In this document: piece by piece, positions 1-64,000 of the stretch
How the letters are laid out: every line of letters begins with the position of its first letter
Position numbering within the stretch: position 1 is the first letter of the stretch
DNA from: Streptomyces gossypii
GTDB lineage: Bacteria > Actinomycetota > Actinomycetes > Streptomycetales > Streptomycetaceae
Assembly (NCBI RefSeq): GCF_025165795.1
Contig: NZ_JAJAGO010000006.1
Coordinates: 186,001 to 250,000, forward strand
Length of the DNA: 64,000 nt
Reading direction: 5' to 3'
The notes under the pieces: model-generated
Seen by the model: only the letters and a program-made list of their open reading frames with translations
Database searches by the model: none
What the model was told of the DNA's origin: nothing
Made by a program: the position numbers and the translations under genes

Positions 1-2
1 TG

Positions 3-1316
3 GAACACGGCAGCGACGATGTCCAGATGGCACGGGGCTATCAGAGCATAATCACACTCATGCAGCATGGCAGTGGATATGATGAAGAATTCCTTCACGG
101 CCTGGCTGATGATATTCGCGACGCCGAAGATCCCGACAGGGGTGGCGACTCTGACATCTGGGATCTGGACGGATCCTACTCCGGCAATCAGAATAAGGAC
201 GGCAGTTTCGACAGGAGCGGAACAGGGTGGTTCGCGAACGACCCGCTCGATGGCGCACTCGGACTCATGAGCAAGGACCCAGGAAGCGCTACCTCCTATT
301 TCGACCCCACATCTCAGCATGGCAGGGATCGCCTGCATTATCTGCAGACCGAACGCAACTGGGACCTTGTCAACACATCAGAATGGCACGGCAATGTGGC
401 GGTGAATGGTGAGGATGCACAGGATTTCGACAACCGCACAGGCTTCGGGGCAGCTCTTGAAGCGGCGATGACCGGGAACCCCCCTGGCTCTGAAGCCCCG
501 GATGATTTTACTCAGCATAGCGAAGCGGAGAGGCGCGTTCTTGAGAGGGTCGTGAATGCATACGCGGAGCTCACGAAGGTCGACCAGGGAGGCATGCCCG
601 AAAATATCCGTCAAAATATGGGTAATGCGATTGCCTACTATCCCGGAGAGGTCCACGATCTTCTCAGTGGCCGAGGGGATACGTATGACCAGGCCAAATA
701 TGAGATCAAGAATGCGACCATGAATCAGTTCATACGAGCAGCCGGTGAAGATGGAGGCGCCTTCCGCACCATCCACGACTCACAGATGGGCCACATTGCC
801 GAGCAGGTCCACAAGCTTGATCGCAATGACTTCACGGTGGCCCCTTCTGGGAGCACGGATAGAGCGCAAGGAGTCATGCAGGACAGTGGCCAGGTAATGG
901 GGTCCATGGATCAAATCCGAGCCGATGTCCTTGCCGACCGCCGTGACGATCAGACAGGCCAGAATAGCTGGTCTAAAACCTACCAGTATCACACAATTGG
1001 CGCGCCGGTCACTGCCGTGCCAATCGTAGGCGATACGCTCCAGAGACTTGTAGACATAGGTACCGGTCATTACGCCGAAGGCCTGAACGGGAGCGTAGCA
1101 GACAAGAGCAAGGAAGATATCATTAAGGAGTATGCGGAGAACGGCTATCCGAGATTATCCGAGATGATCGAAAAGCAGGCAGAATCGGTTGGAGTTACTG
1201 ACAATGAAATGCATGACTCAGGCACTCGAGGAGCGTTGCTTCTCCAGAGTTCGGGGCAATCTTACGCAAGTGGTCTCGGCGCCGCAGAGGGGTCTACGGG
1301 GGAGCGTTCTCGATGA
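3..1316 (+). CDS. Large actinobacterial protein of unknown function, 5' end cut by window edge
   Basis: The frame is open to the left edge, so the true start is probably outside the window; the first ATG inside is at 27 and has no clear ribosome site. The protein has no signal peptide or membrane segment in the visible part. Its style (polar, Gly/Asp-rich, 'FFDP/YFDP' then a helical C-terminal half) resembles large streptomycete DUF6571-type proteins associated with WXG100-like secretion loci; that assignment is from memory of the family, not from a search. The C-terminal ~270 residues are clearly related to the next gene (shared motifs MTG.PPG, IR.NM.NA.AYY, DSGTRGALL/SGTRGALL). The stop overlaps the next start by 4 nt, so the two are translationally coupled. 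Confidence 0.7.
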   Translation, partial: EHGSDDVQMARGYQSIITLMQHGSGYDEEFLHGLADDIRDAEDPDRGGDSDIWDLDGSYSGNQNKDGSFDRSGTGWFANDPLDGALGLMSKDPGSATSYFDPTSQHGRDRLHYLQTERNWDLVNTSEWHGNVAVNGEDAQDFDNRTGFGAALEAAMTGNPPGSEAPDDFTQHSEAERRVLERVVNAYAELTKVDQGGMPENIRQNMGNAIAYYPGEVHDLLSGRGDTYDQAKYEIKNATMNQFIRAAGEDGGAFRTIHDSQMGHIAEQVHKLDRNDFTVAPSGSTDRAQGVMQDSGQVMGSMDQIRADVLADRRDDQTGQNSWSKTYQYHTIGAPVTAVPIVGDTLQRLVDIGTGHYAEGLNGSVADKSKEDIIKEYAENGYPRLSEMIEKQAESVGVTDNEMHDSGTRGALLLQSSGQSYASGLGAAEGSTGERSR

Positions 1317-2224
1317 AGTCGTTGCGAGATTCCATCGCCAAACCCGGCACGCGTGTTCTTCTTATTCTCACGGGTATTTCCATTATTATCTTCGGCGTGG
1401 GTGTGGCGTCGTTCCGTGACAGCAGTACCGAATCGGAGGAGGAATTCTGCCGGAATATTCTACCGGCAGATAGCATAGCGAATTCAGACTCACTCAGTCG
1501 CTGCGGTGGCGAGTTGGAATCGGAAATGACTGGCAAGCCCCCAGGGGCGCTGACTCCAGGCGGATCAACCCGGCACAGCGGTAAACAAATTCACGCATTC
1601 GAGCAAACGGTGGATGCATATGCGAAGCGCTGGTCTGAGGATGGATCTGAAGTTCCTTCTGCCATACGTGAGAATATGTCGAATGCGCTCGCGTATTATG
1701 GGCCACAAGTTCATTTGATTCTACTCTCGCACGGCAACAGCGTGAGTGGCCGGAATGGCATTGAAATCAGCCGCGAGTCCATGGTTGATTTCATTCAAGC
1801 GGTTTCCCAGAGCGAGCGGCAATTTAAGCGGATCTACGACTCGCAGATCAAATTCACTACTGAACGAGTCGGCAGTCTGGGAAAGGATGACTTCACGAAT
1901 ATTCCGACTGGCGACACGGACAAAGCCAGGGCTGTCCTGCAGGAAAGCGGCAGAGTGATAGCCACCTTGACTCAGATTCACGCTGTGGTAATCGCTGATC
2001 GCGGAGACCCGAGCAGTGAGCAAATTAAGGCAGACCTCGTCGACAACTACGAACAATACGGTAAGCCTCGACTGGTCGAGATGATAGAAGCGCGTGCCAA
2101 GGCGGTTGGGGTATCGGATCACGATATGCATGCTTCTGGAACTCGAGGCGCACTCCTGATCCAGGGCACGGGGCAGTCCTACGATGCTGCGGCCCGAGAG
2201 ACGGATACGTCGGTATCTAGTTAA
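1313..2224 (+). CDS. Membrane-anchored paralogue of the upstream protein
   Basis: This is a 303-residue protein with a basic N terminus, then one hydrophobic segment at about residues 15-33 (LLILTGISIIIFGVGVASF), consistent with a single-pass anchor and an extracytoplasmic body. Residues ~65-300 align along their length with the C-terminal half of the preceding protein (for example IRENMSNALAYYGPQVH, IYDSQIKF, SGTRGALL). It therefore looks like a partial duplication in which the upstream domain was replaced by a membrane anchor. Start at ATG 1313 overlaps the preceding stop. Function is unknown; the pair could be an effector/anchor or an effector/immunity-like set, but nothing in the sequence proves that. 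Confidence 0.75.
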   Translation: MKSLRDSIAKPGTRVLLILTGISIIIFGVGVASFRDSSTESEEEFCRNILPADSIANSDSLSRCGGELESEMTGKPPGALTPGGSTRHSGKQIHAFEQTVDAYAKRWSEDGSEVPSAIRENMSNALAYYGPQVHLILLSHGNSVSGRNGIEISRESMVDFIQAVSQSERQFKRIYDSQIKFTTERVGSLGKDDFTNIPTGDTDKARAVLQESGRVIATLTQIHAVVIADRGDPSSEQIKADLVDNYEQYGKPRLVEMIEARAKAVGVSDHDMHASGTRGALLIQGTGQSYDAAARETDTSVSS

Positions 2225-2227
2225 AGA

Positions 2228-2700
2228 TCACTTAGCACGTTGTCTCTGCTGTGGAGGCGATCGGGTCGAAGGCACCGGTCCGAGCTCGATCGTCAGATCG
2301 CCATCCAGTGCCCGAGCCAGGCGCCGCAGGAGCGGAATCGTAGGCATGGTCCCGCCGCCTTCGATCCGGGAGATCTGTGGTTGCCGCATGCCACAGCGCT
2401 CGGCCTGGGACAGACCGAGGGCAGCGCGGCGGTCGTAGACCAGCTGACCTTGATGTCGCGGCTGTGGATCTCGTGCTCGACGGGCGGGCTCCTGGCTGGT
2501 CTCGCAGGCCCTCTGAGCGGTGTGAGCACACTCCACCTCGGCCGACTCGCGCATCCTGGACTTTCGGAAGACCGTCAGGAGCACAACGCGGCGGCTGGGA
2601 GCGAGCCAGTACGTGAGGCGCAGCGGAGCCGAGGGCGAAGCGCAGCTCGGGAGCCGCCTGGGCCCCCGCTGGACCGGCCGTCGTGCAGCCTCCTCCCCTC
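2228..2700 (-). pseudogene. Decayed HigB-type toxin / HigA-type HTH antitoxin locus
   Basis: On the minus strand one frame (2228-2584) reads the C-terminal part of a phage Gp49/HigB-like toxin (VVLLTVFRKSRMRESAEVE) straight into the DNA-binding half of an XRE antitoxin (RRAALGLSQ, MRQPQISRIEGGGT, PLLRRLARALD). Just upstream, other frames hold more toxin pieces (ELRFALG at about 2648, LTYWLAP near 2610), so at least one frameshift splits the toxin. The toxin stop and antitoxin start have been lost, and the HTH recognition region is short by about three residues (SQAE directly followed by RCGM). Intact systems of this family have a ~115-aa toxin followed by a ~100-aa antitoxin. This copy is best read as a dead remnant; a fused small HTH protein could still be made. 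Confidence 0.6.
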
Positions 2701-3207
2701 ACCCCAGCCCGTTTGGCGTACCGCGCGAGGGGCGGGCGGCGCAGCGAGAGTCGGACCGACGGAGGGCGCGTCGGGTGATGCCGGAGTGCGACCGGAAGGT
2801 GCGAGCGCACGCGTTCGATGAACGGTGACGGCCCCGAAGAAGCCGCATACTTCTCCGGGGCCGTACCGTTCGGGGCGTCGTGTCGGTGGCCTTCGGCGAA
2901 CCAGGCACCCCCCACAGGGCCGGCCCGCCTTCCGTCAGTCGCCGCCCCGTCCCGCGGGAACGATCGGGAGTCTGCCGGAAACTTCCACGTAATGCACACT
3001 GACCGAACAGAATCAGTAACGTTGCGTATTAAAATGATGGCGGCAAGTAACACTACTTTCCGTAGGTGATCCACCACTCTCCGCCCCTCACCAGCACCGT
3101 TGCCATGGGGTCGGCGGGGCATTTTCACTACACGGTGCGCCCGTACCGATACGAGACGTCTCGAACAAGGCCGGAAACCGCCGTTCGACTCCGTGGGCTC
3201 GGGACCT
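2701..3207. other. Intergenic stretch with no recognisable gene
   Basis: About 500 bases between the toxin-antitoxin remnant and speB. It contains the hairpin at 2829-2863 and an AT-richer patch near 3000-3060, but no open frame with plausible Streptomyces codon use. The long minus-strand frame crossing it is not gene-like. Confidence 0.5.
2829..2863. terminator. Hairpin terminator, probably bidirectional
   Basis: A 14-bp stem with one mismatch (CGGCCCCGAAGAAG pairs with CTTCTCCGGGGCCG) closes a 7-base loop. It lies between the decayed toxin locus and speB (whose 3' end faces it), so it can end speB transcription. Confidence 0.55.
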
Positions 3208-4230
3208 TCATGCCTTCCGTGCTCCGGCGATCTGGCGGCACATGAGCGTCGTCAGCTCGTACGCCGTGTGCGAGGCCGCCACCGAGGTGATCTCCGCGTG
3301 GTCATAGGCCGGTGCCACCTCCACCAGGTCGGCGGAGACCAGGTGGCAGCCCGCCAGCCCGCGCAGGATCTCCAGCAGTTCGCGGGAGGTGAGGCCGCCG
3401 GCCTCCGGGGTGCCGGTGCCGGGCGCGTGGGCCGGGTCCAGGACGTCGATGTCGACCGAGACGTAGAGCGGCCGGTCTCCGATCCGCTCCCGCAGCTGCT
3501 GCGCCACCTCGTCGACGCCGCGCCGCATCACGTCGGCCGAGGTGACGATACCGAACCCCATCCGCTCGTCCTCGTCCAGGTCCTTCTTCCCGTAGAGCGG
3601 GCCCCGGACGCCGACGTGCGAGAGCGCTGAGGTGTCCAGCAGGCCCTCCTCGGCCGCCCGCCGGAAGGGCGTGCCATGCGTGTAGGCGGCACCGAAGTAG
3701 GTGTCCCAGGTGTCCAGGTGGGCGTCGAAGTGCAGCAGCGCCACCGGCCCGTGCTTGCGGGCGACCGCGCGCAGCAGCGGCAGGGCGATCGTGTGGTCCC
3801 CGCCGAGGGTCATCAGCCGGGCCCCGGAGTCGAGGATGCCGTCGGCCGCTGCCTGGACGGTCTCCACCGCCTCGTTGATGTCGAACGGATTTGCGGCGAT
3901 GTCGCCCGCGTCGGCCACCTGGGCGAGCGCGAAGGGCGAGGCGTCCTGCGCGGGGTTGTACGGGCGCAGCAGCCGTGACGCCTCCCGGATCGCGTTGCCG
4001 CCGAAGCGCGCCCCCGGCCGGTAGGAGACCCCGGTGTCGAACGGCACCCCGACCACCGCGACGTCGGTGGCGCCGCCCACCTCGTCCAGCCGGGGCAGCC
4101 GGGCGAAGGTTGCCGGACCGGCGTAGCGCGGGACGCGGGAGGAATCCACCGGGCCCCGCGGGCCGGTCTGCTGCGCGGTCCGGCGGTGGCCGGTCTGCTC
4201 GTGCGCGGGCTCGTGCGAGGGATTGCTCAT
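3208..4230 (-). CDS. speB: Agmatinase / ureohydrolase family enzyme
   Basis: A 340-residue arginase-fold hydrolase that splits agmatine (or a related guanidino compound) into putrescine and urea in the cytosol. Manganese-binding motifs are present: [15 protein letters not shown], and SVDIDVLDP followed by [10 protein letters not shown]. The N-terminal ~30 residues are a poorly conserved tail, so the true start could be somewhat downstream of ATG 4230. The family also contains guanidinobutyrases with the same motifs, so substrate is inferred. It is divergently placed from the next gene, sharing a 113-base promoter region. Confidence 0.92.
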
Positions 4231-4343
4231 GTGCGGAGCCTAGTCAGCGGACTCCCACGCTCCACATGGACGGATCTGATGGCACTGGTCACCCTTTTTG
4301 GACAGACCGTCCATCGTCCTGACGTACGGGTCACAATGGCGCC
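4231..4343. promoter_or_regulatory. Divergent promoter region between speB and the phosphatase-like gene
   Basis: The region holds an imperfect inverted repeat, TGGACAGACCGTCCA, at about 4299-4313 and an AT-richer CTTTTTGG patch. These are the only conspicuous regulatory signals; no repressor gene lies beside it. Confidence 0.35.
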
Positions 4344-5150
4344 ATGCCACTGCCACTGCCGCTGCCCGCCGCGCCCTCCCGATCCGAGCTGATCGAGCAC
4401 CTTGTCCGTACGCGTATCGCCGGTGACGTCGCCACGCCTCGCGAGAACAACCTCTCCCACTACCGCAAGCTCGCGAACGGCGACCGCCATTACTGGCTCG
4501 GTCTGGAGCTGGGCGACCGCTGGTCGGACGAGCAGGACGTGCTGGCCGTGATGGCCGAGCGCTGCGGCGTGAGCGACGACCCCGATCACCGGCACGGGCA
4601 GGACACCATCGACCCGGAACTGACCGTCTCAGCCCTGGACCGGGCCGCCGCGCAACTGCGCAAGGCCGCCGAGGGCCGGCGCCGGGTGCTCTTCGCGACC
4701 GGGCACCCCGGCGCGCTCCTCGACATGCACGGCACGCTCGCGGCCGCACTGCGCGGGGCGGGCTGCGACATCGTCCGCATCCCGCTGGGGATCTACGCGG
4801 ACGACGGCGTGGCGGTGCAGTTCGGCGGCGTCGCGGCGTACGAGCGCGGCGCCTCGCTGTGGCACACGCACTCGCCGGAACCAATGCGGCAGATACTGGA
4901 GACGCTGGCGCGGACCGAGGAGGCCTCGCCCGATCTGGTGGTCGCGGACCACGGTTGGGCGGGCTGTGCGGCGCAGCACGGGATCGAGGCGGTGGGCTTC
5001 GCGGACTGCAACGATCCGGCGCTCTTCCTCGGTGAGGCCGAGGGCACGCTCGCGGTCGCGGTGCCGCTGGACGATCATGTGGTCGACCCGCGCTTCTACG
5101 AGCCGATGACGGCGTACCTGCTGGAGGCGGCTGGGCTCACGGTGGCCTGA
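4344..5150 (+). CDS. Conserved actinobacterial phosphatase-like protein
   Basis: A 268-residue soluble protein widely conserved in streptomycetes and usually labelled 'phosphatase' on weak grounds. Visible features are a Gly-rich loop FATGHPGALLDMH at about residues 114-126, a second conserved stretch HTHSPEPM, and VVADHGWAGCAAQHGIEAVGFADCNDPALF near the C terminus. These could form a metal or phosphate site, but I cannot place it in a biochemically defined family. ATG 4344 follows directly after the divergent promoter region. Confidence 0.75.
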   Translation: MPLPLPLPAAPSRSELIEHLVRTRIAGDVATPRENNLSHYRKLANGDRHYWLGLELGDRWSDEQDVLAVMAERCGVSDDPDHRHGQDTIDPELTVSALDRAAAQLRKAAEGRRRVLFATGHPGALLDMHGTLAAALRGAGCDIVRIPLGIYADDGVAVQFGGVAAYERGASLWHTHSPEPMRQILETLARTEEASPDLVVADHGWAGCAAQHGIEAVGFADCNDPALFLGEAEGTLAVAVPLDDHVVDPRFYEPMTAYLLEAAGLTVA

Positions 5151-5195
5151 ACCGCCCGCATGACCCCCCGCATGAGCCGCTGTGGCAGGAGCCCG

Positions 5196-5240
5196 AAAAG
5201 GCTTTGCAGGGCCGCGGCGGCGGACCGTACAGTCGGGCTT
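5196..5240 (+). promoter_or_regulatory. Promoter of the erm leader, WblC/WhiB7-type layout
   Basis: A -35-like TTGCAG (5204-5209) and -10-like TACAGT (5228-5233) are 18 bases apart. Transcription would begin at about 5241, the A of an ATG. An AAAA tract sits four bases upstream of the -35, as in promoters activated by the WhiB7/WblC antibiotic-response regulator. The layout is seen directly; the regulator is inferred. Confidence 0.45.
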
Positions 5241-5375
5241 ATGTGTGGAGCCTTCCAAGCGATCACCAAGGGTGTGCACGCCGACGTGCGGTGCACCGGC
5301 TGGTGTCCTGATCTGACCTGCCGCCCGCGCGGCCGGCGCCCGGCCCTGGTCCGCCAGGACGCCTCCGGCGTCTGA
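5241..5375 (+). CDS. Putative leaderless leader peptide upstream of erm
   Basis: A 44-codon frame begins exactly where transcription from the predicted promoter should start, so it would be translated from a leaderless mRNA. It is rich in Cys and Arg. No homologue is recognised. Its position ahead of an rRNA methyltransferase fits a ribosome-stalling leader or attenuator, but that role is inferred from context. Confidence 0.35.
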   Translation: MCGAFQAITKGVHADVRCTGWCPDLTCRPRGRRPALVRQDASGV

Positions 5376-5593
5376 GTCCGCAGCTCTTCGCGTCTTCCGC
5401 GCGCACGCTCAGCGTGCCGCCTTCGCTGTCATCACCCGCGCACTCTCCCTCTCGCTCGACGCGTCTCCCGCGTGTGCCAGGGCCTCCGGTGTCCCCATCG
5501 ACACGGACAGGCCCGGCTTTCGCATGCCCGCATGCCCGTATGCCCGCATGCCCCGCATGCCCGCGCGCCTGTCCTCCACCAGAGGACCTCACC
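5376..5593 (+). other. Leader region between the short ORF and erm
   Basis: A pyrimidine-rich region with tandem CATGCCCG/TATGCCCG units at about 5524-5560 just before the erm ribosome site. The erm frame is open upstream to ATG 5414, but the encoded stretch is low-complexity Pro/Ser/Arg and unlike the Erm family. The tandem units could form alternative structures over the ribosome site. Confidence 0.35.
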
Positions 5594-6355
5594 GTGGCAC
5601 GCCGCCGCCAGACGCTTTCCCAGAACTTCCTGCGCCACCACGCCACCGTGGAGCGCGTCGTACGCTCCGCCCGACTGCGGCCCGACGACCTGGTACTCGA
5701 ACCGGGCGCGGGCGAGGGTGCGCTGACCGGCGCACTGGCCCGCGCCTCCGGCCGGGTCGTCGCGTACGAGATCGATCGCCGGCTCGCCGCCCGGCTGCGC
5801 GAGCGTGTCCGCCCGCACCCGGGAGTGCGCGTGGTCCGGGGCGACTTCACCCGCGTACGGCCCCCCGCCGAGCCCTTCGCGGTGGTCGGCAACATCCCGT
5901 TCGCCCGCACGACCGACATCGTCCGCTGGTGCCTGGCCTCCCCCGGGCTGACCTCGGCGACGCTGCTGACCCAGCTCGAATACGCCCGCAAACGCACCGG
6001 CGGTTACGGGCGCTGGACCCTGCTGACGGTACGCACCTGGCCGGAGCACGAGTGGCGGCTCGTCAGCCGGGTCGGGCGGGAGTGCTTCTCCCCGTCGCCG
6101 CGCACCGACGCCGCGCTGATGCGGCTCGTGCGCCGCCCGCAGCCACTGCTGCCGCCCGGCGAACTGGCCGCGTACCGCGAGCTCGTCGCACTCGGCTTCA
6201 CGGGTGTGGGCGGCTCACTGGCGGCCAGCCTGGCCCGCCGCTACCGGATCCGCCAGGTGCGGAGCGCCTTCCGGCACCAGGAGCTGGACGAAGCCACCCC
6301 GGTGGGTCTGGTCTCCCCGGAACAGTGGCTCCGGCTCTTCCTCGACCTCGCCTAA
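5594..6355 (+). CDS. erm: 23S rRNA (adenine-N6) methyltransferase, Erm family
   Basis: A 253-residue SAM-dependent methyltransferase that would modify A2058 of 23S rRNA and give macrolide-lincosamide-streptogramin B resistance. Family motifs are in order: SQNFL (substrate/N terminus, residues 7-11), LEPGAGEGALT (SAM loop, ~35-45), VVAYEID (~55), VVRGDFTRVRPP (~79), and VVGNIPF, the catalytic N-[IL]-P-[FY] motif (~95). GTG 5594 is chosen because AGAGGA lies about nine bases upstream and SQNFL sits at the usual place. No drug-biosynthesis genes are nearby, so it is probably intrinsic resistance. Confidence 0.88.
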   Translation: MARRRQTLSQNFLRHHATVERVVRSARLRPDDLVLEPGAGEGALTGALARASGRVVAYEIDRRLAARLRERVRPHPGVRVVRGDFTRVRPPAEPFAVVGNIPFARTTDIVRWCLASPGLTSATLLTQLEYARKRTGGYGRWTLLTVRTWPEHEWRLVSRVGRECFSPSPRTDAALMRLVRRPQPLLPPGELAAYRELVALGFTGVGGSLAASLARRYRIRQVRSAFRHQELDEATPVGLVSPEQWLRLFLDLA

Positions 6356-6370
6356 GGGCTGTCAGTCGTC

Positions 6371-6412
6371 CCGCCGCCACGGCGCGAGACGACCGCGCCG
6401 TGGGTCCGGCGG
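6371..6412 (+). terminator. Hairpin downstream of erm
   Basis: CACGGCGCG (6378-6386) pairs perfectly with CGCGCCGTG (6394-6402), with outer CCGCCG/CGGCGG pairing. It follows the erm stop by 22 bases. The rest of 6413-6640 holds no gene I can support. Confidence 0.5.
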
Positions 6413-6640
6413 CACGCCAGGACACCGAACCCACCGCGTATGTCCCAGCGCCGCGGCGCAGTACGCACCCGGGCCCCCGGACCCGTCCGCGCTGCCGACG
6501 GCGGGCACGGAGACCGCCGGACTCCCGCCGTCGCGGCCAGACACCGTAGCGGCGCGAGGAGAACCACCGCTACGGCACGGGGTTCGGGGGCTCGGCACGC
6601 GCAAGCCGTGCCGGGGCCGGTCACAGACCGGAACACCGGG

Positions 6641-7546
6641 TCAGCGCGGCACCCGGATGACGCCCTCCTGGATCACCGAGACCGCCAGGCGGCCGTCCCG
6701 GGTGAAGATCCGGCCCTTGCCGAGTCCCCTGCCGCCCTGCGCGGTGGGGGACTCCTGGTCGTAGAGCAGCCACTCGTCGGCGCGGAACGGCCGGTGGAAC
6801 CACATCGCGTGGTCCAGGCTGGCGCCGACCACGTCGCCGACCGCCCAGCCGCCGCGGCCGTGGGCCAGCAGCACCGAGTCGAGCAGCGTCATGTCGGAGA
6901 CATAGGTGGCCAGACAGATGTGCAGCGTCGGATCGTCGCGCACCCCGTCCAGCTTGCCGTTCGTACGGAACCACACCTGGGAACGCGCCTCGCGCTGCTC
7001 CCCCGCGCTGGCGAACGGCGGGGCCTCCACATAGCGCAGGTCCACCGCCTCGCGTGCCTTCAGCAGCCGCTGGGGGACCTCGGGGTCATGGAAGAGGTGG
7101 GCGTAGCGCGGCAGCAGCTCCTCTGCCGTGGGCAGCGTCTCGGGGTCGGGCGCGGCGGGCATCGGCTCCTGGTGTTCGAGCCCCTCCTCGTACGCCTGGC
7201 AGGACGCCGACAGGTGGAAGATGGGCTGCCCGTGCTGGACGGCCACCACGCGCCGGGTGGTGAAGGAGCGGCCGTCCCTGATGCGGTCGACGGTGTAGAC
7301 GATGGGCGCCCCCGGGTCGCCGGGGCGCAGGAAGTAGGCGTGCAGGGAGTGCGGCAGGCGCCCCTCGGGGACCGTGCGGCAGGCGGCCACCAGCGCCTGG
7401 GCGGCGACCTGGCCGCCGAAGACGCGGGGGACGACGGACTGCACGCTGCCGCCCCGGAAGATGTCCCGCTCGACCCGCTCGAGGTCGAGCAGATCGAGCA
7501 GGCTCGCGAGTGCGGTGGCCGTGCGGTCCTCGTTCATGTGCGGCAC
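6641..7546 (-). CDS. tesB: Acyl-CoA thioesterase II (TesB-type)
   Basis: A 301-residue double hot-dog thioesterase that hydrolyses acyl-CoA to free acid and CoA. Motifs include VFGGQVAAQALVAA (first hot-dog helix) and the C-terminal SLDHAMWFHRPFRADEWLLY with the conserved Asp-His and a DQESPTAQGGRGLGKGRIFTRDG signature. GTG 7546 is the longest start; ATG 7537 is equally possible. It lies 7 nt downstream of the acyl-CoA dehydrogenase stop, so the two form an operon and likely tune the acyl-CoA pool. Confidence 0.9.
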   Translation of the reverse strand: MPHMNEDRTATALASLLDLLDLERVERDIFRGGSVQSVVPRVFGGQVAAQALVAACRTVPEGRLPHSLHAYFLRPGDPGAPIVYTVDRIRDGRSFTTRRVVAVQHGQPIFHLSASCQAYEEGLEHQEPMPAAPDPETLPTAEELLPRYAHLFHDPEVPQRLLKAREAVDLRYVEAPPFASAGEQREARSQVWFRTNGKLDGVRDDPTLHICLATYVSDMTLLDSVLLAHGRGGWAVGDVVGASLDHAMWFHRPFRADEWLLYDQESPTAQGGRGLGKGRIFTRDGRLAVSVIQEGVIRVPR

Positions 7547-7553
7547 ACGCAGG

Positions 7554-8711
7554 TCAGAGCCCCATCGACTTGGCGATTATCGAGCGCATGACCTCGCTGG
7601 TGCCGCCGTAGATCCGGGTGACCCGGGTGTCCGCGTACAGCCGGGCGATCGGGTACTCGGTCATGTAGCCGTACCCTCCGTGCAGCTGGAGGCACTTGTC
7701 GATCACGTGGGCAGCGGTCTCGGTGGTGAACAGCTTGGCCGAGGCAGCGTCGGCGGCGGTCAGCTCGCCCGCGTCCAGAGCGTCCAGCGCCCGGTCGCAG
7801 ACCGCCTGCATGGCGTCGACGTCGGCGCGGCAGTCGGCCAGCACGAACTTGGTGTTCTGGAAGGAGGCGACCTCCTTGCCGAAGACGGTGCGCTCCTTCA
7901 CATAGGCGTGCGCGAACCGTACGGCCGCCTCGGACTGGGCGTAGGCGCCCAGCGCGATGCCCAGCCGCTCCTGCGGCAGGTTGTGCGTGAGGTAGCCGAA
8001 GGCCGCGCCCTCCTCGCCGAGGAGGTCCTCGACGGGCACCTTGACGTCGGCGAAGGAGAGTTCGGCGGTGTCGGAGCTCTTGAGGCCGAGCTTGTCCAGG
8101 GTGCGTCCGACGGAGTAGCCCTCGGAGGAGGCGTCCACGACCAGGATGGAGATGCCGCCGCGGCGGTTCTCCGGGTCGGGGGCCGAGGTGCGGCAGCAGA
8201 CCAGCACGCGGTCCGCCTGGGCGCCCCCGGTGATGAAGGTCTTGGCGCCGTTGAGGACGTAGTGGGTGCCGTCCGCCGAGAGCTTCGCGGTGGTCTTCAT
8301 TCCCGCGAGGTCGGAGCCGGCGCCCGGCTCGGTCATGGCGATGGCGGTCATCAGCTCGCCGGAGACGAAGCCGGGCAGCCAGCGGCGCTTCTGCGTCTCG
8401 TCGCCGTACTTCAGGAGGTAGGGGAGGCAGAGCGCGGTGTGCACGCTGCTGCCGCCGAAGCTCACTCCGGCCCGCGCGCACTCCTCGCTGATCACGGCGT
8501 TGAACTTGAAGCTGCTCTCGCCGGCGCCGCCGTACTCCTCGGGCACCTCGATGCCGAAGACGCCCAGCGCGCCGAGGCTCTTGTAGAACGCGCGGGGCAC
8601 GAAGCCCTGCTTGATCCACTGCTCGTAGTGGGGGACGACCTCGGTGTTGATGAAATCCCGGATCGTCCGGCGGAATGCCTCGTGGTCCTCGTTGAACACC
8701 GTACGCCGCAC
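7554..8711 (-). CDS. Acyl-CoA dehydrogenase
   Basis: A 385-residue FAD flavoenzyme that introduces a 2,3 double bond into acyl-CoA. Signatures are AMTEPGAGSDLAGMKT (FAD/substrate binding), GAKTFITGG, the C-terminal QLHGGYGYMTEYPIARLYAD and RIYGGTSEVMRSIIAK; the Glu of YGGTSE sits where medium/short-chain enzymes have the base. GTG 8711 is preferred to the upstream frame because GGAGGG lies about 8 bases before it and the protein then has the usual length. First gene of a leftward unit with tesB, next to the carboxylase operon; exact substrate unknown. Confidence 0.9.
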   Translation of the reverse strand: MRRTVFNEDHEAFRRTIRDFINTEVVPHYEQWIKQGFVPRAFYKSLGALGVFGIEVPEEYGGAGESSFKFNAVISEECARAGVSFGGSSVHTALCLPYLLKYGDETQKRRWLPGFVSGELMTAIAMTEPGAGSDLAGMKTTAKLSADGTHYVLNGAKTFITGGAQADRVLVCCRTSAPDPENRRGGISILVVDASSEGYSVGRTLDKLGLKSSDTAELSFADVKVPVEDLLGEEGAAFGYLTHNLPQERLGIALGAYAQSEAAVRFAHAYVKERTVFGKEVASFQNTKFVLADCRADVDAMQAVCDRALDALDAGELTAADAASAKLFTTETAAHVIDKCLQLHGGYGYMTEYPIARLYADTRVTRIYGGTSEVMRSIIAKSMGL

Positions 8712-8831
8712 AGCGCACTCCCTCCGCGGCCGAACCGCCGCCTGGCCATCGAAGCCGCCTAAGCGCTTGCTCAGGAACACTTCGAAGCTACCGGACGGTC
8801 ACCGCGCTGTCCATCCGTCCGAGGACAGCCC

Positions 8832-9458
8832 TCAGGCGCCCGGGCGCGCTGAGCCCGCACCCTCCCCCGCCGCCGCGAAGGCGCCCCGGGCCAGCCGGTG
8901 CAGCAGCGCCGCGGCCGCCGCCGGCTCGGGATCGGCGTTCAGGCTGCCGAGGCGGGGAGTGGAGTTGAGCAGGCCGAAAACCGTGTGCACGGAGATCCGG
9001 GCCTCCAGCCCCGTCAGCCCGGGATAGACCTCGCGCACCGCCGTGACCCACATCTCCACATACTGCCGCTGGAGTTTCCGCACCTGCCTGCGGTCCGCCT
9101 CGCGCAGCCGGTCGAGCTCCCTGTCGTGCAGGGTGATCAGCGGACTGTCGTTCATCGCGAAGTCGATATGGCCCGCGATCAGCGCGTCCAGAGTCGCCTC
9201 CGGGGCGAGACCGGCCGCCGCCGTTTCGGCCGTGCAGCGCCTCCCGCCCTCGCGCAGCCGCTCGCTGATGCCGACGAGCAGCTCGGCGAGCATGGCATCC
9301 TTGCCTGCGAAGTGCCGGTAGAGGCCGGGCCCGCTGATGCCTACCGCCGCACCTATCTCGTCGACCCCGACGCCGTGGAATCCACGCTCGGCGAAGAGCC
9401 GCGCGGCCTCGCGCAGGATCTGCTCACGTCGGGTGGGTGCCGCTGTCTCCAGGCTCAT
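8832..9458 (-). CDS. TetR-family regulator of the acyl-CoA catabolism block
   Basis: A 208-residue regulator. The N-terminal HTH (RREQILREAARLFAERGFHGVGVDEIGAAVGISGPGLYRHFAGKDAML) is a textbook TetR DNA-binding domain; the C-terminal helical part would bind a ligand, by context an acyl-CoA. It is divergent from the carboxylase operon, and two identical-half-site palindromes lie in the shared intergenic region. Start ATG 9458 (MSLET) is preferred to ATG 9467. Confidence 0.9.
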   Translation of the reverse strand: MSLETAAPTRREQILREAARLFAERGFHGVGVDEIGAAVGISGPGLYRHFAGKDAMLAELLVGISERLREGGRRCTAETAAAGLAPEATLDALIAGHIDFAMNDSPLITLHDRELDRLREADRRQVRKLQRQYVEMWVTAVREVYPGLTGLEARISVHTVFGLLNSTPRLGSLNADPEPAAAAALLHRLARGAFAAAGEGAGSARPGA

Positions 9459-9480
9459 AAAACCCATTCTAGACAGCCGC

Positions 9481-9525
9481 GTTAATGCTCGTTAACCTGA
9501 AGGACGGGCGTTAACGAGAATTAAC
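9481..9525. promoter_or_regulatory. Paired 16-bp TetR operators
   Basis: Two copies of GTTAA-N6-TTAAC occur at 9481-9496 and 9510-9525. They are inverted copies of each other (CGAGNA versus TNCTCG in the centre) and are 29 bp apart, about three helical turns. They lie between the divergent TetR gene and the carboxylase operon, so they are the obvious binding sites of the regulator. Confidence 0.75.
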
Positions 9526-9560
<35 letters not shown>

Positions 9561-9649
9561 CCGCCGCCGCGGTGGGCTCACTCGGCGGGGCACGCGTCGA
9601 ACGCACCCAGCACGCACCCAGCACGCACAGAGCAAGGGGGCTCCGCGGC

Positions 9650-11281
9650 ATGGAGCAGGCAACGACTCTGGTCAGCACCGTCGACCCGGCATCCGATTCC
9701 GGCCTGGCCAACGCGGCCGCGCACCGCGAGCTGGCGGCGGAGCTGCGGGCCAGGCTGGCCGCCGCGCGGCTCGGGGGCGGCGAGCGGGCCCGCGCCCGGC
9801 ATGCGGCGCGCGGCAAGCTGCTGCCGCGTGAGCGGGTGGACACCCTGCTGGACCAGGGCTCCCCCTTCCTGGAGCTCGCCCCGCTGGCCGCCGGGGGGAT
9901 GTACGGGGACGCCGCGCCGGCGGCCGGGGTGATCGCCGGAATCGGCCGGGTCTCCGGGCGCGAGGTGGTCGTGGTCGCCAACGACGCCACCGTCAAGGGC
10001 GGTACGTACTACCCGATGACGGTCAAGAAGCACCTGCGCGCCCAGGAGGTGGCCCTGGAGAACCGCCTGCCGTGCGTCTATCTGGTGGACTCCGGCGGCG
10101 CCTTCCTGCCGATGCAGGACGAGGTCTTCCCCGACCGCGACCACTTCGGCCGGATCTTCTACAACCAGGCGCGGATGTCGGGCGCGGGCATCCCGCAGAT
10201 CGCCGCCGTGCTCGGCTCCTGCACGGCGGGCGGCGCCTACGTCCCCGCGATGAGCGACGAGGCGGTGATCGTGCGCGGGCAGGGCACGATCTTCCTGGGC
10301 GGTCCGCCGCTGGTGAAGGCGGCGACGGGTGAGGTCGTCACCGCCGAGGAACTGGGCGGCGGCGAGGTCCACTCCCGCGTCTCCGGCGTGACGGACCACC
10401 TGGCGGAGGACGACCCGCATGCGCTGCGCATCGTGCGGCGCATCGTCTCGACCCTGCCCGAGCGGCCCCCGCTGCCCTGGTCGGTGCGCCCCGCCGTGGA
10501 GCCCGCAGCCGATCCGGCCGAGCTGTACGCCGCGGTTCCCGCCGACTCGCGTACGTCCTACGACGTGCGGGAGGTGATCGCCCGTCTGGTGGACGGCTCG
10601 CGTTTCCAGGAGTTCAAGGCGGAGTACGGCACGACCCTGGTCACCGGCTTCGCCCGGATCCAGGGCCACCCCGTGGGCATCGTGGCGAACAACGGCATCC
10701 TGTTCTCCGAATCGGCCCAGAAGGGCGCGCACTTCATCGAGCTGTGCGACCAGCGCGGCATCCCGCTCCTCTTCCTGCAGAACATCTCGGGCTTCATGGT
10801 CGGCCGCGCCTACGAGGCGGGGGGCATCGCCAAGCACGGCGCCAAGATGGTGACGGCCGTGGCCTGCACCAGAGTCCCGAAGCTGACGGTGGTCATAGGC
10901 GGTTCCTACGGCGCGGGGAACTACTCGATGTGCGGGCGGGCCTATGGGCCGCGCTTCCTGTGGATGTGGCCGAACGCCAAGATCTCGGTGATGGGCGGCG
11001 AGCAGGCCGCGTCCGTGCTCTCCACGGTCAAGCGGGACCAGCTGGAGGCACGCGGCGAGGAGTGGAGCCAGCAGGAGGAGGATGCCTTCCGGGCCCCGGT
11101 CCGCGCCCAGTACGAGGAGCAGGGGGACGCGTACTACGCCAGCGCCCGCCTGTGGGACGACGGCGTCATCGATCCGCTGGAGACCCGCACCGTGCTCGGT
11201 CTCGCCCTCACGGCATGCGCCAACGCGCCGCTGCCGCAGCGGGATCCGAGCGTGCCCCACTACGGCGTCTTCCGGATGTGA
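9650..11281 (+). CDS. Acyl-CoA carboxylase beta subunit (methylcrotonyl-CoA type)
   Basis: A 543-residue carboxyltransferase subunit that transfers CO2 from biotin to acyl-CoA. It has the two crotonase-fold halves: [20 protein letters not shown] and [16 protein letters not shown] in the N half, and [29 protein letters not shown] with [11 protein letters not shown] in the C half. This pattern and the neighbour HMG-CoA lyase point to 3-methylcrotonyl-CoA carboxylase of leucine breakdown. ATG 9650 (MEQAT) is favoured over ATG 9572, with AAGGGGG upstream. First gene of a four-gene rightward operon. Confidence 0.92.
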
Positions 11282-11289
11282 GGGAGAGC

Positions 11290-13389
11290 ATGACGATGTT
11301 CGACACAGTGCTGGTGGCCAACCGCGGCGAGATCGCCGTCCGGGTGATCCGTACTCTGCGGGATTCCGGCGTGCGCTCCGTCGCGGTCTACAGCGACGCG
11401 GACGCGGACGCCCGCCATGTGCGGGAGGCCGACACCGCCGTGCGGATCGGCCCCACGCCCGCCGCCGAGAGCTACCTGTCCGCGGAGCGGCTGCTGGAGG
11501 CGGCCCGGCGCACCGGCGCGCAGGCCGTGCACCCGGGATACGGCTTCCTCGCGGAGAACGCCGCCTTCGCCCGTGCCTGCGAGGGTGCCGGGCTGGTCTT
11601 CATCGGCCCGCCGGCCGACGCGATAGAGCTGATGGGCGACAAGATCCGGGCCAAGGAGCGGGTGCGGGAGGCCGGAGTGCCGGTGGTGCCGGGCTCCTCC
11701 GGCAGCGGCCTGACCGATGCCGAACTCGCCGACGCGGCACGGGAGATCGGTATGCCCGTGCTGCTGAAGCCCTCGGCGGGCGGCGGCGGCAAGGGCATGC
11801 GGCTGGTGTGGGAGGAAGGGCTGCTGGCCGAGGAGATCAGCGCGGCGCGGCGCGAGGCGCGCGGTTCGTTCGGTGACGACACGCTGCTGGTGGAGCGCTG
11901 GATCGACCGCCCCCGGCATATCGAGATCCAGGTCCTGGCGGACGGCGAGGGCCAGGTGATCCATCTCGGTGAGCGCGAGTGTTCGCTGCAACGGCGCCAT
12001 CAGAAGATCATCGAAGAGGCCCCGAGCCCCCTGCTGGACGACGCCACCCGGGCGGCCATGGGCGCCGCGGCGGTGGAGGCCGCCAAGTCGTGCGGCTACC
12101 GGGGCGCGGGCACGGTGGAGTTCATCGTGCCGGGCGGCGGTGGCGGACCGGCCGCGTATTACTTCATGGAGATGAACACCCGGCTCCAGGTCGAGCACCC
12201 GGTGACGGAGATGATCACCGGAGTGGATCTCGTCGAGTGGCAGCTGCGGATCGCGGCGGGCGAGCCCCTGCCGTACGCCCAGCACGACATCCGGATGACG
12301 GGCCACGCCGTCGAGGCGCGGCTCTGCGCGGAGACGGCACGGGCGGCCGGGGGCCGGGTCGACTTCCTGCCCGCGGCGGGCACCGTGCGGCTGCTGAGCG
12401 AGCCGAGCGGCCCCGGCGTGCGTACGGACTCCGGGCTCGTGGTGGGCACGGAGGTCGGCACCGCCTACGACCCGATGCTCGCCAAGGTGATCGCCCACGG
12501 CCCGGACCGGCAATCGGCCCTGCACCGGCTGCGCGCGGCCCTGGCAGGCAGCACGCTGCTGGGTGTGGACACCAACGCCCCGTTCCTGCGCCGGCTGCTC
12601 GCCCATCCCGCCGTGGTGTCCGGGGATCTGGACACCGGGCTGGTCGACCGCGACGCGCACACCCTGCTCGATGCGGGCGTGCCGGAGGAGGCGTATGTGG
12701 CGGCGGCGCTGCTGCGGCAGTCCGCACTGGAGCCCTCCGGAGCGGCGGGGCACCGGGCGGAGGAGCGGTGGACCGACCCGTTCTCGGTGCCGAGCGGCTG
12801 GCGGCTGGGCGGCGAGGCGGCCTGGGTGGTGCACCATCTGCGGGCGCCGGGTCACGAGCCGGTGGCCGTGCGGGTGCGCGGCTTCGCGGGCAAGACAGCG
12901 GCTTCTCAGGTCCATGTCGGTGCGGAGGGGGAAGCGGGCGAGGCCCGGCTGGCCCTCGACGAGGCCGCCCCGGACAGCCTGCGGCTGGAGTGGCGCGGTG
13001 TCAGTCACCACTTCCGGCACGTGCGCGCCGGAGGGAGCAGCTGGCTGGGCCGCTCGGGCGACGCCTGGCAGCTGCTGGACCACGACCCGGTCGAGGCCGC
13101 CCTGCACGGCGCGGGCGGGGCCCATGGCGCGGATGCGCTGACCGCGCCCATGCCGGGCACGGTGACGGTCGTCAAGGCCGCCGCAGGCGACGAGGTGACG
13201 GCCGGGCAGAGTCTGCTGGTCGTCGAGGCGATGAAGATGGAGCACATCATCGTCGCTCCGTACGATGGGACGGTCACCGAGCTGGATGTGCGCGCGGGCA
13301 GCACCGTCGCGATGGACCAGGTGCTCGCCGTGGTGGAACCGAGCGGCGCGGAGTCACCTCAGGAGCCGGAGCGGGAGGGTGGGCGATGA
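11290..13389 (+). CDS. Biotin-dependent acyl-CoA carboxylase alpha subunit
   Basis: A 699-residue fusion of biotin carboxylase and biotin carboxyl carrier domains. Biotin carboxylase motifs: VANRGEIAVR at the N terminus, HPGYGFLAEN, the ATP-grasp GGGGKGMR, HLGERECSLQRRHQK, and FMEMNTRLQVEHPVTE. The C-terminal carrier domain has the biotinylation site EAMKMEH at about residue 645. Partner of the upstream beta subunit. ATG 11290 is preceded by GGGAGAG; ATG 11296 is an alternative. The stop overlaps the next start by 4 nt. Confidence 0.94.
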   Translation: MTMFDTVLVANRGEIAVRVIRTLRDSGVRSVAVYSDADADARHVREADTAVRIGPTPAAESYLSAERLLEAARRTGAQAVHPGYGFLAENAAFARACEGAGLVFIGPPADAIELMGDKIRAKERVREAGVPVVPGSSGSGLTDAELADAAREIGMPVLLKPSAGGGGKGMRLVWEEGLLAEEISAARREARGSFGDDTLLVERWIDRPRHIEIQVLADGEGQVIHLGERECSLQRRHQKIIEEAPSPLLDDATRAAMGAAAVEAAKSCGYRGAGTVEFIVPGGGGGPAAYYFMEMNTRLQVEHPVTEMITGVDLVEWQLRIAAGEPLPYAQHDIRMTGHAVEARLCAETARAAGGRVDFLPAAGTVRLLSEPSGPGVRTDSGLVVGTEVGTAYDPMLAKVIAHGPDRQSALHRLRAALAGSTLLGVDTNAPFLRRLLAHPAVVSGDLDTGLVDRDAHTLLDAGVPEEAYVAAALLRQSALEPSGAAGHRAEERWTDPFSVPSGWRLGGEAAWVVHHLRAPGHEPVAVRVRGFAGKTAASQVHVGAEGEAGEARLALDEAAPDSLRLEWRGVSHHFRHVRAGGSSWLGRSGDAWQLLDHDPVEAALHGAGGAHGADALTAPMPGTVTVVKAAAGDEVTAGQSLLVVEAMKMEHIIVAPYDGTVTELDVRAGSTVAMDQVLAVVEPSGAESPQEPEREGGR

Positions 13390-14354
13390 CCACGGAGCCG
13401 TCCGAGAGGCTGCCGGTCCCCGAGGGGCTCCCGATGACCGTGGAGGTCGCCAACCTGCCCACCCGGGTCCGCATCCACGAGGTGGGCGCCCGTGACGGTC
13501 TGCAGAACGAACAGTCGGTCGTCCCGGTCGAGGTGAAGTCCGAGTTCATCCACCGGCTCTCCGGCGCCGGGCTGCGCACGATCGAGGCCACCAGCTTCGT
13601 GCGCCCGGACTGGGTCCCCCAGCTGGCCGATGCCGAGGAGCTGTATCCGCTGCTCGCGGATCTGTCCGGGGTACGCCTGCCGGTGCTCGTGCCCAACGCG
13701 CGCGGGCTGGACCGCGCCCTGGCGCTCGGCGCGCGCGAGATCGCGGTCTTCGCCAGTGCCACGGAGTCCTTCGCCAAGGCCAACCTCAACCGCACGGTCG
13801 ACGAATCGCTCGCCCTGTTCGAGCCGGTCGTCGCCCGCGCCAAGCGGAGCGGCGCGACGGTGCGCGGCTATCTCTCGATGTGCTTCGGTGATCCGTGGGA
13901 GGGCCCGGTACCGCCCGCCCAGGTCCTCCGCGTCTGCCGTCGTCTGATCGACTTCGGCTGTGACGAGCTGAGCCTCGGCGACACCATCGGGGTGGCCACT
14001 CCCGGCCATGTCGCCTCGCTGATCGGCGGGCTGCTCGCCGAGGGCCTCCGGCCCGACCAGCTCGCCGTCCACTTCCACGACACCTATGGCCAGGCCCTTT
14101 CCAACACGCTCGCCGCGCTCCAGCGCGGTGTCACCACGGTGGACGCTTCGGCGGGCGGCCTCGGCGGCTGCCCGTTCGCGAAGAGCGCCACCGGAAATCT
14201 CGCGACCGAGGACCTCGTGTGGATGCTGCACGGCCTCGGGATCGAAACCGGAGTAGATCTCGGCCGTCTCACCGCCACCAGCGTGTGGATGGCCGACCAG
14301 TTGGGACGCCCCAGCCCCTCCCGTACCGTCCGCGCGCTCTCCCACAAGGAGTGA
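13386..14354 (+). CDS. hmgL: Hydroxymethylglutaryl-CoA lyase
   Basis: A 322-residue TIM-barrel lyase that cleaves HMG-CoA to acetyl-CoA and acetoacetate, the last step of leucine catabolism. Signatures: EVGARDGLQNEQ (metal/substrate), ATSFVRPDWVPQLAD, SLGDTIGVATP, VHFHDTYGQALSN, and the catalytic-loop Cys motif GGLGGCPFAKSATGNLATED. It starts inside the carboxylase stop (ATGA overlap) and is followed after 6 nt by an acyl-CoA dehydrogenase, so the operon encodes consecutive steps of one pathway. Confidence 0.94.
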   Translation: MTTEPSERLPVPEGLPMTVEVANLPTRVRIHEVGARDGLQNEQSVVPVEVKSEFIHRLSGAGLRTIEATSFVRPDWVPQLADAEELYPLLADLSGVRLPVLVPNARGLDRALALGAREIAVFASATESFAKANLNRTVDESLALFEPVVARAKRSGATVRGYLSMCFGDPWEGPVPPAQVLRVCRRLIDFGCDELSLGDTIGVATPGHVASLIGGLLAEGLRPDQLAVHFHDTYGQALSNTLAALQRGVTTVDASAGGLGGCPFAKSATGNLATEDLVWMLHGLGIETGVDLGRLTATSVWMADQLGRPSPSRTVRALSHKE

Positions 14355-14360
14355 CCCCCC

Positions 14361-15524
14361 ATGTCCCTCGACCATCGCCTCTCCCCCGAGCACGAAGAAC
14401 TGCGCCGTACCGTGGAGGAGTTCGCACACGACGTCGTCGCCCCAAAGATCGGGGACTTCTACGAGGCTCATGAGTTCCCGTACGAGATCGTCCGGCAGAT
14501 GGGTGCCATGGGCCTGTTCGGCCTGCCCTTCCCCGAGGAGTACGGCGGCATGGGCGGTGACTACCTCGCCCTCGGGATCGCTCTGGAGGAGCTGGCCAGG
14601 GTCGACTCCTCCGTGGCCATCACCCTGGAGGCCGGCGTCTCCCTCGGCGCGATGCCCCTCTACCGCTTCGGCACCGAGGAGCAGAAGCGCGAGTGGCTGC
14701 CGCGAATGTGCTCGGGAGAAATCCTCGGCGCCTTCGGGCTGACCGAGCCGGAGTGCGGCTCGGACGCCAGCGGCACCCGTACGACCGCCGTGCGCGACGA
14801 GCAGACCGGCGAGTGGGTGATCAACGGCTCCAAGTGCTTCATCACCAACTCCGGCACGGACATCACCGGGCTGGTCACGGTCACCGCCGTCACGGGCCGG
14901 AAGGATGACGGCGCGCCGCTCATCTCCACCATCATCGTCCCCTCCGGCACCCCCGGGTTCACCGTCGCCGCCCCCTACTCCAAGGTCGGCTGGAACGCCT
15001 CGGACACCCGCGAACTGTCCTTCTCCGACGTGCGCGTCCCCCTCGCGAACCTCCTGGGCGAGGAGGGCCGCGGCTACGCCCAGTTCCTTCGCATACTGGA
15101 CGAGGGCCGGATCGCGATCTCCGCGCTGGCCACCGGCTTGGCCCAGGGCTGCGTCGACGAGTCGGTCGCGTATGCGAATACCCGGATGGCCTTCGGCAAG
15201 CCGATCGGCGCCAACCAGGCGATCCAGTTCAAGCTGGCCGACATGGAGATGCGCGCCCACACCGCCCGGGTCACCTGGCGGGACGCCGCCTCCCGGCTGC
15301 TGGCGGGCGAACCGTTCAAGAAGCAGGCGGCGCTCGGCAAGCTGTACTCCTCCGAGATCGCGGTGACCAACGCCCGCGAGGCCACCCAGATCCACGGCGG
15401 TTACGGCTTCATGAACGAGTATCCGGTGGCCCGGATGTGGCGGGACTCCAAGATCCTGGAGATCGGCGAGGGCACCAGTGAGGTCCAGCGCATGCTCATC
15501 GCCCGGGAGTTGGGCGTGGGCTGA
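14361..15524 (+). CDS. acdH: Acyl-CoA dehydrogenase (isovaleryl/branched-chain type)
   Basis: A 387-residue flavoenzyme. Motifs: GLTEPECGSDASGTRTTA, NGSKCFITNSGTD, GKPIGANQAIQFKLADM, IHGGYGFMNEYPVARMWRDSKILEIGEGTSEVQRMLIAREL. The order beta, alpha, HMG-CoA lyase, dehydrogenase matches the streptomycete acdH locus for branched-chain acyl-CoA oxidation (recalled synteny). Ribosome site AAGGAG lies about 10 bases before ATG 14361. Confidence 0.92.
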   Translation: MSLDHRLSPEHEELRRTVEEFAHDVVAPKIGDFYEAHEFPYEIVRQMGAMGLFGLPFPEEYGGMGGDYLALGIALEELARVDSSVAITLEAGVSLGAMPLYRFGTEEQKREWLPRMCSGEILGAFGLTEPECGSDASGTRTTAVRDEQTGEWVINGSKCFITNSGTDITGLVTVTAVTGRKDDGAPLISTIIVPSGTPGFTVAAPYSKVGWNASDTRELSFSDVRVPLANLLGEEGRGYAQFLRILDEGRIAISALATGLAQGCVDESVAYANTRMAFGKPIGANQAIQFKLADMEMRAHTARVTWRDAASRLLAGEPFKKQAALGKLYSSEIAVTNAREATQIHGGYGFMNEYPVARMWRDSKILEIGEGTSEVQRMLIARELGVG

Positions 15525-15557
15525 GGAGTTGCGCGCCGGCACTGAGATAATCGCGTC

Positions 15558-16469
15558 ATGGCGGAAATCATCCAACGTGCGGGCACCTGGACCTTCGATG
15601 GTGACACCGTCCGGATCGTGCCCGGCAGCGGAAAGAGCGTGGGCGCCCTCCGGAAGTCCCTCGGCGAGGTGTCCGTACCACTCACCGCGGTCGCGGGCAT
15701 CGCGTACGAGGCGGGGCGCAAGGGCGGACGGCTGCGGCTCCGGCTGCGCGAGGGCGCCGACCCGCTCTCCCAGGTGGCAGGCGGGCGGCTGCCGGACGCC
15801 TCGGATCCCTATCAGCTCGCGGTGGAGCTGGACAGATCCGGGGTCGCCGAATACCTCGTCGACGAGGTGCGGCAGGCACTGCTGCTGGAGCAGATCGCGG
15901 AGGGGCCCTGCGACCGCTATCTGCTCCCGGGCCCGGCCGTGCCGCTGACCGGGGCGGGCACGGACGGCACGGCCACCTTCGACGGCGAGCGGGTCCAGGT
16001 CGAGTGGAACTGGATAACGGAGGAGAGCAAGTCCTCCGGCGGCCCTCGGACCTTCCCGCTGCACGACCTCGCGGGTGTGGAGTGGACCCCGGCCGTCGGC
16101 TGGGAGAACGGCAGCCTGCGCTTCCGCCCCAAGGGAGCGCATGCGACCCTCAAGCCGCAGCACGACCCCAACTGCCTGACTCTGTGGGGCATTCGGCAGG
16201 CGCGGGAGACAGGCAGCGCGGTGCTGCTGGCCACCGCGATCACGGCCCGGCTGCCGCACCCCTCGGGCGCGGAGGCCGGCGACGGGGCGCAGGAGCGGCC
16301 CGCCGCCGGCGAGTCGCCCGTGGCCCTCACCAAGCGCGGCGGGGGCGACACGGCGGACCACGACGGACTGCTGCGCCGCCTGCGGGAGCTGGGCGAGCTG
16401 CACAGCAGCGGCATCCTCACCGACGATGAGTTCGCCGTGGCGAAGAAGGCGATCCTGGACCGCTTCTGA
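15558..16469 (+). CDS. DUF4429/SHOCT domain protein
   Basis: A 303-residue protein with two tandem PH-like DUF4429 modules (residues ~1-100 and ~115-225: FDGDTVRIVPGSGKSVGALRKS, and FDGERVQVEWNWITEESKS) and a C-terminal SHOCT helix hairpin (LRRLRELGELHSSGILTDDEFAVAKKAILDRF), the short domain often found on membrane or oligomeric proteins. Common in streptomycetes; biochemical role unknown. It follows acdH by 33 bases in the same direction. Confidence 0.85.
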   Translation: MAEIIQRAGTWTFDGDTVRIVPGSGKSVGALRKSLGEVSVPLTAVAGIAYEAGRKGGRLRLRLREGADPLSQVAGGRLPDASDPYQLAVELDRSGVAEYLVDEVRQALLLEQIAEGPCDRYLLPGPAVPLTGAGTDGTATFDGERVQVEWNWITEESKSSGGPRTFPLHDLAGVEWTPAVGWENGSLRFRPKGAHATLKPQHDPNCLTLWGIRQARETGSAVLLATAITARLPHPSGAEAGDGAQERPAAGESPVALTKRGGGDTADHDGLLRRLRELGELHSSGILTDDEFAVAKKAILDRF

Positions 16470-16507
16470 CCGCCACCCGTCCGGCCCCGCAGCCAGCCGT
16501 TCAGCAC

Positions 16508-18130
16508 TCAGTCGTTCCAGGGCACCTCCGGCGAGCGCCAGTAGTCGATTCCCAGCTGCTCCCACCGCGGCCCGTGTCCCGCCAGCCGCGTCCGGTAGTC
16601 CTCCCAGTCATGTGTCGAAGCCGGTGACCAGCCGAGTTCCGCGATGCCCGGCAGCCGGGGGAAGGCCATGAATTCGATCTCGTCGTTGGTCCGGAGCGTC
16701 TCGGTCCACAGCGGTGCCTCGACCCCGAGCACCGACTCACCGGGTGCCCCCTGGAGGTAGGTGCCGGGATCCCAGTCGTAGGACTGCCGCACCTCGACAT
16801 ATCCGGCCCAGCTCAGCCCGAGCGGCGTGTCCTTGTTGTACTTCATGTCCAGATAGGCACGGTTGGCCGGGGAGAGGATCAGCCGGGTGCCCTTGCGTGC
16901 CGCCTCTGCGACGTCGGGCGCGTCACCAGACCTTCCCCAGTACTGTGCGACCGCGCCCTCCGCCGGGTCCGCACCGACCAGCTGATGCCAGCCCACGACC
17001 GTCTTGCCGTACTTCGCGACGGTCTGCTGCGCACGCTTCATGAAGGCCACGTAGTCCTCATGGCTGGTGGAGTGGGCCTCGTCCCCGCCGATGTGCAGAT
17101 AGGGGCCCGGAGTCATCGCGGCGATCTCCCGGACCACGTCGTCCACGAAGTCGTAGGTGCGCTCAAGCGGCACGCACAGGGAGCTGAAGCCCACCTCCGT
17201 ACCCGTGTAGAGGGGCGGGGCGACTCCGTCGCAGTTGAGCTCGGCGTACGAGGCGAGTGCCGCGTTGGTGTGGCCGGGCATGTCGATCTCCGGCACGACG
17301 GTCAGCTGCCGCTCGGCGGCGTACCGCAGGATCTGCCGGTACTCCGCCTTCGTGTAGTAGCCGCCGGGACCACCGCCGACCTGGGTGCTGCCGCCGACCT
17401 CGGTCAGCCGGGGCCACGAGTCGATGGCGATCCGCCATCCCTGGTCGTCCGAGAGATGCAGATGCAGCTTGTTGATCTTGTACATGGCGAGCTGATCGAC
17501 ATAGTGCTTCACCTGGTCGACCGTGAGGAAGTGCCGGGAGACGTCGAGCATCGCACCGCGGTACTCGTAGCGCGGCAGATCCGTGATCCGGCCGCCTGCC
17601 AGCAGCCAGGGGCCCTGCTGGGCGCTGCGTGCCTCGACGCGCTCGGGCAGCAGCTGCCGCAGCGTCTGCACGCCGTAGAAGAGTCCGGTCTGCGTCCGGG
17701 CCTGGAGCACGGCACCGCGCGGCGAGACATCCAGCCGGTATCCCTCCTTGCCCAGTTTCCGCGGCCCGTCCAGCTTGAGCTGGATGCCGCCGCCTCCGGG
17801 ACGGCCCTCGCGGTGCGCGGTCACCGGCAGTGCGAAGCCGGTTGACGGCCGCAGCAGCGCCGCGAGCCGCTCACCCACCTCGCGCGCCTGGCGCGAGTCC
17901 CGGGGCACCTGGATACGGGTGCGCTCACCGAGCGCGTACGGCTCGCCGCCCGGCTGCACGGAGGCGGGCGCCGGGATTACTTGGTCCAGCGGTCTCGGTT
18001 CCCCGGCGGACGGTGACACGTCGGCGCTCTCGGCGGCGCCCGTACCGGTGCCGGCGGCTGCCGACACCGAACCGGGCACGGCGGTGACGAGCAGCGCGGC
18101 GCAGAACAGCATGAACCAGATTCGTCTCAC
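16508..18130 (-). CDS. Secreted beta-N-acetylhexosaminidase, GH20
   Basis: A 540-residue exported glycosidase that releases GlcNAc from chitin oligomers or wall fragments. A cleavable signal (RRIWFMLFCAALLVTAVPGSVSA) opens the protein, followed by a GH20 N-terminal beta domain and catalytic barrel with FLTVDQVKHYVDQLAMYKINKLHLHLSDDQGW, EIDMPGHTNA and the catalytic Asp-Glu pair in YLHIGGDEAHST. GTG 18130 is chosen because it starts exactly at the signal peptide and has AAGGGA upstream. A DasR-like site lies ~100 bp upstream, fitting GlcNAc control. Confidence 0.92.
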   Translation of the reverse strand: MRRIWFMLFCAALLVTAVPGSVSAAAGTGTGAAESADVSPSAGEPRPLDQVIPAPASVQPGGEPYALGERTRIQVPRDSRQAREVGERLAALLRPSTGFALPVTAHREGRPGGGGIQLKLDGPRKLGKEGYRLDVSPRGAVLQARTQTGLFYGVQTLRQLLPERVEARSAQQGPWLLAGGRITDLPRYEYRGAMLDVSRHFLTVDQVKHYVDQLAMYKINKLHLHLSDDQGWRIAIDSWPRLTEVGGSTQVGGGPGGYYTKAEYRQILRYAAERQLTVVPEIDMPGHTNAALASYAELNCDGVAPPLYTGTEVGFSSLCVPLERTYDFVDDVVREIAAMTPGPYLHIGGDEAHSTSHEDYVAFMKRAQQTVAKYGKTVVGWHQLVGADPAEGAVAQYWGRSGDAPDVAEAARKGTRLILSPANRAYLDMKYNKDTPLGLSWAGYVEVRQSYDWDPGTYLQGAPGESVLGVEAPLWTETLRTNDEIEFMAFPRLPGIAELGWSPASTHDWEDYRTRLAGHGPRWEQLGIDYWRSPEVPWND

Positions 18131-18227
18131 GACTGATCCCTTCGGACCTCGATCACGCGGGGCGGCCGGACATGTGCGAGGGGCGATCGTTCGATCACAC
18201 ACTCGTACCGCGCCGTCCACTCGGGGT

Positions 18228-18243
18228 CAAGGTGTAGACCAAT
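18228..18243. promoter_or_regulatory. DasR-responsive element (dre)-like site
   Basis: CAAGGTGTAGACCAAT matches the known 16-bp palindrome centred on GGTCTAGACC at most core positions. It lies upstream of the leftward hexosaminidase gene, a classic DasR target, and could also affect the rightward small gene. Confidence 0.6.
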
Positions 18244-18264
18244 ACCACCCCTCTTGGACTCATC

Positions 18265-18284
18265 CCTGCCCGATACCGGGCAGG
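18265..18284. promoter_or_regulatory. Perfect hairpin upstream of the small gene
   Basis: CCTGCCCG and CGGGCAGG form an 8-bp perfect stem with a four-base loop, about 40 bases before GTG 18324. It could be a protein site or mRNA structure. Confidence 0.35.
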
Positions 18285-18323
18285 ATTCTTGCGAAACCAT
18301 CCCCGGCAGCCCAGTATCAACGG

Positions 18324-18602
18324 GTGCTCGAAAGCCGGACCCCGGTCCATGACGACCTGATCGACCATCTGGTCCGCACCACCGCGCTGCCCCGTGGCGA
18401 GGCCGCCAGGGTGGTGCTGGACGTGCTGGCCTACTTCGACGAGACGACGGAGGAGTTCGTGCGCCGACGCCACCGGGAGCTGCGCGGCAGGGGGCTGGTG
18501 AACGCGGAGATCTTCGAGCGGATCGCGGCCGAGCTGCCGCACCGCGCGGTGACGCCACCCGGACTCTCCCAGCGTCAGCTGCGCCGCCTCGTCTACGGCT
18601 GA
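18324..18602 (+). CDS. Small conserved helical protein upstream of glmS
   Basis: A 92-residue charged, mostly helical protein (DDLIDHLVRTTALPRGEAARVVLDVLAYFDETTEEFVRRRHRELRGRGLVNAEIFERIAAEL). No membrane segment or cofactor motif. The frame is open far upstream, but codon use and composition change near GTG 18324, which is taken as the start. It reads toward glmS, 54 bases away, so the two may be co-transcribed. Function unknown. Confidence 0.65.
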   Translation: MLESRTPVHDDLIDHLVRTTALPRGEAARVVLDVLAYFDETTEEFVRRRHRELRGRGLVNAEIFERIAAELPHRAVTPPGLSQRQLRRLVYG

Positions 18603-18656
18603 TCACACCCGTCACGGCCGCGAGCACACAGAAACCAACTGCCGGAGGAGATGCGC

Positions 18657-20471
18657 ATGTGCGGGATCGTCGGATACATCGGCAAACGGGATGTCGCCCC
18701 GCTGCTACTGGAGGGGCTCCAGCGACTGGAGTACCGGGGGTACGACAGCGCGGGCATCGCCATCCAGAGCAAGAGCTCCGGGCTCAAGACCGCCAAGGCC
18801 AAGGGCCGGGTGCGTGAGCTGGAATCCCGTATCCCCAAGCGCTTCGCGGGCACCTGCGGCATCGCGCACACCCGCTGGGCCACCCACGGCGCTCCCAACG
18901 ACGTCAACGCGCACCCCCACCTCGACCCGGCCGAGAAGGTCGCGGTCGTGCACAACGGCATCATCGACAACGCCGACGATCTGCGCGCCAAGCTCGGCGC
19001 AGAGGGCATCACCCTCGTCTCCGACACCGACACCGAGGTACTCGCCCACCTGATCGGCCGGGCGCAGGAGGAGACCCTCGAAGCCCGGGTGCGTGAGGCA
19101 CTGCGCCACATCGAGGGCACCTACGGCATCGCCGTACTGCACGCGGACTTCCCGGACCGGATCGTCGTCGCCCGCAACGGCTCCCCGGTCGTGCTGGGCA
19201 TCGGGGAGCACGAGATGTTCGTCGCCTCCGACGTGGCGGCCCTCGTCTCGCACACCCGCCAGGTCGTCACCCTGAACGACGGCGAGATGGCGACGATCAA
19301 GGCCGACGACTACCGCACCTACACGACCGAGGGCTCCCGCACCTCGACTTCGCCGGAGACGGTCGAGTGGGCAGCCGAGTCGTATGACATGGGCGGCCAC
19401 GACACCTACATGCACAAGGAGATCGCGGAGCAGGCCGACGCCGTGGACCGGGTGCTGCGCGGGCGGATCGACGACCGCTTCGCCACCGTCCACCTGGGCG
19501 GGCTCAATCTGGACGCCCGCGAGGCGCGCGGGGTCCGCCGGGTGAAGATCCTCGGCTGCGGCTCCGCCTACCACGCGGGCATGATCGGCGCACAGCTGAT
19601 CGAGGAGCTGGCCCGCATCCCGGCCGACGCCGAGCCCGCGAGCGAGTTCCGCTACCGCAACGCCGTGGTCGACCCGGACACCCTCTACATCGCCGTCAGC
19701 CAGTCGGGGGAGACCTACGACACCCTGGCGGCCGTCCAGGAGCTCAAGCGCAAGGGCGCGCGCGTCCTGGGTGTGGTGAACGTCGTCGGCTCCGCGATCG
19801 CGCGGGAGACCGACGGGGGTGTGTATGTGCACGCCGGGCCCGAGGTCTGCGTCGTCTCCACCAAGTGCTTCACCAACACGGCGGTCGCCTTCGCGCTGCT
19901 CGCCCTCCATCTGGGCCGGATTCGCGATCTGTCGGTCGCGGACGGCAAGCGGATCATCGAGGGCCTGCGCAAGCTCCCCGAGCAGATCTCCGGGATTCTC
20001 CAGGACGAGGCGGCCATCGAGAAGCTGGCGGCCGACTACGCGCAGGCCAAGAGCATGATGTTCGTGGGCCGGGTCCGGGGCTACCCGGTGGCGCGGGAGG
20101 CGTCACTGAAGCTCAAGGAGGTCTCCTACATCCACGCCGAGGCCTACCCGGCCTCCGAGCTGAAGCACGGCCCGCTGGCGCTGATCGAGCCCGCGGTGCC
20201 GACCGTGGCGATCATCCCGGACGACGAACTGCTGGACAAGAACCGCGCCACGCTGGAGGAGATCAAGGCCCGCAGCGGCACCATCCTCGCCGTCGCACAC
20301 AGCGAGCAGGAGAAGGCGGACCACACGATCGTGGTGCCCCGGAACGAGCCGGAGCTCGACCCGATCCTGATGGGCATCCCCCTGCAACTGCTGGCCTACC
20401 ACACGGCCCTGGCCCTCGACCGCGACATCGACAAGCCCCGCAACCTGGCCAAGTCCGTCACCGTCGAATAG
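18657..20471 (+). CDS. glmS: Glutamine-fructose-6-phosphate aminotransferase
   Basis: A 604-residue enzyme making glucosamine-6-phosphate from fructose-6-P and glutamine, the entry to cell-wall amino sugars. The N-terminal glutaminase has the nucleophile Cys directly after Met (MCGIVGYIG), which fixes the start at ATG 18657 (six bases after GGAGGAG) rather than ATG 18651. HTRWATHGAPN and HNGIIDN follow; two SIS domains hold GCGSAYHAG, SQSGETYDT, STKCFTNT and ASELKHGPLALIE; the C terminus ends NLAKSVTVE as in the family. Neighbouring hexosaminidase suggests an amino-sugar cluster. Confidence 0.96.
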   Translation: MCGIVGYIGKRDVAPLLLEGLQRLEYRGYDSAGIAIQSKSSGLKTAKAKGRVRELESRIPKRFAGTCGIAHTRWATHGAPNDVNAHPHLDPAEKVAVVHNGIIDNADDLRAKLGAEGITLVSDTDTEVLAHLIGRAQEETLEARVREALRHIEGTYGIAVLHADFPDRIVVARNGSPVVLGIGEHEMFVASDVAALVSHTRQVVTLNDGEMATIKADDYRTYTTEGSRTSTSPETVEWAAESYDMGGHDTYMHKEIAEQADAVDRVLRGRIDDRFATVHLGGLNLDAREARGVRRVKILGCGSAYHAGMIGAQLIEELARIPADAEPASEFRYRNAVVDPDTLYIAVSQSGETYDTLAAVQELKRKGARVLGVVNVVGSAIARETDGGVYVHAGPEVCVVSTKCFTNTAVAFALLALHLGRIRDLSVADGKRIIEGLRKLPEQISGILQDEAAIEKLAADYAQAKSMMFVGRVRGYPVAREASLKLKEVSYIHAEAYPASELKHGPLALIEPAVPTVAIIPDDELLDKNRATLEEIKARSGTILAVAHSEQEKADHTIVVPRNEPELDPILMGIPLQLLAYHTALALDRDIDKPRNLAKSVTVE

Positions 20472-20852
20472 CCCAGCCCGAAGACCACCCCAGCCCCCTC
20501 GAACAGGGGGCTTGAACCTGGTGATCAATAGCGCCACCCCCGCCCATCACACCCGGGACGCGGGCTAGCGGCGGGTCGGGCGCAAGGGCAGCGCAGAAAA
20601 CAGCAAACTCCCGCGCGGGCCACCAACCGCGCGGGAGTCCGCCTCCCGGCCGGCGTTGCCCATAACGCCGGCGGTGTGCTGCCGCGTACGGGACCGTCAC
20701 CTCCCGCCCGACAGCGCGCTGCTCTGTGTATGCCCCTCACAAGCGCACAATCCACCTCCGCAGGGCTACGGATTATGCGAGTTCGCCGCGCGGCGCGCCG
20801 TTCAACGCGGATACCCCGCCCACGAGTTCGACGGAACCGGATCGCCCACGCC
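20472..20852. other. Convergent intergenic region
   Basis: About 380 bases between the converging glmS and stress-protein genes. Apart from the terminator at 20607-20638 I see no gene; small frames here have poor codon use. Confidence 0.5.
20607..20638. terminator. Bidirectional terminator between glmS and usp
   Basis: ACTCCCGCGCGG and CCGCGCGGGAGT form a perfect 12-bp stem with an 8-base loop, between two convergent genes. Confidence 0.75.
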
Positions 20853-21371
20853 CTAGGGGATCACCACGACGGGCCGCTGCGCGCGGCGCGCCAGGCGGCC
20901 GGCAACCGAGCCGAAGATCCGCCCGACCAGGCCGTGCGTCGAGCCGACGACGATCGCGTTCGCCTCATACTCCTGCCCGACCTCTTCCAGCTCGTGGCAG
21001 ATGTCCCCGCCGCGCTCGACCAGGATCCACGGCACCTGGGAGAGGTGGTCCGCGCACGCCAGCTCCAGCCCCAGCACTTCCGTCCGGTGATCGGGCACGT
21101 CGACGAAGACGGGGGGCTCACAGCCCGCCCACACGGTGGTCGGCAACCGGTTCGCGACGTGAACGATGATCAGCCCGGAACTTGTCCGAACACCCATGCC
21201 GATCGCGTACGCAAGTGCCCGCTCACTTGACATGGAGCCGTCGAACCCCACCACCACGCCGTGCTTGAACGCCGGATCACAGGACTGGCGGGGGCTCTCG
21301 GCCGCGTCAGGGGTCGCCGGATCGGCGACCTGCTTGCGGTCCGTGGGTTCGGGGATCTCGTGTCCAGCCAT
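20853..21371 (-). CDS. Universal stress protein, UspA family
   Basis: A 172-residue single Usp domain after a ~35-residue polar N-terminal extension. It has the ATP-binding signature G-x2-G-x9-G-S near the C terminus (GSTHGLVGRIFGSVAGRLARRAQRPVVVIP) and VVVGFDGSMSSERALAYA at the start of the domain. Members act as cytosolic nucleotide-binding stress regulators. It is transcribed toward glmS and away from the adpA regulatory region. Confidence 0.88.
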   Translation of the reverse strand: MAGHEIPEPTDRKQVADPATPDAAESPRQSCDPAFKHGVVVGFDGSMSSERALAYAIGMGVRTSSGLIIVHVANRLPTTVWAGCEPPVFVDVPDHRTEVLGLELACADHLSQVPWILVERGGDICHELEEVGQEYEANAIVVGSTHGLVGRIFGSVAGRLARRAQRPVVVIP

Positions 21372-22191
21372 GGCTATCTCGGCGAAGGGAGTCCTCTTGC
21401 GGAGGGACGATGGTTGTCTTTTCGGTAAGACCGGCGATCTTGATGACGACCGGGAAGCATCTTTCCCTATCCTTTACCCCAAGGGTACGGCGACACTCCC
21501 CATTGCTCACAGCAGAGGAAGCGGCCGCCCGCTCTGCACGCGCTGACCCCGGAGCATGCCGGAGCGAAGCGCTTTGCGCAACGCCGGGCTACGCCCCTTA
21601 CATCGGCCTGCATCCCGCCCCAGCCCTCACTTCCGCACCCCTGCGACCCTCCGGCGGACACGTACCGCGATCGGGTCGTCACCCGAACAGGGGTCCCGCT
21701 GCGGGCGCGCCGCAGAAGAGCCTCGTCAGCCCAGGATTCCGGGACACATGTCATTCAGCCGCCCCAGCCACCCTGCGATCGCCCGAAAGCAGCCCCCTCA
21801 GGAGCACCAGAGGGTGCACGGGGGGCGCACGCCGGTGCACAAGCGCGCCACGCCACTGATCCCCCGCTTTTTTCGGCCAACTTCCGCACGTGGCACGCAC
21901 CTTGGGGCCAGCTACCCTCAACACCGCTGCCACCTGGGAAGAAAGGAGCACTCGGGCGCCACGCACCCTACGGTGGCAGGGCACGAGGCGGATGCGCACT
22001 ACCCAACACGCCCGCTGAGTGGAACGCTTCGTGATCGAATGCTTTACGCCAAGTTGCCTTGTCGACATAACGTCGGGTGCTGAACTTGTCACTCCGACCT
22101 CATCCGACACAGTAGATTCGATCTTGGCTATCGCCGCGGGGGAGAAGTGCAGGACCGAGAGGACGCGACGATTGAGGGGGGCTTAGTTCCA
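21372..22191. other. Long regulatory region upstream of adpA
   Basis: About 820 bases without a supportable gene. Long upstream regions with several activator/repressor sites are typical of adpA (established for S. griseus and S. coelicolor). A candidate promoter segment lies near 22087-22120 (TTGTCA, then an AT-richer CAGTAGATTCGATC), but the -35/-10 spacing is not ideal. An AT-rich patch is also present around 21410-21480, next to the stress gene promoter. Confidence 0.5.
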
Positions 22192-23204
22192 ATGAGCCAG
22201 GACTCCACGAACGGTCCGGCGCCGACCGCCCGCAAACTGGCCGCACGCCGTCGGCGCGAGATCGTCGCCGTGCTGCTGTCCAGCCGCCACCGCCGGCCGC
22301 CCTGGACGGGCTGCGCCGCGCGCACGAGGAGGGCGCGCGGATCATCGGGCTGTGCACCGGCTCCTTCGTCCTGGCCGCGGCTGGGCTGCTGGACGGCCGC
22401 CCGGCCACCACACACTGGATGTACGCGCCGACGCTTGCCAAGCGCTATCCCGCCGTGCACGTGGATCCACGGGAGCTGTTCGTCGACGACGGCGACATTC
22501 TGACCTCCGCCGGCACCGCCGCGGGCATAGACCTGTGCCTGCACGTGGTGCGGACGGACCACGGCGCCGACGCGGCCGGGGCGCTCGCCCGGCGACTCGT
22601 CGTACCGCCGCGGCGCAACAACGGCGTCGACACCGGGCACCCCCGTCACCTGGACCGCTCCTTACCAGAGGAGATCGGCGCGGACCCGCTGGCTGAAGTC
22701 GTCGCCTGGGCGCTCGAACACCTCCACGAACAGTTCGACGTGGAGACCCTGGCCGCCCGCGCGTACATGAGCCGCCGCACCTTCGACCGGCGCTTCCGCT
22801 CACTGACCGGCAGCGCCCCCCTGCAATGGCTGATCACCCAGCGGGTACTGCAGGCGCAACGGCTGCTCGAGACGTCCGACTACTCCGTGGACGAGGTGGC
22901 GAGCCGCTGCGGCTTCCGTTCGCCGGTCGCCCTGCGCGGCCACTTCCGCCGCCAACTGGGGGCCTCACCGGCCGCCTACCGGGCGGCCTACCGGGCACGA
23001 CGGCCGGAAGGCGAGGGGAACGAAGCGCGCATTCCGGAGGCGCGCAAGGAGGCGGCCGCTGCGGCGGCAGCGGCCGAAAAGGAGTACGAGGGAGCCGTGC
23101 CGACCGGCGGCAACGGCCGCCCCGAGCCAGGCAAGCCGGAGTCGGACGCCTACGCACCGAAACTGCCGAGGCAGCGTGGCCGCAGCTGGGGCGTTTCCCC
23201 GTAG
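22192..23204 (+). pseudogene. adpA: adpA with internal deletion and frameshift
   Basis: AdpA is the central AraC/GlxA-type activator of streptomycete development. The first frame from ATG 22192 reads the conserved start (MSQDST, ARKLAARRRREIVAVLL) and then leaves the family at about 22272. The family sequence resumes in a different frame (PPPPAALDGLRRAHEEGARIIGLCTGSFVLAAAGLLDGRPATTHWMYAP), so roughly 70 residues of the DJ-1/PfpI-like domain are missing and the frame is shifted. The C-terminal HTH half is intact to 23204 ([44 protein letters not shown]). The hallmark TTA codon is present at 22662-22664. An internal ATG at 22419 could give a 261-aa DNA-binding fragment. An assembly deletion is a real alternative. 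Confidence 0.85.
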
Positions 23205-23311
23205 CGGTCCGCGTCCTGGCCGCCCCTCCCGTCGCTGCTGCACCCGGGGGGCGGCCAGGGGCCGGGCAGGGCGTCGCCTGCTCCCTCACAAGGCGACGTA
23301 GGGTGAAACGT

Positions 23312-23920
23312 ATGAACAATCGAATGGTGTGGATCGACTGTGAGATGACCGGGCTCTCGCTGATCGAGGATGCGATCGTCGAGGTGGCCGCCCTGGTCAC
23401 CGACTCGGAGCTGAACATCCTCGGCGAGGGCGTGGACATCGTGATCCGCCCGCCGGAGGCGTCGCTGGACTCGATGCCCGAGGTGGTGCGCGCCATGCAC
23501 ACCGCCTCCGGACTGCTCGACGAGCTGGACCAGGGCACCACCCTGGCGGACGCCGAGGCCCAAGTCCTCGCCTACGTACGGGAGCACGCCAAGGAGCCCG
23601 GCAAGGCGCCGCTGTGCGGGAACTCCGTCGGCACCGACCGCGGCTTCCTGGCCCGTGACATGCCCGCGCTGGAGCAGCATCTGCACTACCGCATCGTGGA
23701 CGTGTCCTCGGTGAAGGAGCTGGCCCGCCGCTGGTATCCGCGGGCCTACTTCAACAGCCCGGACAAGCAGGGCAACCATCGCGCGCTGGCCGACATCCGC
23801 GAATCCATCGCCGAGCTGCGCTACTACCGCGAGGCGATTTTCGTGCCGCATCCCGGCCCGGACTCGGACACCGCGAAGGAGATCGCGGCCCGCTACGCCC
23901 TGCCGCCCTCCCCCGCGTAA
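23312..23920 (+). CDS. orn: Oligoribonuclease
   Basis: A 202-residue DEDDh 3'-5' exoribonuclease that degrades 2-5 nt RNAs and the c-di-GMP product pGpG in the cytosol. Exo [21 protein letters not shown]; Exo [19 protein letters not shown]; Exo [21 protein letters not shown]. The adpA-orn-tRNA-His order is the usual streptomycete arrangement (recalled synteny), supporting the identification of the broken adpA. ATG 23312 is used; the frame extends upstream only as a shadow of adpA. Confidence 0.95.
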
Positions 23921-23951
23921 AACACGTGCGCGAGCACCCCGGCTGACCCTG

Positions 23952-23957
23952 TACACT
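23952..23957 (+). promoter_or_regulatory. -10 element for tRNA-His
   Basis: TACACT lies 32 bases upstream of the mature tRNA 5' end; no good -35 is seen at 17-18 bp. Confidence 0.35.
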
Positions 23958-23989
23958 CTTTCTGGGCCGGACGAAAAGCGCCGGTCATG

Positions 23990-24062
23990 GTGGATGTAGC
24001 TCAGTTGGTAGAGCACCTGGTTGTGGTCCAGGATGTCGCGGGTTCAAGTCCCGTCATTCACC
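23990..24062 (+). tRNA. tRNA-His (anticodon GTG)
   Basis: Full cloverleaf: acceptor GTGGATG/CATTCAC, D arm TAGCTCAGTTGGTAGAGCA, anticodon loop TTGTGGT with GTG at 24023-24025, T arm GGGTTCAAGTCCC. The extra 5' G (23989) that histidine tRNAs pair with C73 (24062) is present. It is the integration target of the adjacent prophage. Confidence 0.95.
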
Positions 24063-24068
24063 CTAAAC
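24028..24068. other. Probable attL (left prophage junction)
   Basis: Tyrosine-recombinase phages normally use the 3' half of a tRNA as attachment core, and the integrase gene begins 110 bases downstream. The exact core cannot be fixed because attR is outside the window. Confidence 0.5.
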
Positions 24069-24113
24069 GATCAAGGTCTGACCTGTGGAAACGGGTCGGG
24101 CCTTGATCTTTTT
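24069..24113 (+). terminator. Rho-independent terminator after tRNA-His
   Basis: GATCAAGG..CTGACC pairs with GGGTCGG.CCTTGATC around a short loop, followed by TTTTTC. It would end tRNA transcription and insulate the integrase gene. Confidence 0.75.
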
Positions 24114-24121
24114 CAATTTGT

Positions 24122-24140
24122 GGGAACACGACGGGAACAC
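24122..24140. repeat. Direct repeat GGGAACAC next to attL
   Basis: Two GGGAACAC copies (24122-24129 and 24133-24140) 11 bp apart lie between attL and int. Their position suggests integrase/Xis arm-binding sites. Confidence 0.4.
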
Positions 24141-24171
24141 AACACCCCCTCAGCGGGCGTATTTTCCCCTC

Positions 24172-25425
24172 ATGGCGAGCATCGTGGAACGACCCAAAAA
24201 GGACGGCGACAGCACTTTCCAGGTGAAGTGGCGCGAGGCCGGAGAGTGGGAGACCGAGCGCTTCGGCGATGAGGACAGCGCCGAGCAGTTCAAGAAACTC
24301 GTGGAGGCCCACGGCGGCAAGTGGCCCCACGGCTGGGTGCGGGGCAAGGGCTTCGTGGAGCCCGACACCGACCCCGACGACATGCCCCTGATCGACTGGG
24401 CACGCCGCTATGCAACCCGCCTCACCGGCGTCGACAAGCGCACCAAGGACGACTACCTGCGCGAGGTCGAGCAGCACATCGCGCTCATCGTCCACACCAA
24501 GCGCTCCGGCGAGGTCCAGGCCGCAACGATCGGCAACCTGACCGCTGATGACGTGCAGGACTGGGTGCGCCTCGAAGAGGACGGCGCACGGGACGAGGAG
24601 GACCCGAAGAAGTGGGCTCGTCGGCCGGCCTCACCCAAGAGCATTGCGAACAGGCACGGGTTGCTGTGGTGCATCGTTGAGGCTGCGATCAATGCGGAGC
24701 CGCAGCTGCGCACGAAGAACTGCTGCACGGGCACCAGCCTGCCGCGTACGGACGATGAGGTTGCAGAAGAGATGGTGTTCCTCGAGCGGGAGGAGTACCA
24801 GCGAGTCGCCACCGAGATCACCGACCCCGCCGCGCGGGACCTGGCGGACTGGCTCGTGGGCACCGGCATGCGCTGGGGTGAGGCGTCCGCGCTGCAAGTG
24901 CAGGACCTGAAGCTGACCAGTGGGACGCCGACGGCGACGGTCAGCAGGGCGTGGAAGCGGTCCCCGAAGGGAAGCGACCGCAGCTTCTTCCTCGGGCCGC
25001 CGAAGACGCGGAAGGCGCGGCGGGTCGTGGCACTCTCGCCGATGCAGGCCGCGACAGCGCGGCGGCTGGTGAAGGGGCAGCGTCCGGAGGCGTACGTCTT
25101 CCGCACCGCACAGGGCAAAGCGTGGATGCACGCCAATTTTTTCAGCCGGAAGTGGAAACCGGCGGTCACCGCAGCCGTGGAGAAAGGTCTCCCACGGCGC
25201 CCACGGATTCACGACCTGCGGCACACGCACGTGGCGTGGCTGATCGCCGCGAACATTCCGCTGCCGGCCATTCAGAACCGGCTTGGGCACGAGTCCATCC
25301 AGACGACTGTGGACCGGTACGGGCATCTGGTGCGGTCGCTGGATGGCGAGATGACCGCGGCGGTGGAGGCCGCCATGTCCGTGCCCGAGCAGCGTGCCGG
25401 GTTGTCGGTGGTGCGCGGGGGCTAG
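24172..25425 (+). CDS. int: Tyrosine recombinase integrase
   Basis: A 417-residue phage integrase. An N-terminal AP2-like/SAM-like arm- and core-binding region precedes the catalytic domain, which has Arg I in GTGMRWGEASAL (~225), HDLRHTHVAWL (His-x-x-Arg, ~345), and LGHESIQTTVDRYGHL with the tyrosine nucleophile (~380). It inserts the phage into the tRNA-His gene. ATG 24172 lacks a Shine-Dalgarno sequence. Its stop overlaps the convergent small gene by 4 nt. Confidence 0.95.
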   Translation: MASIVERPKKDGDSTFQVKWREAGEWETERFGDEDSAEQFKKLVEAHGGKWPHGWVRGKGFVEPDTDPDDMPLIDWARRYATRLTGVDKRTKDDYLREVEQHIALIVHTKRSGEVQAATIGNLTADDVQDWVRLEEDGARDEEDPKKWARRPASPKSIANRHGLLWCIVEAAINAEPQLRTKNCCTGTSLPRTDDEVAEEMVFLEREEYQRVATEITDPAARDLADWLVGTGMRWGEASALQVQDLKLTSGTPTATVSRAWKRSPKGSDRSFFLGPPKTRKARRVVALSPMQAATARRLVKGQRPEAYVFRTAQGKAWMHANFFSRKWKPAVTAAVEKGLPRRPRIHDLRHTHVAWLIAANIPLPAIQNRLGHESIQTTVDRYGHLVRSLDGEMTAAVEAAMSVPEQRAGLSVVRGG

Positions 25426-25658
25426 CTTGCGCGCGGGTACTGCTCGGCGGCGGCTTCGCGGCATACCCACAGCCCGTTGCCGGTGACGTGGCCGAGGAGG
25501 CGGTTGACCTCTGTCACCGCCTCCTCTTCCATGTGACCGCGGCGTATGAGCCAGGTCCAGGTGCCGTCAGGGGACTCGATGAGCAGCACGGGCACCCCGT
25601 CGGGCAGGTCATCGCTGAGTACAAAGCGCGCTGATGCTGGTTGTGACGCGTCTTTCAT
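25422..25658 (-). CDS. Small phage protein of unknown function
   Basis: A 78-residue acidic protein (MKDASQPASARFVLSDDLPDGVPVLLIESPDGTWTWLIRR...). ATG 25658 has GGAGGAC just upstream, better than ATG 25679. Convergent with int by a 4-nt overlap and read in the same direction as the repressor, so it may belong to the lysogenic transcript. Confidence 0.6.
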   Translation of the reverse strand: MKDASQPASARFVLSDDLPDGVPVLLIESPDGTWTWLIRRGHMEEEAVTEVNRLLGHVTGNGLWVCREAAAEQYPRAS

Positions 25659-25757
25659 GTGTCCTCCGCGTGCCGCCATATTCGATCAGTTGTTCGACTG
25701 CCGGTTCGTGCAGGCCCCCGGCCGTCGCGCCCCCCAGGCGGATGACACATGCTGCCA

Positions 25758-25779
25758 CGTAGTTCCGAAATTAACTACG
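25758..25779. promoter_or_regulatory. 22-bp inverted repeat
   Basis: CGTAGTT and AACTACG flank eight AT-rich bases, upstream of the small leftward gene and downstream of the repressor gene. Candidate operator or weak terminator. Confidence 0.4.
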
Positions 25780-25835
25780 GGCGTAGATGGAATGACCAGC
25801 AGTGACAATCAGGCCAAAGCTAAGGCGCGCCTCAG

Positions 25836-26231
25836 TCACTGACCCTCGGTGAATGTGTTGATCAGCCGCTCTACAGCAGCGCGCTGATCCGGCGTCAGCC
25901 GCTCGGCGTTCCGCACCCATGCGCGCGCTTCCCCGCTCTGGGACCACACGGTGTCGATCCCGAGGAACTGCGCGCCGGCGGCGTCTTGCACGACGCCCAG
26001 GTCGACGTCCAGTCCCACGGCGAGCCCGTTGAGCTGGGGGAGCTGTGGCGGGATCACGGGCTGGCCGGAGGCGAGGCGGTGCAGCCAGGAGTATTTGACG
26101 GTCTGCTCGCCGGTGCCGGGGTCAATGCAGCGCGCTGCCAGGCGATCGTAGGACAGCCCGATCTCCGCTTTGCGGGAGCGCACCAGGTCCGCGAGTTGTG
26201 TCCGCTCTGTCGGCTTTTCCTGCTCGGCCAT
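25836..26231 (-). CDS. HTH repressor of the immunity region
   Basis: A 131-residue XRE-like DNA-binding protein (LADLVRSRKAEIGLSYDRLAARCIDPGTGEQTVKYSWLHRLASGQPVIPPQLPQLNGLAVGLDV, then LTPDQRAAVERLINTF). This architecture is common in streptomycete prophage repressors. It is divergent from the HTH/Xis genes across an operator-bearing region, the usual lysogeny switch layout. Start at MAEQEK (26231), with GAGGA just upstream; ATG 26240 is possible. Confidence 0.8.
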   Translation of the reverse strand: MAEQEKPTERTQLADLVRSRKAEIGLSYDRLAARCIDPGTGEQTVKYSWLHRLASGQPVIPPQLPQLNGLAVGLDVDLGVVQDAAGAQFLGIDTVWSQSGEARAWVRNAERLTPDQRAAVERLINTFTEGQ

Positions 26232-26340
26232 GATCCTCATCTTGCCACTCCGTGTCACGTGATGGGCCGTGGGGTGTCCATGTGACCAGGGGTACCGGAG
26301 GGGATTCCCCCAGGTGACACGCGGCGGTCATTCCGCGTGC

Positions 26341-26440
26341 TGGACAGAGTGTCCATGAAATGCAATGCGGTGCGCCAGTACACACGGGCAACCTGACCGG
26401 ATTCCGCACACCTCATCCAACCTTCTGGACACATCGTCCA
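26341..26440. promoter_or_regulatory. Immunity-region operators
   Basis: Two 15-bp palindromes, TGGACAGAGTGTCCA (26341-26355) and TGGACACATCGTCCA (26426-26440), are 85 bp apart, each followed within 4-5 bases by ATGCAATGC. A half site (TGTCCA) is at 26275-26280. They lie between divergent repressor and early genes. Confidence 0.6.
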
Positions 26441-26497
26441 AGCTATGCAATGCTCAGTTCATCCAAGCAGTGCAACTGCTCATCGCACGAGGTGGAC

Positions 26498-26785
26498 GTG
26501 AACGAATCTGAACCCCTGTACAAACTGGTCAGCAGCACTCTGCTGCGGACCTTGATGGAGCGCACCGGCACCGGTGCACCCATATCCCTCCGCGAACTGG
26601 CCCGCCGTGCCGGGATAGCCCGGTCGAGTCTTCACGCGCTGCTCCACGAGATGCAGGAAGCGGTTCCGGCCAGCGAAGCGCACGGCATAGCCCAGACCAT
26701 CGGAGTTGATCTTCTGATCCTCTTCGCTCCGGTCGGCCGCACCGTGGAACTCGACCACCCGTTGGCCGTGGCGGTGCCGGCATGA
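26498..26785 (+). CDS. Small HTH regulator, Cro-like position
   Basis: A 95-residue protein with an HTH (APISLRELARRAGIARSSLHALLHEM) and a hydrophobic C-terminal stretch (IGVDLLILFAPVG). First rightward gene opposite the repressor, so it may be the Cro-like partner. GTG 26498 has GAGG upstream; the frame is open farther upstream through the operators, which is unlikely to be translated. ATGA overlap with the next gene. Confidence 0.65.
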   Translation: MNESEPLYKLVSSTLLRTLMERTGTGAPISLRELARRAGIARSSLHALLHEMQEAVPASEAHGIAQTIGVDLLILFAPVGRTVELDHPLAVAVPA

Positions 26786-27045
26786 GCCGACGCCTCTACG
26801 ACTACGACGAGGCCGCCGAGGAACTGCGGGTCACGAAGTCGTGGCTTCAGCGGCATATCAAGCGGCTGCCGCACGTGGACGGCCTCGGTGGTCACGTGCT
26901 CTTCACCGACGACCACTTGGACCGCATCCTCGCGGCCCACTGCTACGAGCCGGAGCAGCACGCCTTGTCGGCGGTGCCTGGCGGGGGGTCGCATCCGCTC
27001 GCGGAGTTGAAGCCGCTCCCTGCCCGGTCGCGTCGCACCGGCTGA
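26782..27045 (+). CDS. xis: Excisionase-like winged-helix protein
   Basis: An 87-residue protein with a MerR/Xis-type fold (YDEAAEELRVTKSWLQRHIKRLPHVDGLGGHVLFTDDHLDRILAAH), the pattern of helix-turn-helix excisionases that direct the integrase to excise. It is separated from int by the immunity region, not adjacent as in some phages. Confidence 0.7.
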   Translation: MSRRLYDYDEAAEELRVTKSWLQRHIKRLPHVDGLGGHVLFTDDHLDRILAAHCYEPEQHALSAVPGGGSHPLAELKPLPARSRRTG

Positions 27046-27129
27046 CTCCACCCCTCACGTACAAGCGGGGCCGCCGGAAGCACCCGACGACCCCAGCCCA
27101 TCTCTCAACCTCAACGAAGGAGACAGGCT

Positions 27130-27555
27130 ATGCCTGACCCTACCCAGACCATGCGGGCGCAGCAGCCCGCGATCTTCGCGATGGCCGCGCTGGTGGAGGC
27201 CCATCCGCAGATGCCCGGCGCCTACATGGTCCTGTCGCAGCACGAGCCCGAGGCCGTGAGCGCCCTGCTGCCCGGCCTGGCCACGGTGGAGGTGTGGCGC
27301 GAGGCGCTGTGCGTCGCCCCGGAGCAGGTAGCTCTGTCGGATCTGAACGGCGACCCGTTGGTCGAGTTCACGGCGCTGGTAGCTGGTGTGCCGGTGCGGA
27401 TGTGGGCGGTCGGCGATCCGCTGGCCGAGCCCGTTGTGCTGTGCCACGCGGCCGAGTTGCGCGCCGGTCATCCGCATGCCGCGCATGAGGTCGACGCATC
27501 CGACGGCGCGTTCGCCGCGCTGGCTCCGGGCCGTCCGGTGCAGGTGTCGGCGTGA
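27130..27555 (+). CDS. Phage early protein of unknown function
   Basis: A 141-residue acidic protein (FAMAALVEAHPQMPGAYMVLS, LCVAPEQVALSDLNGDPLVEFTALVAGVPVRMWAV). No recognised domain. GAAGGAGA ribosome site precedes ATG 27130. It begins a long string of early genes joined by 4-nt overlaps. Confidence 0.75.
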   Translation: MPDPTQTMRAQQPAIFAMAALVEAHPQMPGAYMVLSQHEPEAVSALLPGLATVEVWREALCVAPEQVALSDLNGDPLVEFTALVAGVPVRMWAVGDPLAEPVVLCHAAELRAGHPHAAHEVDASDGAFAALAPGRPVQVSA

Positions 27556-28337
27556 GTGCCCCGTCGGCGGCGGAGGTCGCCGCGCTGAAGGTGGCGCACG
27601 CTGCGGCGCCGGACGCGCCATACGAACTGCTGCGCGGCATCGTGTCCACGTTGGGTTCCGCGCAGCTGATCCAGACACCGGAGACGGCGGCGCGTGCGGA
27701 GCGGCACCGGCTGCGGCTGGTCGCGGCCGAGGCGGATCTGATGGCTATCAGGGGCACGCTGGCGCCGTCCGGCCGCCCTCGGCGGGTGCCGATGCCGCTG
27801 GGCGCGCGGGTGGCCCCGGTGGTCGAGTGGCTGGCCGACGAGGTCGCGCAGTTGCGGGCGCGGGTCGCGCAGTTGGTCCAGCAGCGGGATGACCTGCTGG
27901 TCGAGGACGCCCTCGCGGAGCGGGACACCGCAGCACCGCCGCAGAACCCGGTGTCGCTGCGGTGGGGGCTGGGCGACGTCGAGTACGTCGACGACGACTC
28001 CGTCACGGTGCTGCTGTCCGGCCCGTCCGGCGAGCCGTATGTGCTGGAGCTGGACGAGGCGCGTGCAGCCGAGCTGTGGGCCGACCTCACAGGGCCCGAC
28101 GCGGTCGGCACGCGGAAGTGCGGCCACGATGACTACCACGACGGGCACCCGTGGGCTGACCGGCCGGGCATCTGGTGCCCCGGCCACTACACCACCGTTG
28201 ACGCCGAGCGGGCCGCGTGCTGCGACCTGCACCAAGCGGACTGCTGTGACCCGGAGGACTGCGGGCCGTGCTGCCGGGCGTGCCCGACGTGCCCGGCGTA
28301 CGCCCGGCAGCGCGCCGAGATCGGGGGCGCGTCGTGA
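27552..28337 (+). CDS. Phage protein with coiled coil and Cys-rich tail
   Basis: A 261-residue protein: an N-terminal helical region (ALKVAHAAAPDAPYELLRGIVSTL), a coiled-coil-like stretch (EVAQLRARVAQLVQQRDDLLVEDALAERD), a domain with YVDDDSVTVLLSGPSGEPYVLELDEARAAELWADL, and a C-terminal cluster of about ten Cys/His (DLHQADCCDPEDCGPCCRACPTCPAY) likely binding zinc. Function unknown. Confidence 0.72.
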   Translation: MSAPSAAEVAALKVAHAAAPDAPYELLRGIVSTLGSAQLIQTPETAARAERHRLRLVAAEADLMAIRGTLAPSGRPRRVPMPLGARVAPVVEWLADEVAQLRARVAQLVQQRDDLLVEDALAERDTAAPPQNPVSLRWGLGDVEYVDDDSVTVLLSGPSGEPYVLELDEARAAELWADLTGPDAVGTRKCGHDDYHDGHPWADRPGIWCPGHYTTVDAERAACCDLHQADCCDPEDCGPCCRACPTCPAYARQRAEIGGAS

Positions 28338-28489
28338 CCGTCTTCCTGCACGTCGTCGCCGCTGCCGCTCTGTTCGCCGGGATGACGGCCCTCGTCTTCG
28401 TCGCGGTCCCGACGGTCATCGATCTCATCGGCGACTGGCGTCAGCGCCGCGCCCACCCCGCCAAGCACCGCACCGGAGGAACCCGATGA
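28334..28489 (+). CDS. Very small membrane protein
   Basis: 51 residues from GTG 28334 with one strong membrane segment (VFLHVVAAAALFAGMTALVFVAVPTVIDLI) and a basic tail. It overlaps both neighbours by 4 nt, which supports translation. Confidence 0.6.
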   Translation: MTVFLHVVAAAALFAGMTALVFVAVPTVIDLIGDWRQRRAHPAKHRTGGTR

Positions 28490-28962
28490 CCGGCCCCGAG
28501 CACTACCGCGCCGCCGAGCGGCTGCTGTCCGACGCTTCGTTCGCTGCCCACCCTCAGGGCCGACCGGTCCGCCGCAGTGGCGGCGAGTACGGGCCCGGTG
28601 AGCACGCGGCACTGATCGCCCAGGCGCAGGTGCACGCCACCCTCGCCCTCGCTACGCAGACTTCCGCCGCCCTGTCGCTGGATGCGGAGCCCCCGATCGC
28701 GTACGTCTACCGGGCCTCGTGGGGCATGACCCCGCTCGGCACGTACGCCAACCCGGCCGCTGCCCGCGAGCACTGCGAGGCCGACGCCCGCAACAACGAC
28801 CCGGAGTACGACGGCGGGATCTTCGGCTGGCTCGGAGATGAGTCCGAGCCCGACGACCCCGACGAGCTGCTCGTCACCGTCAACGGCGTCGAACGCACCA
28901 CGGAGTACACCGTCACCCGCATCACCATCGCCTCCGCCTACGACCCGGAGGCCGACTCCTGA
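28486..28962 (+). CDS. Phage protein of unknown function
   Basis: 158 residues: an N-terminal helical part (YRAAERLLSDASF, GEHAALIAQAQVHATLALATQ) common in streptomycete phages, then PPIAYVYRASWG and a very acidic region (DESEPDDPDELLV). Overlaps the nuclease start by 1 nt. Confidence 0.7.
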   Translation: MTGPEHYRAAERLLSDASFAAHPQGRPVRRSGGEYGPGEHAALIAQAQVHATLALATQTSAALSLDAEPPIAYVYRASWGMTPLGTYANPAAAREHCEADARNNDPEYDGGIFGWLGDESEPDDPDELLVTVNGVERTTEYTVTRITIASAYDPEADS

Positions 28963-29864
28963 TGACGAACACCACCGTGCTGGCCGGGGCTTCGGCCCCG
29001 GCCGCCGGGCCGGCCGTCCAGCAGCCCGGCATCTACCAGATGACCGCCGAGGAGTACCACGCCGACCGCGGCTCCCTCTCCTCCACCGGCGCCCGCAAGC
29101 TCCTGCCGCCCAGCTGTCCCGCCATCTTCCGACACGAGCAGGACAACCCGCCCGCCCCGAAGAAGACCTTCGACTTCGGCCACGCGGCACACCATCTCGT
29201 CCTCGGCGACGGACCCGACATCGACGTCCTCGACTTCCCCAACTACCTCACCAAGGCAGCCAAAGCCGCCCGCGACGAAGCCCGCGACATGGGCGCCGTG
29301 CCCATGCTGCGCCACGACTACGAGCAGGTGGAGGCGATGGCCGACGCCATCCGCCGACACCCGCTCGCCGGGCCCCTGTTCACCCCCGGCTCCGGCGTCG
29401 CGGAGCAGTCGATCTTCTGGACCGACCGGGACACCGGGATCAAGCGGAAGGCCCGGCCCGACTGGGTGAAGCAACTCCCCGGACTGACCCTCTGCGTCGA
29501 CTACAAGACCGCGGCGGACGCCAGCCCCGACGGCGTGTCGAAAGCGGTCCAGGACCACGGCTACCACCAGCAGGCCGCCTGGTACCTCGACGGGCTCGAG
29601 GCCGCCGGAATGGCCGACGACGGGTCCCGGTTCATCTTCGTCTTCCAGATGAAGACGGCCCCGTACCTGGTGACCGTCCGCGAGCTGGACCCGCAGTCCC
29701 TCGACATCGGCCGCGCGAAGAACCGCCGCGCCCTCCGCGTCTACGCCGACTGCCAGCGCACTGGCACCTGGCCGGACTGGACCGGACCCGTCGAAGAAAT
29801 CCCCTCCATCTCCCTGCCCGTCTGGGCAGCCCTGCGTGACTCAGAGGAGTACCTCAGTGAGTGA
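28962..29864 (+). CDS. RecE-type exonuclease (PD-(D/E)XK)
   Basis: A 300-residue nuclease: GIYQMTAEEYHADRGSLSSTGARKLLPP at the N terminus, FDFGHAAHHLVLG, then the catalytic signature ARPDW...LTLCVDYKTA (D-x~14-D-x-K) and HHGY/HGYHQQAAWYLDGL. It matches the exonuclease VIII/RecE-like family that resects DNA ends for annealing. The RecT gene follows with an 8-nt overlap, so the two form a RecET recombination pair. Confidence 0.85.
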   Translation: MTNTTVLAGASAPAAGPAVQQPGIYQMTAEEYHADRGSLSSTGARKLLPPSCPAIFRHEQDNPPAPKKTFDFGHAAHHLVLGDGPDIDVLDFPNYLTKAAKAARDEARDMGAVPMLRHDYEQVEAMADAIRRHPLAGPLFTPGSGVAEQSIFWTDRDTGIKRKARPDWVKQLPGLTLCVDYKTAADASPDGVSKAVQDHGYHQQAAWYLDGLEAAGMADDGSRFIFVFQMKTAPYLVTVRELDPQSLDIGRAKNRRALRVYADCQRTGTWPDWTGPVEEIPSISLPVWAALRDSEEYLSE

Positions 29865-30663
29865 CCTCGCCGTTCCCGAGGCCCCGGCCAACAGCCCCGC
29901 TGTACAAGCCGACCAGCCCGCCGCACCCCAGCAGATGACGGAACTGATGCTGTGGGCGGAGTCCGCCCGCCAGGCCGCTCAGATCGCGCAGTCCCTCGCG
30001 AAGACCAGCTTCGCAGGCCAGTTCCGCGGCAAGCCGGAGGAGATCACCGCGGTGATCCTCTCCGGGCAGGAGCTCGGGCTTCAGCCGATGGCTTCCCTGA
30101 AGGCGATCGACGTGATCCAGGGCAGCCCGGCGCTGCGCGCCCACGCGATGCGGGGTCTGGTCCAGTCCCATGGTCACGACGTGGAGCTGCTGGAGTCCAC
30201 TGAGACGCACTGCGTGATGCGCGGGCGCCGCAAGGGCAAGGAGGCGTGGCAGGAGGTCCGCTGGGATATCCCCCGTGCCCAGAAGCTCGGGCTGCTGAGC
30301 AAGGATCAGTGGAAGAAGCAGCCGCAGACGATGCTCATCGCCCGCGCTACGGGCGAGGTGTGCCGGCTGATTGCGTCGGACGTGCTGCACGGCATGCCCT
30401 ACGCCGTGGAGGAGCTTGACTCCTCCTCCGCCAAGGTGCTCCGTGGTGCGCCGGAGGAGGCGCGGCAGCCCTTGTCTGTCGCTGCTCTGACTGCCGCACC
30501 CGCGCCCGCGCTGTCGACCGCGGTGGACCCGTGGGGTGCTCAGCCGGAGGATCAGCCGACCGTCGGCACTTCCGACCCGTGGGCCGACCAGCCCATCGGC
30601 GACGACGATGTGCAGAGCGACGGTTGGCCGGAGACCGCGCAGCCCGGCGGCGGTGCCTCGTGA
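29857..30663 (+). CDS. recT: RecT-family single-strand annealing protein
   Basis: 268 residues; partner of the upstream nuclease. Family features: MLWAESARQAAQIAQSLAKTSFAGQF, PEEITAVILSGQELGLQPMASLKAIDVIQGSPALRAHAMRGLVQSHGH, and MLIARATGEVCRLIASDVLHGMPY. The C-terminal ~70 residues are acidic and low-complexity, as in many RecT/SSB-like proteins. GTG 29857 chosen for GAGGAG nine bases upstream. Confidence 0.88.
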   Translation: MSDLAVPEAPANSPAVQADQPAAPQQMTELMLWAESARQAAQIAQSLAKTSFAGQFRGKPEEITAVILSGQELGLQPMASLKAIDVIQGSPALRAHAMRGLVQSHGHDVELLESTETHCVMRGRRKGKEAWQEVRWDIPRAQKLGLLSKDQWKKQPQTMLIARATGEVCRLIASDVLHGMPYAVEELDSSSAKVLRGAPEEARQPLSVAALTAAPAPALSTAVDPWGAQPEDQPTVGTSDPWADQPIGDDDVQSDGWPETAQPGGGAS

Positions 30664-31412
30664 GCTGGCACCTGCTGCGCCGTCTGGGCTGGGACACCGA
30701 GACCACCGGCGTCATCCCCACCGAGGCCCGCATCGTCACCGTCGCCGTCGTCGTGCGCGGCGGCGGCCACCCCGACCGCGTGTTCTCCCACCTCATCAAC
30801 CCCGGTGTTCCCATCCCGGAGGAGACGACGGCAGTCCACGGCATCGATGACGCCCGCGCGCAGGCCGATGGGCTCGACCCGCGGGACGCGCTGGAGGACA
30901 TCGCCGACAAGCTGACCGCCGCGCTCCGCGCGGGCATGCCCGTCGTCGCCTTCAACACTTCCTACGACTGGACCGTGCTGAACTGCGACCTCGCGCGCAA
31001 CGGGCTGCCGACCATGGCCGATCGGCTGCGCGGTGCCGACCCAGTCACCCTGGTTGATCCGCATGTCCTGGACCGCCAGGCCCGCCCCTTCGTACGCGGC
31101 GCCGGTCAGCGCAAGCTCGGTCCGACGTGCGCCCGGTACGGGGTGGAGCTGGAGGACTGGCACACCGCCGAGGCGGACGCGCTGGCCGCGCTGCTGCTGG
31201 CCGACGCTCAGTTCGCCAAGTTCCCGCAGTTCCAGCGCGCCGAGCCGTCCGAGCTGTTCGCGGCACAGCAGCGGTGGCGGGCGGAGCAGCAGGCTGGGTT
31301 GCAGGAGTGGTTCCGGACCAAGGCCACCGCTGAGCAGGGTGGCGACCCGGGCAAGGTCATCGACGGTTCGTGGCCGCTGATCCCCGCGCCGCGTGACGGG
31401 GGCGGCTCGTGA
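30660..31412 (+). CDS. DnaQ-like DEDDh 3'-5' exonuclease
   Basis: 250 residues. Exo I LGWDTETTGVIPTEARIVTVAVV, Exo II VVAFNTSYDWTVLNCDLAR, Exo III HTAEADALAALLLADA: all four acidic residues plus His are present. Probably proofreading-like or recombination-associated. The C-terminal third (LFAAQQRWRAEQQAGLQEWF) is a helical extension typical of actinophage versions. GTG start overlaps recT stop. Confidence 0.88.
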   Translation: MSWHLLRRLGWDTETTGVIPTEARIVTVAVVVRGGGHPDRVFSHLINPGVPIPEETTAVHGIDDARAQADGLDPRDALEDIADKLTAALRAGMPVVAFNTSYDWTVLNCDLARNGLPTMADRLRGADPVTLVDPHVLDRQARPFVRGAGQRKLGPTCARYGVELEDWHTAEADALAALLLADAQFAKFPQFQRAEPSELFAAQQRWRAEQQAGLQEWFRTKATAEQGGDPGKVIDGSWPLIPAPRDGGGS

Positions 31413-31738
31413 TCGCCGCCGCGCTTGGCGATCTGACGACGCTGCTGCTCGGAGCCGGGGGCGCGGGCGTCACCTGGCTCGTCATCCGCCTCGCCCAGCG
31501 CTGCATCACCTACGGTCCCCGCCCTGGCGACGCCCGGTGGCTGACCGAGGCCGAGGTCCAGCAGCTCCGCGAAAGCGCGTACGCGGACACTGCCGCGATC
31601 GAGATGGACGCCGTGGCCTGGCTTCCCTGCGCCGGCCGCTGCACCTCCCACGCCCCGCACGAGCCGGATGGCGACGGGCAGTGGACCTGCGGCTTGTGCG
31701 GCTCGATCGCCATCACCTACACCACCACGGAGGACTGA
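31409..31738 (+). CDS. Membrane-anchored zinc-ribbon protein
   Basis: 109 residues from GTG 31409: an N-terminal hydrophobic segment (TTLLLGAGGAGVTWLVIRLA), a polar middle, then CAGRC..HAPHEPDGDGQWTCGLCGS, two Cys pairs that look like a zinc ribbon. Function unknown. Confidence 0.65.
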   Translation: MIAAALGDLTTLLLGAGGAGVTWLVIRLAQRCITYGPRPGDARWLTEAEVQQLRESAYADTAAIEMDAVAWLPCAGRCTSHAPHEPDGDGQWTCGLCGSIAITYTTTED

Positions 31739-31741
31739 ACC

Positions 31742-32143
31742 ATGGGGTACACCACCCGCGTCACCGGCGAGTTCGCCATCTCCCCACCGCTGGCCTGGAG
31801 CGAGTTCAAGGACAGCCCGTTCAGCCCGTTCCCCCCGGCTGGTGACCACCGGCTTGAACTCGTTCTCCGCGTCGCTGAGGAGACGGTTCAGACGGATGAC
31901 GGGCCGTTGCTGCGCCGGACCGCCTCGGCCCTCGTGATGAGCGATATCGACGAGTACCGGGCGTATGGCCTGATCGACGCCGTGCAGGCTGCCCTCGACG
32001 CCTTCCCGGGCCACGTCTTCACCGGGCGCCTTGAGTGCGAGGGCGAGGAGAACACCGATATGTGGCGGGTCGTCATCCGCGACGGCCGTGCTGTCAAGGT
32101 TGTGCCGAGCATCGTCTGGCCGGACGAGGACGGTGCGGCATGA
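31742..32143 (+). CDS. Conserved actinophage protein (DUF6205-like)
   Basis: 133 residues starting MGYTTRVTGEFAISPPLAWSE, a recurring actinophage small protein (DUF6205-type by recollection). It ends with RVVIRDGRAVKVVPSIVWPDE. No catalytic motif seen. Confidence 0.72.
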   Translation: MGYTTRVTGEFAISPPLAWSEFKDSPFSPFPPAGDHRLELVLRVAEETVQTDDGPLLRRTASALVMSDIDEYRAYGLIDAVQAALDAFPGHVFTGRLECEGEENTDMWRVVIRDGRAVKVVPSIVWPDEDGAA

Positions 32144-32382
32144 GCGAGAACCTGCTGCTGATCGGCGTGCTGGTCGTCGGGGTGACCGGCTGCGCCGCGT
32201 GGCTGCTCGGCGCCGTGCTCGCCCTGGTCGGCGTGTCCCGGCTGCTGGTCCGTGCGGTGCGGCACCTGGCTGGCCGCCCGGCTGCGGGCCTCTGCCCGTG
32301 CGGCGGCGACGTGGAGACCTGCTCCTGCGGCACCGGCAAGCCGCTGCCCCAGCCCCGCCCGTACGCGGGCGGTGCCTGGTGA
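32140..32382 (+). CDS. Small membrane protein with Cys motif
   Basis: 80 residues: one or two membrane segments (LLLIGVLVVGVTGCAAWLLGAVLALVGVSRLLV) then CPCGGDVETCSCG, a likely metal-binding tail. 4-nt overlaps on both sides. Confidence 0.6.
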   Translation: MSENLLLIGVLVVGVTGCAAWLLGAVLALVGVSRLLVRAVRHLAGRPAAGLCPCGGDVETCSCGTGKPLPQPRPYAGGAW

Positions 32383-32600
32383 CCGCCCTTGCCATCACCG
32401 TCCTCATCATCTGGGGCATCGGCAGCATCGGAATGTGCGTCGCATTGCCCACGGTCACGCGTGAGCACCCGGAACTCGCCACCGTGCACGAGACCGCTCC
32501 CGCCGCGTACTGCCTGCTGGCCGCCATGCTGATCGTGTTCTGGCCTGCTGCCGTCATCGCGAGCGCCGTGCTGGCGCTGGCTCGGCGGTGGAACCGATGA
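32379..32600 (+). CDS. Small two-span membrane protein
   Basis: 73 residues from GTG 32379 with two hydrophobic helices (ALAITVLIIWGIGSIGMCVAL and AAYCLLAAMLIVFWPAAVIASAVLAL). Unknown role; overlaps both neighbours. Confidence 0.6.
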   Translation: MTALAITVLIIWGIGSIGMCVALPTVTREHPELATVHETAPAAYCLLAAMLIVFWPAAVIASAVLALARRWNR

Positions 32601-33124
32601 CCGCGCAGATTGCCGCCCCCGCCGTGGTGGCGGGGGCGGCCCCCGCCGACCTCACCGTCATCGTCCACGGCACACCCGGACCCCAGGGCAGCAAACGCCA
32701 CGTCGGCCGCGGCGTGATGGTCGAGTCGTCGAAGAAGGTCAAGCCCTGGCGCCAGGACGTCAAAGCGTCTGCTCTCCAAGCCATGGACTCCGGCGACGGG
32801 AAGTGGCAGCCGCTGGACGGCCCCCTCGCCGTCGCCGTCACCTTCACCGTCCGCCACCGCCCGACGAGTAAGCCGAGCTGGTGGCCGGCCGGAGTCCGCT
32901 GGTCCAAAACGCTGATGTGGCGCCCCGCTTCCATGCCGGATCTCTCAAAACTGCTGCGGTCGACCGAGGACGCGCTCACGGACGCCGGGGCGTGGCTGGA
33001 CGACGCCCGCGTGGTGGAGTACCGCCGCCTCGCCAAGCACTACGTCGGGGACGACGCTGCGGACGTGCTGCGGTCGGGTCCGGGCGCGGTCATCCACATC
33101 TGGCGCCTCGGCGGTGGCCGATGA
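32597..33124 (+). CDS. RusA-like Holliday junction resolvase
   Basis: 175 residues. The family N terminus (VIVHGTPGPQGSKRHVGRG), VAVTFTVRHRP and the acidic catalytic segment PDLSKLLRSTEDALTDAGAWLDDARVVEYRRLAKHY are all present. It would resolve recombination or replication junctions, consistent with the RecET genes upstream. Confidence 0.88.
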   Translation: MTAQIAAPAVVAGAAPADLTVIVHGTPGPQGSKRHVGRGVMVESSKKVKPWRQDVKASALQAMDSGDGKWQPLDGPLAVAVTFTVRHRPTSKPSWWPAGVRWSKTLMWRPASMPDLSKLLRSTEDALTDAGAWLDDARVVEYRRLAKHYVGDDAADVLRSGPGAVIHIWRLGGGR

Positions 33125-33696
33125 AGCAGAACGCCACCAAGGACGAAATCGCCGCGCTCCTGCGCGAGGGCCTGTCCAACAACATCATCGCCGCCCAGCT
33201 GCGGTGTGACCGGGCCCGTGTCTCCCGCATCCGCCGCGACCTGGGCATCCCGAACGTGCGACCGCAGCCGCTCACCCTGGAGCAGGTGTGGGCAACGCAC
33301 ACCAGGCCGGTGCGCGGCGGACACCTGGAATGGCTGGGCGAGCGACAGTCCCAGAGCGGAACCCCCACGATGCGCTACCGGGAGCAGCCGTTCACCGCGG
33401 CCCGGATCGCCTTCCGCATCCGTACCGGTCGTGACCCGCTGGGCTACGCCCGCGCCGAGTGCGGCATCCCGCACTGTGTCGCGCCCGAGCACATGGACGA
33501 CACCGCGGCCCGGCTGCGTACCCGTGAGCAGCTGCGGTATCTGACCGGCGGCCAGGAGCGGCCCGCGCAGTGTCGACACGGCCACGACCAGGACGCCCAC
33601 GGCCGGTATGGGCCGGACGGTACGGCCTACTGCCAGGCGTGCAACCGCGAGCAGAAGCGGAAGGCGCGCGTCCAGCCGACGGGTGGTACGTCGTGA
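33121..33696 (+). CDS. HTH-HNH phage protein
   Basis: 191 residues: an N-terminal HTH (KDEIAALLREGLSNNIIAAQLRCDRARVSRIRRDLG) and a C-terminal HNH-like Zn motif (YARAECGIPHCVAPEHMDD...CRHGHDQDAHGRYGPDGTAYCQAC). In actinophages such proteins are annotated as HNH endonucleases or DNA-binding proteins; whether this one cuts DNA is not shown by sequence. Confidence 0.72.
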   Translation: MKQNATKDEIAALLREGLSNNIIAAQLRCDRARVSRIRRDLGIPNVRPQPLTLEQVWATHTRPVRGGHLEWLGERQSQSGTPTMRYREQPFTAARIAFRIRTGRDPLGYARAECGIPHCVAPEHMDDTAARLRTREQLRYLTGGQERPAQCRHGHDQDAHGRYGPDGTAYCQACNREQKRKARVQPTGGTS

Positions 33697-34001
33697 CCAG
33701 CGGGTGGTCGCAGGCAGTGTGTGCCACGCACCCGAAGCCTGACCTGTGGTGGCCGATCGGCGCCTCCGACGAAGCGCAGACCCAGGCCACGGAGGCGAAG
33801 GCCGAGTGCCGCGCCTGCCCCGTCCTGGACGCCTGCCGCGAGTGGGCGCTGACCCAGCCCGAGGGGTACGGAGTGTGGGGCGGCATGACCGCCGTCGAGC
33901 GCGCCGCACACCTGAAGCGGACCGTCCGGCCGGACCCGGACTTCCCCACAAGTAAGGGTCAGCGCGCGGAGCGGCAGGCACCCCGGCTGGCAGTCGCATG
34001 A
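33693..34001 (+). CDS. Phage WhiB-family [4Fe-4S] regulator
   Basis: 102 residues from GTG 33693. The four iron-sulfur Cys are present (VCATH; CRACPVLDAC), followed by GVWGGMTAVERAAHLKR, the WhiB turn and basic tail. WhiB proteins bind the primary sigma factor and change promoter choice; phage copies are known to interfere with host WhiB functions in mycobacteria. It overlaps the HNH gene by 4 nt. Confidence 0.9.
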   Translation: MTSGWSQAVCATHPKPDLWWPIGASDEAQTQATEAKAECRACPVLDACREWALTQPEGYGVWGGMTAVERAAHLKRTVRPDPDFPTSKGQRAERQAPRLAVA

Positions 34002-34222
34002 AGCGGCGGCGGCCAGCGGCGGCGCGATCACTGCCAGGCGGATGCCTCGACTGGCGGGACTCAGCCCACTGGTCCAGCCGCGAACAGCCCTGCCGCTACT
34101 GCGGCTCCGACACCCATTTGCGCGACCCCAAACGCAAACCCGCACACAAAGCCTGCGCCGAGCAGGCCATCGCCCAGCAGTCCGCCGACATGGCGGACGC
34201 CTACCGGAAGGACACCCTGTAA
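33998..34222 (+). CDS. Small zinc-finger protein
   Basis: 74 basic residues with CRYCGSDTHLRDPKRKPAHKACAE, a probable Cys-x2-Cys/His-x3-Cys zinc site. Unknown role; shares ends with both neighbours. Confidence 0.62.
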   Translation: MKRRRPAAARSLPGGCLDWRDSAHWSSREQPCRYCGSDTHLRDPKRKPAHKACAEQAIAQQSADMADAYRKDTL

Positions 34223-34659
34223 TGCCCAAGCTCGACAAGACCCAGATCCCCGAGATCAAGCTCGACACCGCCGCCGCATCCATAGAGGGCAGCCTGTCCG
34301 CCGAGCAGCGCCGCGGCCTCTTCGAATCGCCCGGCACCGTCGTGGTCGCGATCGTGGAGCTCACCTCCAAGAGCTACACGGGCCACGCCGACGGCGAGGA
34401 GAAAGACCCCCAGGTCAAAGTCCGCGTGACCGGCGCCGAGGTCGCCCGCACCGACGAGGAAGCCGCCTCCCTCCTGGAGGCGAAGCGCGCCATGTACCGG
34501 GGCCGGCGCATGGACGGAACGCTGGACGAGATCGGCAACGGACCGCGCGGCGCCGAGAACGTCCTGGCCCGCGAGTTCGCGGGCTACCCGACGGAGGCGG
34601 AGTTCAGGGCGGCGGAGGCCGAGAAGCAGGCGCGCTCGCGCACTGAGTTCGTCAGGTGA
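34222..34659 (+). CDS. Conserved phage protein upstream of the replication gene
   Basis: 145 residues (IPEIKLDTAAASIEGSLSAEQRRGLF, TVVVAIVELTSKSYTGHADGEEKDPQVKVRVTGAEVA). The beta-rich core resembles a family common before actinophage replication genes; function not known. Confidence 0.7.
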   Translation: MPKLDKTQIPEIKLDTAAASIEGSLSAEQRRGLFESPGTVVVAIVELTSKSYTGHADGEEKDPQVKVRVTGAEVARTDEEAASLLEAKRAMYRGRRMDGTLDEIGNGPRGAENVLAREFAGYPTEAEFRAAEAEKQARSRTEFVR

Positions 34660-34730
34660 CATCGCGGGGCCGCCCACCGCGGCGGCCCCGCGCTCTCCCT
34701 CCGCACATCCACGCACCGATCGAGGTCACG

Positions 34731-35555
34731 TTGAGCACAGAAGAGCAGCAGCGCAGCGGCAGCGTCCCGCACGCCTTCCGCAACGCCCTGTTCTGGCGCT
34801 GGACGCGGGAGATGCCCCGTCCGCTCGCCGACGGCTTCCTGAAGGTGTTGCAGGCCCTCGGGGCGGGCGCGAACGGCTCGGGGAAGCTCAAGTTCCGCGA
34901 CGGCAAGCCCATCCGGATCAAGGACATCGCCGCCGCCGCGATCGTGGATGAGAAGGACTGCCGCCGCTACCTGGATGCCGCGATCGCTGCCGGACTCGTC
35001 TCCATCGAGGGCGAACGCAAGCGGGGGAAAGCGGCGCTGTACGTCCTCGTGCTCGACCCGACGCCGGACTGGGCTGCTGCCGTGGCAGCGCTGGATGCCT
35101 CCAAGAGGAAGCGAGCTGAGCGGAAGCCGCCCCCCTGGCAGGCAGAGAAGAACGGGGGGCGGTCCCCCGAACTCGAAGATGCGGAGAACGGGGGACCGCC
35201 CCCGGAACTTCCGGCATCTCCGGAGGAAGAAGAACGGGGGACCGCCCCCCGTATGGGTTCGGGGGACCGCCCCCCGTTTGGTTCGGGGGACCGCCCCCCG
35301 AACAACCCAGGGATAGCCAAGGAACTACCCCATGACGCGGCCGAGGTTGTTGCTCAACCTCAGGTAGATCCCGATCCCGGGCCCCAAAACGATCACTCCG
35401 ACCACGAACAAGACCACCACGACGACGACGCGCCACCCGCCGCGCAGCCCCTCACCTTCACCCGCTGCGCCACCTGCCACGAACGCATGGTCCCCAGACC
35501 CGGCCGCGACCGACACACCCACTGCCACCCCGCCGCCGAGAGGAAGACCGCATGA
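34731..35555 (+). CDS. Replication initiator-like winged-helix protein carrying the iterons
   Basis: 274 residues. The N-terminal ~115 residues form a winged-helix-like domain (AFRNALFWRWTREMPRPLADGFLKVLQAL, KDIAAAAIVDEKDCRRYLDAAIAAGLVSIEGERKRGKAALYVL), as in phage replisome-organiser proteins. A disordered middle encoded by five iterons links to a Cys/His tail (CATCHERMVPRPGRDRHTHCH). TTG 34731 is chosen because GAGGT lies six bases upstream; GTG 34656 would add an Arg/Pro-rich stretch. Origin-within-initiator is the lambda O arrangement. Confidence 0.7.
   Translation: MSTEEQQRSGSVPHAFRNALFWRWTREMPRPLADGFLKVLQALGAGANGSGKLKFRDGKPIRIKDIAAAAIVDEKDCRRYLDAAIAAGLVSIEGERKRGKAALYVLVLDPTPDWAAAVAALDASKRKRAERKPPPWQAEKNGGRSPELEDAENGGPPPELPASPEEEERGTAPRMGSGDRPPFGSGDRPPNNPGIAKELPHDAAEVVAQPQVDPDPGPQNDHSDHEQDHHDDDAPPAAQPLTFTRCATCHERMVPRPGRDRHTHCHPAAERKTA
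35154..35299. repeat. Five near-palindromic iterons, probable phage origin
   Basis: Units based on GGGGGACCGCCCCC: 35154-35168 (inverted), 35190-35203, 35236-35250, 35261-35275 and 35285-35299. The last two sit in 24-25 bp direct repeats. They lie inside the replication gene in the region coding a low-complexity linker. Confidence 0.7.
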
Positions 35556-35956
35556 CCACCCCGTACCGCGTCCTCATCACCGGCAGTCGAACCTGGGACG
35601 ACCTCCACGCCGTCCGCACCGCACTTGCCCACACCCTCGCCTCACTCCCCCCGGAACAGCCACTCGTCGTCGTCCACGGCGACTGCCCCGCCGGCGCCGA
35701 CATCATGGCCAAGACGTGGGCGCTGACCACATTCACCGCCGCCTGCACCGACGACTACCAGCGCGTCACCGAGGAGCCCCACCCGCCCGCCTGGCACCTC
35801 CATGGGCGCGCCGCCGGACCGATCCGCAACGCCTCGATGGTCCAGGCGGGGGCGGACCTGTGCCTGGCCTTCATCCGCAACGGCTCCCACGGCGCCACCC
35901 ACTGCGCCCAGCTCGCCGAGCGCGCCGGCATCCCCGTCAGGCGGTGGACCACATGA
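35552..35956 (+). CDS. SLOG-domain protein (DUF2493, YspA-like)
   Basis: 134 residues with the Rossmann-like SLOG pattern: RVLITGSRTWDD at the N terminus, VVVHGDCPAGADIMAKTWA, and AAGPIRNASMVQAGADLCLAFIRNGSHGATHCAQLAERAGIPV. SLOG proteins bind nucleotides or nucleotide signals and appear in several phages and defence systems; the ligand here is unknown. Confidence 0.85.
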   Translation: MTTPYRVLITGSRTWDDLHAVRTALAHTLASLPPEQPLVVVHGDCPAGADIMAKTWALTTFTAACTDDYQRVTEEPHPPAWHLHGRAAGPIRNASMVQAGADLCLAFIRNGSHGATHCAQLAERAGIPVRRWTT

Positions 35957-36213
35957 CCCCGATGGAGCGCCTCCTCCTCGAGGCCATCCCCGACGGCACA
36001 TTCGGCGGCACCCGACCCCGGCGCCGCAAACCCACCCCCACCCACCGCTGCGAGTCCTGCGGCCGAACCGGATCCCGAGCCTTCCACCACCACCCCGCCA
36101 CCCCACACACCCCAGCAATCACCCTCTGCACCAACCGAAACGCATGCGAAACCCGACACCCCACCACCACACAACCGATGACGACCACAACGACCACCCG
36201 GAGCGCCGCGTGA
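35953..36213 (+). CDS. Small zinc-binding protein
   Basis: 86 residues: basic Pro-rich part, then HRCESCGRTGSRAFHHH and LCTNRNACETRH, a likely zinc site, and a Thr-rich end. Unknown role. Confidence 0.6.
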   Translation: MTPMERLLLEAIPDGTFGGTRPRRRKPTPTHRCESCGRTGSRAFHHHPATPHTPAITLCTNRNACETRHPTTTQPMTTTTTTRSAA

Positions 36214-36518
36214 GCTACCAGCCCGTCACCGTCTACGCCATCCGCTGCGACCAACACGACTGCGGCACCACCGGCCACTGCTACGACCCGGACGCCGAGC
36301 AGCACTACGAGCTGCACCTCGACCAGCCCGAGATGGGCGGCGGCACCCGCCGGTGGCTCACCTCCGAGGGGTGGCTGCTCGGCGTCCGCGACCTGTGCCC
36401 TGCGCACGCCACCGCGGCGGCCGTCGCCGCAGTGGAGCGCCTGGAGATCGAGATGACCCACGAACCGCTGTTCACCGACGAGCCCGCGGGGCTGCGCACG
36501 GACGGGAGCGCCGCCTGA
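36210..36518 (+). CDS. Phage protein of unknown function
   Basis: 102 residues from GTG 36210 (YAIRCDQHDCGTTGHCYDPDAEQHYELHLDQ...DLCPAHATAAAVAAVERLE). Four Cys plus His could bind metal. Overlaps neighbours by 4 and 1 nt. Confidence 0.62.
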   Translation: MSYQPVTVYAIRCDQHDCGTTGHCYDPDAEQHYELHLDQPEMGGGTRRWLTSEGWLLGVRDLCPAHATAAAVAAVERLEIEMTHEPLFTDEPAGLRTDGSAA

Positions 36519-36721
36519 TGACCGCCGAGCCCGCCCGCCAGCTCCCCCAACTCGCCGTCCCGTGTCCCGCCTGCGCCGCGCCCGCCGGCCAGCTGTGCAC
36601 CAGCCACAGCGGCACCCGCGTACGCCGCAACAACGTCCACCAGCAGCGCACAGCCGCGTGGAAGCAGGCCGCCTCAGCATCCGGTTCCGGCGGGCCGTGC
36701 GCGGAGGACGGAGCGGCGTGA
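36518..36721 (+). CDS. Small zinc-finger DNA-binding-like protein
   Basis: 67 residues with the recurring phage motif CPACAAPAGQLCTSHSGTRVRRNNVHQQRTAAW (CPxC..P.G..C....G....H..R), seen in many actinophage and plasmid proteins and thought to bind zinc and nucleic acid. Confidence 0.7.
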   Translation: MTAEPARQLPQLAVPCPACAAPAGQLCTSHSGTRVRRNNVHQQRTAAWKQAASASGSGGPCAEDGAA

Positions 36722-37365
36722 CGGTCCGTCGTCGCTGCGAGCTATGCCCGATGTGGCTGACCGACCCCGTGTCGATCCGCCGCGGCTACGGCCCGACATG
36801 CGCGAAGAAGCTCGGCCAGCCGCCCCAGCCGATCACCATCCACCCGGCCGCACCCGTGGCCGGACAACTCGCCCTGGAGGACCACATGCCCGACACCGTG
36901 ACCGACCGCCCGTACACCGACGCTGATCTCCGCACCGAAGCCGCCCGCCAGCACGCCGCCCTCACCGCCAAGCCCGATCTCCACTACGTCGGTATGCAGA
37001 TGGTCGGTATCCCCATCGCCAGCCGCGCAGACGAGCGTCGCGGCTGCTGGCACGACCTGGACGACATCGCCGGGGACGGCGTCGACGGGCGCGACACAGA
37101 CCCGTTCGGCACCGCGCAGCGCGCTGTCAACGACCTGATGGTCGGCGCGGCCGACACGTCCGAGTGGGCGGTGCAGCTCGGTGCCGCCGGGCTGGAGCCG
37201 CACCCGTCGCAGGCATGGATGTGCGCCGGTGTCGGCTACGAGCTGGCCGTCCAGGTCGCCACCTCGCCGGACCTGAAGGCCGGTGCGCGGGAGGAGCTGC
37301 TCCGGGAGATCCGTGCCGCGGTCGACGCCACGGTGCGCCGTGTCCTCAACCGGCAGCCCGCCTGA
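36718..37365 (+). CDS. DUF6011-type zinc domain plus helical domain
   Basis: 215 residues from GTG 36718. The N terminus CELCPMWLTDPVSIRRGYGPTCAKKLG is a short zinc domain (DUF6011-like by recollection) also present, in shorter form, in the protein at 50457. The rest is an acidic helical region without recognised motif (RAVNDLMVGAADTSEWAVQLGAAGLEPHPSQAWMCAGVG). Confidence 0.68.
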   Translation: MTVRRRCELCPMWLTDPVSIRRGYGPTCAKKLGQPPQPITIHPAAPVAGQLALEDHMPDTVTDRPYTDADLRTEAARQHAALTAKPDLHYVGMQMVGIPIASRADERRGCWHDLDDIAGDGVDGRDTDPFGTAQRAVNDLMVGAADTSEWAVQLGAAGLEPHPSQAWMCAGVGYELAVQVATSPDLKAGAREELLREIRAAVDATVRRVLNRQPA

Positions 37366-37373
37366 CCGCAACA

Positions 37374-37404
37374 GGCCTGCCCCGATCCGTAGTCGGGGCG
37401 GGCC
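37374..37404 (+). terminator. Hairpin between early gene groups
   Basis: GGCCTGCCCCGA pairs with TCGGGGCGGGCC with one mismatch and a seven-base loop, in the only sizeable gap (68 nt) of this gene run. Confidence 0.5.
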
Positions 37405-37433
37405 CACCGCCAGCACACCCACCGGAGGACCCG

Positions 37434-37712
37434 ATGGACCAGCCCGATCAGCCCGCGCGGTACAGCGTCCGCGTCGCCCTCGCCTCGCCCGTCCGCGACA
37501 ACCCGCGCGAGCAGGAGCAGCTCCTCGACCGCTTCGCCGCCGAGGTGCGCGCCGCCGCACTCGAGGAAGCCGCCAACTACGTCCGCGGGGTTTGGTCGGG
37601 CGATGAGCAGCTCGGCCGAATCTCCGTCAGCACCGCGCTCTGCTTCGTCTCCGACAGGCTCCGCGACCTGGCCGCTGCTGCCCGCCCCGACACCACCGGA
37701 GGAACCCCGTGA
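37434..37712 (+). CDS. Phage protein of unknown function
   Basis: 92 residues (YSVRVALASPVRDNPREQEQLLDRFAAEVRAAALEEAANYVRGVW). Helical, acidic; GGAGGA ribosome site. Unknown role. Confidence 0.65.
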   Translation: MDQPDQPARYSVRVALASPVRDNPREQEQLLDRFAAEVRAAALEEAANYVRGVWSGDEQLGRISVSTALCFVSDRLRDLAAAARPDTTGGTP

Positions 37713-38086
37713 ACATCACAACCGCCGAACGCCGTGAGCAGTACAAGGCCGCGATGCGGAACGTGCGCGTGCTCCGCGACGGCAAGAACGGCGACCGCCG
37801 AGCCGACGCTGTGACGGCCGTAGCGGACGAGGAGATCACAGAGGCGCTGCGGATCGCCGACGCAGCCCACGACGCGAAGGTGCGCGAGCTGGAGGCCGAG
37901 AACGCCCGCCTCCGCAAGCAGGCCGCCGAGGTACGCGCCGCCGACCACGCCGAGGCCGCTGACGTGGCCGACATGATCGCCGCCGGATACCAGGCGGCAG
38001 GGCTCGCCCAGGCCAGCGATGGCGCCAGAGCGGTAGCCACCGAACTCCGCCGCCTCGCCACCCCCGACGACACCACCGGAGCCTGA
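37709..38086 (+). CDS. Coiled-coil phage protein
   Basis: 125 residues from GTG 37709 with a heptad-rich middle (DAAHDAKVRELEAENARLRKQAAEVRAADHAEAADVADMI). Likely oligomeric; function unknown. Confidence 0.65.
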   Translation: MNITTAERREQYKAAMRNVRVLRDGKNGDRRADAVTAVADEEITEALRIADAAHDAKVRELEAENARLRKQAAEVRAADHAEAADVADMIAAGYQAAGLAQASDGARAVATELRRLATPDDTTGA

Positions 38087-38088
38087 CC

Positions 38089-38382
38089 ATGACTCAGCCC
38101 CGCGACCGGCATATCCGCCGCAACCCCAGTGGATTCCACCCCACAACGCCGCCCCCCGACTCCCGCCCGTACCGACGCGCGTTCGAAGGGTCCGGCAGCG
38201 AGATGCGCACCATGACCCTTTCCGCCACGCAGACCTGGCGTCAGATCGGCTGGCACGGTCAGACCGGCGCCTTCTACGCACTCGACGAGCAACCCAGCCT
38301 CCACGAGCCGGGCAGCATCTCCCCCCTGTGGCTGCTGGTGGACAACGAGCCGCCCGTCACGGACGCCGGGGCGGGTGCGTGA
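38089..38382 (+). CDS. Phage protein of unknown function
   Basis: 97 residues (TLSATQTWRQIGWHGQTGAFYALDEQP...ISPLWLLVD). The first ~40 residues are basic and the start could be internal. Abuts its neighbours. Confidence 0.55.
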   Translation: MTQPRDRHIRRNPSGFHPTTPPPDSRPYRRAFEGSGSEMRTMTLSATQTWRQIGWHGQTGAFYALDEQPSLHEPGSISPLWLLVDNEPPVTDAGAGA

Positions 38383-39290
38383 TGGCCGAGCCCGTGCCCG
38401 CCGAACTCCGCTGCTCCCTCGCCGTCCTCGGCCGCGCCCACGACACGCACACCTGGGAGCCGCAGCCCGGCATGACCCCGGTCCACTGCCCCGGCCGCCA
38501 GCAGCTCCCCGCTGACCGGCTGCGGGTCCTCGTGGACCGCGCGTGCAACCACCTCACCCCGGCCGAGGGCGAGCAGCTGCGCACCCTCACCCGCCAACTC
38601 GCGGCCGGACGCGAGACCTGGCGGTCCAAGGCGGCCGAGATCGAGCGCGACCGAGACCGCCTCGCCGCCGAGCGTGACTCACTGGGGCGGGACCGTGCTG
38701 AGCTGGCCGAGGACAGTCTCCGCCGTACCCGCATCGAGCTGGAGCACTGGCAGCAGGTCATCGTCCCGGACCTCCGCGCCGAACGGGACCGCGCCCGCGA
38801 GGTGGCCGTCACGCTCGAACAGGAATGCGCACAGCTGGCCACCGAGCTGGAGCAGGCGCGCCGGGCGCTGGGACGGCGGCTCGGCCAGCTGGAGCAGGCC
38901 CGTCACGAGCTGGACGTCGCCGACCGCACCGCGCGGCGAATCCTGGAGCAGCGGCAGGAGATGGCCGCCGAGCGGTACCAGTGGCAGGAACGCGGCGACC
39001 GCGCCGAACAGCAGCTCGCCAACGCCCGCGAACTCCTGGCCGAACAGCTGTGCCTGGCTGAGATCACCCACCGATACGGCGCCATGGGCGGACACGACTC
39101 CCTCGGCGAGGGCCTCACCTGCGCCGGATGCGCACTCAACGCCCGCATCCGCACCGCCCTGGACAGCGGGGAGCAGCCCGAGGCGGAATGCCTCGGATGC
39201 GGCGACACCGGAGCCTGCAACGGCGGCCCCTGCGCCCACCCCGACGCCCAGCAGCCCGCCCCGGACGTCGAGCGGAGCACGCCGTGCTGA
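38382..39290 (+). CDS. Long coiled-coil protein with zinc-like C terminus
   Basis: 302 residues. Residues ~60-225 are a near-continuous coiled coil (AEIERDRDRLAAERDSLGRDRAELAED..., ELEQARRALGRRLGQLEQARHEL). N and C ends hold Cys pairs (CAGCALNARIR; ECLGCGDTGACNGGPC). It resembles a structural or scaffolding protein; function unknown. Confidence 0.65.
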   Translation: MAEPVPAELRCSLAVLGRAHDTHTWEPQPGMTPVHCPGRQQLPADRLRVLVDRACNHLTPAEGEQLRTLTRQLAAGRETWRSKAAEIERDRDRLAAERDSLGRDRAELAEDSLRRTRIELEHWQQVIVPDLRAERDRAREVAVTLEQECAQLATELEQARRALGRRLGQLEQARHELDVADRTARRILEQRQEMAAERYQWQERGDRAEQQLANARELLAEQLCLAEITHRYGAMGGHDSLGEGLTCAGCALNARIRTALDSGEQPEAECLGCGDTGACNGGPCAHPDAQQPAPDVERSTPC

Positions 39291-39577
39291 CCCTCGCCAT
39301 CAGCGCCGCCGCCGCGCTCGCTGCTGGATACGTCCTCGGCCGTATCCGGCCCGCCCGCCGCGCATCCGACTGGGCCTGGTGCACCATCCGCCGCTCCGCC
39401 GTGACCCGCAACACGTGGCGTTGGTGGGCGACGCAGCCAGTGTTCGGCGTCGAGATCGTGCTGCTGCTCGCCACCCGTCCCCGCGCCACCGTGCGCGCCT
39501 GGCGCCACCGCCACGACCCGCCGCCCCCGCGCAGCCCCGCCGTGTCCTTCCCCAGCCCGGAGGACCCGCCGTGCTGA
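39284..39577 (+). CDS. Small membrane protein
   Basis: 97 residues from GTG 39284, one N-terminal membrane segment (LTLAISAAAALAAGYVLGRI) and a basic aromatic middle, then a Pro-rich tail. The GTGCTGA overlap with the previous stop supports translation. Confidence 0.6.
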   Translation: MLTLAISAAAALAAGYVLGRIRPARRASDWAWCTIRRSAVTRNTWRWWATQPVFGVEIVLLLATRPRATVRAWRHRHDPPPPRSPAVSFPSPEDPPC

Positions 39578-39702
39578 CCCTGATCGCCTACGTGCTGCTC
39601 GTCGCGGTCGTCACCGCGCTGCCCCTCGGCCACGCCGCAGCTGTGCCCGGCCCCGACCCCATACGCACCGCCGCCCGCCGGCTCACCAGGAGGACCAGAT
39701 GA
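39571..39702 (+). CDS. Very small membrane protein
   Basis: 43 residues from GTG 39571: one membrane helix (LTLIAYVLLVAVVTALPLGHAAA) and a basic tail. It repeats the GTGCTGACCCTG start seen in the previous gene, so the two openings may be related. Confidence 0.5.
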   Translation: MLTLIAYVLLVAVVTALPLGHAAAVPGPDPIRTAARRLTRRTR

Positions 39703-40571
39703 CCCACACCCTGACCCTCGACCTTGCCGCCGGCCGCTACATCCGCCACCTCGACCAGGACGCCGCCCTCGCGCCCGAGGTGTACCGGCACGCCCGCGGC
39801 ATCCTCGGCTCCACCCGCGTCACCATCCACACCACCGACACCCACACCGGCACCATCATCAGCCACGGCCAACACGCCGGCACCTGGACCATCACCAAGC
39901 ACGTCGAGCCGGAGCCCGACCCCGCCGCCGCCGTCCGCGGCGACGGCATCCGCTGGGGCTGGACCCTCGTTGGGCTCGACCGCCTCGCCCGCACCGTCGT
40001 CTCCAACAACCGCGCCTGGTGGCCCGCAGGCGACCGCGACGACCTGTACAGCGCCGCCTGGCACGGCATCGTCGAACACCTCTACGCCACCGCCACCGAA
40101 CCCCGCCGAGTCGACCTGATGGAGGCCGGCCGCAGAGCACTCGCCGATGACGTCCGCGACACCATGCGCCACCACGGAGCCCGCCGCGACACCAGCAACT
40201 CAGGCGTCAAGTACGCCACGTACTGGGCGTGGGCAGGACGCGCCGCACCCAGCCCGGAGACCGCCATCGTGGACAGGATGGCGGTGGAACAGATCCTCCC
40301 CACCCTCACCCGCGGCCAGCTCGCGGCCGTGCACGCGCTCGCCGCCACGGGCGACTACGCGGACGCCGCCCGCCTGTACGGGACCTCCACCGGCGGACTC
40401 GAAAGCCAGCTGACCTTGGCGCGACGCCGGTTCCGGGTTCTCTGGCATGAGGGTGAGACCCCTTCCCGCCCGTGGGGATGCGACCGGCGCGCAGGCAGCA
40501 CACGCGGCACCGTCGGCACCCGATCCGCTGTCGCTCGCCTGCGCCAGCGCCGCCGGGCGGAGGTGGCGTGA
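39699..40571 (+). CDS. Sigma-factor-like phage regulator
   Basis: 290 residues. After a beta-rich N-terminal 80 residues come segments reminiscent of sigma-70 region 2 (RDDLYSAAWHGIVEHLYA) and a C-terminal region-4-like HTH (LTRGQLAAVHALAATGDYADAARLYGTSTGGLESQLTLARRRFRVLW). Similar proteins sit before late genes in streptomycete phages and may switch transcription; no proof here. Confidence 0.68.
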   Translation: MTHTLTLDLAAGRYIRHLDQDAALAPEVYRHARGILGSTRVTIHTTDTHTGTIISHGQHAGTWTITKHVEPEPDPAAAVRGDGIRWGWTLVGLDRLARTVVSNNRAWWPAGDRDDLYSAAWHGIVEHLYATATEPRRVDLMEAGRRALADDVRDTMRHHGARRDTSNSGVKYATYWAWAGRAAPSPETAIVDRMAVEQILPTLTRGQLAAVHALAATGDYADAARLYGTSTGGLESQLTLARRRFRVLWHEGETPSRPWGCDRRAGSTRGTVGTRSAVARLRQRRRAEVA

Positions 40572-40927
40572 TGCGCCAGCCGGAACCCCCGGACGGGGCC
40601 GAATGGTTGGCCGACTGGCTGGAGTACGCGGTGCCGCTGCGCATCCGCGACCTGGAGCACCGGATCGCCACCGAGCACCTGACCCAGGAGTGGCTGATCG
40701 GCGTCGCCCGCCGCGGTGGCGCCTCGCTCGGCACTTACGGCGACGTCATGCAGTACTCGGACCGCCGGCCCCGCAACGGTCGGCAGCGGAACACCGTCAT
40801 CCGCTGCACCGACGATCTCGTGGACGGGGTCGCCGCCGCGGTCATCCTCGCCGGACCAGAGGGGACCACGGTCTTCGGCCAACAGTTCCGGCCGTCGCCC
40901 GCCGCGGAGACGACACCCCCCGGCTGA
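40571..40927 (+). CDS. Phage protein of unknown function
   Basis: 118 residues (EWLADWLEYAVPLRIRDLEHRIATEHLTQEWLIGVARRGG). No recognised domain. 1-nt overlap with the sigma-like gene suggests coexpression. Confidence 0.65.
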   Translation: MRQPEPPDGAEWLADWLEYAVPLRIRDLEHRIATEHLTQEWLIGVARRGGASLGTYGDVMQYSDRRPRNGRQRNTVIRCTDDLVDGVAAAVILAGPEGTTVFGQQFRPSPAAETTPPG

Positions 40928-40953
40928 CCCCTTGGAGGGCCCCACACCTCCCA

Positions 40954-41026
40954 GCCCGGATAGCCCAGCAGGCAGAGGCACCGTCCTAAAAACGGCGCAG
41001 CGCGGGTTCGAACCCCGCTCCGGGCA
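40954..41026 (+). tRNA. Phage-encoded tRNA, apparent anticodon UAA
   Basis: 73 nt with perfect 7-bp acceptor (GCCCGGA/TCCGGGC), perfect 5-bp T stem and TTCGAAC loop, discriminator A, five-base variable loop, no encoded CCA. The anticodon stem has four good pairs (CCGT/ACGG) and a 7-base loop CCTAAAA, giving TAA at 34-36. Position 33 is C instead of the near-universal U, the D stem is irregular, and a leucine tRNA should have a long variable arm, so identity is uncertain. Confidence 0.75.
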
Positions 41027-41058
41027 CGCCGACCACCCACCGTCAGGAGAACCCCGCG

Positions 41059-41490
41059 ATGACCGAACCCGCCCAGGCGCACCGCCCCGTCAATGTCCGC
41101 GCCTCCGCCGAAGCTGAACTACCGCCTGACTGCTCGTGCGGCGCGGACGTGTGGTGCGACCGCCCCCGCCCGGCCGCGGTGAAGGGCTTCGGCCCCGCCG
41201 TCCCCGTCGTGGCTTATGTCGCGGTGGAGGTACGGGTGCACCGAGAGTACGAGGCAGTTGTCGACGCCCAGCCGCCCCGCCACAGTGGCCACACGGGCGC
41301 CACAGTGGCACAGGAGGCCACGGACGCATCTCCGGATACCGGGACGCCTGTTCGAGCGGGAGACGGGCACACAGCGCTGCGCGCCGAACTCACCGCCCTC
41401 GCCGACGCCTGGGACGCGGGCGGCCAACCATTCGCCGCGGACGACCTCCGGGCGGTCCTGGCCGCCGCCGCAGCGGGCGGTGCGTCGTGA
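41059..41490 (+). CDS. Phage protein of unknown function
   Basis: 143 residues: CSCGADVWCDRP near the N terminus, a beta-rich middle, and a C-terminal helical part (TALRAELTALADAWDAGGQPFAADDLRAVLAAAA) seen in many small streptomycete phage proteins. AGGAG before ATG 41059. Confidence 0.62.
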   Translation: MTEPAQAHRPVNVRASAEAELPPDCSCGADVWCDRPRPAAVKGFGPAVPVVAYVAVEVRVHREYEAVVDAQPPRHSGHTGATVAQEATDASPDTGTPVRAGDGHTALRAELTALADAWDAGGQPFAADDLRAVLAAAAAGGAS

Positions 41491-41768
41491 CCGCCCGCCG
41501 ACCCCTCGCCCCCGGCGACACCGTCCACGGCTTCGCGTACGGCGCGTTCGGCCGCGATCACTACCACTGCGTCCGTATCGAGGCCGTAGGCCCGGACTGG
41601 GTCGTCGCCCGCGACCCGGATGACGGTGACGGAGGGGCCGAATGCGCGTCCGGGACCCGCCTTCTTCAGCTCGTCCAGCAGGCCCGTGACGAGCCGTGCC
41701 CCAACGGCGCCCCCTGCCCGGCCGTCGACGCCGGGCCCGCGCTCACCACCTGGACCCCGACCCGCTGA
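41487..41768 (+). CDS. Small beta-rich phage protein
   Basis: 93 residues from GTG 41487 (LAPGDTVHGFAYGAFGRDHYHCVRIEAVGPDWVVARDP...TRLLQLVQQARDE). SH3-like appearance; unknown function. Last gene before a strong terminator. Confidence 0.6.
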   Translation: MTARRPLAPGDTVHGFAYGAFGRDHYHCVRIEAVGPDWVVARDPDDGDGGAECASGTRLLQLVQQARDEPCPNGAPCPAVDAGPALTTWTPTR

Positions 41769-41773
41769 ACCCC

Positions 41774-41800
41774 GGCCCGGCCGCACCCAACGGCCGGGCC
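41774..41800 (+). terminator. Terminator ending the early operon
   Basis: GGCCCGGCCG/CGGCCGGGCC, a perfect 10-bp stem with a 7-base loop, five bases after the stop. Confidence 0.7.
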
Positions 41801-41826
41801 ACGGGTCACCGTTCGATCACAACCCG

Positions 41827-41832
41827 TACACT
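41827..41832 (+). promoter_or_regulatory. -10 box for the lipoprotein gene
   Basis: TACACT lies 54 bases before GTG 41887 in the gap between a terminator and an isolated gene. The -35 is weak. Confidence 0.35.
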
Positions 41833-41886
41833 CCCGGGACACGCCCCCCACGATGGCCCTCACCACCACAGTCCCGGGGGGACACC

Positions 41887-42309
41887 GTGCACATGCGCAC
41901 CGCCACCACCATCACCGCCCTGCTGCTGCTCCCCCTCACCGCCGCATGCAGCAGCGACGACAGCAGCAGCGACAGCAAGGCGACCCCCACCGCCAGCAGC
42001 AGCACCAGCCCGAAGCAGAAGTTCCTCGCCGATGTCCGAGCCGCGGAGTTTGCCAGCTGGGCCGACGCCCGCCCCACCAACGAGGAGCTGCTCGAATTTC
42101 CTCCGGAGTGGTGCACCGAACTCAAGGCCGGCCACAGCGTGGAGTACGTGTTCGATGACTTCGACGGGGCCGCGCTCTACCCCAGCGGCATGGACTGGGG
42201 CACCGAGTTGGCCGATGCCAACCAGCTGCTCGTCCTCGGTGTGACCGCGTACTGCCCGGACCTCCGCGAGCAGGTCACCAAGGATCTGCGCGAAAACGGC
42301 GGCTACTGA
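41887..42309 (+). CDS. DUF732-like lipoprotein, probable moron
   Basis: 140 residues. The signal ends in a lipobox (LLLLPLTAAC), then a Ser/Thr linker and a folded domain FLADVRAAEFASWADARPTNEELLEF...ANQLLVLGVTAYCPDLREQV with two conserved Cys, the DUF732 pattern of secreted actinobacterial proteins. GTG 41887 has GGGGGG six bases upstream; ATG 41893 is an alternative. It is isolated by terminators on both sides, so it may be expressed in the lysogen and alter the host surface. Confidence 0.78.
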   Translation: MHMRTATTITALLLLPLTAACSSDDSSSDSKATPTASSSTSPKQKFLADVRAAEFASWADARPTNEELLEFPPEWCTELKAGHSVEYVFDDFDGAALYPSGMDWGTELADANQLLVLGVTAYCPDLREQVTKDLRENGGY

Positions 42310-42371
42310 ACCAGCCGCCGCGCCCGCAGCAGAAGGGGAGCCGGGGAGCGCTGCGTAACCCCAGCACGACG

Positions 42372-42401
42372 AAGCGCCCGCCCCGGCTGGGGCGGGCGCT
42401 T
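42372..42401 (+). terminator. Strong terminator
   Basis: AAGCGCCCGCCCC/GGGGCGGGCGCTT, a perfect 13-bp stem with a 4-base loop, 62 bases after the lipoprotein stop. Confidence 0.8.
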
Positions 42402-42509
42402 CCGTACGTTCACGTGAGCTGGCAGCTTGTCGATGACCCCGGGCCTAAACGTTGCGCTACTCACTTAAGGACAGGGGCAATGCGCCCACCGCCCGGGGAG
42501 AGGAACTTC

Positions 42510-42683
42510 ATGTCGCAGCCCAGCACGCCCAGTTCTACCGCCCGCGCCGTCGTCTACTGCACGGCGCTGCTCGCTGGGGCCGCGCTTATCTTGACCGGAC
42601 GGGGCGCCGCGCAGGAGGTGGTGACTCTCACCGTGGTGCTGCTGGCCGCCTACGATCAGCGGGCTGCGGCGCCTGGCGCATAG
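42510..42683 (+). CDS. Small membrane protein, separate unit
   Basis: 57 residues: one or two membrane helices (AVVYCTALLAGAALILTGRG and VVTLTVVLLAAY). ATG 42510 follows GGAGAGG. It is bracketed by two nearly identical terminators. Confidence 0.6.
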   Translation: MSQPSTPSSTARAVVYCTALLAGAALILTGRGAAQEVVTLTVVLLAAYDQRAAAPGA

Positions 42684-42695
42684 CCCCGGCACGAC

Positions 42696-42724
42696 GAAGC
42701 GCCCGCCAACAGGGCGGGCGCTTC
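42696..42724. terminator. Strong terminator, copy of the preceding one
   Basis: GAAGCGCCCGCC/GGCGGGCGCTTC closes a short loop. The flanks (ACGACGAAGCGCCCGCC, GGGCGGGCGCTTCCGT) repeat those of the 42372 hairpin. It lies between convergent genes. Confidence 0.75.
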
Positions 42725-42740
42725 CGTGTGTGCGGTGCGG

Positions 42741-42923
42741 CTACGGCGTGATCAGCCAGTCCTCGCCGTCACGGCCCCAGTCCAGGCGATCACTAGGGTC
42801 GTCGTAGCCGTACTCCAGGCAGTTGTCGCACCACGCGCCGTGCTGCTGCTCATCGTCGTGGGGCGGGAGATCGCATTGGGCCATGCCGTGTTGATGGTGG
42901 AGAACAGCTCGGCACGTGGTCAT
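42741..42923 (-). CDS. Small Cys/His-rich protein
   Basis: 60 residues from ATG 42923, whose ATGA overlaps the upstream stop (translational coupling). HHQHGMAQCDLPPHDDEQQHGAWCDNCLEYGYDD suggests a zinc site. Third gene of a leftward three-gene unit. Confidence 0.6.
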   Translation of the reverse strand: MTTCRAVLHHQHGMAQCDLPPHDDEQQHGAWCDNCLEYGYDDPSDRLDWGRDGEDWLITP

Positions 42924-43351
42924 GGCAGCCACTCCTCGCGGTAATCGGGGTGGTCGGCATACGGCAGGGTCAGCAGGCGGAGTGCATGCGCGAGGCCGGG
43001 GATCTCCCGTCTCTGCTCGTCCGTCCCCTCAGCCGCTTCCGGGTACGGGGGAGCGTCGTTGTTCACCCACGCCTGATAGTTGGCAGCGTTCGCCGTCTTC
43101 ATCTCGAGTGCATACTCGTACGCGGTCACCATTCGCTTCTTGGCCTCCACCTCCCGCAGCACGCGGGCCGGACCATGGCGAGCGATGTGCGGCGCGCTGT
43201 TGTCGCGGGCGTAGTCCACGACCTCGTCGGTCGGGTGTGCGGCGTACACGCTGCCGCCGTCGGCGCGCCATGGGCCGGGCTTCGCCTTCCGCGCCACCGC
43301 TTCGTCCTCGTCCAGCCGCGCCCGCAGGAACGCGGTCAAGTCAGCCGTCAT
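42920..43351 (-). CDS. DUF6221-like protein
   Basis: 143 residues: LTAFLRARLDEDEAVARKA at the N terminus, HIARHGPARVLREVEAKKRMV in the middle and LRLLTLPYADHPDYREEW at the C terminus, a pattern widespread in streptomycete phages and genomic islands (DUF6221 by recollection). Function unknown. Middle gene of the leftward unit. Confidence 0.8.
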   Translation of the reverse strand: MTADLTAFLRARLDEDEAVARKAKPGPWRADGGSVYAAHPTDEVVDYARDNSAPHIARHGPARVLREVEAKKRMVTAYEYALEMKTANAANYQAWVNNDAPPYPEAAEGTDEQRREIPGLAHALRLLTLPYADHPDYREEWLP

Positions 43352-43694
43352 CAGGGGTCTCCTTCGCCGCTCGGTCCTTGACGCGTGGCCTATGTGACCC
43401 CGAACCGCTGTAGCCCGTCTCGATGTCCTGCACCGTGCGCAGGGACACCCCGAGCGCAGCCGCGATCTTTCGGTACGAGACCGGCGGCTTCTGCGCCCGC
43501 ATGCTCAGCACCACTTCACGGCGGTCGTCGCGCCACTTCTTCGCCCTCTTCGCCTGATCTGCCAGGACTTCGCTGATCGCCTTGGCGCGCTGCTCCGGGT
43601 CCGGCATCGCCTCGACGGTATCCATGGCCTTGATCACCCGCTTGGCCTCCTCGGTCACGCCCGGCCTCATCTCTTCGGGCAGGCCGCTTGCCAT
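43341..43694 (-). CDS. HTH protein heading a leftward unit
   Basis: 117 residues: PEQRAKAISEVLADQAKRAKKWRDDRREVVLSMRA then an HTH (VSYRKIAAALGVSLRTVQDIETG). ATG 43694 is chosen by conservation-like start; ATG 43712 is possible and neither has a strong ribosome site. Oriented against the late genes, like the repressor, so it may act in the lysogen. Confidence 0.65.
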   Translation of the reverse strand: MASGLPEEMRPGVTEEAKRVIKAMDTVEAMPDPEQRAKAISEVLADQAKRAKKWRDDRREVVLSMRAQKPPVSYRKIAAALGVSLRTVQDIETGYSGSGSHRPRVKDRAAKETPDDG

Positions 43695-43749
43695 GAGTGT
43701 AGGGGGTCCCATACGCTCGTGGGAAGCAGCCCACGCTGCTGATGCAAAA

Positions 43750-43789
43750 GCCCCCGGCCCGGCGCTGGAACGCCATATGGGCCGGGGGC
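43750..43789. terminator. Hairpin between divergent genes
   Basis: GCCCCCGGCCC/GGGCCGGGGGC, an 11-bp stem around an 18-base loop. It lies in the divergent promoter region, so it could also be an operator. Confidence 0.5.
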
Positions 43790-43822
43790 AGCCATCCACC
43801 TGCACTACCAGGAGTGATGACC

Positions 43823-44008
43823 ATGTCGGATCGTACCGACCAGCCCGACCCCGCGCCCAGCCCCGAAGCGGCGCTCATCCTCGCGCAGGCCGCTGACGAC
43901 TACGCGCACGCCCAGTCCGAGGTGACCAAGGCCGCCGCACGCGAGCAGCTCGGCCAGGCTCGCGCCTCCGGCAACGAGGCCGCCGGAGCCGAGCGGGGGC
44001 GCCGCTGA
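43823..44008 (+). CDS. Small acidic helical protein
   Basis: 61 residues (PEAALILAQAADDYAHAQSEVTKAAAREQLGQARASGNEAAG). ATG 43823 is eight bases after AGGAG; ATG 43817 is too close. Unknown role. Confidence 0.55.
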   Translation: MSDRTDQPDPAPSPEAALILAQAADDYAHAQSEVTKAAAREQLGQARASGNEAAGAERGRR

Positions 44009-44181
44009 TGCCCACACTGAGCGCCGACATCGCCCGCCATGTGGCGTGGCTGTGCGAGACCTCCGCCACCCGCTGGGAGGCCGTGGCCGAAGAGACCACC
44101 GACCCAGCGCACCGGGCCAACTGCCTCGCCGCCGCCGCCGAGCAGCGGCGGCTCGCCGCCCTCGCCCTCGCCTCCGTCTGA
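44008..44181 (+). CDS. Small helical protein
   Basis: 57 residues (ADIARHVAWLCETSATRWEAVAEETTDPAHRANCLAAAAEQRRLAALALASV), starting on the last base of the previous stop. Unknown role. Confidence 0.55.
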   Translation: MPTLSADIARHVAWLCETSATRWEAVAEETTDPAHRANCLAAAAEQRRLAALALASV

Positions 44182-44187
44182 CACCCC

Positions 44188-44221
44188 GGCCGGGCCGCAC
44201 GTCACGCACTGCGGCCCGGCC
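44188..44221 (+). terminator. Strong terminator
   Basis: GGCCGGGCCGCA/TGCGGCCCGGCC, a perfect 12-bp stem with a 10-base loop, six bases after the stop. Confidence 0.75.
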
Positions 44222-44246
44222 CCCTAGGACTCGAGAAGGACTTGGC

Positions 44247-44465
44247 ATGACCAGCACCTGGCCCGAAGGCGTCGTCGCCCGCTACCTCAACCTCGGCGGC
44301 GCCCCCGTCGACGTGACCGACCTCGGCGGCGACCTCTACCTCCGCTACGAGATGAAGTGCCGCGGCTGCCCCGAGACCGACACGACAGAGCACGAGCCGA
44401 CCGCCCATCGCTGGGCACAGCGGCACGCCGATACCTGCCGCGCCATGCCCCGCCCCTCCGTCTGA
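44247..44465 (+). CDS. Small conserved zinc-like protein
   Basis: 72 residues (VVARYLNLGGAPVDVTDLGGDLYLRYEMKCRGCPETDTTEHEPTAHRWAQRHADTCRAMP). The C-x2-C...H-x3-C pattern suggests metal binding; the family is common in streptomycete plasmids and phages. GAAGGA before ATG 44247; terminators on both sides. Confidence 0.65.
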   Translation: MTSTWPEGVVARYLNLGGAPVDVTDLGGDLYLRYEMKCRGCPETDTTEHEPTAHRWAQRHADTCRAMPRPSV

Positions 44466-44470
44466 CACCC

Positions 44471-44498
44471 GGCCGGGCCGCCACCACACGGCCCGGCC
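44471..44498 (+). terminator. Terminator
   Basis: GGCCGGGCCG/CGGCCCGGCC, 10-bp perfect stem with an 8-base loop, similar to the 44188 and 41774 hairpins. Confidence 0.7.
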
Positions 44499-44519
44499 CC
44501 ATCTCCGCACAGGAGCGCC

Positions 44520-45920
44520 ATGGACCCCGCCGCGGTCACCAGCTGGGCCAGCCACCACCCCTACCCAGCCGCCGCACTCGCCGCCGCCACACTGCTGCTC
44601 GCTGCCGGAACCGTCTGGTGCGTGGCCCGCGCCGTCCGATCCGCCATCCGCCCGCAATCCTCCGTCGTCGTCGCAGCCATCGGCGCCGCCGTGTGCACCG
44701 CCTACACCGCAGACACCTCGTGGCGCTTCGCCGCGCACCGCCTCGACATGGCATCCACGGCCGAGCGGGTCATGATGTTCGCCGCCGCCGAAGTGGCGCT
44801 TCTCGCCTGCGCCCTGATGGCCCGCGCGCACAAGGCCACCACCGCCGAGACCTCCGGCACCTCAGGCACCTCCGGCGTTCCTGGCATCCTCGTCTGGGTC
44901 ATCACCGGCGTACAGGTCATCCCCGCCTATGCGGAGTCCGGCCTCATCGGCGGCACCGTCCGGGCCGTGATCGGCCCCGTCATGGCCGGCCTGCTGTGGC
45001 ACCTGGCCATGGGCCTGGAGATCCGCGTCGCCCGGCCCCGCGCCCTCTCCTCCGGCCTCCTCGCCATGATCGGGCGGGAGTTGCGGGAGCGGATGCTGTC
45101 CCGCCTCGGCCTCGCCGTCCGGGACCGTACCGCAGAGCAGATCTCCCGTGACCGGGCCACCGCCCGCGCCGTCCGCCTCGCCTCCCGGCGTTGGCTCTCC
45201 CCCTGGGGACGGGCCCGGCTCGCCGCCGCAGTCGCCCGCGCCGGGGTCGGCGCCGACCCCGAGCAGCGGCATCATCTGCTCCTGCTCCTCTCCGCTCGCC
45301 GCGGCGCAGCCGAGCTGACCAGCATCGAGCTGCGCTCTCCGTGGCAGCCCGAGCAGCCGCCCGCCACCCCGCGCACTCCGGCCGCACTCGTGCACCAGCA
45401 GCTCGCCGACATGCACCCGCTGGACGCGGTGCGCCGAGTACAGAGTGCGCACCCGAACCTGAACCCGGGCGAGTTGGCCGCGGAGTGCATCAGCCATGGG
45501 GTGGTCGTCTCCGAGCAGCTGGTGCGGGTGGCGATCGGCGCACCCAACCCGCCCCGCACCCCCGCACCCGTACCCGAGGTGCACCCGGAGCGTACCCGGA
45601 CCCCTGCACCCGAGGCCCCGGCCTCCGAGCCCGAGCCGCTGCACCGGTTCGTGCTCGACCTCGCACCCATGCACCTGCCGCACCCCGAGGTGTGCGCACC
45701 CGCACCCGTGGCCGCACTCGACCCGCCCCGCCGCCTCGAAGTGCACGCCACCGTGCCCTCTGGGTTCGCACCCGAACCCGCTGAGACCGACCCACTGCTG
45801 GACCAGGCCCGCGCACTCGCACCCGGCCGCACCCCATCCCTGCGCCAACTCAAGAGCCTCGGCATCGGCCAGGCCCGAGCGCAGCGCCTCCAGACCGCAC
45901 TGACCACCACCGCCCCGTGA
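44520..45920 (+). CDS. Membrane protein of a plasmid-like module
   Basis: 466 residues. Four membrane segments in the first ~165 residues (AAALAAATLLLAAGTVWCV, SSVVVAAIGAAVCTAYTA, VMMFAAAEVALLACALMA, GPVMAGLLWHLAMGLEI), then a long cytoplasmic part ending in a short HTH-like motif (TPSLRQLKSLGIGQARAQRLQTAL). This layout (DUF2637-like) is typical of streptomycete conjugative plasmids and AICEs rather than phage head or tail genes. Role unknown; perhaps spread or regulation. Confidence 0.65.
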   Translation: MDPAAVTSWASHHPYPAAALAAATLLLAAGTVWCVARAVRSAIRPQSSVVVAAIGAAVCTAYTADTSWRFAAHRLDMASTAERVMMFAAAEVALLACALMARAHKATTAETSGTSGTSGVPGILVWVITGVQVIPAYAESGLIGGTVRAVIGPVMAGLLWHLAMGLEIRVARPRALSSGLLAMIGRELRERMLSRLGLAVRDRTAEQISRDRATARAVRLASRRWLSPWGRARLAAAVARAGVGADPEQRHHLLLLLSARRGAAELTSIELRSPWQPEQPPATPRTPAALVHQQLADMHPLDAVRRVQSAHPNLNPGELAAECISHGVVVSEQLVRVAIGAPNPPRTPAPVPEVHPERTRTPAPEAPASEPEPLHRFVLDLAPMHLPHPEVCAPAPVAALDPPRRLEVHATVPSGFAPEPAETDPLLDQARALAPGRTPSLRQLKSLGIGQARAQRLQTALTTTAP

Positions 45921-46339
45921 GGACCCTCGCCATGCTGCTCAAGTCCCGCACCCGCCGTACCCGGGTGCGCACCCCCCACCCGGGTGCACTCCCGGCCCTG
46001 CCGCCGCGCCTGCCCTCCGGCTACGTACACGCCGAGGTGCACCCGGCCGACCGTCCCGCACCCGTACCCCACCCCGCACCCGCACGCCGCCCCGTCGCAC
46101 CCCGCGGCGTGTACTCCGGCGTCCTCACCACCACCACCGCCCGCTGCGGCTGCACCATCAATCTGCACCGCGCCGAGTACACCGCCCACGACACCACCGG
46201 AGCACCCACCCAGCACGGATACGCCTGGATCTGCCCCGGGTGCCGCCACCTCGACCGCGGGTACAGCGCACGCGACTTCGGCAAGGCACTCGCCTTCGCC
46301 ACCCGACACGAATGCATCCCCGAGGTCAGCTGTGGCTGA
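45917..46339 (+). CDS. Plasmid-like zinc protein
   Basis: 140 residues: a basic, Pro-rich N-terminal third and a zinc-ribbon-like C-terminal half (CGCTINLHRAEYTAHDTTGAPTQHGYAWICPGCRHLDRGYSARDFGKALAFATRHEC). Start GTG 45917 overlaps the preceding stop; ATG 45932 is possible. Confidence 0.6.
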   Translation: MRTLAMLLKSRTRRTRVRTPHPGALPALPPRLPSGYVHAEVHPADRPAPVPHPAPARRPVAPRGVYSGVLTTTTARCGCTINLHRAEYTAHDTTGAPTQHGYAWICPGCRHLDRGYSARDFGKALAFATRHECIPEVSCG

Positions 46340-46928
46340 CGACTGGTGGGACGACGTATACGACCCGGACGCCCCGGACACCGCGAGCAGCAGCCCGGCC
46401 CCGAAGGCCGGCACCATCCGCCGTGCGGCGGGTGGCGGCCGGCTCCCCGCCCCCGGCCAACTGGTCGACCTGGACGCCGCCGAGCAGCAGCCGGACACCG
46501 ACCCCGACACGGCCGACACGGGGCCGGACGACGCCGACGAGGTGCCGGACAGTCCGGACACCGAGCGAGCGGCACACCGTTGGGACCCGACCCGCGTAGC
46601 TGACCGGCTCGTGGACGCACACCGCACCAGGCCCATACAGCAGCGCGCCGCCGACCAGGCCCGCGCCGCCATGTCCGCCGTCACCCAGCCCCGGCCACGA
46701 CTCGGCCAACTCGCCTACGGCATCAGCACCATCGCCGTCCCGTGGTGGATCGGCGTCACCCCCTGGCTCACCGGCGCCATATCCGGTGCGCCGACCGGTA
46801 TCTCCGTCGCCCTGATCCTGGCGGGCTGGGCCGTCGGCCACCGCACCGCCCGCGCTGTGACCGCTGTCGCCTGGGTCGGCCGCTGCACCTACACCGCTTG
46901 CGTCATCGCCGCGTTCCTCCACCCCTGA
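46332..46928 (+). CDS. Membrane protein of the plasmid-like module
   Basis: 198 residues from GTG 46332: acidic N-terminal ~85 residues, a helical linker, then two or three membrane segments (YGISTIAVPWWIGVTPWL, ISVALILAGWAVGH, CTYTACVIAAFL). 8-nt overlap with the previous gene. Possibly a Spd-like spread protein; function unproven. Confidence 0.6.
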   Translation: MADDWWDDVYDPDAPDTASSSPAPKAGTIRRAAGGGRLPAPGQLVDLDAAEQQPDTDPDTADTGPDDADEVPDSPDTERAAHRWDPTRVADRLVDAHRTRPIQQRAADQARAAMSAVTQPRPRLGQLAYGISTIAVPWWIGVTPWLTGAISGAPTGISVALILAGWAVGHRTARAVTAVAWVGRCTYTACVIAAFLHP

Positions 46929-46947
46929 CCTGCAAGGACTCGTCGCC

Positions 46948-47334
46948 ATGTTGGAAATCGGCCTCCACGGCCTGTCGCTGCTGCTCACCGTGCTCGTCGT
47001 AGCTGCCGTCAAGAAGGGCGGTCAGACGATCGGCCCCGCCGCCGGTCTCGCCGCGGGCGTGGCGATGGCCTACGCGTACGCGCGCACCGGTCGGCCGTGG
47101 TCGATCCTCGCGGAGAAGGCCCAGGAGATGACCGCGACCGGCGGCGCCGAATTCGGTGTCGTCCCCGCGGCGGTCGCGCTCTCGCTCTACGCCTGGTGGT
47201 GGTACACCCGGCCCAAGCTCCTCGGCTCGGTGGTGCTGGGCTTCCTGCTGATGACCGCGGCCAGCGCCAGCAGCGGCCTATGGAAAGAGATCACCAGCGT
47301 GGTCGGGTCCTTCATCACGATCTTCGCGGGCTGA
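46948..47334 (+). CDS. Small polytopic membrane protein
   Basis: 128 residues with about four membrane helices (LHGLSLLLTVLVVAAV, GPAAGLAAGVAMAYAYA, FGVVPAAVALSLYAWWW, LLGSVVLGFLLMTAASA). Resembles small hydrophobic transfer/spread proteins of streptomycete plasmids in size and position. Confidence 0.62.
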   Translation: MLEIGLHGLSLLLTVLVVAAVKKGGQTIGPAAGLAAGVAMAYAYARTGRPWSILAEKAQEMTATGGAEFGVVPAAVALSLYAWWWYTRPKLLGSVVLGFLLMTAASASSGLWKEITSVVGSFITIFAG

Positions 47335-47335
47335 C

Positions 47336-48250
47336 ATGGCCAGCGACGACGTGCACGAGTGCCGGGCCGAGCGGGTGGGCGAGGTCATCGGCCGTACCTA
47401 CGCCCGCGCCACCCGCGTGATGGCGACCCCGATCCGCCGCGCCCCCGCGCCTACCTGGCACTGGCGCGTGGCCTACCGGGCGGGGAGTGGACTGCGGCAC
47501 GCCGCGGGCGCTGCCGCGCGCCGGGGCCGGACCGCGCCCCGCCGCCTGCTGGACGGGCTGCGCACGCTCATGCGCCGCCGCGGCAAGGGCCGTGGCCGCG
47601 CGGGCTCGGTGAAGTCGCGCGCGGGCCGTGCGGCCACGGTCGCGGGCGGCGGCTGGTGGGCGTGGCAGTGGGCCGCCGCCGAGGGCGTACTGCCCTGGGC
47701 ACTCACCGGCGCCGCCGGGCTCGGCGCAGCCGTCGCGTACGCCGCGGGGAGTGAGCCGGAGCAGCTGCCCGAGCGGCGCAGGAAGCGCCCTCGCCATCCG
47801 GCGCCGGTGCCGGCCTTCTCCGCTCCCGCCGAGGAGGAGCCCGAACTCCCAGCCCTGGACCCGCTGCTGACGCTGTGCGCGCAGCTGATCGGCGACGCCC
47901 GCGGAGTCCACCTCGACACCCTGGTGGCAGCCGTCAACGAGGCCGCACCGCACCGCACCCGGGAGGGGCCCGAGGTGCGCGCGGCACTGGCGCAGCGGGG
48001 GGTGCCCACCCGGCCCTCCGTGGGGGCCCCGGGAGGGGGTGTCCCGGGCGCTCCCAGGAAGGTCCGCCGAGGGGTGCACCGGGAGGACCTGGAGGCCGTC
48101 ATCGGACCCCTCTCCGACCTCCGCCCCGCGGCCCAGCCCAGCACTGTAGCTACGCCCGCTACACCACCCCTGACCAGCAATGTAGCGGACCCCGCTACAG
48201 CTGTAGCGGCCCCCGCTACGCCCCTTCAACCCACCCGAGAGAGCGCCTGA
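47336..48250 (+). CDS. Plasmid-transfer-like protein carrying three palindromes in its 3' end
   Basis: 304 residues: basic N-terminal region with an Arg-rich stretch, one or two membrane segments (GGGWWAWQWAAAEGVLPWALTGAAGLGAAVAYA), and a C-terminal winged-helix-like domain (PLLTLCAQLIGDARGVHLDTLVAAVNEAAPHRTREGPEVRAALAQRGVP... GVHREDLEAVIGPL). The last ~30 codons carry three 19-bp palindromes and encode V-A-x-P-A-T repeats. Start 1 nt after the previous stop region. Confidence 0.6.
   Translation: MASDDVHECRAERVGEVIGRTYARATRVMATPIRRAPAPTWHWRVAYRAGSGLRHAAGAAARRGRTAPRRLLDGLRTLMRRRGKGRGRAGSVKSRAGRAATVAGGGWWAWQWAAAEGVLPWALTGAAGLGAAVAYAAGSEPEQLPERRRKRPRHPAPVPAFSAPAEEEPELPALDPLLTLCAQLIGDARGVHLDTLVAAVNEAAPHRTREGPEVRAALAQRGVPTRPSVGAPGGGVPGAPRKVRRGVHREDLEAVIGPLSDLRPAAQPSTVATPATPPLTSNVADPATAVAAPATPLQPTRESA
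48145..48220. repeat. Three 19-bp palindromes TGTAGC-N7-GCTAC(A/G)
   Basis: Copies at 48145-48163, 48181-48199 and 48202-48220, spaced 36 and 21 bp. All have the same arms and arm spacing. They look like cooperative binding sites (operator, centromere or transfer locus). Confidence 0.75.
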
Positions 48251-48513
48251 TGCCCTACCGATACGAGTGCAACGCCTGCAACATCCGCGGCGAGGTGAGC
48301 AGCTGGCGCGGCCCCGCGCGCACCGCCCAGGACGAGCACCGCACCCAGGCGCACGCTGGCATGCAGCCCACAGCCGGAGACCGGGTTCGTCACGTCACTC
48401 CGGGCGTTCTCGGCCCCGCCACCGTGATCGTCGTGCTGCTCCTGTGCGTGCTGGTCGAGACGGTCACCGGGATCGCGCCGGACGACGTCGCCCGCTGGAT
48501 CGGCATCCTCTGA
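48250..48513 (+). CDS. Small zinc-finger membrane protein
   Basis: 87 residues: N-terminal C2H2-like finger (YRYECNACNIRGEVSSWRGPARTAQDEHRTQAH) followed by one membrane helix (ATVIVVLLLCVLVETVTGI). 1-nt overlap with the previous gene. Confidence 0.62.
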   Translation: MPYRYECNACNIRGEVSSWRGPARTAQDEHRTQAHAGMQPTAGDRVRHVTPGVLGPATVIVVLLLCVLVETVTGIAPDDVARWIGIL

Positions 48514-48540
48514 CCCCCAACCCACCGAAGGAGACCACCT

Positions 48541-48741
48541 ATGACCCGCTGGATCGAAGACTCGTCCATGGAAGCCCCCGAAGGGCACCGCTGGGAGCGC
48601 CCAGCCCCGGACGACTGCCCGGCCTGCCCCTGCCACACCGCGCGCGTCTGCGAGACCCGCGCCTGGGCGCGGGCGGAGCGCCCCGCTTACGCGGACGGCA
48701 CTCCGTACACCGTGCCGTGTCCCTGCATGACCGCCACCTGA
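48541..48741 (+). CDS. Small Cys-rich protein
   Basis: 66 residues with DCPACPCHTARVC and PCPC motifs; GAAGGAGA ribosome site. Unknown role. Confidence 0.55.
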   Translation: MTRWIEDSSMEAPEGHRWERPAPDDCPACPCHTARVCETRAWARAERPAYADGTPYTVPCPCMTAT

Positions 48742-48754
48742 TTACCAGCCAGCC

Positions 48755-48795
48755 CTGGGGCGGCCGACTCACTGCCAGGCGATCGGCCGCCCCAG
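48755..48795 (+). terminator. Terminator
   Basis: CTGGGGCGGCCGA/TCGGCCGCCCCAG, a perfect 13-bp stem with a 15-base loop. Confidence 0.7.
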
Positions 48796-48828
48796 ACCCC
48801 ATCCCCACCAGGAGACAGGACCACCATC

Positions 48829-48957
48829 GTGGCACTTCGCCGAGACATGCCCACCCGAGACCCCAAGCGCGCCGAATCCGACTCCGGCCAGTCCCGCGAC
48901 TACGACGCGAAGACCGGCGGCTGGACCAAGAAGGCCGCCAACCCTGACGACCACTGA
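48829..48957 (+). CDS. Very small basic phage protein
   Basis: 42 codons from GTG 48829: RRDMPTRDPKRAESDSGQSRDYDAKTGGWTKKAANPDDH when read in order. AGGAGA lies ~15 bases upstream. Hydrophilic, unknown; supported only by codon use and ribosome site. Confidence 0.4.
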   Translation: MALRRDMPTRDPKRAESDSGQSRDYDAKTGGWTKKAANPDDH

Positions 48958-49084
48958 CACGCAGGCAACTGGTCAGTACGGAATCAGCGGCCATTTCCCT
49001 GTAACTCCCCATAACCCAGCGGGGTCTGACACTCTCTCTACCGTCACCCCCCGCTCCCGTACCATCACCATCAGGAGCGACAGC

Positions 49085-49675
49085 ATGAGTCAGTACCAGC
49101 AGAACCCGCAGCAGCCCCAGCAGCCCCAGCAGCCGTACGGATACGGCACCCCGCAGCCCCCGGCGCCGAAGCCGAAGATGAGCCGCGGGAAGAAGATCGG
49201 CATCGGGTTCGGCATCTTCTTCGCGCTAATCGTCGTCGGCGCGGTCGCGAGCGGCGGCGAGGACACCGCTGACGGCGAAAAGGACCAGGTTGCCGCCGAG
49301 CAGCCGAAGGACCAGGCACCCGCAGCGAAGGACGACAAGCCGGCCGAGGAGAAGCCCAAGGACGAGCCCGAGCCCGAGGCCCCGGCGGAGAAGAAGTCCC
49401 AGGCCGAGGAGTTCAAGGCGTTCATCGCAAAGAACGGCACTCCGCAGGAGCAGGACGCGGCGAAGCACGTCGTCAAGGTGCAGGGCGCCGGGGAGCAGAA
49501 CGACATCCTCGACAGCGCGGAGATCCACACGGACTACACCGGCGGTATCGTCGGCCCGCACACGGGCGACGGCAAGCTGCTCGCCTCCGCGTTCGCGGAC
49601 TGGCGCGACTCGAAGAACGGACTCGTGACGGTCTACGACTCGGCTGGCGAGATCCTCTCCAACGGCAACTTCTAA
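49085..49675 (+). CDS. Membrane-anchored surface protein, possible moron
   Basis: 196 residues: Gln/Pro/Tyr-rich cytoplasmic N terminus, one membrane segment (IGIGFGIFFALIVVGAVA), a Lys/Glu/Pro-rich linker, and a small extracellular domain (FKAFIAKNGTPQEQDAAKHVVKVQGAGEQNDILDSAEIHTDYTGG... FADWRDSKNGLVTVYDSAGEIL). Its own gap of ~125 bases upstream and a strong terminator downstream suggest separate expression, perhaps in the lysogen. Confidence 0.7.
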   Translation: MSQYQQNPQQPQQPQQPYGYGTPQPPAPKPKMSRGKKIGIGFGIFFALIVVGAVASGGEDTADGEKDQVAAEQPKDQAPAAKDDKPAEEKPKDEPEPEAPAEKKSQAEEFKAFIAKNGTPQEQDAAKHVVKVQGAGEQNDILDSAEIHTDYTGGIVGPHTGDGKLLASAFADWRDSKNGLVTVYDSAGEILSNGNF

Positions 49676-49689
49676 CAGCCTGCTCCACC

Positions 49690-49726
49690 ACGGCCCCCGC
49701 CGGACCACCCTCCCGGCGGGGGCCGT
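49690..49726 (+). terminator. Strong terminator
   Basis: ACGGCCCCCGCCGG/CCGGCGGGGGCCGT, 14-bp perfect stem, 14 bases after the stop. Confidence 0.8.
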
Positions 49727-49745
49727 TCTGCGGAAGGATGACCGC

Positions 49746-49940
49746 ATGACCGAAGTGGAGCTGTACGGCGGACCGCTCGACGGGCAGACCGTCCCCGTGG
49801 ATACGGACGACGGCGATCCCGACCCGTGGACGGCGATCCTCACCCCCGGCTGCGCCCACCCTGGCGGACGCTCCCTCTACGCGCCCGACCCCGCCGGCCG
49901 CTGGCGGTGGGTGCAAGACGTGCCCTGGGACGCCATGTAG
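49746..49940 (+). CDS. Small conserved phage protein
   Basis: 64 residues (EVELYGGPLDGQTVPVDTDDGD...SLYAPDPAGRWRWVQDVPW), a recurring actinophage/actinobacterial small protein with unknown role. Terminators on both sides. Confidence 0.68.
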   Translation: MTEVELYGGPLDGQTVPVDTDDGDPDPWTAILTPGCAHPGGRSLYAPDPAGRWRWVQDVPWDAM

Positions 49941-49952
49941 CAGCAGCACCAC

Positions 49953-49980
49953 GGCCCCGCCCAAGCGCTTGGGCGGGGCC
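49953..49980. terminator. Bidirectional terminator
   Basis: A 28-base palindrome, GGCCCCGCCCAAG pairing with CTTGGGCGGGGCC, between convergent genes. Confidence 0.75.
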
Positions 49981-50165
49981 TATCTGCGTGCCGCGGTCCA
50001 GCCCTCCGCCGGGATGACCGGCCCGAGTTGACCGCCGGTGCCGGTGACCGCAGCGGATGCCATACGGACCCGCGGCAGCAGCATGCCGGGCGCGGGTGGC
50101 GGCGCCTGGTGGCGCTCGAGCTGCCGCAGCGCACGGCCGCGGTCCGGGAACGGGCGGTAGCTCAC
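49980..50165 (-). CDS. Small protein downstream of the HTH gene
   Basis: 61 residues from GTG 50165 (YRPFPDRGRALRQLERHQAPPPAP...). The GTGA overlap with the upstream HTH stop supports it. Unknown role. Confidence 0.5.
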   Translation of the reverse strand: MSYRPFPDRGRALRQLERHQAPPPAPGMLLPRVRMASAAVTGTGGQLGPVIPAEGWTAARR

Positions 50166-50356
50166 TCGGCCCTCCGCCCTTCCTTGGCGAGGCGGCGTAC
50201 TGTCTCGCGGCTGTAACCGGTGGCGGTGATGACGTCCTTCTGGGCCCATCCCTGGTCGATGGCGCGGGCGATGGTGGTTGATCGATGGCGTTCGGCTGCC
50301 TTGACCGCTTCCTGGTAGTTGGCGTCGAGGGCCTTGAGCTCGGCTTCTGTGACCAT
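50162..50356 (-). CDS. Small HTH regulator
   Basis: 64 residues: a helical N terminus (TEAELKALDANYQEAVKAAERHRSTTIARAIDQ) and an HTH (GWAQKDVITATGYSRETVRRLAKEG). Divergent from a rightward unit, with paired TAGGCCTAG palindromes between them, so autoregulation is likely. ATG 50356 preferred to TTG 50374. Confidence 0.7.
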   Translation of the reverse strand: MVTEAELKALDANYQEAVKAAERHRSTTIARAIDQGWAQKDVITATGYSRETVRRLAKEGRRAE

Positions 50357-50378
50357 CCCCCGAGTGTGCCACAACCGC

Positions 50379-50430
50379 TAGGCCTAGACCCCTTGCCATG
50401 CCTCACGTCTTAGGCCTAGAGTGTGAGGCA
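50379..50430. promoter_or_regulatory. Paired operators between divergent genes
   Basis: TAGGCCTAG occurs at 50379-50387 and 50411-50419, 32 bp apart. The second sits inside a larger inverted repeat, TGCCTCAC (50398-50405) and GTGAGGCA (50423-50430). Confidence 0.65.
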
Positions 50431-50456
50431 CAAGGACGGCGACGAGGGGACACACC

Positions 50457-50819
50457 ATGAAGGCCACCACCCAGCAGACCAGCACCACCGGCGCCTGCCT
50501 CCGCTGTGGCCGCACCCTCACCGCCGCCCGCTCCATCGCCACCGGCTACGGCCCCACCTGCACCCGCAAGGTCAAGGCCGCCGCCCGCGCCGAGGTCGTC
50601 GCCCAGTACAAGGCCCACCAGGTCGCCAAGGCCGAGGAGCTGCTCGAGCAGGGCGGCCTCATCCCCCTCCGCGCCAACCGCGTGTTCCTCGCAGTCAGCA
50701 GCGACGGCGCCGCCACCTACCGCACCCACCGCGCCGCCTGCACCTGCCCCGCCGGGATCAAGGGCCTGCACCCCTGCAAGCACCGGATCGCCGCCCACAT
50801 CCTCAGCCTCGCCGCGTGA
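50457..50819 (+). CDS. DUF6011 plus SWIM zinc-finger protein
   Basis: 120 residues. The N-terminal CLRCGRTLTAARSIATGYGPTCTRKVK is the same kind of zinc domain as in the protein at 36718; the C-terminal CTCPAGIKGLHPCKHRIAAHIL is a SWIM-type C-x-C-x8-C-x-H finger. Probably binds nucleic acid. First rightward gene beside the TAGGCCTAG operators. Confidence 0.75.
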   Translation: MKATTQQTSTTGACLRCGRTLTAARSIATGYGPTCTRKVKAAARAEVVAQYKAHQVAKAEELLEQGGLIPLRANRVFLAVSSDGAATYRTHRAACTCPAGIKGLHPCKHRIAAHILSLAA

Positions 50820-50833
50820 CCCCGGAGCGCCAC

Positions 50834-50947
50834 ATGCAGATCACCGTCACGGTCAACACTCCCGATCCGGCGCTGTGCCGCGAGGTCGCCCGCGAGGACC
50901 GCGACTACTGGAACGACCTCTACGACCACGAGCCCGACGACGAGTGA
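50834..50947 (+). CDS. Very small acidic protein
   Basis: 37 residues (ITVTVNTPDPALCREVAREDRDYWNDLYDHEPDDE) with GGAG upstream. Unknown; supported by ribosome site and packing between genes. Confidence 0.45.
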   Translation: MQITVTVNTPDPALCREVAREDRDYWNDLYDHEPDDE

Positions 50948-50979
50948 CCGCCAGACCCATCCCGAGACTGGAGACCCAC

Positions 50980-51342
50980 ATGCCCGCCACGCCCGACGCC
51001 CTGCTTCTCGCCTCCGACGGCGGCCTTCAGGTCATCGACCTCCCCGCCAGCAGCGACGACCACCTCATCGTGATGCGCGCCGTCCTGCGCTGCCAGCGAG
51101 TTGATCTCGTTGCCCTCACCAGTCACCTGGACATGTGGGTTGACGACGAGTTCCTCTACAACTACCCGGACGAGATCAACCCGTTCGCGACGCTTTTGGC
51201 CCGCCGCTACGGCTTCACGCACCAGCCCTACCACGGGCCGGTACTGCTGACCGGCGGCGCGGACCAGGACGGCGAAACGCTGCCGCTCACGCTCGACCGG
51301 GCACGCGCGCTGCTCGCCGCGCTGCACGACACCGCCAGCTGA
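50980..51342 (+). CDS. DUF3846-like protein
   Basis: 120 residues: LLLASDGGLQVIDLPAS, LVALTSHLDMWVDDEFLYNYPDEINPFATLLARRYGFTHQPYHGPVLLTGG, the pattern of a small family found in phages and plasmids (DUF3846 by recollection). Unknown function. ATG 50980 has GGAG upstream. Confidence 0.7.
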   Translation: MPATPDALLLASDGGLQVIDLPASSDDHLIVMRAVLRCQRVDLVALTSHLDMWVDDEFLYNYPDEINPFATLLARRYGFTHQPYHGPVLLTGGADQDGETLPLTLDRARALLAALHDTAS

Positions 51343-51430
51343 TAGCCGAAACGCGCCGCCACGGCGGGGCGTCCGCCGGGGAATGGTCCCCCTGGTGCTG
51401 ACGAGGCAGACCCGTAGCGAGAGGCAGCAC

Positions 51431-51742
51431 ATGAAGCGCATTCACCCGGCGACCATCGCCGGACTGACCGCCAAGGTCATCTTCCGTGAGGAGTCCTGGA
51501 CGACCTGCCGCCTCTCCCGGCACGAAGTTGGGACCGTCGTCTCCCTGTACCGAGGGAACGGGGTCCGGTCCGTTGTCCTCACCGCGATCCGCATCGAGGA
51601 CGTGCCCGGCGACACGTTCGGATGGGTGATCGGTACCGCCGTGGACCTGGCCACCGGCGAGCCCGAGGACTTCAAGGTGCGCGGCAACCTGTGCGTGCTC
51701 ACCCGCTGCGACCTGTACTACCTCCCCGGCGATGGTTCCTGA
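51431..51742 (+). CDS. Phage protein of unknown function
   Basis: 103 beta-rich residues (GLTAKVIFREESWTTCRLSRHEVGTVVSLYRGNGVRSVVLTAIRIEDVPGDTFGWVIGTAVDL). Last gene before the late operon. Confidence 0.62.
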   Translation: MKRIHPATIAGLTAKVIFREESWTTCRLSRHEVGTVVSLYRGNGVRSVVLTAIRIEDVPGDTFGWVIGTAVDLATGEPEDFKVRGNLCVLTRCDLYYLPGDGS

Positions 51743-51864
51743 CCGCCGTTGTCAGTCCCGGCTGCCATGCTTCAGGTGTCCATTCACCCGTGCTGGCTGC
51801 CGGGCTACTCGGACACCCCGGCCCCTGCCGCGCCTCGCGTGGTGGGGGCCGAGCCGTGCGCAGC

Positions 51865-51890
51865 TACCATGGGTTATGACAACGTTGTCA
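51865..51890 (+). promoter_or_regulatory. Late-unit promoter/operator element, copy 1
   Basis: The 21-bp element spans 51869-51889 and contains the perfect palindrome TGACAACGTTGTCA (51877-51890). A -10-like TACCAT (51865-51870) precedes it. The same 21 bp recur at 55650-55670. It lies 19 bases upstream of the terS start. Confidence 0.6.
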
Positions 51891-51908
51891 GACACGGGGA
51901 GGCCGCAC

Positions 51909-52415
51909 ATGGACGAGCGACCCCGCGACGGCAACGGCCGATTCATCTACACCGGCGACTCCGCCGCCCGCGACGCCGACGCCTGCCGCCTCCGCGCACG
52001 CCACCACACCTACCAACAGATCGCGGACCTCCTCGGCTACGGCCACAAGTCGGAGGCATACAGGGGCGTGCAACGCGCCCTCAAGGACACCGTGCAGGAG
52101 CCGGCCGACGAGGTACGGGCCCTGGAGCTGGACCGCCTCGACCAGCTGGCACGCGCCGCCACCGACGTACTGGAGCGGCAGCACGTCACCGTCTCCCACG
52201 GCCAGATCGTGCGCCAGGACGGTGAACCCCTCCTCGATGACGGACCGGTGCTCGCTGCGATCGACCGACTCCTGAAGATCCAGGAACGCCGCGCCAAGCT
52301 CTTGGGCCTCAACGCACCTTCCCGCGTCTCCGTGGACGCGGAGCAGCTCGGCGCGGAGATCCTGAACCTGATCGACCGCGCGGCCCAGGACAGCGGCGAT
52401 GACGACGGCACCTGA
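51909..52415 (+). CDS. Terminase small subunit
   Basis: 168 residues. RDGNGRFIYTGDSAARDADACRLRARHHTYQQIADLLGYGHKSEAYRGVQRAL is a DNA-binding HTH; the remainder is a helical oligomerisation domain (LDRLDQLARAATDVLERQHVTVSHG, LLKIQERRAKLLGLNAP). Position directly before TerL identifies it. ATG 51909 has GGGGAGG six bases upstream; ATG 51876, which overlaps the operator, is less likely. Confidence 0.8.
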   Translation: MDERPRDGNGRFIYTGDSAARDADACRLRARHHTYQQIADLLGYGHKSEAYRGVQRALKDTVQEPADEVRALELDRLDQLARAATDVLERQHVTVSHGQIVRQDGEPLLDDGPVLAAIDRLLKIQERRAKLLGLNAPSRVSVDAEQLGAEILNLIDRAAQDSGDDDGT

Positions 52416-53901
52416 CCTCGACCACCTCCGGCAGCAGATCGGACTCCTCGTCAGCGCGGGCGACACCCGCCAGCTCAAGCAGGTCCGTGACCGGCTCCAG
52501 TCCACCGTCGACAAGCGCAACCTGGCGACCCGCGCAGCCAAGTACGGCGCCGACCCGATCGGCTGGGTCCGCGAACGCCTCGGCCAGACCGTGTGGTCCA
52601 AGCAGGCCGACATCATGACCAGCGTCCGCGACCACCGGCGCACCGCGGTACGGTCCGGCCACGGCGTCGGCAAGAGTCACACCGCATCCCTGCTGGCCTG
52701 CTGGTGGCTGGACACCCACCCGCCCGGCACCGCGTTCGTCGTCACCACCGCCCCCACCGGCGCGCAGGTCCGCGCGATCCTGTGGCGGTACATCCGCCGC
52801 AACCACAAGCGCGCCCAGCTGGCCGGCCGGGTGAACCAGACCGAGTGGCACATCGATGACGAGATCGTAGCGTTCGGCCGCAAGCCTGCCGATCACGACG
52901 AGTCCGCCTTCCAGGGCATCCACGCCCGGTACGTGCTGGTCATCATCGATGAGGCGTGCGGCGTGCCCGCACAGCTGTGGGTCGCCGCGGATGCGCTGAC
53001 GACCAACTCGGACTGCCGCCTGGTCGCGATCGGCAACCCCGACAACCCGGCGAGCCACTTCCGCAAAGTCTGCTCGCCGGGCTCGGGGTGGCACGTCCTC
53101 GGCATCTCCGCGTTCGACTCACCGAACCTCACGGGCGAGGACGTGCCGGAGGATGTGGCGCTCGCCCTGGTCGGCCGCGAGTGGGTGGAGGAGAAGGCCC
53201 GGGAGTGGGGCGAGGACAACCCCCTCTACCGCTCGAAGGTCCTGGGCGAGTTCTCCACGGACGCGGCGACGCAGGTCGTGCGCTCCAGCGACATCGCCGC
53301 CTGCCGCATCGAACCCGACACCCCACCCACCCCCGACATGCTGCTCCCCATCGAACTCGGCGTCGACGTCGGCGGCGGCGGAGACGAGACCGTCATCCGG
53401 GAGCGCCGCGGCATCAAGGCCGGCAGGGAGTGGCGGGCGCACACCGACCGGCCCGAGAAGATCGCCCCCATGATCCTCGCGGCGCTGCGGGAGTCCGGCG
53501 CGACGGCGGTCAAGGTGGACTCCATCGGCATCGGGTTCGGCGTCATCGGCGAGCTGCGCAACCTCGCCAACCAGGGCAAGCACACCGCGCACATCTACGC
53601 CGTCAACGTCGCCGAGAAGGCGTCCCGCCCCGACAAGTTCGTCAACTTGAGGGCCGAGTTGTGGTGGGACATCGGCCGCGGCCTGTCCGAGCGGGGCGGC
53701 TGGGACCTGTCCACCATGGCCAACCCGGACACCACCGTGGCGCAGATGCTCGAACCCCGATGGGACATCGACCCAGCGGGCCGCATTCGCGTGGAGCCCA
53801 AGACCGACATCATCGGCCGCCTCGGACGGTCCCCCGACAACGCGGACGCGCTGCTCCTGGCGTACTACAGCGCCGCCCGCACACGAGTGAGGTGGATGTG
53901 A
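52399..53901 (+). CDS. Terminase large subunit
   Basis: A 500-residue packaging motor. ATPase: Walker A SGHGVGKSHTAS (~87), Walker B YVLVIIDEACGV (~180), coupling motif region GNPDNPASHF. RNase H-like nuclease: GVDVGGGGDETVI (~320), VKVDSIGIGFGV (~375), and DNADALLLAYY (~485). It would cut and pump phage DNA into proheads. It overlaps the terS end by 17 nt. Confidence 0.93.
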   Translation: MTTAPDLDHLRQQIGLLVSAGDTRQLKQVRDRLQSTVDKRNLATRAAKYGADPIGWVRERLGQTVWSKQADIMTSVRDHRRTAVRSGHGVGKSHTASLLACWWLDTHPPGTAFVVTTAPTGAQVRAILWRYIRRNHKRAQLAGRVNQTEWHIDDEIVAFGRKPADHDESAFQGIHARYVLVIIDEACGVPAQLWVAADALTTNSDCRLVAIGNPDNPASHFRKVCSPGSGWHVLGISAFDSPNLTGEDVPEDVALALVGREWVEEKAREWGEDNPLYRSKVLGEFSTDAATQVVRSSDIAACRIEPDTPPTPDMLLPIELGVDVGGGGDETVIRERRGIKAGREWRAHTDRPEKIAPMILAALRESGATAVKVDSIGIGFGVIGELRNLANQGKHTAHIYAVNVAEKASRPDKFVNLRAELWWDIGRGLSERGGWDLSTMANPDTTVAQMLEPRWDIDPAGRIRVEPKTDIIGRLGRSPDNADALLLAYYSAARTRVRWM

Positions 53902-54071
53902 AGACCAGCGTCGTCACCAGATTGAAGGCCGCGCGCACCGCGCTGCTCACCGTCAGCGGCCTCGGCGCGCTGACCGCCGCCGCCTGGTCCACGTTCGGAC
54001 TCGGCGCCGGCCTCGCCAGCGCTGGGTTGTCGTGCTTCGCGCTGGAGTACCTGACCGGAGAGGACAGCTGA
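53898..54071 (+). CDS. Small membrane protein between TerL and portal
   Basis: 57 residues from GTG 53898 with one or two hydrophobic segments (ALLTVSGLGALTAAAWSTFGLGAGLASAGLSCFALEY). Such genes are often found here in streptomycete phages; function unknown. Confidence 0.62.
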   Translation: MKTSVVTRLKAARTALLTVSGLGALTAAAWSTFGLGAGLASAGLSCFALEYLTGEDS

Positions 54072-55615
54072 TGAGGTCACCACTGCGCGCCCTGTTCAAC
54101 CAGGCGGCCCAGACCCCGGTGCCGTTCGTGTCCCGAGCCCACTCCTTCGCCCTGCCGTTCGGGATGCGCCGCGACGCCGAAGCGCAGATGAGCGCCATGT
54201 CGAGCGTCGGCACGCTCTTCGCCATCGTCAACCGCACCAGCAACGCCACCGCGCTGGTCGACTGGAAACTATGGCGCAAGGCCAAGTCCGGCCGAGCCGA
54301 GGACCGAACCGAAGTCACCAGCCACGCCGCCCTCGACCTGTGGCGGAAACCGAACGCGTACATGCCGCGACAGGAGTTCGTGGAAACTACCCAACAGCAC
54401 ATCGACCTCACGGGCGAGGGCTGGTGGGTCATTGGCCGCGACCCGCGCAGCACGCTGCCGCTCGAGCTGTGGCCCGTACGCCCAGACCGTATGGAGCCAG
54501 TGCCCGACCCTGAGCGTTTCCTGAAGGGCTACGTCTACCTGGGGCCAGCAGGTGAGCGGGTACCGCTGGAACTGAACGACGTCGTCCAGCTGCGCATGCC
54601 CAACCCCCTCGATCCGTATAGGGGGATGGGGCCGGTGCAGTCGGTCCTCGCCGACCTCGACGCCACGAAGTACAGCGCCGAGTGGAACCGCTCCTTCTTC
54701 CTGAACAGCGCCGAACCCGGCGGCATCATCGAAGTGCCCAACGGCCTGGACGACAACCAGTTCGATGAGCTACGGGACCGCTGGAACGAACAGCACCGCG
54801 GCGTCGCCAACGCCCACAGGGTCGCGATCCTGGAGCACGGCGTCTGGAAGGACCGCAAACTCAGCCAGCGCGACATGCAGTTCGTTGAGCTGCGCGACGT
54901 GTCGAGCAAAGTCATCCGCGAAGCATTCGGCATGCCCAAGTTCGCTGTCGGTGATGTCGAGGACGTCAACCGGGCCAGCGCTGAGGCGTCCATGGCGTGG
55001 TTCGCGGAGCAGCTGACCGTGCCCAGGCTGGAGCGCATCAAGGCGGCACTGAACCACGACCTGCTGCCGCTGTACGGCGCCTCCGCGAACGGCTTGGAGT
55101 TCGACTACGAGAGTCCGGTGCCGCCCAACCCGGCGGCCCGCAACGAGGAGCTGACCGCGCAGGCGGCGGCAGCGCAGTCGCTGCGGGCGGCGGGCTACCT
55201 GGCGGCGGATGTCCTCGCGGCCGTGGGGCTGCCGGAGATGCAGGCGCGTACGCCGGAGGAGGAGCTGCTGGTGGACATCGTGCGCGGTGCCCCGTCCACC
55301 GCGCCGGTGATTCTGCCGTTGCTGGGGTTCGATCTGTCGGCGGCGGCGTTGGCCAGCAGCACGGGGGCGGAGCCGAGTAACCGGCTCGAGCTGGGCAGTG
55401 AAGCCCCGGAGTTGGAGGCGGCGATGCGGTGGAAGGTGGTGGCCACGCTGGATGACGACACGTGCCAGCCCTGCCGGGACAACGACGGCCACCTGTACCG
55501 CAACAGGGAGCAGGCGTACGAGGACTATCCGGGCGGCTCTGGCTATGTGCACTGCGTCGGTGCTGAGTACGGCAATGAGTGCCGGTGTCGGGTGGTGAAG
55601 CGGCGCCAGTCGTGA
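54071..55615 (+). CDS. Portal protein with C-terminal head-morphogenesis-like Cys domain
   Basis: 514 residues. HK97-type portal core: MSSVGTLFAIVNRTSNATALVDWKLWRK, GEGWWVIGRDP, MPNPLDPYRGMGPVQSVLADLDATKYSAEWNRSFF, REAFGMPKFAVGDVEDVNRASAEASMAWFAEQLTVPRLERI. The last ~75 residues (WKVVATLDDDTCQPCRDNDGHLYRNREQAYEDYPGGSGYVHC..GNECRCRV) match the Cys-rich end of phage Mu F-like head-morphogenesis proteins, so the two are fused. Confidence 0.9.
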   Translation: MRSPLRALFNQAAQTPVPFVSRAHSFALPFGMRRDAEAQMSAMSSVGTLFAIVNRTSNATALVDWKLWRKAKSGRAEDRTEVTSHAALDLWRKPNAYMPRQEFVETTQQHIDLTGEGWWVIGRDPRSTLPLELWPVRPDRMEPVPDPERFLKGYVYLGPAGERVPLELNDVVQLRMPNPLDPYRGMGPVQSVLADLDATKYSAEWNRSFFLNSAEPGGIIEVPNGLDDNQFDELRDRWNEQHRGVANAHRVAILEHGVWKDRKLSQRDMQFVELRDVSSKVIREAFGMPKFAVGDVEDVNRASAEASMAWFAEQLTVPRLERIKAALNHDLLPLYGASANGLEFDYESPVPPNPAARNEELTAQAAAAQSLRAAGYLAADVLAAVGLPEMQARTPEEELLVDIVRGAPSTAPVILPLLGFDLSAAALASSTGAEPSNRLELGSEAPELEAAMRWKVVATLDDDTCQPCRDNDGHLYRNREQAYEDYPGGSGYVHCVGAEYGNECRCRVVKRRQS

Positions 55616-55649
55616 CGGGGGCGCCCAACTGATCGCACAGTAGTGCACA

Positions 55650-55684
55650 ATGGGTTATGACAACGTTGTCTGACAACGATGTCA
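55650..55684 (+). promoter_or_regulatory. Late-unit promoter/operator element, copy 2
   Basis: Identical to the first copy over 21 bp (55650-55670), followed at once by a second palindrome TGACAACGATGTCA (55671-55684). A -10-like CACAAT lies just before it. It is upstream of the endonuclease-protease-capsid genes. Confidence 0.6.
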
Positions 55685-55708
55685 CTCACTCTCTGGGAGG
55701 GCGCCCGC

Positions 55709-56707
55709 ATGCCGTGGATCAAGGAGATAGCACCCCACGCGCCGCACTGCGCCCTCCGCGAACTGCGCCCCGAATCAGGCCAGTTCATGCCTGTTCTCGA
55801 TAGAATGACCACAACGAAACCCCGGCGACGGTTGCAGCCGTCCCGGGGCATGGCCAACCTGAGAGAGCAGGTCGACATGACCCAGGCTACGCCTGCCTGC
55901 GCACGTCCCACGAAGAGGTTTCCTGAGGGCCGCACAGGCACCTCGGCGGGCTACCTGGCACACCGAGCCGCAGACGAACAGGCATGCAAGCCCTGCACCG
56001 CTGCGCACTCCGCCAAGAGCGCAGGGCGGAAAGCGAGCCTCAGCCCGGTCTTCATCGAACGGGAACGGAAGCTATCCGCTGCACGCGCCCGTCGACGCCG
56101 GGAAACGACAAGCGCCTGCCTCCTACCCAGCCAGGAGCAGCCCGACGGCTGCCGCGCCACCATCGCCGGATACCAGGCGCACATCTCTGCTGGGCAGAAC
56201 CCTTGCCAGCCATGCCGTGACGCATCAGCAGCCCACGATTACGACCCGGTGTGCAGCCGCCCCACCGTTCTCCACCCGCACGGACGCACAGGAACCCGCG
56301 CCGGATTCCACGCACACAAGTACGCAGACGAGCCCGCGTGCCCTGCCTGTCTCGCAGGAGTTGCGTCTGTCCAGGCCCATGCCCGGACAGATGATCCTGA
56401 ATTGGCGCTGCGCAGCACGCTGTGGGCGAAGTACCGGCTGTCCCTTGAGGCGTACAGGGCCATGCTCGCTGAGCAGGGCGGCGCTTGCGCTATCTGCAAG
56501 GTCGGCGCACCCACAGACATTCGCACCAACCGCTTTCACGTCGACCACGACCACGCGTGCTGCCCCGGGAAGAAGTCGTGCGGGAAGTGCATTCGGGGGC
56601 TGCTCTGCCACGCCTGCAATACGGCGCTCGGCAACTTCCGTGACGACCCGCAGCGGCTGTCCACAGCGATCGCCTACCTCACGAATGGGAAGGGGACCAG
56701 GACCTGA
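55709..56707 (+). CDS. Endonuclease VII with three N-terminal zinc repeats
   Basis: 332 residues. The C-terminal ~110 residues are a recombination endonuclease VII domain: YRLSLEAYRAMLAEQGGACAIC, FHVDHDHACCPGKKSCGKCIRGLLCHACNTALGNFRDDPQRL, with the zinc Cys pairs and catalytic DHDH. Before it are three copies of a ~45-residue unit built on G-Y/F-x-A-H-x(6-8)-A/P-C-x-x-C with a leading Cys. ATG 55709 follows GGGAGGG; ATG 55877 would start just at the first repeat. It sits unusually between portal and prohead protease. Confidence 0.8.
   Translation: MPWIKEIAPHAPHCALRELRPESGQFMPVLDRMTTTKPRRRLQPSRGMANLREQVDMTQATPACARPTKRFPEGRTGTSAGYLAHRAADEQACKPCTAAHSAKSAGRKASLSPVFIERERKLSAARARRRRETTSACLLPSQEQPDGCRATIAGYQAHISAGQNPCQPCRDASAAHDYDPVCSRPTVLHPHGRTGTRAGFHAHKYADEPACPACLAGVASVQAHARTDDPELALRSTLWAKYRLSLEAYRAMLAEQGGACAICKVGAPTDIRTNRFHVDHDHACCPGKKSCGKCIRGLLCHACNTALGNFRDDPQRLSTAIAYLTNGKGTRT
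55820..55850 (+). other. Hairpin in the 5' part of the endonuclease gene
   Basis: CCCCGG..GACGG pairs with CCGTC.CCGGGG. If translation starts at 55877 this would lie in the leader and could act on expression. Confidence 0.4.
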
Positions 56708-57774
56708 TGCCGATTGATCCGTCGAAGATCCGGGCGCGCCTCACGTCCGAGAAGCAGTGGTACCGCATCGACAACCTCGCGGGCGACGAGGCCGACGTCA
56801 TGCTCTACGGCGAGATCGGCTGGCTCGGCAACGATGCCGAGGAGTTCGTGCGCGAGATCAAGCAGCTTCGCTCGACACAGATCAACCTGCACCTGTCGAG
56901 CCCTGGTGGGTCTGTCTTCGACGGCATCGCCATCATGAACGGGCTGCGCTCCCATCCGGCGAACGTCACGATCTACATCGATAGCCTCGCCGCGTCGATC
57001 GCCTCGGTCATCGCCATGGCGGGCGACAAGGTAGTGATGCGCAGCGCCTCGGAGCTGATGATCCACGAGGCGGCGGGCCTCTCCCTCGGCAACGCCGACG
57101 ACATGCGGGAGATGGCGGAGCTGCTAGACCGGCAGTCCAACAAGATCGCTGCTATCTACGCCGAACGCGCGGGCGGCACCGTGGAGGACTGGCGGGCCGC
57201 GATGAAGGTGGAGACGTGGTACAGCGCGGAGGAGGCCGTGGCTGCCGGTCTGGCTGACGAAGTGATGCCCCCGCGTCGCAACCCGGCCGAGGAGCCCGCA
57301 GCGGAGCCACGCGCTACCTGGGACCTGACGGTCTTCCGGTACGCCGGACGCGAGGAGGCCCCCGCCCCGGCGCCCGCAGCGAAGTCCGCCATGCCGGTGG
57401 TGGGCGAGGCGGGCCAGTGCATCCTGCCCGCAGCCACCGCCACACCGCAGCCTGCGGAGTCGGTGCAGTCGGAGGCGCTGCGGATCGACATCGGTACCGC
57501 TCTCGGCGAGCAGCTCGTCGCCGTGCTCCGCGCCGCCGTCACCGAGACCCCCACCGCCGTCCCGCCCGCTGCTGCCGACGACCCGGCGGCCGAGCCCGCA
57601 GCGGACCCCGCCCCGGAGGCTGCCGCCCAGCCCGACGTGCCCCCCGTACCGGACGGCTGGGCGGACCAGACCGCACACCTGACCACGCCACCCGCAGACG
57701 ACTGGGCCGCGCTCGTGGCCCCCCTCACCAACCCCCCGTCCCCGGCCCTGTCGTCCAGCGCGGCGACCGCCTGA
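56707..57774 (+). CDS. ClpP-type prohead protease with scaffold-like tail
   Basis: 355 residues. Residues ~15-200 form a ClpP/S49-like serine protease: MLYGEIGWLG, LHLSSPGGSVFDGIAIMNGL, YIDSLAASIASVIAMAGDKVVM with the nucleophilic Ser, and ELMIHEAAG with the catalytic His. The C-terminal ~150 residues are Ala/Pro/Glu-rich and may work as scaffold that is cleaved during head maturation. One base overlap with the endonuclease gene. Confidence 0.9.
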   Translation: MPIDPSKIRARLTSEKQWYRIDNLAGDEADVMLYGEIGWLGNDAEEFVREIKQLRSTQINLHLSSPGGSVFDGIAIMNGLRSHPANVTIYIDSLAASIASVIAMAGDKVVMRSASELMIHEAAGLSLGNADDMREMAELLDRQSNKIAAIYAERAGGTVEDWRAAMKVETWYSAEEAVAAGLADEVMPPRRNPAEEPAAEPRATWDLTVFRYAGREEAPAPAPAAKSAMPVVGEAGQCILPAATATPQPAESVQSEALRIDIGTALGEQLVAVLRAAVTETPTAVPPAAADDPAAEPAADPAPEAAAQPDVPPVPDGWADQTAHLTTPPADDWAALVAPLTNPPSPALSSSAATA

Positions 57775-57785
57775 AGGAGGCACCA

Positions 57786-59162
57786 GTGGCAACACCCACC
57801 ATCCCGCGCGACAGCGAGCAGCTCGGCGAGATCCTCGCCGACAAGACGCGGGCCAAGGACATCCTCGCCAGCACCGAGTCGCTGACGAAGTTCATCGAGG
57901 ACTACGCCAACCGCGCGCAAGGCGAGGGCACAGACCTTCAGCGGCTGGTGTCGGAGGAGACGCAGCGGCAGTTCGCGGACTTCCTCCGGGAGAACGGCGC
58001 CGAGGACGTCAAGCGGCCCGACGTCCGTGCGAAGGCGCCGGAGGCCGACCCCTATGCGGGCGCCTCCAAGGCCACCCGCTCCCAGGGCCTCTACAACCGC
58101 AACGCCCTCGGCGCCAAGGTGGACGCCCTCTTCACCGACTCCGGCGAGTACTTCAACACCATCTGGCGAGGCAACTCCAACCGGCAGTCCAGCGAGGTAC
58201 AGAGCAAGCTGGAGCAGCTGAAGAACTTCAGCTCGGACGTGCCCAGCGACGGCGGGTTCCTCATCCCCGAGACGCTGCGTAGCGAGCTGCTGAAGGTCGC
58301 CCTGGAGACCGCGCTCGTGCGTCCCCGTGCCCGCGTGGTGCCGATGGAGACGCTGCGGGTGCCGTTCCCCTCGATCGATTCGACGACCAACGTCGGCTCG
58401 GTGTACGGCGGGATCACCGGGTTCTGGACCGAGGAAGGCGCACGCCTCCAGGAGTCCAAGCCCCGCTTCGGCCGCGTCGTCCTGGACGCGAAGAAGCTCA
58501 CCGCGTACACCGAGGTCCCCAGCGAGCTGCTGTCGGACAGCATCGTCAGCCTGTCGATGTTCATCGACCAGATGTTCCCCGAGGCCCTGGCGTTCTTCGA
58601 GGACCAGGCGTTCCTCAACGGGTCGGGCGTCGGCGAACCCCTCGGTGTCCTCAACGGCGCCGCGGCTGTGTCCGTGGCCAGGGGCACGGCGAACACCATC
58701 GCCTTCACTGACGTCATCAGCATGTACGCGCGGATGCTGCCGCAGTCCATGTCCCGCGCCGTGTGGGTCGCCAGCATCGACTCGTTCCCGCAGCTGGCGT
58801 CCATGTCCTTCACTCCGGACGGCGGCACCGTCCCGGTGTCCCCGATGCAGTGGCTGAACAACGGCCAGCTCATCGGCGCCCCGCCCATGACCCTGCTCGG
58901 CCGGCCGGTCGTGTTCACCGAGAAGGTGCCCGCCCTGGGCGGCGCCGGTGACCTCAGCCTGGTCGACTTCGGGTTCTACTTGATCGGTGACCGTCAGGCC
59001 ATGCAGGCCCGCCAGTCCGACGACTTCAAGTTCGACACCGACGAGGTCGCTTTCCGCATCATCGAGCGGATCGACGGCCGGCCGTGGCTCCAGTCGCCGA
59101 TCACTCCCGCCAACGGCGGCAACAGCCTGTCCCCGATCGTCAAGCTCGGCGACGCGGCCTAA
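57786..59162 (+). CDS. Major capsid protein, HK97 fold
   Basis: 458 residues from GTG 57786, directly after GAAGGAGG. The N-terminal ~120 residues are a helical delta-like segment; the fold core has GGFLIPETLRSELLKVALETALVRPRARVVPM, FWTEEGARLQESKPRFGRVVLDAKKLTAYTEVPSELLSDSI, FFEDQAFLNGSGVGEPLGVLNG and VFTEKVPALGGAGDLSLVDFGFYLIGDR. Maturation by the adjacent protease is expected near the end of the delta segment. Confidence 0.93.
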   Translation: MATPTIPRDSEQLGEILADKTRAKDILASTESLTKFIEDYANRAQGEGTDLQRLVSEETQRQFADFLRENGAEDVKRPDVRAKAPEADPYAGASKATRSQGLYNRNALGAKVDALFTDSGEYFNTIWRGNSNRQSSEVQSKLEQLKNFSSDVPSDGGFLIPETLRSELLKVALETALVRPRARVVPMETLRVPFPSIDSTTNVGSVYGGITGFWTEEGARLQESKPRFGRVVLDAKKLTAYTEVPSELLSDSIVSLSMFIDQMFPEALAFFEDQAFLNGSGVGEPLGVLNGAAAVSVARGTANTIAFTDVISMYARMLPQSMSRAVWVASIDSFPQLASMSFTPDGGTVPVSPMQWLNNGQLIGAPPMTLLGRPVVFTEKVPALGGAGDLSLVDFGFYLIGDRQAMQARQSDDFKFDTDEVAFRIIERIDGRPWLQSPITPANGGNSLSPIVKLGDAA

Positions 59163-59247
59163 CCCCCTTGCCCTGGCAGGCACTCAACCCCCTGCCAGGG
59201 CCTGACCCGGGGCGGCAGCAGCGCCCCGCCCCGAGAAGGAGAAGATC

Positions 59248-59658
59248 ATGGAAGCACTCGGACGCACCCTCAACGTGGTCCCCACCGCCGATGGCGTGTA
59301 CGCGAACGCCCGTGACTGCTCGGCGGTCACCTTCGTCTGCACCGGCGCGGACACCTACACCATCACCGAGGCCACCGACGCGGCTGGCACGGGCGCACAG
59401 AGCCTCGTGGTGGTGGATCACTACTACGCGAACACCTCGGCGGCGGGGGCCGCTGCGTGGACGCACGAGGAGCAGACTGCCGCCGCCGCGGTGACCATCG
59501 CGGCGGGCGTCGCGGTCATCGAGGTATCCACCAAGGCACTGTCCGACGGGTTCACGCACCTGGCGTGCGCCTCGACGGCGGCCGGTCTGGTCACCGCGGT
59601 CACGAGCGACCTGGCGGTGCAGCGAGCACCGCAGAACCTTCCGGCTGTGGCGGCCTGA
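59248..59658 (+). CDS. Small head protein, possible decoration
   Basis: 136 residues, Ala/Thr/Val-rich beta protein (SAVTFVCTGADTYTITEATDAAGTGAQSLVVVDHYYANTS). Position after capsid suggests a head decoration or stabilisation protein; no motif proves it. Confidence 0.68.
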   Translation: MEALGRTLNVVPTADGVYANARDCSAVTFVCTGADTYTITEATDAAGTGAQSLVVVDHYYANTSAAGAAAWTHEEQTAAAAVTIAAGVAVIEVSTKALSDGFTHLACASTAAGLVTAVTSDLAVQRAPQNLPAVAA

Positions 59659-59660
59659 CG

Positions 59661-60122
59661 ATGACGCTCCGGCTCTGCCTGGACTGCACCACGGCCTACG
59701 CGGTCGGGGTGACGCACTGCCCGCACTGCCAGTCGGAGCGGGGCGAGGAGCAAAGCGCCGATCCGTACCGAGGAGGTACCGACCCCATGCCGAAGATCAC
59801 CCGCCATGGCGGGACCACCAACGCCGGTGCCGCTGGGAGTGAGGGCTCCTCGGCGGCACCGGACCACACCCGCATCGAGGGCGAGCACGGCCCCGAGTCC
59901 GTGCACTTTGCGGAAGACAGGGAGGTGTCGTCATCGCCTGGGAGCAGCTCCTCGCCATCGCCCAAGAAGCCCGCCAGCTCGCCGAAGACGAGCGCGGCCG
60001 GGACCCGGAGGCGTGCCCGAACGACGGAGAACCGCTCCTCAGCGGGCCGGACGGGCGGCTCTACTGCCCGTTCGACGGATGGCGACCCGACGGGTCCCGC
60101 ACCGGACCCCGCTGACGACTGA
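59661..60122 (+). CDS. Zinc-ribbon/low-complexity head-region protein
   Basis: 153 residues: N-terminal zinc ribbon (CLDCTTAYAVGVTHCPHCQSERG), then PKITRHGGTTNAG, and a Ser/Pro/Lys-rich C-terminal half. A second strong ribosome site (AGGAGGT) and ATG at 59787 could start a shorter product beginning PKITRHGG. The final ~185 bases overlap a well-formed second reading frame. Confidence 0.6.
   Translation: MTLRLCLDCTTAYAVGVTHCPHCQSERGEEQSADPYRGGTDPMPKITRHGGTTNAGAAGSEGSSAAPDHTRIEGEHGPESVHFAEDREVSSSPGSSSSPSPKKPASSPKTSAAGTRRRARTTENRSSAGRTGGSTARSTDGDPTGPAPDPADD
59930..60115 (+). CDS. Overlapping conserved-looking ORF lacking a standard start
   Basis: In the -1 frame relative to the host gene, the segment reads WEQLLAIAQEARQLAEDERGRDPEACPNDGEPLLSGPDGRLYCPFDGWRPDG and stops at 60115. 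This zinc-knuckle pattern (CPNDG..L..GP.G.LYCPFDGW) is a familiar small actinophage protein. No ATG, GTG or TTG is in frame upstream before the domain; GTC, ATC or a -1 frameshift would be needed. Confidence 0.5.
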   Translation, partial: VIAWEQLLAIAQEARQLAEDERGRDPEACPNDGEPLLSGPDGRLYCPFDGWRPDGSRTGPR

Positions 60123-60160
60123 CCACACAACCCTGCTGACCACGAACGGAGGTGACCTCG

Positions 60161-61210
60161 ATGGCTACCTGGTACTGCACCCGTGAGCACGTGAAGACGG
60201 CGCTCGACTACAAGGAAACCTCGCGCAGCGACTGGCAGATCGACCGCGCCATCGAGGCCGTGAGCCGGGATGTCGAGTCGCTGTGTCACAGGACGTTCGC
60301 TCCGGTGCAGGCGACCAGGTATTTCGACTGGCCGAACGCGCAGAGGGCCCGGTCGTGGCGGCTGTGGCTCAACCAGCACGACGTCATCTCGCTGGACTCG
60401 CTCACCTCCGGAGGCGTCACGATCCCCGCGGCGGACTACTTCCTTGAGCCCGTCAACGACGGGCCGCCGTACAACAGGATCGAGGTCGACCTCGCGTCCG
60501 CCGCGGCCTGGTCCGGCGGGGACACACACCAGCAGTCCATCGTCGCCACCGGCCTCTGGGGCTACAGCAACGACGAGACCGCAGTGGGGGCGCTGGGCGA
60601 GGCGCTCGACGCGTCCGAGACCGCGGTCGATGTGGACGCTGCGACGTCGGCCGCCGTAGGGGTGGGCTCCGTGCTGCGCGTCGGCGAGGAGCGGATGACG
60701 GTGGTCGGCCGGGCGCAGCTGGACACCGGGCAGACGCTCGCCGTCGACCTGGCGGTGCAGATGAGCGCGGCCACCGTCGCAGTGCAGGACGGCGCGCAGT
60801 TCGCGGTGGGCGAGGTGCTGCTCATCGACGGCGAGCGCATGCTGATTGTCGACATCGCAGGCAACAACCTGGTCGTGAAGCGAGGCTGGGATGGCAGTGT
60901 GCTGGCCGCGCACACCGCCGGCGCCGCCGTGTACACGCCGCGGACCCTCACCGTGCAGCGTGCCGCACTCGGCACCACCGCCACCGCCCACCTGACCGCG
61001 ACCGCCCTTCACCGCTGGGACCCGCCCGGCCCCGTACGCGACCTGACGGAAGCCCTCGCTATGAACTCCGTACTCCAGAAGAGCAGCGGCTACGCCCGCA
61101 CCACCGGCTCCGGCGAGGGCGAGCGCGAGTCCTCGGGCCGCGGCATCCGAGACCTCCGCACACAGGTCTACAACAGCCACGGCCGCAAAGCACGAACCAG
61201 GGCGGTCTGA
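60161..61210 (+). CDS. Head-tail connector with an inserted repeated beta domain
   Basis: 349 residues. The N-terminal ~130 and C-terminal ~90 residues are a phage connector/adaptor (CTREHVKTALDYKETSRSDWQIDRAIEAVSRDVESLCHRTFAP, WDPPGPVRDLTEALAMNSVLQKSSGYARTTG). Between them is a beta-rich insertion with two similar units (VGSVLRVGEERMTVVGRA; VGEVLLIDGERMLIVDIAG) and a tail-like AGAAVYTPRTLTVQRAALGTTA. ATG 60161 follows GGAGGTGA. Confidence 0.75.
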   Translation: MATWYCTREHVKTALDYKETSRSDWQIDRAIEAVSRDVESLCHRTFAPVQATRYFDWPNAQRARSWRLWLNQHDVISLDSLTSGGVTIPAADYFLEPVNDGPPYNRIEVDLASAAAWSGGDTHQQSIVATGLWGYSNDETAVGALGEALDASETAVDVDAATSAAVGVGSVLRVGEERMTVVGRAQLDTGQTLAVDLAVQMSAATVAVQDGAQFAVGEVLLIDGERMLIVDIAGNNLVVKRGWDGSVLAAHTAGAAVYTPRTLTVQRAALGTTATAHLTATALHRWDPPGPVRDLTEALAMNSVLQKSSGYARTTGSGEGERESSGRGIRDLRTQVYNSHGRKARTRAV

Positions 61211-61214
61211 CGTG

Positions 61215-61598
61215 ATGGACAGCATGCAGATCCGCGTGCGCGGCCCGGTTTTCGACGGCCGCGCGCATCGCGCCGCCGCCGACTACGCCGAGGCCGTAGA
61301 GGGTGCCGTGGCCAAAGAGGGCCTGCGGATGGCGACCGCAAGGTTCCGGCAGGTGCTGCGCCACCCCACCGGCTACTACGTGTCCCACGTACGGGTGCGG
61401 GAGACGGCAGGCCGGCACGTGGTGACTGACGGCGGTGTGGTGTACGGGCCCTGGCTGGAGGGCGTCGGCAGCAGGAACTTCCCCGAGACGCGGTTCCGGG
61501 GGTACTCGACGTTCCGGCGGACTCAGGCGCTCCTCGACCGGCGGGCGACGAACATCGCCGAACGCGAGTGGTCACGCTTTGCGGGGAGGATGGGATGA
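61215..61598 (+). CDS. Head-tail joining / tail completion protein
   Basis: 127 residues (AAADYAEAVEGAVAKEGLRMATARFRQVLRHPTGYYVSHVRV..YGPWLEGVGSRNFPETRFRGYSTFRRTQALLDRRA), the size and order of HK97 gp10-like completion proteins. GTG 61212 is an alternative start. Confidence 0.72.
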   Translation: MDSMQIRVRGPVFDGRAHRAAADYAEAVEGAVAKEGLRMATARFRQVLRHPTGYYVSHVRVRETAGRHVVTDGGVVYGPWLEGVGSRNFPETRFRGYSTFRRTQALLDRRATNIAEREWSRFAGRMG

Positions 61599-62050
61599 GC
61601 CTTGACCTGCGGGACCTCCTCAGCCGCGCGCAGTCCCACGCCGCGGCGCTCGGGCACTTCGAGCGGATCAACACGCACGAGCCGAAGAACCCGCCCGGCT
61701 ACGGGCTCAGCGCCGCGATTTGGGTGCAGCGCGTCACGCCTGTCCGTACCTCCGGGCTCACCTCGACCACGGTGCGGGTGGAGCTGGGCGTGCGCCTGTA
61801 CTCGCCGGTGGACGTGGGCGACCCCGACGGCATCGACCCGAACCTGATCGCCGCCGCTGACGCCCTGATGGCCGCCTACAGCGGGGACTTCGAGCTGGGC
61901 GGAGCGGTGCGGCAGGTCGACCTCCTGGGCGCGCACGGCGAGCCGATGGACGCACAAGCCGGATACCTGGAGCAGGACGGCACCACCTTCCGCGTGATCA
62001 CGATCGCTCTACCGCTGGTGATCAACGACCTCTGGGAGCAGGCACCATGA
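61595..62050 (+). CDS. Tail terminator-like protein
   Basis: 151 residues (LDLRDLLSRAQSHAAALGHFERINTHEPKNPPGYGLSAAIWVQRVTPVRTSGLTSTTVRVELGVRLY..). Matches the tail terminator/minor tail position and fold type in siphoviruses. ATGA overlap on both sides. Confidence 0.72.
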   Translation: MSLDLRDLLSRAQSHAAALGHFERINTHEPKNPPGYGLSAAIWVQRVTPVRTSGLTSTTVRVELGVRLYSPVDVGDPDGIDPNLIAAADALMAAYSGDFELGGAVRQVDLLGAHGEPMDAQAGYLEQDGTTFRVITIALPLVINDLWEQAP

Positions 62051-62346
62051 CCGATCCGGTGATCATCGTGACGCACACCGTCATGGACGGGCAGGTCGCC
62101 CGCTGGTACCGCAGCGTGCAGGACGCGACCACCTATCGGGCGGTCCTCAGCGCCTCCCGCAACGGCGTCAAGCTCCAGTCCGGCGAGTACCTGACCGACG
62201 TCCCCGACGCCTGGATCACAGCGGCCCGCGACGCACACGCCGAGCTGTCCGCGGGCCGGGACGCAGATGTGCGACGGCTCGCAACGCATCGACACCGCGG
62301 CTTCACCAACGGACCCATCGAGGCCATCGAAGAGGGTGGCGCCTGA
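62047..62346 (+). CDS. Small tail-region protein
   Basis: 99 residues (VARWYRSVQDATTYRAVLSASRNGVKLQSGEYLTDVPDAWITAARDAHAELS). No motif; coupled to neighbours by 4- and 1-nt overlaps. Confidence 0.65.
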   Translation: MTDPVIIVTHTVMDGQVARWYRSVQDATTYRAVLSASRNGVKLQSGEYLTDVPDAWITAARDAHAELSAGRDADVRRLATHRHRGFTNGPIEAIEEGGA

Positions 62347-63101
62347 TGTCCAAGCAGTCGGGTCTCGGTGACCAGCTCCTTGTCTCCGGCTATGTCCTCG
62401 GCGGGGATGTGCAGGCGCTGGGCAACATCTCCGGCGGCAACTCCCCGCTCAATGTCACCGGCATCACGAAGAGCGCGCACGAGCGCATCGGCGGACGACG
62501 GGACGGCGCCATCGAGTACACCACCTTCTTCAACCCGGCCCCCGACCAGGCTCATGAGCGGCTGTCCGCGCTGCCCACCGGCGACCAGCTGGTCACCTAC
62601 CTGCGCGGTGAAGGCATCGGCCGCCCAGCCGCCTGCCTCAACTCCCGGCAGATCGGCTACGACGGAAGCCGCGCAGACGACGGCGCGCTGACCTTCAGCG
62701 TGTCGGCGCAGGCCAACGGCTACGGGCTGGAGTGGTGCACGCAGCTGACGGACGGCATCCGCACGGATGCTGCGGCGACGGCTGGCACCAGTGTGGATCT
62801 CGGCACCGGCTCCACCGCGCACGGCCTTCAGGCGTACCTGCACGTCGTGTCCTTCACCGGGACGGACGTGACGATCACTATCGAGGAGTCCTCGGACGAC
62901 GCCGCGGCCGATGCGTGGGCGCCCGTCACCGGCGGCGCGTTCATGGCGGTGGACGAGGGCCCGACGTGGGAGCGGCTCGAGACAGCCCGTGATCAGACCG
63001 TGGAGCGCTACCTCCGCGTCACCACTTCCACAACGGGCGGTTTCACCGATCTGCAGTTCTGCGTCCTGGTAGCCCGCAACGATGTCGAGACGAGGTTCTG
63101 A
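62346..63101 (+). CDS. Major tail tube-like protein, paralogue 1
   Basis: 251 residues beginning SKQSGLGDQLLVSGYVLGGDVQALGNISGG and a beta-rich core (ITKSAHERIGGRRDGAIEYTTFFNP, LTFSVSAQANGYGLEW, VTITIEESSDD). The N terminus matches the protein at 63538, so the phage has two related tail-tube-type proteins. Confidence 0.78.
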   Translation: MSKQSGLGDQLLVSGYVLGGDVQALGNISGGNSPLNVTGITKSAHERIGGRRDGAIEYTTFFNPAPDQAHERLSALPTGDQLVTYLRGEGIGRPAACLNSRQIGYDGSRADDGALTFSVSAQANGYGLEWCTQLTDGIRTDAAATAGTSVDLGTGSTAHGLQAYLHVVSFTGTDVTITIEESSDDAAADAWAPVTGGAFMAVDEGPTWERLETARDQTVERYLRVTTSTTGGFTDLQFCVLVARNDVETRF

Positions 63102-63532
63102 TGCAGATGTCCAGGGTTGATCCGAACCATCCGGTGCAGGCGTACCAGACGTACCAGATCGTCAGCCCGCCGGACCGGCTCGTGCGTGCGGCGTGCGAGC
63201 AGGTGGGCTGCCAGGCGTGGGCCCACGGCTGGGAGTCGGTGGTGGACGAGGCCACTGAGCTGGGGCAGCGGCAGGCCGCGCACATTCGGCAACGGTCGCA
63301 GCGCACGTACCGGGAGCAGCGCACTCAGGCCGGGCTGACGGTGTTCCGGTTCGAACCTGGTCAGCGCTGCTTCGCCGAGCATTCGACCCGGCCGGAGTTG
63401 TACGCGGTGCGAGACGGGGACCACCGCGGCAACCCCACCGGCCGCACCCGCACGCACTCCCGGCCCGCCGACTGGGTCGAGGACTTCGGCGAGCACCAGC
63501 AGCACATCGCTGACCAGCACGAGAAGGGATAG
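63101..63532 (+). CDS. Tail-region protein with Cys motif
   Basis: 143 residues: VQAYQTYQIVSPPDRLVRAACEQVGCQAWAHGWESVVDEATELG, then AHIRQRSQRTYREQRTQAGLTVFRFEPGQRCFAEHSTRPELYAVRDGDHRGNPTGRTRTHSRPADWVEDFGEHQ. Recurrent between tail genes of actinophages; role unknown. Confidence 0.65.
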   Translation: MQMSRVDPNHPVQAYQTYQIVSPPDRLVRAACEQVGCQAWAHGWESVVDEATELGQRQAAHIRQRSQRTYREQRTQAGLTVFRFEPGQRCFAEHSTRPELYAVRDGDHRGNPTGRTRTHSRPADWVEDFGEHQQHIADQHEKG

Positions 63533-63537
63533 CCACC

Positions 63538-63951
63538 ATGGCAAAGCAAAGCGGCCTCGGGTGGAGCGTGTGCTCTGTCGATGACAGCGCGGGCGCGCCG
63601 CAGGACATCCGCAACGACGTGACCAACCTGGAGTTCGCCACGCCCAGGGCCGTCCAAGATGTAACGGGTATCGACAAGAGCGCGATGGAGCGCCTGCTGC
63701 TCCTGGCCGATTTCAGCATCACCTTGAACGGCGTGGCCAACTACGCCGAGAACATGTCGCACGACGTGTTCAAGACCGTGCCCTCCACCTCGGTGGCGCG
63801 CACCACCACGCTCACCGTCTCCGGCCAGACCCTCGCCAACGAGTGCCTCTACACGGACTATCCGCTGTCCCGATCGGACTCCGGTGAACTGACATGGGCC
63901 GTACCTGGCGTGCTCGCCGACGGTGTCGTGCCTGTCTGGTCGGCGGCCTGA
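63538..63951 (+). CDS. Tail tube-like protein, paralogue 2
   Basis: 137 residues beginning AKQSGLGWSVCSVDDSAGAPQDIRNDVTNLEFATPRAVQDVTGIDKSAMERLLLLADFSITLNGV and ending in a beta sandwich. Immediately before the tail chaperone-like gene, the usual place of the major tail protein. Confidence 0.8.
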   Translation: MAKQSGLGWSVCSVDDSAGAPQDIRNDVTNLEFATPRAVQDVTGIDKSAMERLLLLADFSITLNGVANYAENMSHDVFKTVPSTSVARTTTLTVSGQTLANECLYTDYPLSRSDSGELTWAVPGVLADGVVPVWSAA

Positions 63952-63952
63952 C

Positions 63953-64000
63953 ATGGGATACAAGCGCAAGCGCCGCACCTATGACCTGGACTTCACCGGG
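63953..64000 (+). CDS. Start of a tail assembly chaperone-like gene (cut by window edge)
   Basis: Sixteen codons, GYKRKRRTYDLDFTG after Met, the usual opening of gpG-like chaperones that follow the major tail protein. The rest is outside the window. Confidence 0.6.
   Translation, partial: MGYKRKRRTYDLDFTG

Follow-up and report, generated by a model that had tools for sequence, protein, structure and literature searches.

The question raised by this locus is whether a Streptomyces has lost AdpA, a master regulator of development, and, if so, whether the loss affects the strain itself or just its assembled genome. The window, a stretch of 64,000 nucleotides (C46:186001-250000, forward strand), belongs to a 7.52-Mb genome in 49 contigs with a completeness of 99.99% and a contamination of 0.22%. 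The first-pass annotation had recognised in it a broken copy of adpA (also named bldH). Judged by its neighbourhood and by its best structural match, the broken gene is the AdpA orthologue: it adjoins orn, and AdpA (3w6v) is the solved structure that it matches best, which bears out the assignment. The gene starts with the ATG at 22192, the family sequence terminates with a stop at 23202-23204, and orn and a tRNA-His gene sit downstream. The order adpA-orn is also found in the relatives G112 and G322, and in S. coelicolor ornA (SCO2793) is reported to lie immediately 3' to adpA (PMC2936110). The features of the locus are as follows.

21924-22191, forward strand: upstream region of adpA, conserved in relatives (80% identity to G112 across 21924-22284)
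22192-22278, forward strand: residual adpA N-terminus of 29 codons (MSQDSTNGPAPTARKLAARRRREIVAVLL), matching the N-termini of the relative loci L038-L041
22279-22280, forward strand: deletion junction, lacking 214 bp that all 59 intact relatives possess
22280-23204, forward strand: residual C-terminal part of adpA in a shifted frame, 97% identical to L039 at the amino-acid level (230 columns)
22192-22503, forward strand: present product of the original start, 103 aa (29 AdpA and 74 out-of-frame residues; stop at 22501-22503)
22419-23204, forward strand: open frame of 261 aa from the first in-frame ATG/GTG/TTG, an ATG that encodes an internal Met of AdpA
22662-22664, forward strand: TTA codon of adpA, situated between the two domains (a common but not universal feature of the family), codon 229 in L038-L041
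23312-23920, forward strand: intact orn (oligoribonuclease), matching NF003765 with 264.9 bits against a cut-off of 106 (for 23324-23917) and its relatives with 81-83%

The AdpA reading from ATG 22192 holds for 29 codons, and the family sequence resumes at CAG 22281 in another frame. We compared the gene with 59 intact adpA genes, every sequence distinct, of which genomes of the same genus contributed 37 (L009-L045) and named records 22 (L067 on); of 70 loci tried, the other 11 were left out as having no adpA within the stretch examined. The closest relatives (G322, G392, G112, and G162) share 86-87% DNA identity with the window gene and encode intact proteins of 471-494 aa with the TTA at codon 229. 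Against all 59 genes the missing stretch measures exactly 214 bp. Because 214 equals 3 × 71 + 1, one deletion accounts for the frameshift as well as for the ∼71 lost residues, and a single clean deletion underlies the adpA break in the deposited sequence. The gene is thus not a single uninterrupted frame but is broken at 22279|22280. Earlier, the lesion had been described as a deletion plus a frameshift; both effects are present, and the one 214-bp event yields both. The accompanying estimate of about 70 residues, or 210-220 bases, was accurate, whereas the N-terminal match to AdpA, placed “to about 22272,” is present but ends at 22278/22279. Alignment with AdpA from close relatives, which had been suggested as a check, finds the segment absent from the window alone.

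As a possible cause, the first-pass annotation had named the collapse of a GC-rich repeat in assembly. This explanation is not supported: relatives carry unique coding sequence in place of the gap, and in L040 we find no direct repeat of at least 14 bp across the deletion region. L040 is the only repeat control, since the L038 stretch, where the gene lies on the reverse strand, missed this region. In the relatives, the sequences corresponding to the two deletion ends have no homology (0 bp) in 50 of the 59 genes and 1 bp of it in the other nine. With 0-1 bp of end homology and no repeat spanning the missing segment in L040, repeat collapse was rejected as the cause. Given the lack of end homology, end-joining, or a copying error that requires no repeat, would be the expected origin of the deletion.

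We surveyed 392 Streptomyces genomes, the genome of the window included, for the gene and for the lost segment. The gene is matched at E ≤ 1e-100 in 388 of them, and the 72-residue segment at E ≤ 1e-37 in 387, a count that accepts a segment match anywhere in the genome (the best matches listed lie in open frames of 297-605 aa without stops). The exceptions for the segment are the window genome and four fragmented assemblies of 810-1770 contigs (G074, G097, G136, and G376), in which a query made of the gene minus its first ∼80 codons finds matches of at most 73% identity only. The window genome is therefore the sole one among the 388 to have the gene and lack the segment. A search for a second copy of the segment in the host genome returned only paralogue-level matches (best E 7.9e-10). 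A published count reports AdpA in 2,752 of 3,033 sequenced strains (PMC9239190). Three genomes (G073, G146, and G214) hold two adpA matches each at E ≤ 1e-100, possibly reflecting a duplication of adpA or a duplicated assembly. The TTA codon lies at codons 223-229 in 35 of the 37 same-genus relatives (L009-L045); L031 carries it at codon 135 instead, and L027 has none, so that these two have an intact adpA without TTA at the classical site.

What remains of the gene downstream of the junction (22280-23204) comprises the last half of the DJ-1/PfpI domain, a linker, the AraC-type HTH domain, and a variable tail. In the intact relative L040 the Pfam DJ-1_PfpI profile is covered from position 30 to 164 of 165; in the window only positions 82-164 of 165 are matched, in the shifted frame and thus out of frame with the start. 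In the window adpA the N-terminal ThiJ/PfpI/DJ-1 dimerization domain is accordingly incomplete. Among the residues lost is the cysteine of the motif RYRLLVC, at position 62 as counted in MSHDST-type sequences. The AraC domain is whole (positions 1-79 of 80 in the HTH_18 profile), the DNA-binding half matches 3w6v with an E-value of 4.5e-76 over 130 residues, and the TTA codon is in place, in line with the earlier statement that both are intact. The C-terminal half of the protein is 96-97% identical to L038-L041 and ∼95% identical to AdpA from S. sioyaensis, S. noursei, and S. piniterrae.

Since 214 is not a multiple of three, translation from the original start would yield a mostly out-of-frame product of 103 aa, which has no Pfam match, and the DNA-binding half would be left without a recognisable start signal. 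We consider it probable that the 214-bp deletion, arisen in nature or in culture, has made adpA a null allele and that the strain is bald. Such a strain would be predicted to form neither aerial hyphae nor spores and to have a reduced secondary metabolism, and we infer this phenotype here. The expectation, voiced already in the first-pass annotation, agrees with a report that describes adpA mutants as bald and sporeless and that also notes exceptions: an S. venezuelae adpA mutant differentiated on GYM medium, and AdpA from S. xiamenensis is reported not to promote morphogenesis (PMC8653842). The host genome contains three chaplin-domain loci (PF03777) and a class II tRNA-Leu(UAA), which suggests that, among the features examined, nothing else points to a lineage that gave up aerial growth.

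The frame that opens at ATG 22419, whose predicted size of 261 aa is confirmed by translation to 23204, could in principle soften this outcome. If this C-terminal fragment were expressed and acted as a short AdpA devoid of dimerization, the strain might still differentiate. The frame is open and conserved and retains the whole AraC domain together with the TTA codon, and a solved chain of the AdpA DNA-binding domain exists (3w6v, called truncated AdpA in PMC9239190). The putative start, however, corresponds to a Met within the ancestral protein, and the 20 bases before it contain no SD-like 5-mer (4/5 to GGAGG); such 5-mers start at −19, −16, and −15 relative to ATG 22192. Ribosomes coming from the normal start would pass ATG 22419 in another frame. 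In addition, the fragment is missing a large part of the DJ-1 domain together with the Cys-62 site, and the substitution C62S alone is reported to have abolished sporulation in S. coelicolor (PMC9239190). We hence regard a functional fragment as very improbable. A bolder version, in which the lineage tolerates or even gains from losing the dimerization half, would have the 261-aa fragment made from an unrecognised start as a free DNA-binding domain, its target binding uncoupled from dimerization and from redox sensing by Cys-62; we rate this as a long shot.

The coding sequence also bears on the age of the lesion. Over the C-terminal 230 codons, the branch leading to the window has a dS of 0.37-0.41, a dN of 0.014-0.018, and an omega of 0.038-0.049, compared with an omega of 0.004-0.028 on the sister branches L038-L041. 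Pairwise omega is 0.029-0.037 between the window and its four closest relatives (non-zero values among these four are 0.034-0.043), and the median over all other sequences is 0.062 for pairs with the window and 0.028 for pairs without it. The window gene carries three changes at columns where the other 59 sequences show no variation (each of these has at most one such change) and five changes at positions where six compared relatives agree. Omega and the unique changes hint at a short spell of relaxed selection. As proof of a real lesion this signal was rejected as too weak, the window branch being about twice as long as its sisters and the pairwise omega to the closest four relatives not being raised. 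An old pseudogene was rejected as well: neutral evolution would have left ∼195 non-synonymous changes (dS of 0.39 times 500 sites) versus the ∼8 implied by a dN of ∼0.016. Any unconstrained phase occupies at most about 4% of the window branch. Strong purifying selection on the C-terminal part (omega ∼0.04) thus points to a very recent break or an error of assembly, although a working fragment would fit the constraint as well.

An assembly or consensus error, by which 214 bp were lost in silico from an adpA that is intact in the living strain, is unlikely in our estimate but carries some weight. The absence of decay in the C-terminal half (branch omega ∼0.04) is what such an error would leave behind, and adpA is near-universal across the genus sample. 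Moreover, the same assembly holds a redundant contig overlap of 92.8 kb, in whose two versions a tandem repeat differs by 126 bp and a second site by 27 bp. Against an error, the relative L040 has no repeat to collapse, the deletion ends share 0-1 bp, and the adpA locus lies 208 kb inside a 463-kb contig, away from the contig ends. The overlap itself aligns over 19,915 + 53,001 bases ahead of the tandem array (72,916 in all) with 0 mismatches, and the three changes at columns invariant in the 59 other genes speak weakly against an error. The 64-kb window contains no N bases. No stop interrupts the called extent of orn or of the neighbouring genes compared with relatives (3.2-20.5 kb); those seen in the aligned stretches precede called starts (4320 and 7579) or belong to a shadow frame (10356-10877). 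One G112 frame spans two window frames at ∼18230-20468, namely a small gene at 18324-18602 followed by a gene at 18651-20471, which we take to be glmS-like. We infer that the deletion is probably present in the strain's own DNA.

The contig overlap deserves a description of its own. It pairs C4:1-92762 with C7:83086-176000, and over the parts compared the sequences agree fully, apart from 126 bp in an array of ∼126-bp tandem units and 27 bp near C4:79.6 kb. Either the assembly left an overlap unmerged or the duplication is real.

The first-pass annotation had also placed adpA beside a prophage, and we find one integrated in the 3' end of the tRNA-His gene, 1.8 kb from the deletion and separated from it by the intact orn.

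23990-24063, forward strand: tRNA-His, whose 3' end plus the next base (24043-24064) forms the 22-bp left attachment core
24043-64000 and beyond the window, forward strand: prophage of ∼54.6 kb in all, with an identical 22-bp core at C46:264627-264648

Eight of 10 proteins tested from 24172 on have PHROG matches, and the genes of the element match an integrase, an exonuclease VIII-like protein, a RusA resolvase, a terminase, a portal protein, a head protease, and a major head protein. Matches to G112, largely in the same order, restart ∼0.2 kb past the right core; synteny is imperfect in that the 1.2 kb beside tRNA-His in G112 match C46:120848-122040 instead. The prophage need not be involved in the lesion, and proximity is all that shows. 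The prophage encodes a tRNA with a UAA anticodon, which reads the TTA codon found in adpA and other bldA-dependent genes; together with the integration only 1.8 kb downstream of the break, this could be read as a sign that the prophage produced the deletion or makes up for the lost function. We give that reading almost no credence: the attachment cores attL and attR in tRNA-His are exact over their 22 bp, orn is undamaged between the core and adpA, the host has a class II tRNA-Leu(UAA) of its own, and the missing segment has only paralogue-level matches elsewhere in the genome.

The prophage tRNA-Leu itself (40954-41027, forward strand, 74 nt) lacks the long variable arm typical of leucine tRNAs, has in its predicted fold a C in place of the U before the anticodon, and scores 42 bits, the lowest of 60 tRNA matches. 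We had considered whether the host had lost bldA and relied on the prophage tRNA as its sole UAA reader, because this tRNA had no similar copy and an anticodon-loop pattern found nothing. This idea is ruled out by the host class II tRNA-Leu(UAA), 85 nt in length, located on C4 with an identical one on C7 within the overlap (Rfam tRNA search and ARAGORN); the pattern did not fit its sequence.

A null adpA in this genome, the reading that we favour, would not be unprecedented, as a strain with nonfunctional adpA has already been reported in S. asterosporus. Zhang et al. (2019, J Biotechnol 292:23-31) are said to have described S. asterosporus DSM 41452 as a bald strain with nonfunctional adpA. 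Complementation restored sporulation and nucleocidin production in this strain, according to the reports in PMC8945431 and PMC8694150. At the level of its sequence, the window genome is likewise a Streptomyces with its own adpA broken, here by a disrupted frame with paralogue-level matches as the only other candidates; in S. asterosporus DSM 41452 both the baldness and the rescue by adpA are reported, whereas for our strain the baldness is a prediction. S. calvus ATCC 13382, described as a bald bldA mutant with a silent metabolite cluster (PMC8945431, PMC8694150), is a second deposited strain hit in the bldA-adpA developmental branch; there the tRNA is mutated, whereas the window genome retains a class II tRNA-Leu(UAA) and has its target adpA broken. 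Constructed nulls in S. venezuelae (ΔadpA, PMC8653842) and S. lincolnensis (PMC6819324) share the loss of AdpA but are engineered, with the phenotype shown and, in S. venezuelae, also complemented.

Should sequencing reads confirm the deletion, the strain would provide a defined adpA null, natural or culture-derived, in a species-representative genome. It would then be expected to be bald and to harbour silent metabolite clusters, which a functional adpA might awaken as reported for S. asterosporus, and its recorded phenotype and chemistry may misrepresent its species. Knowledge of AdpA itself would be unchanged.

Elsewhere in the window, within a stretch that has no alignment above 150 bits to G112 or G322, a gene for a 23S rRNA methyltransferase of the ErmE/H/O/R group (5594-6355, forward strand; NF000337, 357 bits with a cut-off of 320) adjoins a tRNA-Ala at 6373-6455.
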